20,322 nt of DNA, from positions 1 to 20,322 of IMG/VR virus record IMGVR_UViG_3300034061_000833; one strand, given 5' to 3'. Shown piece after piece: positions 1 to 20,322 of the stretch; within the stretch, counting starts at the first letter, position 1; every line of letters begins with the position of its first letter. The stretch is from a virus. Under the pieces are notes generated by a model, which was given only the letters and a program-made list of their open reading frames with translations, searched no databases and was not told the DNA's origin. The translations under genes and the position numbers were made by a program.

Positions 1-38
1 CCCACACGCATATCTCCACAAAATTGAGGTTTTAGGAA

Positions 39-533
39 ATGGCACGAGGACGAAAACCACTGGCAGCAGAAGTCAAGCACGCAACAGGGGCATTCCGGAA
101 AAATCCAAAGCGGCAAAACAAGTCTGCGCCAAAAGCAGATGGACTATCGCCAGAAATGCCTGACTGGTTCGGCGAGGTGGAAACACAAAAGTGGAACGAG
201 CTGAGTGTGGACCTTAAAGCGAACGGCGTGTTGTCATCTGATACTCGCGAAGTGCTCGTGGCATATTGCACGACCTATGCGAAATGGATGGAAGCCCGCG
301 AAAAAGTTGCTGAGACCGGACTCGCAATTGAAGGTTTTGACAAAGATGGCAACAGAACAATAACGCGAAACGCCTACGTGTCGGAAATGAATAAGTTCCG
401 CGAGCAACTCAACAAGCTGCTGCCAGAGTTGGGCCTTACGCCAGCAAGTCGTCAAAAACTGACAAGCCTAAAGCTGGATGACAAAAAGGAAGATCCGTTC
501 GCCAAAATAATGGCAAGGATGGGGCGAGGATGA
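39..533 (+). CDS. terS: Terminase small subunit (P27 family)
   Basis: This 164-aa protein is a probable DNA-recognition subunit of the packaging motor. It has the features of the phage P27-type small terminase family: a short basic N-terminus (MARGRKP), then a proline-containing turn, then helices with the W/L pattern seen around residues 43-60 (PDWFGEVETQKWNEL), and a C-terminus of the type ELGLTPASRQKL that is common in this family. The ATG at 39 has a GAGG ribosome site at 26-29 with 9 nt spacing. It lies directly upstream of the large subunit and overlaps it by 4 nt (ATGA), the standard terS-terL arrangement. Assignment rests on motif pattern and position. No alignment was run. Confidence 0.88.
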   Translation: MARGRKPLAAEVKHATGAFRKNPKRQNKSAPKADGLSPEMPDWFGEVETQKWNELSVDLKANGVLSSDTREVLVAYCTTYAKWMEAREKVAETGLAIEGFDKDGNRTITRNAYVSEMNKFREQLNKLLPELGLTPASRQKLTSLKLDDKKEDPFAKIMARMGRG

Positions 534-2239
534 AGCGTAAGAGCGACACACATAAAGCCGTCGATAAGTACGTCAAGGACGTGCTAAGCGGTCGCATTGT
601 GTCGTGTGTTTCGCATCGGGCAGCAGTGCAGCGATATGTGGACGATCTTGAGCGACAGAACAGCCCGGATTTCCCGTATTACTTTTCGCTCGATGTGGCG
701 TCGGCCTGCTGCGACTTTTTCCCTGAAATCTTGAAACACTCAATCGGCAAGTGTTCCGGAAAACCGTTCGAGCTGGAACCTTGGCAGTTGTTCGGCGTGT
801 GGAACATTTTTGGCTGGAAACGATGTGGGGACCGCACAAGACGCTTTCGCAGATTCTTTTGGACGATGGCACGCAAGAACGGCAAATCAACTCTCGGAGC
901 TGGGATCGCCCTACTTGGAGCGATGTCAGACGTAAATCCATTCACCGGGAGGCCAGAAGATGTGGCAGAAGTTGTACTTTGTGCCACGAAAAAGGAGCAG
1001 GTTCAGAAAGTGATGTATGCCGAGATTGAGCGAATGCGGGGCCAGTCGGAACACGTCAAGGCTCTTTCGACACCGATCAACAAGCAAATCACGTTCAATC
1101 ATAACAAAGGCTATATTCATTGCATTGGCAGCGACAAGCCGTTTGACGGATTGAACCCTCACATGGTGTTGATGGACGAGAAACACGCATGGAGAGAGCA
1201 TCACCGGAAGTTCTACGATACGATGATGACTGGATCTGGAAACCGCTCGCAGCCACTAATCGGGGACTTTACGACGGCCGGAGATGACACAAGCCAGTTG
1301 TGGCAGGAAGATTACGACTACGCAACAGGCGTTGTTCGTGGGGAGTTCGTTGACGAATCATACTTTTCATACATTTTTGAACTCGATGAAAACGACGATG
1401 CTTTGAATGAGTCGTTGTGGCCAAAGGCAAACCCAAATATCAATGTCTCAATTGGTCTTGAGTCTCTGCGCGAGGCAGCCGCAAAGGCGAAAACGTCGCC
1501 GGTCGAACTAAATCGATTCACCCGGTATCACTGCAATCGCAAGGTGTCTGCCTACGAGCGGTTTATTTTGCCAGCCGATTGGGACGACATGGCCGACACG
1601 CTGTCATCGTGGCGACATGCAGACGCGATCACTGCAGGAATTGACTTAGGCGGCCGTGATGACCTTGCATCCTTTGCGGTGGTCGCTAGGTTTCCAATCG
1701 ATGAAGATGAGGAAGGCAAAACCATCTGGCGTTACGAGGCATTCACGCGATCGTTCATCGTCGATGAAACCAAACGCGATTTAAAGAAGCAACCGTGGGC
1801 CGGATGGATTGCTCGAGGCGAACTCACGGTGTCGCGGTATGTGGTCGCAGCGTTGCGAGACGACTTTCTACAAGTGGCAGACGAACTCGGTGTTCGGGCG
1901 GTGGCATACGATCCGTACAACGCAGCACAGCTCGGGGATGAGTTATCACAAGCCGGTTTAGACGTAGTGAAAATGCCACAGAACTGCTTTCAGTTCCACG
2001 AGCCGATGCAGGAACTATCGGCAGCAATTAGAGAAAACAGATTTGTACCAGAAAAGTCTGACAACATCCTCCGCTGGTGTGCTCTAAACATGATGACAAC
2101 CAGCAACGCACAAGGTAAAATGATGCCAGATAAGCGGAATTCGAGCGAGAAGATCGACGCTGCCGTGGCTTTGGTGATGGGCATTAGATTGGCCATGCTG
2201 GCTCCATCGCGTCCGACAGGTTCTTTATTCATCGTTTGA
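530..2239 (+). CDS. terL: Terminase large subunit (HK97-like, Terminase_1)
   Basis: This 569-aa ATPase-nuclease pumps DNA into the prohead and cuts concatemers. The N-terminal ATPase has a terminase-type Walker A at residues 114-121 (ARKNGKST) and a Walker B at 212-220 with the catalytic pair D216-E217 (VLMDEKHAW). The C-terminal RNase H-like nuclease shows the expected acidic residues: D372 in GIDLGG, D461 in YDPYNA and D543 in KIDAAVAL. Length is normal for the family and no key residue is missing. Its ATG overlaps the small-subunit stop, so translation is probably coupled. The product would dock on the portal encoded just downstream. Confidence 0.97.
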   Translation: MKRKSDTHKAVDKYVKDVLSGRIVSCVSHRAAVQRYVDDLERQNSPDFPYYFSLDVASACCDFFPEILKHSIGKCSGKPFELEPWQLFGVWNIFGWKRCGDRTRRFRRFFWTMARKNGKSTLGAGIALLGAMSDVNPFTGRPEDVAEVVLCATKKEQVQKVMYAEIERMRGQSEHVKALSTPINKQITFNHNKGYIHCIGSDKPFDGLNPHMVLMDEKHAWREHHRKFYDTMMTGSGNRSQPLIGDFTTAGDDTSQLWQEDYDYATGVVRGEFVDESYFSYIFELDENDDALNESLWPKANPNINVSIGLESLREAAAKAKTSPVELNRFTRYHCNRKVSAYERFILPADWDDMADTLSSWRHADAITAGIDLGGRDDLASFAVVARFPIDEDEEGKTIWRYEAFTRSFIVDETKRDLKKQPWAGWIARGELTVSRYVVAALRDDFLQVADELGVRAVAYDPYNAAQLGDELSQAGLDVVKMPQNCFQFHEPMQELSAAIRENRFVPEKSDNILRWCALNMMTTSNAQGKMMPDKRNSSEKIDAAVALVMGIRLAMLAPSRPTGSLFIV

Positions 2240-2249
2240 AGGCCCAAAT

Positions 2250-3848
2250 ATGGAACTGTTTCGACGTTTTATCACACGAGTTGGCTCAGGGTTGGGTGCC
2301 TTTTTCGGCACTTCGCCGGAGTTTGGCACTGCTAAGTTAACGCCACGCAGGGCGATCGAATATGCACCAGTTTGGTATGCAGTAAACAAAATTGCCGGGC
2401 ACTTTTCGCAACTGCCTATCAACTGCCATCGCAGGCTGGAACGCGGCAGCAGCATTGAGCGTTCTCATGCCGGCCATAAGATCGTACACACGCGGCCAAA
2501 CGACTACCAGACTGCTCCAGAGTGGAAAATGTTTGGCGCACCGAGTCTTCTGTTGTACGGCAACTGGCGATGCGTTGTTGAGCGCGAAGGCGGACGGCCA
2601 GTTGCGTTGTGGCCAATGTTGCCAGACCGTTCAAGCAGCGAATGGTTCGAGGGCAAGCGATGGCACGGCACTGTTTTGTGTAAGCACGAGCCATTGGCAG
2701 CAAAACTCGGAGTGACCGAGGATAGTCAAACGGTTTGGTTTCCGGATGAAGACGTGTTTTTTGTGCATGGCCTGAGCTTTAGTGGCCTTGCTGGATTAAA
2801 TGCGTCTGCGGTCATGAGCAACAGTCTTGACGCTGGATTATCGGCAGAGGATCAAGTTCGAAACCTTGCCAAAAAGGGATTCAGCGGATCTCTAATTCTC
2901 GAAGCTCCTGGCGGAATGTTCCGTAATGAAGAGGAAGCAAAGAAATTCTTATCGATGTTTCGCGAAGCTCACGACGGGGCAGAGAACACTGGCAAAACGG
3001 CGATGCTTCGCGAAGGTATTAAGGCAAACATGGTTTCCATGAGCGGCAAGGATTCGCAGTGGATTGAGCAACGGCTATTTCAGCGGCAAGAGGCTGCGAT
3101 GTGGTTCTGCCTAGAAGAGATCCTTGGCGATGATTCGTCAGTGTCTTACAACAGTTTGGCAGAGAAGCATCTGGCATACCTGACGAACTGCCTTAACCGA
3201 TGGCTGGTTCACATTGAGGCAGCTTGCAATCGATCACTGCTGACGGAACGCCAGTTGACGAGCGAAACGCACTATTTCAAGTTCAACACAAACGCACTGA
3301 TGAGAATGGACCCGCTGAAACAGGCCGAATACCTGACGAAGCTAATTGCGGCAACGGTGATCAGCCCGAATGAGGCACGCGAAAAACTGGACATGAATCC
3401 CTATGACGGCGGGGATGAATATCAGAATCCAGCAATCACAGTGACGGCACCAATGGAAGAGGATTCGCCGGACGTTCCAGAAGATCCTGAGCCGGAGGAC
3501 GATCCAGAGACGGAAGCAGTGCAGCGAATGGCCGTAATTTCACGATTGCGGCCGTTGCTGGCTATTGAACAACAGCGAGTGGCAGCAGCGGTCAAAACAA
3601 AAACGCCGATTCAGTCGGTTGAAAAGTTTTACGCAAAATGGCAACACACGCTGGGCGATGTTTGCGAACAACTCGGAGGAACGCCATACGCGGCCGCTGA
3701 GCACTGCCGAATCTCACAGGATGCCTTGATTGAAGTCATGAGCAAGACGGCGGCAAAAGCACTTCCAGACGCAGTTGGGGAACTCACGGCATCGTGGGGC
3801 GAGCGGGTTGAGGATTTGGCGGACTACATACTTGGAGCGACAGTATGA
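2250..3848 (+). CDS. Portal protein (HK97 family) with C-terminal extension
   Basis: This 532-aa protein forms the dodecameric portal vertex through which DNA enters. Family features are the N-terminal segment with YAPVWYAVNKIAGHFSQLP (about residues 38-57), a central beta-rich domain, and the stem/crown region around the segment WFCLEEILGDD with a following long helix (YLTNCLNRWLVHIE). A GAAGG site at 2238-2242 with 7 nt spacing fixes the start. The usual HK97 portal core ends near residue 400. Here it is followed by a strongly acidic Pro/Asp/Glu linker at about residues 403-422 and a further helical domain of about 110 residues. The extension could act as an internal scaffold or crown, but this is inference. 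Confidence 0.95.
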   Translation: MELFRRFITRVGSGLGAFFGTSPEFGTAKLTPRRAIEYAPVWYAVNKIAGHFSQLPINCHRRLERGSSIERSHAGHKIVHTRPNDYQTAPEWKMFGAPSLLLYGNWRCVVEREGGRPVALWPMLPDRSSSEWFEGKRWHGTVLCKHEPLAAKLGVTEDSQTVWFPDEDVFFVHGLSFSGLAGLNASAVMSNSLDAGLSAEDQVRNLAKKGFSGSLILEAPGGMFRNEEEAKKFLSMFREAHDGAENTGKTAMLREGIKANMVSMSGKDSQWIEQRLFQRQEAAMWFCLEEILGDDSSVSYNSLAEKHLAYLTNCLNRWLVHIEAACNRSLLTERQLTSETHYFKFNTNALMRMDPLKQAEYLTKLIAATVISPNEAREKLDMNPYDGGDEYQNPAITVTAPMEEDSPDVPEDPEPEDDPETEAVQRMAVISRLRPLLAIEQQRVAAAVKTKTPIQSVEKFYAKWQHTLGDVCEQLGGTPYAAAEHCRISQDALIEVMSKTAAKALPDAVGELTASWGERVEDLADYILGATV

Positions 3849-4477
3849 CGGAAGGATTTGTGGCCGATCGGTGTGAGTTTGAGTGGCTGACAGAAACGTC
3901 AGGCGGATGGCAGTTTGGTGAACAGGGAATTTTGGTTGCGTTGGCGAACCTAGTTAACAAGCCGGGCCAGTGCGTTGAAGTCGGGGCTGGCGACGGCGAG
4001 GGGCTGCCGTTGACGATCGAACCGTTTTACAATTACGGGCTTGATTGCGTGCTGTTTGAACGGGATTCAGAGTCCCTTGAAAAACTTCACAAAAAGTTTC
4101 CAAAAGCGAATCTTCGCGCAGCGTTCGTTCTAAACACGAGTTGCCACCTTGGTGACAACTTAATGCTGTGCGTGATTGACGTTGACAGCGTCGACCGCGT
4201 CATCATGGAGCAGATTTTGACGTATCACAAACCGAGAATGCTGATGGTGGAACACTTCGACAAATGTCATCCTGCAAATACGGATGATGTAGGGCGTGTT
4301 CCAGCGTGGCTGCTAGGCATTGAGATCGATGGAGGCTTCAAGATTCAAGACAACGCCGAAACCATTTATTCGATTGCTTGTGATTTCAATTACACGCGAC
4401 TCGGGACGACACGAGTCAACTCAATTTTCGTTCATGACTCCTTAGTCGAAAAGGTTGCCAACCATGTACCAAGCTGA
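3845..4477 (+). CDS. SAM-dependent methyltransferase-like protein (FkbM-like)
   Basis: This 210-aa protein resembles a class I methyltransferase. The glycine-rich SAM-binding motif I is visible at residues 44-53 (VEVGAGDGEG), followed by an acidic residue at the end of strand 2 (E72 in LFERD) and a motif at 110-114 (VIDVD) that matches the FkbM-type IDVEG position. The segment near 131-137 (MLMVEH) also fits FkbM proteins, which O-methylate sugars and natural products. The gene overlaps the portal stop by ATGA and the protease start by 14 nt, so it is embedded in the head operon and not a loose insertion. The substrate is unknown: a virion glycan, virion protein or host metabolite is possible. 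Confidence 0.7.
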   Translation: MTEGFVADRCEFEWLTETSGGWQFGEQGILVALANLVNKPGQCVEVGAGDGEGLPLTIEPFYNYGLDCVLFERDSESLEKLHKKFPKANLRAAFVLNTSCHLGDNLMLCVIDVDSVDRVIMEQILTYHKPRMLMVEHFDKCHPANTDDVGRVPAWLLGIEIDGGFKIQDNAETIYSIACDFNYTRLGTTRVNSIFVHDSLVEKVANHVPS

Positions 4478-5132
4478 TCAGGAAACCGGCGAAATTTTTC
4501 TCTACGACGCAATCGGCTCTTCCATGTGGGGAATGATTGACGCGGCGACAGTATTGCCAGACCTGGCAAAGATGTCAGGCCGAAGAATCACATTGCGAAT
4601 TTCATCTCCTGGCGGAAGCGTGGACGAAGGTCGGGCAATCTTTAACGCACTAAAGCGACATCAGGGCGGCGTCGATGTTGTCGTCGATTCGTCGGCGTAT
4701 TCAATTGCCAGCTATATTGCAATGGCTGGTGATCGCGTCGTGATGGCGAAAAACGCCATGATGATGGTTCACAATCCGTGGACGATGGCGATGGGAAGTG
4801 CCGCCGAGCTTCGGAAGACGGCTGACGTTCTCGACAAGTATCGTGATTCGATTCTGGACGCCTACATGGACCGGACAAAAAAGGACCGCAAGAAGATAGT
4901 TGCCATTCTCGACGCGGAAACGTGGTACACGGCACAAGAAGCAGTTGCGGCCGGGTTTGCGACAGAGGTCGGAGATATTGTCGTAGACGCTCCAAAGTTC
5001 GCAAAGGCGATGTATGGCAGCAAGCCGGAAGGCGAAAAGACCAACGAGCCAACGGCAGGAAGTCGGACGCCAGCAACGATTGCATCGCGCGAAATACGAT
5101 TACAGCAGATCAAGGCGATGTTTGGACGATAG
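4464..5132 (+). CDS. ClpP-like prohead protease
   Basis: This 222-aa serine protease belongs to the ClpP/crotonase-fold group used by many HK97-like phages to cleave the capsid scaffold domain. Visible features are the substrate-binding strand with RISSPGGSV (45-53), a probable nucleophile S80 in SSAYSIASYIAMAG, a catalytic H103 in MMMVHNP, and a likely third residue D150 in ILDAETW. The C-terminal tail after about residue 175 is polar and may be the scaffold-like or self-cleaved part. I prefer the ATG at 4464 because AAAAGG at 4449-4454 lies 9 nt upstream. An in-frame TTG at 4455 would add only three residues. It sits between portal and capsid, the usual place. Confidence 0.92.
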   Translation: MYQADQETGEIFLYDAIGSSMWGMIDAATVLPDLAKMSGRRITLRISSPGGSVDEGRAIFNALKRHQGGVDVVVDSSAYSIASYIAMAGDRVVMAKNAMMMVHNPWTMAMGSAAELRKTADVLDKYRDSILDAYMDRTKKDRKKIVAILDAETWYTAQEAVAAGFATEVGDIVVDAPKFAKAMYGSKPEGEKTNEPTAGSRTPATIASREIRLQQIKAMFGR

Positions 5133-5155
5133 GGCTGGTACGACAAGGAGCGATA

Positions 5156-5764
5156 ATGGGAACTGCGGTAATTGTTGGGCAAAACATGCCAGACAAAACA
5201 CTGGATTGTGTTGTTGACATGCACGATCGCACGATCATGTTTGAGCCGGTTCCGCAGGCTGCTGAAGCGTGCCGGAAAAGGTACGCAATGCAGCCAAAGG
5301 CTATCGTGATCGAAGCGGCCTGCGGGGAGGAGCATGGCGAATGTGTATTTAATCTGTATAACACTGATGGGCTATCGTCGTCGCTCGGCAACATTACAGC
5401 ACAGGCTGAGGGCACATGGCGGAATGTAGATTTCAGCAACACCACAGCGATCTATGTGCAAGTTGTGCGGCTCGACTATGTTTTGCAGATGCTGGGAGTC
5501 ACACAGATTGATTGCCTAGTGATCGATGCCCAGGGTATGGACTTTGCAATTCTCAAGACGCTCGAACCGATGATCAACGACGGCATGATCGGGTACATTC
5601 AACTGGAAGCAGACGGGGCTGGCTTTTGTCACTACACAGGAACACCAGATAATTCAGAGGCAGCCATTCTGCAATGGATGTCGCAGTTTGAGCAATACGA
5701 GGCATCGCGATTGCCCGGCCGGATGGTGGAACAGCCAGATTTAGTGTTTACGTTAAAAGAATAA
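5156..5764 (+). CDS. FkbM family methyltransferase
   Basis: This 202-aa protein carries the hallmark FkbM pattern: FEPVPQAAEACRKRY near residues 32-46, a mid-region with SSSLGNI, a VVRLDYVL segment, and the signature IDCLVIDAQGMDFAILK in the C-terminal half. FkbM enzymes transfer a methyl group from SAM to a hydroxyl, often on a sugar. The N-terminus is short: the usual glycine-rich motif I is not evident, only IVGQNMPDKT near residues 6-15, so activity may be altered. The ATG at 5156 has a perfect AAGGAG at 5145-5150. The frame stays open upstream to 4922 but only as the shadow of the protease gene. It is the last gene before the capsid transcription unit. Confidence 0.85.
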   Translation: MGTAVIVGQNMPDKTLDCVVDMHDRTIMFEPVPQAAEACRKRYAMQPKAIVIEAACGEEHGECVFNLYNTDGLSSSLGNITAQAEGTWRNVDFSNTTAIYVQVVRLDYVLQMLGVTQIDCLVIDAQGMDFAILKTLEPMINDGMIGYIQLEADGAGFCHYTGTPDNSEAAILQWMSQFEQYEASRLPGRMVEQPDLVFTLKE

Positions 5765-5767
5765 ACA

Positions 5768-5796
5768 TTGACACGATTCCGACAATCTGCTTAGAT
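5768..5796 (+). promoter_or_regulatory. Possible sigma70-type promoter for the capsid gene
   Basis: A perfect -35 hexamer TTGACA at 5768-5773 is followed after 17 nt by TTAGAT at 5791-5796, which matches only three of six -10 bases. It begins just after the methyltransferase stop, in the only sizeable gap of the head region. The weak -10 keeps confidence low. Confidence 0.3.
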
Positions 5797-5860
5797 GCAC
5801 GCACGCGGGGAGTCATCCCGCACCGAACACAATTTTTCTGAGCAACTCGTTAGCGGCCGG

Positions 5861-5894
5861 AAAAGTCAAAGCGAAAACATTTCGCCGACTTTTT
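5861..5894 (+). terminator. Strong hairpin with T-rich 3' side upstream of the capsid gene
   Basis: AAAAGTC (5861-5867) pairs with GACTTTT (5887-5893), and inside it GCGAAA (5871-5876) pairs with TTTCGC (5880-5885) around a 3-nt loop. This gives 13 base pairs with a small internal loop, ending in a T run and then a second T run at 5902-5907. It could terminate read-through from the packaging genes, act as a leaky attenuator, or be an RNA-processing or stabilising stem for the capsid message. A shorter GCGGG/CCCGC stem lies at 5805-5821. Confidence 0.6.
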
Positions 5895-5949
5895 GCGCCG
5901 CTTTTTTCATGGCCTGAGTCGGCATCACAATCGACTAAGGACTATGGAA

Positions 5950-7299
5950 ATGATTTGGAATCTTAAAGTAATTCGCGAGCAGATTGACGAAGAGCTTGGC
6001 AAGGTTGATACCATCGTCGCTCTCGCAAAGGAAGAAAACCGCGACTTCACGCCAGAAGAAGCCGCCGAAGTGGATCGCATTCAGGGCACGGACGACAAGC
6101 CCGGCGTTCTGCAGAAATTGTACGCCGACGAAAAACGAGCTGCTCGCGTCAACGCAAACGCAGCCGCACGTGTTCGCTCGATTGGATCAATCGAAGTCGG
6201 CGGCCAGACCGGCAGCACAGCACTTGCGACCACAGAGCCTCCTCGGGTGCTTGTTCCAGCGACTGCAAAGCGTCACGGCACCGTCAAGCACTTTAAAGGC
6301 CCCGATGCGGAAGCAAACGCCTATCTGACCGGCCGTTTTTTGATGGCAGCCATCGGCAACGATGACAAGTCAAAGATGTGGTTGAAAGATCACGGCGTTT
6401 CGATGCAGCACAGCAGCGACGACAACAGCAAGGGCGGTTATCTCGTGCCCGAAGTGCTGGAAAATGCCCTGATTGACCTCAAAGAAGAGTTTGGCATGTT
6501 TCGTCGCTATGCGATGAACTGGCCAATGACTTCGGATGTTTCGCTTGTGCCTCGTCGTGTGTCTGGATTCACCACGTATTTCGTTGGCCAGAATGACACG
6601 ATCACAGCGTCGACAACGGCACTCGATCAGGTGCGACTGGAAGCCAAGAAACTTGCTGCTTTGACGCAGTATTCCAGCGAACTGAACGAAGACAGCATCA
6701 TCGCAGTTGCTGATTACTACGCTCGCGAATTCGCCTATGCTTTGGCGGTTCGCGAAGACTCCTGCGGGTTCCTTGGCGATGGCACCAGCACTTACGGCGG
6801 CATCACCGGCGTTGCAAACGCACTGGCGGCAGGCTCCGTGGTCACCGCAACTGGCGTCACCGCATTGGCAAACCTGCTGATCGGCACGTTCCAAGAAGCG
6901 GTCGGCAAATTGCCAGAATTTCCAGGCATTCAGCCAGCGTGGTACGTCCACAAGGCTGTTTACCATGCGTCAATGGGCCGTCTGCAGATGGCGGCTGGTG
7001 GAAACACTGTGCAGGATCTTGGCAACGGACCAGTGCTGCAGTTTCTTGGCTATCCGGTGCGGTTTATTCAGACCCTGCCATCGACCGCCGCAACCACGAC
7101 AAAGATCGCTTACTTTGGCGATCTTGCAATGGCCGCAACGATGGGCACACGTCGTGGCGTGACGCTTCGGGCTGACGAATCGTTGTACTTTGCTCAAGAC
7201 GCTTTGGCGTTGCGAGTCACGGAACGATTTGACATCAACGTGCATGAGCGCGGAACAGCCGACGCTGCTGGTCCGCTGCTGATGATCCAGATGGGCTGA
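5950..7299 (+). CDS. Major capsid protein (HK97 fold)
   Basis: This 449-aa protein is the shell subunit. The first roughly 115 residues are charged and helical (KVIREQIDEELGKVDTIVAL and onward), matching the delta/scaffold domain that the prohead protease removes. The mature part begins before GGYLVPEVL (162-170), has the family segment FLGDGTSTYGGITGV (274-288), and ends with the expected region containing YFGDLAMAATMGTRRGV and FDINVHERGTADAAGPLLM. I choose the ATG at 5950 because TAAGGA at 5936-5941 has 8 nt spacing. The ATG at 5944 would be only 2 nt from it, and a TTG at 5893 lies inside the upstream hairpin region. The gene is flanked by hairpins on both sides, suggesting its own strongly expressed transcript. 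Confidence 0.96.
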   Translation: MIWNLKVIREQIDEELGKVDTIVALAKEENRDFTPEEAAEVDRIQGTDDKPGVLQKLYADEKRAARVNANAAARVRSIGSIEVGGQTGSTALATTEPPRVLVPATAKRHGTVKHFKGPDAEANAYLTGRFLMAAIGNDDKSKMWLKDHGVSMQHSSDDNSKGGYLVPEVLENALIDLKEEFGMFRRYAMNWPMTSDVSLVPRRVSGFTTYFVGQNDTITASTTALDQVRLEAKKLAALTQYSSELNEDSIIAVADYYAREFAYALAVREDSCGFLGDGTSTYGGITGVANALAAGSVVTATGVTALANLLIGTFQEAVGKLPEFPGIQPAWYVHKAVYHASMGRLQMAAGGNTVQDLGNGPVLQFLGYPVRFIQTLPSTAATTTKIAYFGDLAMAATMGTRRGVTLRADESLYFAQDALALRVTERFDINVHERGTADAAGPLLMIQMG

Positions 7300-7331
7300 T
7301 AGTTGACCCACTCGTCGCTCCGGGTGGACCC

Positions 7332-7368
7332 GGCCGGAACGTTGGCTTGCTGGCGTTCCGGTCTTTTT
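7332..7368 (+). terminator. Rho-independent terminator after the capsid gene
   Basis: The stem GGCCGGAACG (7332-7341) pairs with CGTTCCGGTC (7354-7363), ten pairs with one G-T wobble, around a 12-nt loop, and is followed at once by TTTTT (7364-7368). It lies 33 nt after the capsid stop. Genes after 7404 therefore need read-through or their own promoter. I see no convincing promoter between 7369 and 7403. Confidence 0.85.
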
Positions 7369-7403
7369 AAAACCAATCGCACACATTTTCATAAGGTGAT
7401 CAC

Positions 7404-7847
7404 ATGAAACCAAATCAGAGAACTCAGGCAGTGATTGCACTGTCAGCACAGACGGCCGCTGCAACGGCGACTGTGGCTGGATCGATCGTCGACCTGAAGA
7501 ATGTCGACTATGCAACAATCATTTTGGCCACGTCAGTTGCAGCAAACACGAACGCGGCTCCAGTAGTCGTCAAGATTCAGGAATCCGACACGACTACAAC
7601 CAGCGATTTCACTGACATTAGCACCAGCACGATGCAGTTGTCCGTGACGCTGTCAACGGCGACTGGCCGAGATGCAAAGTTTCACATCAACAACGACGGC
7701 ACACGAAAACGTTACGTGCGTTTGTTCGCGACACCTGGCACGCACACGACAAACAGCGTGGTCTCATTGGCTGCGGTTGCAGAGTTGATGATGGACACGA
7801 TGCCATCAGGCACCACAGGACAGGCCGACTTTGTCGCAATTGGCTAA
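7404..7847 (+). CDS. Small beta-rich structural protein, possible capsid decoration protein
   Basis: This 147-aa protein is rich in Thr, Ala and Val with almost no aromatic residues, and alternates short predicted strands (YATIILATS, VVVKIQES, MQLSVTLS, RKRYVRLFATPG), which suggests a compact beta-sandwich. I do not recognise a named family. Position straight after the major capsid gene is where cement or decoration proteins (lambda gpD-like in role) are usually found, so that is my inference. The ATG at 7404 has AAGGTGAT at 7393-7400. The N-terminus has no signal peptide. Alternatives are a head-fibre or tail-associated protein. Confidence 0.55.
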   Translation: MKPNQRTQAVIALSAQTAAATATVAGSIVDLKNVDYATIILATSVAANTNAAPVVVKIQESDTTTTSDFTDISTSTMQLSVTLSTATGRDAKFHINNDGTRKRYVRLFATPGTHTTNSVVSLAAVAELMMDTMPSGTTGQADFVAIG

Positions 7848-7874
7848 TCACCCCTAAACACCCGGAGCAAACGA

Positions 7875-8537
7875 GTGACCTCAAAATCGGTAAAAGTGTG
7901 CGGCATGATGACCTCGCCGCGATACATCAACTGTTTCTGCCGTGATTACATCGACGCGGCTTTTGTGGCGGCCAAAATTCCGCTGCAGGATTCGCAGGGC
8001 GTTTTTTATGGGCAGTGTATGCAACGAATGTTGCAACACGCCGTAGAAAAAGGCGTTGATATTGCGGTGATCTGTGACGGTGATTCACTGTTTACAGATC
8101 GCGACATTATGCGATTGCTGCAGACCTTGGAAGCCAATCCGCATATCGACGCACTGGCATCCATGCAGATCCGGCGTGGAAACAAAACGATGCTGGCAAG
8201 CATTAAAGGACAATCGACAGCAGAGGTGGGCGGAACGCCGTTGCAGGTTTCAACAGCACATTTCGGGCTGACCGTGATTGATTTGAAGAAGCTCAAGAAC
8301 GTTGCAAAGCCTTGGTTTTGGTCGAAACCAGATGAGAATGGCGAATGGGGCGACCTTCGCATTGATGATGACATTTGGTTTTGGAAGCAGTGGGAAGCGG
8401 CCGGTAACACGGTCTATCTTGATCCGCAAACGCGAATCGGGCATATGGAAGAAATGGTAGTCATGGTTGAGCCGAACACATACGAAGCCGTTCACGCATA
8501 CCCGAACGAATGGATTGACTCATGCAGGTCGAATTGA
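7875..8537 (+). CDS. Putative glycosyltransferase (GT-A fold)
   Basis: This 220-aa protein looks like a metal-dependent glycosyltransferase. A hydrophobic strand leads into the acidic motif ICDGDSLF (D68 and D70), as in GT-A nucleotide-sugar binding sites. A second acidic cluster, DDDIWFWKQW (164-173), resembles the catalytic-base region, and a late His (H190 in RIGHME) could bind the metal. The segment VSTAHFGLTVIDLKKL is typical of acceptor-side loops. Start is GTG at 7875, with GGAG at 7864-7867 and 7 nt spacing. It is placed between capsid-associated and head-tail connector genes. The sugar donor and acceptor cannot be read, and a virion protein acceptor is inferred from context. Confidence 0.75.
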   Translation: MTSKSVKVCGMMTSPRYINCFCRDYIDAAFVAAKIPLQDSQGVFYGQCMQRMLQHAVEKGVDIAVICDGDSLFTDRDIMRLLQTLEANPHIDALASMQIRRGNKTMLASIKGQSTAEVGGTPLQVSTAHFGLTVIDLKKLKNVAKPWFWSKPDENGEWGDLRIDDDIWFWKQWEAAGNTVYLDPQTRIGHMEEMVVMVEPNTYEAVHAYPNEWIDSCRSN

Positions 8538-8773
8538 TGCAGGACTGGCGCGGGTATCGCGTTGGGTCTCGGTTTGAATTGGATGTAATTGGCGGAGGCG
8601 TCTTTGATGTTTTGCAACGGAACAACGTGGCAAGATTATTACCCGGACCGAGCGACGCGGGAGAAGGATCAAGAAATCCGCCATACGGTTCGAGTGGTGA
8701 CTCCTCCGACGACCGAGCCAGTGACGATCGCAGAGGCCAAGGCACAGCTCAGCATCGGGGCAAGCGACGATAG
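8522..8773 (+). CDS. Small phage protein overlapping the head-tail connector gene
   Basis: The first 40 or so residues (MQVELMQDWRGYRVGSRFEL and onward to RNNVARLL) resemble small phage proteins that begin with a strand, a GxxxG-type turn and a short helix, often found before gp6-like genes. The rest, from residue 41, is a Ser/Gly/Asp/Arg-rich tail read out of frame with the downstream gene, which it overlaps by 167 nt. An alternative ATG at 8537 overlaps the upstream stop as TGATG and has AGG at 8526-8528. Function is unknown. Either the tail is a real overprinted segment or the useful protein is just the N-terminal part. Confidence 0.55.
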   Translation: MQVELMQDWRGYRVGSRFELDVIGGGVFDVLQRNNVARLLPGPSDAGEGSRNPPYGSSGDSSDDRASDDRRGQGTAQHRGKRR

Positions 8774-9239
8774 TCACGACACAGAGCTGGCGTCGATGAT
8801 TGCAGCGGCTCGCGAGGAATGGGAACGCGACACCTCCATTGCATTGATTACGCGGACGCTGGAACATCGGCTGCCAAAGTTTCTGTCTACCGTCGTTTTG
8901 TCGGTGCGGCCAGCAATTGCAATTTCCTCAGTGACCTACGTTGACACAACAGGAACAACGCAAACCGTTTCATCGACCAATTACTACCTAGACAGCGACG
9001 AGGTGCGTTTTCTTGACACATTTGTAAAACCCGATGTGCAGGGGAGAAGCGAAGCGGTCAAGATTACTTACACCGCAGGATACGGCAGCGACTCCCGCGC
9101 GTGTCCGGAACTCGATCGAATGGCAATCAAGCTGAGCTTGGCAAATCGATTTGAAGACCGAGACATGATTGCGGCATCGGGCGAGCGGCGGGCTTATGAA
9201 GCACTCGTGGCAAAGAAAATGAGGGCAAGTTATCCATGA
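8607..9239 (+). CDS. Head-tail connector protein (gp6-like, phiE125 gp8 family)
   Basis: This 210-aa protein fits the adaptor that binds under the portal. The conserved start of the family is clear in VTPPTTEPVTIAEAKAQL (about residues 31-48), followed by helices carrying ELASMIAAAREEWERDT, a beta segment with PAIAISSVTYVDTTG, and KITYTAGYG followed by a C-terminal helix LDRMAIKLSLANRFEDRD. The ATG at 8607 has a perfect GGAGG at 8594-8598 with 8 nt spacing and is preferred over the in-frame TTG at 8589. The roughly 30 residues before the family core overlap the preceding small gene. The next gene overlaps by ATGA. Confidence 0.9.
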   Translation: MFCNGTTWQDYYPDRATREKDQEIRHTVRVVTPPTTEPVTIAEAKAQLSIGASDDSHDTELASMIAAAREEWERDTSIALITRTLEHRLPKFLSTVVLSVRPAIAISSVTYVDTTGTTQTVSSTNYYLDSDEVRFLDTFVKPDVQGRSEAVKITYTAGYGSDSRACPELDRMAIKLSLANRFEDRDMIAASGERRAYEALVAKKMRASYP

Positions 9240-9583
9240 CTTTCCGCCCTGAACGAAAATTTCGACTTGGAACGATGCGGCACCGAATTACGGTGAGCGT
9301 GGAAGGCACGACACAGGACGGAGCCGGGCAGCCAGTCGTCACGCTTAGCACTTGGTTGTCAGATGAGCCAGCGAAATACGAGCCAACAACAGGCGGCGAA
9401 GGAGCACGAGGGCGACAAGTGGAGGCCGGAATCAGTGCCATATTCACAGTGCGTTATCGGGACGGCTACACGCCAGAAATGGCGATCGACATTGACGGGC
9501 AACGTTTCTGGATCGTCTACGTTAAAGCAGTTCAGGGCATGGATCGCTATCGAGAACTCTATTGCAAATCGGTGGTGCTGTAA
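9236..9583 (+). CDS. Head closure / head-tail adaptor protein (SPP1 gp16-like)
   Basis: This 115-aa protein matches the phage head-tail joining family. It opens with a basic LGTMRHRITV segment, where the M-R-H-R-I-T start is typical, then has STWLSDEPAKYEP, where most members have a WA..W segment, and a strand pair FTVRYRDGYTPEMAIDIDGQRFWIVYVKAV ending in an ELYCKSVVL strand. The closure ring blocks DNA exit until the tail docks. The length is typical. The ATG overlaps the connector stop (ATGA) and the next start overlaps its stop (TAATG). Confidence 0.88.
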   Translation: MTFRPERKFRLGTMRHRITVSVEGTTQDGAGQPVVTLSTWLSDEPAKYEPTTGGEGARGRQVEAGISAIFTVRYRDGYTPEMAIDIDGQRFWIVYVKAVQGMDRYRELYCKSVVL

Positions 9584-10092
9584 TGGCTCGCGTTTCGATT
9601 GGGATGGAGCTTATTGATGGCAACAAATTCCTGAAGCAATTAGAGCAACTGGAATCTGTCATTCGAAGTACGGTTATTGAGAACGCAATACAGGCTGGAA
9701 CGGTGCCAGTTGAAGCGGCCATGCTTGCCAACACGCCAGAAAGTGACGGTTCACGCAAAAAACAATCAACAAAAACAAAACGTCGCTGGAGTGGTGCGAA
9801 AAAACTCAAAACGACGATTCGATCAGTAGTAAGGCCAAAGAAAAAACTGGGTGTGTTGATTGGCCGGATTGGTTTGGTCGGGCCTTCTTACAGTGACGGC
9901 GGCGGGCATGGAAACCTGTTTTCAAAAGATCATAAGCGAAAGGTTTTGTGGGGGCGTGATGCTGGCACAATTCGCAAGGTCAATCAGTTTGTGAAGAAAA
10001 CGGCAGACGAAACAAAATCAGCGGCATCGGCGGCCGTGACTTCGTCTTTGAAGTCAGGAATTGAAGCCGCAGCAAATCGGATGGCAAAATAA
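9583..10092 (+). CDS. HK97 gp10-like tail completion protein
   Basis: This 169-aa protein fits the HK97 gp10-like family by position, size and its N-terminal helix (about residues 15-40, NKFLKQLEQLESVIRSTVIE) leading to VPVEAAMLANTPESDGSRKK. That Ala/Asn-Thr-Pro pattern is characteristic. A basic Lys-rich stretch (residues 60-90) and a Gly/His-rich loop (DGGGHGN) follow, and then a C-terminal Ala-rich helix. I use ATG 9583 because it overlaps the previous stop (TAATG). The upstream TTG at 9562 would add seven residues without a ribosome site. It probably acts at the neck or tail terminator. Confidence 0.82.
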   Translation: MARVSIGMELIDGNKFLKQLEQLESVIRSTVIENAIQAGTVPVEAAMLANTPESDGSRKKQSTKTKRRWSGAKKLKTTIRSVVRPKKKLGVLIGRIGLVGPSYSDGGGHGNLFSKDHKRKVLWGRDAGTIRKVNQFVKKTADETKSAASAAVTSSLKSGIEAAANRMAK

Positions 10093-10520
10093 TGGCGGAT
10101 CTTGGTAGTGCAGTCAGGGGATATCTAGCGGCGAATGTCGGCGTAGCAGCCGCCGTATCGACTCGCATATTCCCGGATGTACTGCCGCAAGGATACACAA
10201 TCAGGACAGGTGGAGCGTTGACGTACACGGTTATCAGCACGACGCACGATCACCTCATTAACGGATTGTCTGGAATTGCCAGAAGCCGAATCGAGTTTAC
10301 TGCATTTGCCTCAACGCGGGCTGGTGCGAACCTGATTGCAGAAGCGGTCAGGGCAAGTGATTTACAGGGTTACACTGGAGCAATGGGCGGCGTGTCGATT
10401 GAATCTGTAATGATCACAGGAGGCATCCAGACGCTGGATGAGCGGCCGACTGATGGATCACAGGAGCATCGATATTTAACGATTTTTGACTATATGATCG
10501 CATATCAGGAAACGGTGTAA
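10092..10520 (+). CDS. Tail terminator / completion protein (DUF3168-like)
   Basis: This 142-aa protein shows the DUF3168 pattern: an N-terminal helix (AVRGYLAANVGVAAAVSTRIFP), a segment PQGYTIRTGGALTYTVISTTHDHLINGLSGIARSRIEFTAFA, and an end strand YLTIFDYMIAYQ. Members cap the tail tube after it reaches tape-measure length. The ATG overlaps the gp10-like stop (TAATG) and the major tail protein gene begins 1 nt after its stop, exactly the expected neighbour order. Confidence 0.85.
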   Translation: MADLGSAVRGYLAANVGVAAAVSTRIFPDVLPQGYTIRTGGALTYTVISTTHDHLINGLSGIARSRIEFTAFASTRAGANLIAEAVRASDLQGYTGAMGGVSIESVMITGGIQTLDERPTDGSQEHRYLTIFDYMIAYQETV

Positions 10521-10521
10521 A

Positions 10522-10974
10522 ATGGCAACGGGAACACGATTTAAGACCGGCAACACAGCAACGATCACACTGGGTGGAGCACAGACGACCGGCATCACTA
10601 CAGCGTGGGCTGGAAATGTTGTTTCCATTAATCCAGGGGAATGGACGCTCGGTGAGCGCGACGTGACATTGCTGGCAGACACTGGATTCACCCGAAATGA
10701 CCCACACGATTTGGCTACGCCAAACGAGATTAGCGGCGTGGTTCGGTTCAGTCCATCTTTGGGACTGCCGCCAATTGACGGAACAGTCGCAACTGTGACC
10801 GTCACGCTTCCGCAGCTCAGCACAGCAACCAGCGGAGTAACACGCGGAACGATCACAGGCAAGGCGTTCTTCAGCCGTGTGGCGTTTCCTCAGTTGGCAA
10901 ACAACGAAACGATGGATTGTGAGTTCACCTTGAAAATGACTGGCGAAACCCTATCACAGACACGAGAGACATGA
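10522..10974 (+). CDS. Major tail protein (tail tube)
   Basis: This 150-aa protein is small, Thr/Gly-rich and predicted to be nearly all beta strand, as expected for a tube-forming subunit. Recognisable parts are the start (MATGTRFKTGNTATITLGG), the internal segment VVSINPGEWTLGERDVTLLADTGF, a loop NEISGVVRFSPSLGLPPIDG, and the C-terminal strands NNETMDCEFTLKMTGE. Its place between the tail terminator and the chaperone genes supports the call. It would be one of the most abundant virion proteins and so is a candidate target for the modification enzymes in the operon. Confidence 0.82.
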   Translation: MATGTRFKTGNTATITLGGAQTTGITTAWAGNVVSINPGEWTLGERDVTLLADTGFTRNDPHDLATPNEISGVVRFSPSLGLPPIDGTVATVTVTLPQLSTATSGVTRGTITGKAFFSRVAFPQLANNETMDCEFTLKMTGETLSQTRET

Positions 10975-11237
10975 TGCAAATTAAATTGATTGACCACATC
11001 GGCGAAGCTCCTAACGGATCGCCAGTGGATCACGAGCAATGGATCGTGTTTTGCGATGACGTGCAGGTCGGATACTTGCCGAAATCGCCTGACGCATGGC
11101 TGCAGTGCATTGTGTCATTCAGCGAAACAACAAAGGCTGAATTGATTCAGGCTGTGAATGAAACAGCAGCGTTGAAAATCGGCGGCGTTGTTATGCCGGT
11201 CGATCCCGATCTCGAACCAAACGAGGATGAAGAGTAA
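10971..11237 (+). CDS. Hypothetical tail-region protein
   Basis: This is an 88-aa acidic protein of unknown function (C-terminus PDLEPNEDEE). It has two short predicted strands with CDDVQVGYLP, and a helix SETTKAELIQAVNETAA. The ATG at 10971 overlaps the major tail protein stop (ATGATG, with a second ATG at 10974), and its own stop overlaps the next start. Strict coupling on both sides argues for a real gene. Its position between tube protein and chaperone suggests a role in tail assembly. Confidence 0.75.
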   Translation: MMQIKLIDHIGEAPNGSPVDHEQWIVFCDDVQVGYLPKSPDAWLQCIVSFSETTKAELIQAVNETAALKIGGVVMPVDPDLEPNEDEE

Positions 11238-11635
11238 TGACACTAACGAGAGCGACGTTAGGAAAGTTGACGAAACGAGCAACAAAGGACATTGAAGTTT
11301 GCGGGCATAAGGTCAGGCTTCAGCGGCCGACGCCGCTGGAGCACTCGCAATACCAAATGTCTTTGGTTGACAAGGATGGCAAGTGGAATGCGACAAACCT
11401 AAACGATGCAATCATGCTGCTGACGGCACGCATGTGGATCGACGAAGAAGGCGAGCGGTTGTTTAAAGACACAGAGACGAAACAACTCGGCTCAATTGAT
11501 CTTGCGTTTTATCAGCAGTTGTCGGAGCAGTGTCAGAAGTTTGCCATCGTTAGTGAGGCGTCGACAACGCTGGGGGAGTCCGACAAAACCACCGTCTCAG
11601 ATTTGCCTGCCGAGTCTGCCTTGAGCTTGGAATAG
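11237..11635 (+). CDS. Tail assembly chaperone, G-like (upstream frame)
   Basis: This 132-aa protein resembles the gpG-type chaperone that coats the tape measure. It has a beta start (IEVCGHKVRLQRPTPLEHSQYQM) and a helical middle (NATNLNDAIMLLTARMWIDEEG). The C-terminal 20 or so residues after TTLGE are polar. A GGGGGAG run lies near the 3' end at 11572-11578, and the -1 frame is open from 11557 through 11937. This is the classic G/GT layout in which a few per cent of ribosomes shift into the second frame. The zero-frame stop is at 11633-11635. Confidence 0.78.
   Translation: MTLTRATLGKLTKRATKDIEVCGHKVRLQRPTPLEHSQYQMSLVDKDGKWNATNLNDAIMLLTARMWIDEEGERLFKDTETKQLGSIDLAFYQQLSEQCQKFAIVSEASTTLGESDKTTVSDLPAESALSLE
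11572..11578 (+). other. Probable -1 frameshift site making a G-T chaperone fusion
   Basis: The zero frame reads CTG GGG GAG here. A Gly tRNA in the P site on GGG can slip back one base and still pair with GGG, after which the -1 frame reads GGA GTC CGA and stays open to 11937. The fusion would be about 233 aa (113 + 120). The heptamer resembles lambda's GGGAAAG but the A-site re-pairing is poor, so slippage may be P-site driven or happen elsewhere in 11557-11635. Confidence 0.5.
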
Positions 11636-11652
11636 ACGATCCAGAGGCGTGG

Positions 11653-11937
11653 TTGGATTCGATATCGGATCGGGTGTTTGATGTGTGGTGGGCGTATTAC
11701 CAGTGCGAGCCGTTTGGATCGCACTGGGAACAATTCGCGTCTGTCTCTGCAATGATTCACAGCAACACGGTAATGATGGCGGCAACACGAGGGGCAAAGG
11801 TCGATCCGTTAAGCGTGGTCGATTTTATGCCATCGGATTCAATGAAGTGGCAGAAACGGACAAAGCTAAAATCACGCGGCATTAGTCACCCAAAGGCACA
11901 AACTGACATTCTCAAGCGGGCTTTCGGTTTCTCATGA
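11653..11937 (+). CDS. Tail assembly chaperone, T-like (downstream frame)
   Basis: This is the second half of the chaperone pair. From 11653 the frame encodes 94 aa including a Trp/aromatic-rich motif (VWWAYYQCEPFGSHWEQF) that I associate with phage T-like chaperone segments, in which an ePFG motif follows a W.ay helix. The only start codon available is TTG at 11653. The similar-looking frame extends upstream as FACRVCLELGIDDPEAW with no ATG, GTG or TTG back to the stop at 11554-11556, so translation most likely enters by a -1 shift from the upstream gene. Its stop overlaps the tape measure ATG (ATGA). Confidence 0.72.
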   Translation: MDSISDRVFDVWWAYYQCEPFGSHWEQFASVSAMIHSNTVMMAATRGAKVDPLSVVDFMPSDSMKWQKRTKLKSRGISHPKAQTDILKRAFGFS

Positions 11938-13676
11938 CAACAATTACCGCACTCAATGTTCGTCTTGGAATGGACGTATCGAACTTCAGCGAGGGGGCAA
12001 ACCTCGCGAAGAGCGAGGTAACAAAAGTCGCCACGATCATGCGGCAATCGGTTCCTCCTGCTGAAAAGTTTAAGCAGGAGCTGGGACTGCTGAATCGTGC
12101 GTTTAGCGAATCTGGTAAGAAGTCAGTCGAGTATGCAAACGCGGTAGAACATTTGAAGCGAAAGCACGAGCAGGCCGCACCGGCGATCAGAGACGTGACC
12201 AAGGCTTCAAAGGAAGCGGGGGTATCATCATCATCGGCAATCGCAGCAATCAAGGGCATGGCGGCAGCGTATCTGACCGTGCAGACCGTAGCCAAATCGA
12301 TCAACCTTGCGTCCCAAGTCGAGGACGCCACGATTGCATTTGAAGTGCTGACCGGCAGTGCAAAAGATGGCCAGTTGCTGTTCGAGCAGATTCGCAAGTT
12401 TGCTGCCGAATCGCCAGTTACGTTTAGCAATGCTGCAGACGCTACAAAAACCATGATGAGTTTTGGCGTCGCCGCGCAGGACGTGCAAAAGAATCTGCAG
12501 ATGCTGTCAGATGTCACAGGCGGCAACAACGATCGATTCAAAATGCTGTCGCTGGCATTTTCACAAACGACCGCAGCCGGTCGATTGATGGGTCAAGACT
12601 TGCTGCAAATGATCAACGCTGGCTTTAATCCGCTCCAGCAGATCAGCAAGACTACCGGCGAATCTATGATTGAGCTGAAAAAGCGAATGGAGGATGGCGG
12701 GATATCGGCACAGGAAGTCCGCCAGGCGTTTCAGGACGCGACATCTGAAGGCGGCATGTTTCACGGTATGACCGAGCGACTTGCGGGCACGGTGAGCGGC
12801 AAGCTTAACATCGCACTCAGCGACCTTGAGCAAAAAGCCGCATCCGCAGGGCAAGCAATGGGGCCGCTGCTTATTCAATTGCTCGACACCTTTACCAGAC
12901 TGAAACCGATTCTCGATGCGGTCATTAACCTTGTTGACGGCATATCGCAGGGGCTCGGGTTCGCAATCGCCGTGGTGACAGATCTGATTAACAGCGTCAC
13001 AAACTTCACGGTCGATACCACAGAAATGAACAAGTTTCTTGACTTGCTGGAGCAGCGAGAACGAGAAGCGGCATTTGAAAAAGAAAAGCGAACTCATGAA
13101 GAGTTTCAGCAAAAGAAAACTGTGGTAAATGAAGTTGCCATTGCAGAACGCAAGGCTGCAGAGCAGGCGCATGATTCGCAAATGAAGGCGATTGAAGACC
13201 AAAAAAAAGCAAAAGACGACTGGTTTAAAGAGCAGAAACAGAAGTACAAAGACGAGCAACAAATGTACAAAAAGGCGGCTGAAGATCGCAAGAAAGAGCG
13301 AGAGCGAGCAGCACAGCAAGCCGAAGAGCAATTTCAGCGAGACATGGAAACGGCTCGCAAGGCTGCGATGGATTACTTTGCTCAGCAGGAAGAAAAGAAC
13401 AAGCAAAGGCGGGCGGATGTTGCGGCCGGTCCGGGTGCTGGCATTGAGGTTGGATCGGCCGAAGCGGCCAAGTTTTCAGCGGATCAAATCAATCGTCAGA
13501 TGAGCGTGGCGGCAGTCCCGGATCAGCCTACACCGGGCGAAGTTCAGATTGCATGGAAGGCAGAGCAGCTTTTTAAAGAGCAGCAGGCAGCAAACGCATT
13601 AGCAACGCGGCAAATTGCGATCATGGATAGCCTCTTAAGAGAAGCCAAGGAAAACGGCTTCAGGAGAATTCGATAA
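11934..13676 (+). CDS. Tail tape measure protein
   Basis: This 580-aa protein sets tail length. It starts with a coiled region, then contains a tape-measure domain at about residues 122-279 (ATIAFEVLTGSAKDGQ, AAESPVTFSNAADATKTM, GRLMGQDLLQMINAGFNPLQQISK), a hydrophobic segment at about 306-357 (LLIQLLDTF, LGFAIAVVTDLI) that could insert in the host membrane, and a long Lys/Glu/Gln coiled coil at about 360-495. At roughly 1.5 angstrom per residue the tail would be near 87 nm, short for a siphovirus. It starts inside the chaperone stop codon (ATGA) and ends in a TAATG overlap. Confidence 0.93.
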   Translation: MTTITALNVRLGMDVSNFSEGANLAKSEVTKVATIMRQSVPPAEKFKQELGLLNRAFSESGKKSVEYANAVEHLKRKHEQAAPAIRDVTKASKEAGVSSSSAIAAIKGMAAAYLTVQTVAKSINLASQVEDATIAFEVLTGSAKDGQLLFEQIRKFAAESPVTFSNAADATKTMMSFGVAAQDVQKNLQMLSDVTGGNNDRFKMLSLAFSQTTAAGRLMGQDLLQMINAGFNPLQQISKTTGESMIELKKRMEDGGISAQEVRQAFQDATSEGGMFHGMTERLAGTVSGKLNIALSDLEQKAASAGQAMGPLLIQLLDTFTRLKPILDAVINLVDGISQGLGFAIAVVTDLINSVTNFTVDTTEMNKFLDLLEQREREAAFEKEKRTHEEFQQKKTVVNEVAIAERKAAEQAHDSQMKAIEDQKKAKDDWFKEQKQKYKDEQQMYKKAAEDRKKERERAAQQAEEQFQRDMETARKAAMDYFAQQEEKNKQRRADVAAGPGAGIEVGSAEAAKFSADQINRQMSVAAVPDQPTPGEVQIAWKAEQLFKEQQAANALATRQIAIMDSLLREAKENGFRRIR

Positions 13677-14080
13677 TGGCAGATCTCAGCGGAATCACCG
13701 CAGTCAGGCCCACATCAACAACGCAGGTTCGCACCTTGCAATACGGCGGCACCGTAGCAGTCGGGCAGCCAGTTTCCCTCAGCTCCAGCAAGTACGTCGC
13801 ATCGGACGCGAACGCATCGGCAACGCTGGCAGCGGCGACAGGAATCGCAATGACGCCTGGCGTGACAGATGGCTATGGACTTGTTGCCGTTGGCGGATCA
13901 ATCATTCTTGTCGGCACCACAATGACAGTCGGCGAAACTTATCTTGTGTCCGACACGGCTGGCGGAATCATGCCAAACGCCGACCGATCTACTGGCGACT
14001 ACGTGACCCGACTCGGCACGGCATCAACAGCAACTCAGCTCGATTTGTCTATTCAGGCAACAGGGGTGCAGGTTCCGTAA
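13676..14080 (+). CDS. Decoration-like protein (DUF2190-type pattern)
   Basis: This 134-aa protein has the pattern of phage capsid cement or DUF2190-type proteins: TVAVGQPVSLSSSKYVASDAN, ATGIAMTPGVTDGYGLVAVGGSIILVGTTM, and TVGETYLVSDTAGGIMPNADRSTGDYVTRLGTA. The Gly/Val/Thr-rich repeats suggest a beta-helix-like or beta-sandwich fold. It is unusual that it lies after the tape measure instead of near the capsid gene, so it may decorate the tail tip or be exported to the head in trans. It is linked by TAATG overlaps on both sides. Confidence 0.65.
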   Translation: MADLSGITAVRPTSTTQVRTLQYGGTVAVGQPVSLSSSKYVASDANASATLAAATGIAMTPGVTDGYGLVAVGGSIILVGTTMTVGETYLVSDTAGGIMPNADRSTGDYVTRLGTASTATQLDLSIQATGVQVP

Positions 14081-14943
14081 TGGCAACAACACTGCGAGGC
14101 GAAAAAAGCGAAGGCAAATCAAGCATTCGCTCTTCGGGAGGAATAGCGGTACTAGAGGAAGAGTACCATTTTCTCGTTGAGTGTGACTCGGTCAACACGC
14201 CGAGGCTTGAAGTGCTGGCTACCGCTGGCCTGCCGATTGTAAACGTTAGCACATCATCGAGCGGGTTTTGCATCTGCCGTGGACTTGACGCGACGCGAAG
14301 AGAAGACCAGCGCAAACTCTGGGACGTTACAGCAACATTCAGTTCCGAGGTGTCCGAGGGCCAATCGTCCACGGCATCATCAGGAACCAGCGTCAGCTCT
14401 AACCCGATCGAATGGGTTCCAATTTATGAAACCAAGTTCGAACGATTGCAGGAGATCGTGACGACAGATCAAAGCGGTGCTCGTATTGCCAACAGTGCTG
14501 GGCAGCCGTTTGAAACGGGCGTTGTCCGATCGCGATTCATTCCGATTTGGGAGTTCTACCAGTTTGAGCCAGACACTGACACAGACGAGGAAGTGATTGA
14601 CCGAAACGAAGTCGTAAACAACGGCACGTTCAAGGGCAAGTTGGAAAAAACGCTCTTGTGCACTGTGCTGTCATCTGTAGTGGGGTTTTATTACGGATCA
14701 CGTAAACGATTGACGCGATACGCATTGCGATACAACGACCAAACGTGGAAGCATAAACGGCTGGATGTTGGCACTGTCTATTTGGATGGCGGAAAGCACA
14801 AGCCGTATTTGGACGACAATAGCAACGTGATTCTCGGAGGTCTCAATGGAGCCGGAGCAAAGGTTGCTGTCGGAACTGCGCCAAGCGTGCTGGAGTTTGA
14901 TATTTATGAAGCAGTTTCGTTTAGCAGTTTCCTGAGAGGCTAA
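14080..14943 (+). CDS. Putative minor tail / tail tip protein
   Basis: This 287-aa protein has no named family that I recognise. It has an N-terminal Ser/Gly-rich stretch, a segment EEEYHFLVECDSVNTPRLEV, several predicted strands with conserved-looking aromatics (WEFYQFEP, WDVTATFSSE) and an acidic stretch DTDTDEEVIDRNE. The end carries GTVYLDGGKHKPYLDDNSN followed by VLEFDIYEAVSFSSFLRG. Placement after the tape measure in a gene string suggests a distal tail component. No enzymatic motif is visible. Confidence 0.6.
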   Translation: MATTLRGEKSEGKSSIRSSGGIAVLEEEYHFLVECDSVNTPRLEVLATAGLPIVNVSTSSSGFCICRGLDATRREDQRKLWDVTATFSSEVSEGQSSTASSGTSVSSNPIEWVPIYETKFERLQEIVTTDQSGARIANSAGQPFETGVVRSRFIPIWEFYQFEPDTDTDEEVIDRNEVVNNGTFKGKLEKTLLCTVLSSVVGFYYGSRKRLTRYALRYNDQTWKHKRLDVGTVYLDGGKHKPYLDDNSNVILGGLNGAGAKVAVGTAPSVLEFDIYEAVSFSSFLRG

Positions 14944-14944
14944 C

Positions 14945-15319
14945 ATGCCAGACGAGCGAACATATGGATTTAACGCAGAAGATGCGAGATCATTGCTGCA
15001 ATCAATCAGCACTGGGGAAACCACCTACACGGAAATCAGACCACGCGGTTCAATGAGCCGCATACAAGTCGTTCTCACGTCAGACCTGCCAGCAGCCGTA
15101 AACACAAAGCGAGACCCAAGCACAGCAACGGCTAGAATTCTTCGCAGGAAGACGGATGGAGACCTCACGCTATCCACTGACTCGATAACTATCGTGAATC
15201 GCTTTACGCAAATCAGCGTTGACGCTGGCACATATGGCAAGGCTGAAATGATCGACGGCGAATGGCAACTATACGCGGCTGATTGTCCGGGTGGTTCAGC
15301 ATCGTCAGGGAGCGTCTAA
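14945..15319 (+). CDS. Hypothetical tail-region protein
   Basis: This is a 124-aa protein of unknown function. It has an N-terminal helix (NAEDARSLLQSISTGET) and a beta-rich centre (TARILRRKTDGDLTLSTDSITIVNRF), and it ends in a low-complexity GGSASSGSV tail. Its start is 2 nt after the previous stop and its stop overlaps the next ATG (TAATG), consistent with a small tail gene in the same operon. Confidence 0.6.
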   Translation: MPDERTYGFNAEDARSLLQSISTGETTYTEIRPRGSMSRIQVVLTSDLPAAVNTKRDPSTATARILRRKTDGDLTLSTDSITIVNRFTQISVDAGTYGKAEMIDGEWQLYAADCPGGSASSGSV

Positions 15320-15936
15320 TGCTGCTGGGATGCTGCCATTGTGGCGAAACGCCGCCGAGCGAATCGGTTCCACCGAGTCAGTCATTGCCGCCGAGCACAA
15401 GCCAGTCTTTGCCCCCTAGTGATTCAGCGAGCGACGGAGTTTTGTCGACTGATCCATTAACTTGCGGAGTTTGTGCTGTAGTGCCAGCTAAATGGGTTGT
15501 GACACTTTCTGGATGGAATGGCATCAACGCATCACATAATTCATGCTGCTCTGGGATGAATAAAGAATATTTATTGTACATCAGTGCGAGAACCTCAACG
15601 CCATGCACAGTCAGCGTACCGTCACTTTGCAGAATATGGGATTCAGTAGAAAAGGCGAGCAACCTATCTACAGCAAACGGAACCCCGCCAAGCTGCGCAA
15701 ACACAACGAACCCGCGCATTCAATTAGCGATGTACGCCGCTGGTCCGAATACGACAATAGAATGCTCAATTCTTTACGGGGCACTCGGCCCATTCGGTAC
15801 TGACGGAGCGGATTGTTTTGACTACACGTTCACGACTGTGGCCGGATGCTTCTACAGTGGTTCTCTGTCATACCGTACGTTCACGGGATCGTCCACTCGT
15901 TGCAACCATGGCACTGTTACAGTGAGGCCAGCATGA
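15319..15936 (+). CDS. Cys-rich tail protein with Pro/Ser repeat linker
   Basis: This 205-aa protein has 14 cysteines (5, 6, 8, 49, 52, 76, 77, 96, 104, 126, 149, 166, 177, 195). A short N-terminal CCHCGE motif is followed by a Pro/Ser repeat linker at residues 12-36 (four PPS units separated by Ser/Thr/Gln) and a beta-rich domain (residues 55-205). Such Cys content fits disulfide or metal stabilisation of an exposed tail protein. A Ser/Thr-rich, proline-rich linker could be an O-glycosylation acceptor, which is inference. The ATG at 15319 overlaps the previous stop. The upstream frame from 15283 only repeats the neighbouring gene. Confidence 0.65.
   Translation: MLLGCCHCGETPPSESVPPSQSLPPSTSQSLPPSDSASDGVLSTDPLTCGVCAVVPAKWVVTLSGWNGINASHNSCCSGMNKEYLLYISARTSTPCTVSVPSLCRIWDSVEKASNLSTANGTPPSCANTTNPRIQLAMYAAGPNTTIECSILYGALGPFGTDGADCFDYTFTTVAGCFYSGSLSYRTFTGSSTRCNHGTVTVRPA
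15352..15426 (+). repeat. Pro-Pro-Ser coding repeats
   Basis: Four short repeats encode PPS(x)S, spaced 5 to 7 residues apart within the Cys-rich tail protein. The bases are diverged (CCGCCGAGC, CCACCGAGT, CCGCCGAGC, CCCCCTAGT), so protein sequence and not recent DNA duplication seems to be conserved. Confidence 0.7.
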
Positions 15937-17015
15937 AGCCGTGTATTTATCGCGGAAAACTATCTGGCGAACTTATCGTCTGCACAAACCACCACGATCT
16001 CATTCACGACGGGCTGATTCCAGCCGACGTCTGTGAGTATTGTCATTACGCAACTGAAGAGCGAAAACCACGAGGCGACTTTTTTTCGCAAACTACTGAT
16101 CTGCTGCTGCACAAAGCCAGAACTGGTGAATATATTGCCAATCCAAAACCATGCGGCGGATGCGGTGAAACAAAGCACCGAGTTCCAGAACCTGAAGTCA
16201 CTCAATTCGTCTGGCCCTATTGGGACGGCGGGGCACAAGCCGACGAACTTCGATGGTCCATCAGATCAGTCGAGACGTTCTTTCAGGGCAAGGCAAAAAT
16301 CACAATTATCGGTGATCGTCCGGATTGGTATCACGGTCACGTCATTATCAAAAAGAGAGTTCCGCACACGAAGCCAAATCGAGCCTTTCGCGACATGCTT
16401 GGCAAGGTGTTTTACATCGCGACACATGCCGAAATTGATTCTGAGTGCGTGTGGATGATGGACGACATTTATTTCCTGAAGCCGTTCACACTGAACGACA
16501 TCAAGACGCCGCGTGCGGAACCGTGGCGACCGAACGACAGCAACAGTTGGCAGAAGCGTAAGACAGCGTCAATGGAAGCTCTGGCGGCTCGTGGATTAAC
16601 TCAACACGACTATGCTACACACCTGCCGCACTGGCTGGAGAAGGACAAACTGCGGGCAATGTTTGACGATTTCAACCTGCACGAGCATACCATGCTGTGG
16701 GAGGTATTGTACGGCAATGTTTATCGAGGCACTCCGCAACGCACGCGGCCATTCTTCGCACGCTTTCAGCATCAGGCAGACAAAGAGACGTACAAACGAC
16801 TCACCGCAAACACGACTGTCATCAACAACACCGAGCCAGCTTGGTGTGATGGTCTTCATGACTTTCTCGCCGAACGGCTTCCGACTCCTTCGAGCGTCGA
16901 GGCGGAACACGAGGCGTCGAAGCCGGTTTACATCATCACAAAGAAGGGGCCACGAACTGTAAAGCGTCGGCCACTGGAAACGCACAGAGACTACATCGAG
17001 AAGCAGGCTCAATGA
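15933..17015 (+). CDS. Putative Stealth-like glycosyltransferase with N-terminal zinc-ribbon-like Cys cluster
   Basis: This 360-aa protein has two parts. Residues 1-80 contain six cysteines (4, 17, 34, 37, 74, 77), including CEYC and CGGC pairs, which suggest a metal-binding ribbon. Residues 88-320 resemble Stealth/capsule sugar-phosphate transferases: ELRWSIRSVETFF, an ITIIGDRPDW strand, then the acidic WMMDDIYFLKPF (D177-D178), corresponding to the NDD-type motif in that family, then helices with LPHWLEKDKL. The ATG at 15933 overlaps the previous stop (ATGA) and the next gene overlaps its stop. The reaction, sugar or sugar-phosphate transfer, is inferred by family resemblance only. Confidence 0.65.
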   Translation: MKPCIYRGKLSGELIVCTNHHDLIHDGLIPADVCEYCHYATEERKPRGDFFSQTTDLLLHKARTGEYIANPKPCGGCGETKHRVPEPEVTQFVWPYWDGGAQADELRWSIRSVETFFQGKAKITIIGDRPDWYHGHVIIKKRVPHTKPNRAFRDMLGKVFYIATHAEIDSECVWMMDDIYFLKPFTLNDIKTPRAEPWRPNDSNSWQKRKTASMEALAARGLTQHDYATHLPHWLEKDKLRAMFDDFNLHEHTMLWEVLYGNVYRGTPQRTRPFFARFQHQADKETYKRLTANTTVINNTEPAWCDGLHDFLAERLPTPSSVEAEHEASKPVYIITKKGPRTVKRRPLETHRDYIEKQAQ

Positions 17016-18418
17016 TTCCTCACATCATGATCATTCAGTCTGCCTACACTGACCGCAGGCTATCGGAGCGACGACTGGAGATTTCTCGCCACACTGCGAT
17101 ACCATCGCTGGCATTCCAGACGGTTAAGCCAGTGATTCACATCGCTGTCAATCCTGACGATCCGTTCTTGGCTGAGAGGCTTGAGGCTTTCCGGTCGACA
17201 GGTTGCGAAGTTAAGCCGCTTTACCGGCCGAACTGGAAACTCTACCGCGAGAACTGGGAGCTTCCAGAGGGGCGAAAAATCGTCAGCCGCATGGACGATG
17301 ATGACGTGATCTGTAAAGAGTATTGCCAGCGGACACGCGAAGCCGCTCCAGAGTCAGGCGAGTGGAATCTCATCTGGCCGAACGGCTACGTCTTCTGGCG
17401 CGAGACATGCTACCTCTTGCACCATCCGGGCATTCAGTTTGTGACACTGGTAACTGATCACGACAAAGACCCACATCAGGAACAGCACTGGGGATACCAC
17501 AAGCGATGGCAAACAAAGGTCGTCTCCGATGCGGTTGGCTGGATCTGGGTTCGTCATGGTGACGCGGCATCGTCAACGCTGCCACGATATCGCAAAGTCA
17601 AAAGAAGCGGCATTGATTCAAAGCGAATTCCAATCAACCTAAGAGCAATCCTGCGAGCCATTGCGGACTCTGGGACAGCCAGCGGAAACTATACAGAACA
17701 TCGGAATCCAGCCCTGCTGAAGCACGTCATACAGCAGAACGAACGACACGCACCGACAGCACCAGCCGGGCCGCGTTTTTTGGTCGTAGTCCCGACACAT
17801 CGACTGGCGGTGGCTCAGGCGACAATCGACGAACTGCAAATGTCCTTCACCTATCCAACAGAGTTCCACATCTTGGACGGCACGCCCTCGAAGTGTCACG
17901 CACTCAATAAAGCTCTGGCTGAACTGCTCGATCCGGCAAAGCATGACATTTACGTGACGATCGACGATGACATTCTTCCAGGGGAAAACTGGCAGCACTT
18001 CATTGCATGTGCATTCGACCGCATTCCGAAGCTGGGAGCGTGCGGAGTTGATTACAGCGGAACCGAGGAAGGCCGGACGCTTATGTCCAACGCAATGAAC
18101 TCGCCCGTGCAGCAGGTTAAAGACATTCAGTTCCGCGACGCGACTGGGTTTATGAATCTTGCGGGCGGATGTTTCGCAATCAGGCCCGCACTGGCCAAGG
18201 AGATTGGCCCGTATCCATTCGCAGACGATGGCAGACAATACCATGCGGACGAAGACGGCTGGAGGTCGCATCAAGTCACGCGACGCGGCTGGCGGGTCGG
18301 CTATGTCACGAATCCCAATGAGCCAGTCAGAATGATTACGCACGTCAACACAGAACAGTATGTTGAGACGAAAGCCAAAGACGTAGAGGCGTGGCAAGCG
18401 AGGCCCGTCTGGTCATGA
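17012..18418 (+). CDS. Two-domain glycosyltransferase (rhamnosyltransferase-like plus GT2-like)
   Basis: This 468-aa protein contains two glycosyltransferase-like domains. Residues 1-200 resemble putative rhamnosyltransferases: RLEISRHTAIPSLAFQT, a conserved IHIAVNPDDPF strand, and the acidic cluster RMDDDD (93-98). Residues 254-450 look like a GT2-type domain with FLVVVPTHR, ILDGTPSKCHALNKAL, the DxD-like TIDDD (316-320) and a late ADED (412-415). The domains are joined by a basic linker. Start ATG 17012 overlaps the upstream stop. It is the last gene of the late operon, and together with the preceding gene could extend one glycan by several sugars. Acceptor and donors are unknown. Confidence 0.75.
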   Translation: MIPHIMIIQSAYTDRRLSERRLEISRHTAIPSLAFQTVKPVIHIAVNPDDPFLAERLEAFRSTGCEVKPLYRPNWKLYRENWELPEGRKIVSRMDDDDVICKEYCQRTREAAPESGEWNLIWPNGYVFWRETCYLLHHPGIQFVTLVTDHDKDPHQEQHWGYHKRWQTKVVSDAVGWIWVRHGDAASSTLPRYRKVKRSGIDSKRIPINLRAILRAIADSGTASGNYTEHRNPALLKHVIQQNERHAPTAPAGPRFLVVVPTHRLAVAQATIDELQMSFTYPTEFHILDGTPSKCHALNKALAELLDPAKHDIYVTIDDDILPGENWQHFIACAFDRIPKLGACGVDYSGTEEGRTLMSNAMNSPVQQVKDIQFRDATGFMNLAGGCFAIRPALAKEIGPYPFADDGRQYHADEDGWRSHQVTRRGWRVGYVTNPNEPVRMITHVNTEQYVETKAKDVEAWQARPVWS

Positions 18419-18423
18419 GAACA

Positions 18424-18517
18424 CTAATCCCCTGAAGCGGATAAAAAGCGGCGGGGATGCACAGCACTGGGAGAGGACTGCGAGCTACCTGCAGTCCTCG
18501 CTGTGTTTAATGATTAG
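18424..18517 (+). ncRNA. Structured RNA / terminator with possible three-way junction
   Basis: The 3' end of the late operon folds well. CTAATC (18424-18429) pairs with GATTAG (18512-18517). CCCC (18429-18432) can pair with GGGG (18453-18456), sharing one base with the first stem. CACAGC (18460-18465) pairs with GCTGTG (18500-18505), and GAGGACTGC (18473-18481) pairs perfectly with GCAGTCCTC (18491-18499) around a 9-nt loop. The long stem is followed by TTTAAT. It may be a terminator with extra stems or a small phage RNA. Its last bases overlap the end of the convergent gene. Confidence 0.4.
18473..18508 (+). terminator. Transcription terminator hairpin of the late operon
   Basis: A 9-bp perfect stem (GAGGACTGC/GCAGTCCTC), extended by a 6-bp stem across a 7-nt bulge, is followed by only three T residues. 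It separates the rightward late genes from the leftward gene at 18514-18702. Because the stem is symmetric, it might slow transcription from both sides, though the minus-strand side has no T run. Confidence 0.6.
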
Positions 18518-18702
18518 CAACTACTGCCGCACGTTGGACATTTCCATCCGCCGAATTTGACGGACGATAAAACCCAAATCGGAATCCACATTCCCAGTGT
18601 GAAAAATGAAATGCACAAGTGCAGTGCATGGTTAGTGCTTGGCCGGACTGCCATAACATTGCTTTTGCATTTGGGACAATGCTTTGCAGTGACATCGGCC
18701 AT
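18514..18702 (-). CDS. Small LITAF-like zinc-ribbon membrane protein (probable moron)
   Basis: This 62-aa protein has two CxxC pairs (C9-C12 in HCPKC and C55-C58 in KCPTCGSS) separated by a hydrophobic stretch at about residues 26-47 (LHLCISFFTLGMW, PIWVLSSV). That is the layout of LITAF-like membrane-anchored zinc ribbons: a split ribbon whose middle dips into the membrane. The ATG at 18702 has AGAGGG 8 nt upstream. A GTG at 18726 lacks this support. It is the only leftward gene in the window, with no operon partner, typical of a moron that may act on the host envelope. The function is unknown. Confidence 0.78.
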   Translation of the reverse strand: MADVTAKHCPKCKSNVMAVRPSTNHALHLCISFFTLGMWIPIWVLSSVKFGGWKCPTCGSSC

Positions 18703-18928
18703 CACGCACACCCTCTGGCAAACCACATCAGCAGCAGAATCGGGCCTGCGAAAATGCAGGCGCGTAAGTCACGGGCGATTCGGCGGGACGGGTTCATGGT
18801 TAACAGGATTGACGCGGACGGGCAAAATGTCAAATGACTAGCCAGCCGCGAGCCGTTCGGCGGTCATGCTGACCAGACGACCCAATAAAAACACGGGCAA
18901 AACAAAATCTTTTCCACAATCCAGCAAA
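18703..18928. other. Intergenic region between moron and early promoter
   Basis: About 225 bases without a convincing gene on either strand. Two small perfect stems are present: GCCTGC/GCAGGC at 18744-18761 and GGTCA/TGACC at 18862-18874. A TTGACA on the minus strand (18833-18828) could be the -35 of the leftward gene, but I see no fitting -10 at 16-18 nt. Confidence 0.4.
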
Positions 18929-18938
18929 ATGATATCAC
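18929..18938. promoter_or_regulatory. Operator copy 1 (palindromic)
   Basis: ATGATATCAC contains the 8-bp palindrome TGATATCA. It is the exact reverse complement of operator copy 2, with centres 34 bp apart, and lies just upstream of the -35 element of the early promoter. Confidence 0.7.
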
Positions 18939-18944
18939 CACCCA

Positions 18945-18972
18945 TTGACGCCCCTGCCGATAGTGATATCAT
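18945..18972 (+). promoter_or_regulatory. Early promoter (sigma70-type)
   Basis: The -35 TTGACG (18945-18950, five of six) and -10 TATCAT (18967-18972, five of six) are 16 nt apart. Transcription would start near 18979, about 34 nt before the first early gene. The -10 lies inside operator copy 2, so a bound repressor would block RNA polymerase. Confidence 0.75.
18963..18972. promoter_or_regulatory. Operator copy 2 (palindromic), overlapping the -10
   Basis: GTGATATCAT contains the same 8-bp palindrome TGATATCA as copy 1 and covers the whole -10 hexamer. Two identical palindromes on either side of a -35 are typical of a cooperatively repressed phage promoter. The repressor is not identified in the window, though the ribbon-helix-helix protein at 19302 is a candidate. 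Confidence 0.72.
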
Positions 18973-19012
18973 GCTCGCATCGAGACGCAAAACACAAACG
19001 AGGAAAAGAACG

Positions 19013-19165
19013 ATGATCAACACACCAGAAACAATCAACATGATCAAGCCTTGGCTCACAGGAAACGACGAGAATGACGCAAAGATGCTCAGCCGAATGT
19101 TTCGAGCGGTTGGCTTCAGTCTTGGAGAGTGGCGAACAGTGGTGGCGGAAGCGAAGGCAGCATAA
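19013..19165 (+). CDS. Small early protein, unknown
   Basis: This is a 50-aa protein, mainly helical, containing MIKPWLTGNDENDAKMLSRMF and GFSLGEWRTVVAEAKAA. The start is ATG 19013 with GAGG at 19000-19003. The same frame is open upstream to 18866, but that region holds the promoter and operators. It is the first gene of the early operon and overlaps the next gene as TAATG. I do not recognise it. Size and placement would fit a small regulator or anti-host protein. Confidence 0.6.
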   Translation: MINTPETINMIKPWLTGNDENDAKMLSRMFRAVGFSLGEWRTVVAEAKAA

Positions 19166-19305
19166 TGACCAAAGAAAAAAGACAAGGGGCTGGCAGACCA
19201 GCCCCAACAATCCGAAACCTGCAAGCCCGCATCATTTACGCTCAGCACGACGGCAACCACGCCGAAGTCTTGCGGCTAAAAAAGGAACTGGAGAACGTGA
19301 AGTGA
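19165..19305 (+). CDS. Very small early protein, unknown
   Basis: A 46-aa basic protein starts MTKEKRQGAGRPAPTIRNLQ and continues with a charged helix ending LRLKKELENVK. It is short but well supported: its ATG overlaps the previous stop (TAATG), and its TGA overlaps the next GTG (GTGA). The basic GAGRPAP start is reminiscent of nucleic-acid-binding tails. No function is assigned. Confidence 0.6.
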   Translation: MTKEKRQGAGRPAPTIRNLQARIIYAQHDGNHAEVLRLKKELENVK

Positions 19306-19457
19306 CAAAGAAAATCAAAGGCAATCCTCAACTGCTGCTGCGTGTTCCGCCGGAACTGCAAAAGCCTTTGGCGGATGAATCAGCGAAGACCGGCGAAAGT
19401 CGGCAGGGCGTGTTGTGGCGGATCGCGGCGAAGTATTTTAAGGGGCGGAAAGCGTGA
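19302..19457 (+). CDS. Ribbon-helix-helix (Arc/CopG-like) transcriptional regulator
   Basis: This 51-aa protein fits the ribbon-helix-helix fold: a basic arm (MTKKIKGN), a strand PQLLLRVPPEL, helix 1 (QKPLADESAKTG), the ESRQGV turn, and helix 2 (GVLWRIAAKYFKG). Dimers of such proteins bind short palindromes. GTG at 19302 is the start, with GGAG at 19290-19293 and 8 nt spacing; the following gene starts inside its stop (GTGA). It is a natural candidate to bind the TGATATCA palindromes upstream and autoregulate the operon, but this link is inference. A toxin-antitoxin role is not supported, as no toxin is adjacent. Confidence 0.7.
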   Translation: MTKKIKGNPQLLLRVPPELQKPLADESAKTGESRQGVLWRIAAKYFKGRKA

Positions 19458-20322
19458 GGATCGACTTCAATACACGTTCAGCAGAAGACTACGCACGTTT
19501 TCTAGCTGTACGCAAATGTCCGATCTACCAGTTCAAGGGATCGGCCGCAATTGTCCCTGACGAATACGCCTCACTCGTCGGCGTGAAGTCAAAGCGAAAG
19601 ACGGGCAAGAAATACACTCCGGCCGTCAACCTGTTCGACTACCAGGCAGACATTGTTCGGATCGCTGTTGAGCGTCGCAAGTATGCTATTTTCGCTGACT
19701 GCGGACTTGGCAAAACGTTGATGCTTCTGGAGTTCGCTCGCCATTGTGCTGAGCAGACAAAAGGCAAAGTGCTGATTGTTTCCCCGTTGATGGTATGTCG
19801 TCAAACGGTCGACGAAGCCATCCGGTGGTACGGCGAATCATTCCCGATCGGTCGAGTTAAAGCCTTCGATCTGCAGTACTGGTTGAACTCAGCAAGCTCG
19901 CTTGATTCGCAAATTGGAATCACGAACTACGAAGCGATCCGCGAAGGGCTGGAGCCTGGAAGACTGTCAGGATTGATTCTCGATGAATCATCCATGCTGA
20001 AAAGCCATTACGGTGCATGGGGTACGCGGCTGATTGAGTTGGGCCGTGGACTTGATTGGAAATTGTGCGCGACAGGAACGCCAGCCCCGAACGATCGAAT
20101 CGAGTTTGCGAATCATGCGGTACTGTTGGACCGTGCGAAAACCGTCAATGAGTTTCTCGCCACATACTTCATTAATCGCGGTGAAACGCAAAACCGATGG
20201 GAACTCAAGCCGCACGCATTAAAGCCGTTCTATAGGTCGCTTGCCGACTGGTCGATCTTTCTGACGAATCCAGCCACCTACGGATGGAAAGATAACGTTG
20301 GCGTTACTCCGCCGATCAACAT
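19454..20322 (+). CDS. SNF2/DEAD-type helicase, partial at the window edge
   Basis: The N-terminal 289 residues are visible and the gene runs off the right edge. Helicase motif I (Walker A) is CGLGKT (83-88), motif Ia is VLIVSPLMV (106-114), motif II is LDESS (176-180), and motif III is ATGTP (206-210). These are SNF2-like superfamily 2 features found in phage replication or recombination modules. The N-terminal 60 residues precede a FDYQADIV segment (61-68), the usual Q-motif-like start. GTG 19454 overlaps the previous stop (GTGA). Its exact role, replication fork remodelling, recombination or anti-defence, cannot be told from the fragment. Confidence 0.85.
   Translation, partial: MRIDFNTRSAEDYARFLAVRKCPIYQFKGSAAIVPDEYASLVGVKSKRKTGKKYTPAVNLFDYQADIVRIAVERRKYAIFADCGLGKTLMLLEFARHCAEQTKGKVLIVSPLMVCRQTVDEAIRWYGESFPIGRVKAFDLQYWLNSASSLDSQIGITNYEAIREGLEPGRLSGLILDESSMLKSHYGAWGTRLIELGRGLDWKLCATGTPAPNDRIEFANHAVLLDRAKTVNEFLATYFINRGETQNRWELKPHALKPFYRSLADWSIFLTNPATYGWKDNVGVTPPIN

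Follow-up and report, generated by a model that had tools for sequence, protein, structure and literature searches.

Gene layout and promoter of the early region

The window analysed here (20,322 bases) comes from an incomplete IMG/VR virus record and encodes terminase, portal, capsid and tape-measure proteins recognizable in Pfam and PHROG searches, with an early region at its end. Among named phages we found no DNA match to this region, no credible match to the small protein RHH51 described below and at most ~34% identity to the early helicase, while the best terminase matches reach ~33% identity in Planctomycetota genomes and 33% in a Halomonas phage. Two ORFs inside the head-gene module (3845-4477 and ~5053-5764) resemble FkbM-type methyltransferases by eye, and the tail module ends with a two-part glycosyltransferase-like protein (17012-18418; Pfam Rhamno_transf and Glyco_tranf_2_3). 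Between the tail module and the early promoter lies a minus-strand ORF of 70 aa with two CxxC motifs (18514-18726), which matches phrog_2697, a family of unknown function (E=9e-10).

Four plus-strand genes make up the visible part of the early region. The first, orfA (19013-19165, 50 aa), has neither a Pfam nor a PHROG match and holds a variable first-gene slot that is occupied in relatives by 14 unrelated genes or by nothing. It is followed by orfB (19165-19305, 46 aa), which overlaps the next gene by 4 bp; the C-terminal half of its product, TIRNLQARIIYAQHDGNHAEVLRLKKELENVK, is kept in most relatives, and the gene is absent from several loci (L004, L005, L008, L357 and others) and thus not obligatory. 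The third gene (19302-19457, GTG start) encodes the 51-aa RHH51, our proposed autorepressor, and the fourth a SNF2-type helicase (19454-20322; PF00176, E=2e-10; phrog_62, E=1e-32) that is cut by the window end. Because a SNF2 helicase, a DNA methylase and a DnaB-like helicase lie downstream in a long relative, we assign the operon to early DNA metabolism. RHH51 is the only early regulator in view, as the initial annotation stated, for this fragment of an incomplete record.

Upstream of orfA, two 10-mers, ATGATATCAC (18929-18938, plus strand; core TGATATCA at 18930-18937) and GTGATATCAT (18963-18972, minus strand; core TGATATCA at 18964-18971), are mutual reverse complements with a centre-to-centre distance of 34 bp, and exact sequence matching confirmed the identity and spacing first reported for them. 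A promoter scan identified a plus-strand -35 hexamer, TTGACG (18945-18950), separated by a 16-bp spacer from a -10 hexamer, TATCAT (18967-18972), with a TG extension at 18964-18965; together the hexamers match the promoter consensus at 10 of 12 positions. The left palindrome ends 7 bp upstream of the -35, and the right palindrome contains the extended -10, in agreement with the original description of a near-consensus -35 between the palindromes and a covered -10. A divergent promoter reading from the left copy was rejected: the reverse TG-A-TATCAT is present, but by eye it has no properly spaced -35, and the scan reports no minus-strand promoter there. The left palindrome is preceded by an A-rich stretch (18890-18928, plus strand; consensus AACACGGGCAAAACAAAATCTTTTCC.CAATCCTGCAAA), possibly an UP element or an additional binding region. 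Downstream, a 5' leader of a type that we call leader A (18973-19012, plus strand) carries a ribosome-binding site, GAGGAAAAG, at 19000-19008 and a tail, GAGACGCAAAAC..AGGAAAAG, found in 22 contigs. A structured RNA was considered and rejected, as Rfam matched neither the window nor two relatives.

Judged from the window alone, the palindrome pair is only suggestive. TGATATCA occurs twice against 0.27 copies expected, with none beyond the pair, and only 1 of 1000 Markov-simulated windows contained two TGATATCA copies within 60 bp of each other. The window by itself is nevertheless weak evidence, because some identical 8-bp palindrome pair arises in 117 of 1000 simulated windows (~12%). A second such pair, TTCGCGAA at 2959-2966 and 3007-3014, lies inside the portal gene and is compatible with chance. 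The window alone therefore does not amount to the "strong signature" claimed by the initial annotation; the pair gains its significance from conservation in 46 contigs.

Conservation and co-inheritance of the palindrome pair and RHH51

A DNA motif search located the exact arrangement TGATATCA-N7-TTGAC-N14-TGATATCA in these 46 viral contigs. When the spacing was relaxed, 48 hits fell at (7,14), against 18 scattered over 10 other spacing combinations; one family member (L251) has the spacing (6,14), and the distance between operators within the RHH51 family is thus 34 bp and once 33 bp. The aligned elements share AAAATGATATCACC..CATTGACG......CGATAGTGATATCAT, carry one of two leaders and, in almost every one of the 46 motif-bearing contigs, are preceded by the A-rich stretch; sequence further upstream differs. 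Across 31 distinct sequences the six -35 columns are invariant, and mean column conservation is 0.98 for the operators, 0.87 for the spacer and 0.79 for the upstream flank. It is this conservation in related contigs that makes the pair significant and leads us to reject chance palindromes, which the window alone does not exclude. Additional copies of TGATATCA, for which a search had been proposed with many unrelated copies as the sign of a spurious site, are few: exactly two copies are present in 25 of 32 related records and three in the other 7. A scan of genome collections revealed no second copy of the RHH51-family element in cellular genomes, its hits being chance matches inside genes or other RHH loci. 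One motif-bearing phage record also encodes a CsrA-family protein (L376:2814-3080; PF02599, E=3e-22).

The sites and the RHH51 gene travel together. Among 80 loci fetched as relatives of the helicase, ten (L002-L008, L010-L012) have the pair at unchanged spacing, with differing upstream sequence and first gene, and all ten also encode RHH51. Of the loci without the sites, 57 have 1.2 kb or more of upstream sequence, and none of these has RHH51 nearby. Locus L013 encodes a helicase 91% identical to that of the window, yet has neither the pair nor RHH51; the flanks of L018 also have neither, and the same contig (L215) carries sites and RHH51 together, far from that helicase. As a downstream early gene the helicase varies among relatives: in other motif-bearing loci it shows only ~31% identity to the match or is absent from the vicinity.

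An alignment-based RHH51 protein search of viral contigs, blind to the DNA motif, returned 49 loci, 46 of them with the exact pair upstream. Two others, L350 and L360, begin at or inside the RHH gene and have no upstream DNA, leaving 47 testable loci. In the last of these, L357, the RHH gene comes first, the right site is TGATATCA and the left site, AGATATCA, differs by one base. The right operator is accordingly present in 47 of 47 testable loci and the left exact in 46, always upstream of a protein with 86-100% identity to RHH51, although, given the relatedness of the motif-bearing contigs, these are not 47 independent events. On both sides of the sites and RHH51, neighbouring genes have repeatedly been replaced. 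As read from these alignments, the predicted operator pair and RHH51 form a module preserved in nearly 50 related phage contigs despite the swapping of the genes around it.

Fifteen first genes, 47-122 aa long and unrelated to one another (no mutual BLASTP hit at E 0.01), take up the position between leader and RHH gene in the various loci. Nine of these and orfA were scanned, and none has a Pfam match above cut-off. The first start codon mostly lies 41-42 nt past the right operator with leader A and 73-75 nt past it with leader B. Leader B (GAGACGCAGTGTGTGACTCGGACGC...GAGGCCGCAAGCCTC, with a hairpin) replaces leader A in about one third of RHH51 loci, for example at L337:1850-1933, and has no Rfam match. 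The hypervariable slot from right operator to RHH gene in L313-L361 holds candidate anti-defence or host-takeover genes.

Predicted fold of RHH51 and palindrome pairs beside other RHH genes

RHH51 matches nothing in Pfam, PHROG or the PDB sequences, and so has no recognizable sequence family within the ribbon-helix-helix (RHH) superfamily. An AF2 model built from the single sequence (mean pLDDT 71) contains helices at residues 17-30 and 34-46 after a strand-like QLLLRV segment, which is the superfamily layout of one strand and then two helices in ~45 residues. Foldseek ranks 1-15 are all RHH proteins (Arc, CopG, CdbA, VapB, HicB), with weak E-values, all at least 1.9, and because of these the fold assignment relies on topology and on the RHH identity of the top hits. 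Both point to RHH51 as a probable Arc/CopG-type RHH protein. The strand segment QLL.RV is invariant in the 18 sequences of the RHH51 alignment, and by comparison with Arc its residues Q, L and R would presumably face the DNA.

The same palindrome recurs beside other RHH genes. Outside the RHH51 family, 62 loci from viral and genome collections carry a TGATATCA pair around TTGAC, many of them chance occurrences inside long open frames. A small RHH-like gene adjoins the pair in 20 of the 62 unrelated loci, whereas a scrambled palindrome of equal composition gave an RHH neighbour in 0 of 11 loci (Fisher P ~0.02, with a small control set). Ten of the 20 RHH-like proteins were scanned, and five pass the Pfam cut-off as RHH_1, Arc or FitA-like RHH; the remaining proteins of the 20 were assigned by eye. 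A class-wide search of Alphaproteobacteria that dropped the TTGAC requirement yielded pairs that are for the most part due to chance; RHH neighbours occurred in 3 of the 14 genomes. Overall, these loci suggest that TGATATCA may be a recurring RHH site across phages and bacteria, accompanying Arc-like, RHH_1-like and FitA-like genes; among the papers searched, none names both "ribbon-helix-helix" and TGATATCA.

At two loci, L254:745-789 and L259:1157-1201, an Arc-family gene lies under a TGATATCA-pair promoter (the Pfam Arc cut-off was passed for L254), and the next gene resembles by eye a Rha-type phage regulator, an order that recalls the P22 immI region.

Proposed autorepression and comparison with known systems

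We conclude that the element at 18929-18972 is very probably the control region of a phage early operon autorepressed by RHH51. From a host sigma-70-type promoter (TTGACG, 16 bp, extended -10 TGATATCAT), transcription would run through the short leader, an interchangeable small first gene and, in most cases, orfB before reaching RHH51 and the DNA-metabolism genes. At each TGATATCA, the major groove would receive the two-stranded sheet (residues QLLLR) of an RHH51 dimer, with the right dimer covering the -10 and the left dimer sitting just upstream of the -35, so that RNA polymerase would be excluded once RHH51 accumulates. The early genes would thus be expressed in a burst that one of their own products brings to an end. 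Co-inheritance with the sites, the structural support for an RHH fold and the TGATATCA pairs beside RHH genes of unrelated lineages bear out the initial annotation in proposing RHH51 as the regulator, and make it by far the best candidate repressor for the predicted operators. The same annotation had read the pair as cooperative repressor control. Co-inheritance and recurrence support the sites as operators, whereas cooperativity between dimers is conjectural: the 34-bp spacing is not a whole number of helical turns, and unrelated RHH loci have spacings of 28-39 bp, so strict helical phasing is not general.

Negative feedback on the early operon fits better than a lysogenic switch. The "switch" originally thought plausible is disfavoured in its lysogenic sense, with tyrosine integrase (PF00589) in 0 of 17 related, incomplete records and no second conserved regulator found in the same set, where HTH_3/Xre-type proteins occur in only one record.

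Could a different protein, from the host or from elsewhere in the phage, bind TGATATCA, so that RHH51 would have some other function and merely be conserved nearby? The window covers only a fragment, the binding of RHH51 to TGATATCA is a prediction, and relatives do encode other DNA-binding proteins, namely an HTH_17 protein in G024 and an Xre-type protein in G014. We nonetheless regard this as unlikely, given that the sites and RHH51 remain linked despite changes in all that lies between and around them, that HTH_3 proteins, present in only 1 of 17 records, lack such conservation and that unrelated RHH genes occur at the same palindrome. A second alternative treats the pair as a promoter feature instead of operators, with the right copy serving simply as an extended -10 and the left palindrome having arisen by chance or duplication; it draws on the TG-n-TATCAT contained in TGATATCAT and on the 12% of simulated windows with some palindrome pair. 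It is very improbable: no promoter element requires the left copy, yet it is as well conserved as the right one (46 of 47 loci), whereas neighbouring spacer bases vary, and the motif is tied to RHH genes in unrelated genomes. Also very improbable, finally, is a partition or relaxosome site (omega/parS, MobC) with promoter control secondary, since, even though RHH ParB proteins bind promoter-overlapping sites and recognize the related heptad WATCACW (PMC9499535), there are two sites only rather than arrays of contiguous repeats, one falls exactly at the -10 and the other next to the -35, and the DNA carries phage head and tail genes.

Autorepression by RHH51 would be in keeping with several characterized systems, since there is ample precedent for RHH repressors that regulate their own genes from promoter-overlapping sites (PMC5569661, PMC3920265). 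Like Arc and Mnt of phage P22, RHH51 is a small phage protein of predicted RHH type, predicted to be dimeric, with palindromic operators over an early promoter. Arc is among the nearest structural hits of the model, although no sequence match to solved RHH proteins was found. P22, however, is temperate, and its Arc and Mnt govern an antirepressor, whereas here no tyrosine integrase was found in 17 related records and no antirepressor adjoins, and the operator differs. Omega, the RHH ParB of pSM19035, binds as a dimer to promoter-overlapping WATCACW sites of ~7 bp (PMC9499535), and the right operator read inwards gives TATCACT; omega requires arrays of contiguous heptads and functions in partition, in contrast to the two separated 8-bp palindromes here. 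In FitAB, two dimers of the RHH antitoxin FitA occupy a 36-bp upstream segment (PMC3920265), and a FitA-type gene adjoins the TGATATCA pair in L288. Unlike FitA, RHH51 has no toxin partner. The overlapping orfB matches no toxin family and is missing from several loci, and the downstream genes vary, so a toxin-antitoxin pair of orfB and RHH51 was rejected.

The layout resembles that of acr-aca operons, with a putative RHH protein replacing the usual helix-turn-helix regulator. In phages JBD30 and ZF40, Aca1 and Aca2 bind inverted repeats overlapping the -10 and -35 of an early-type promoter (PMC8434428); here the right site overlaps the -10 and the left lies 7 bp upstream of the -35. In both cases one or more small variable genes come first and a small conserved DNA-binding gene later in the operon. 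Autorepression is demonstrated for Aca and predicted for RHH51. All Aca proteins known in 2021 were helix-turn-helix proteins (PMC8434428), whereas the RHH51 model is of RHH type, and the operon here also includes a helicase and other DNA-metabolism genes. We do not file the module as acr-aca because its regulator falls outside the helix-turn-helix fold and its variable genes are only candidate anti-defence genes. A comparable arrangement is found in archaeal viruses, in which a conserved early regulatory sequence precedes unrelated small anti-defence genes and an Aca, a small DNA-binding autoregulator (PMC11065993); those viruses use archaeal promoters in several copies per genome, whereas the phages described here have one copy of a bacterial-type promoter.

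These parallels raise the possibility, which we put forward tentatively, that RHH51 is an Aca-like master autorepressor of a cargo slot, in which a fixed promoter, operators and leader on one side and a fixed RHH gene on the other frame an interchangeable first gene. At the least, the analysis provides a candidate operator for a tiny phage protein of predicted RHH type, one unmatched in both Pfam and PHROG. The control sequence also offers a search handle to a slot holding many unrelated small early genes. Such slots are where anti-defence proteins have been found, here with a predicted RHH rather than a helix-turn-helix regulator. If the cargo-slot reading is true, the 15 small first genes would be candidate anti-defence or host-takeover proteins, findable through their shared control sequence.
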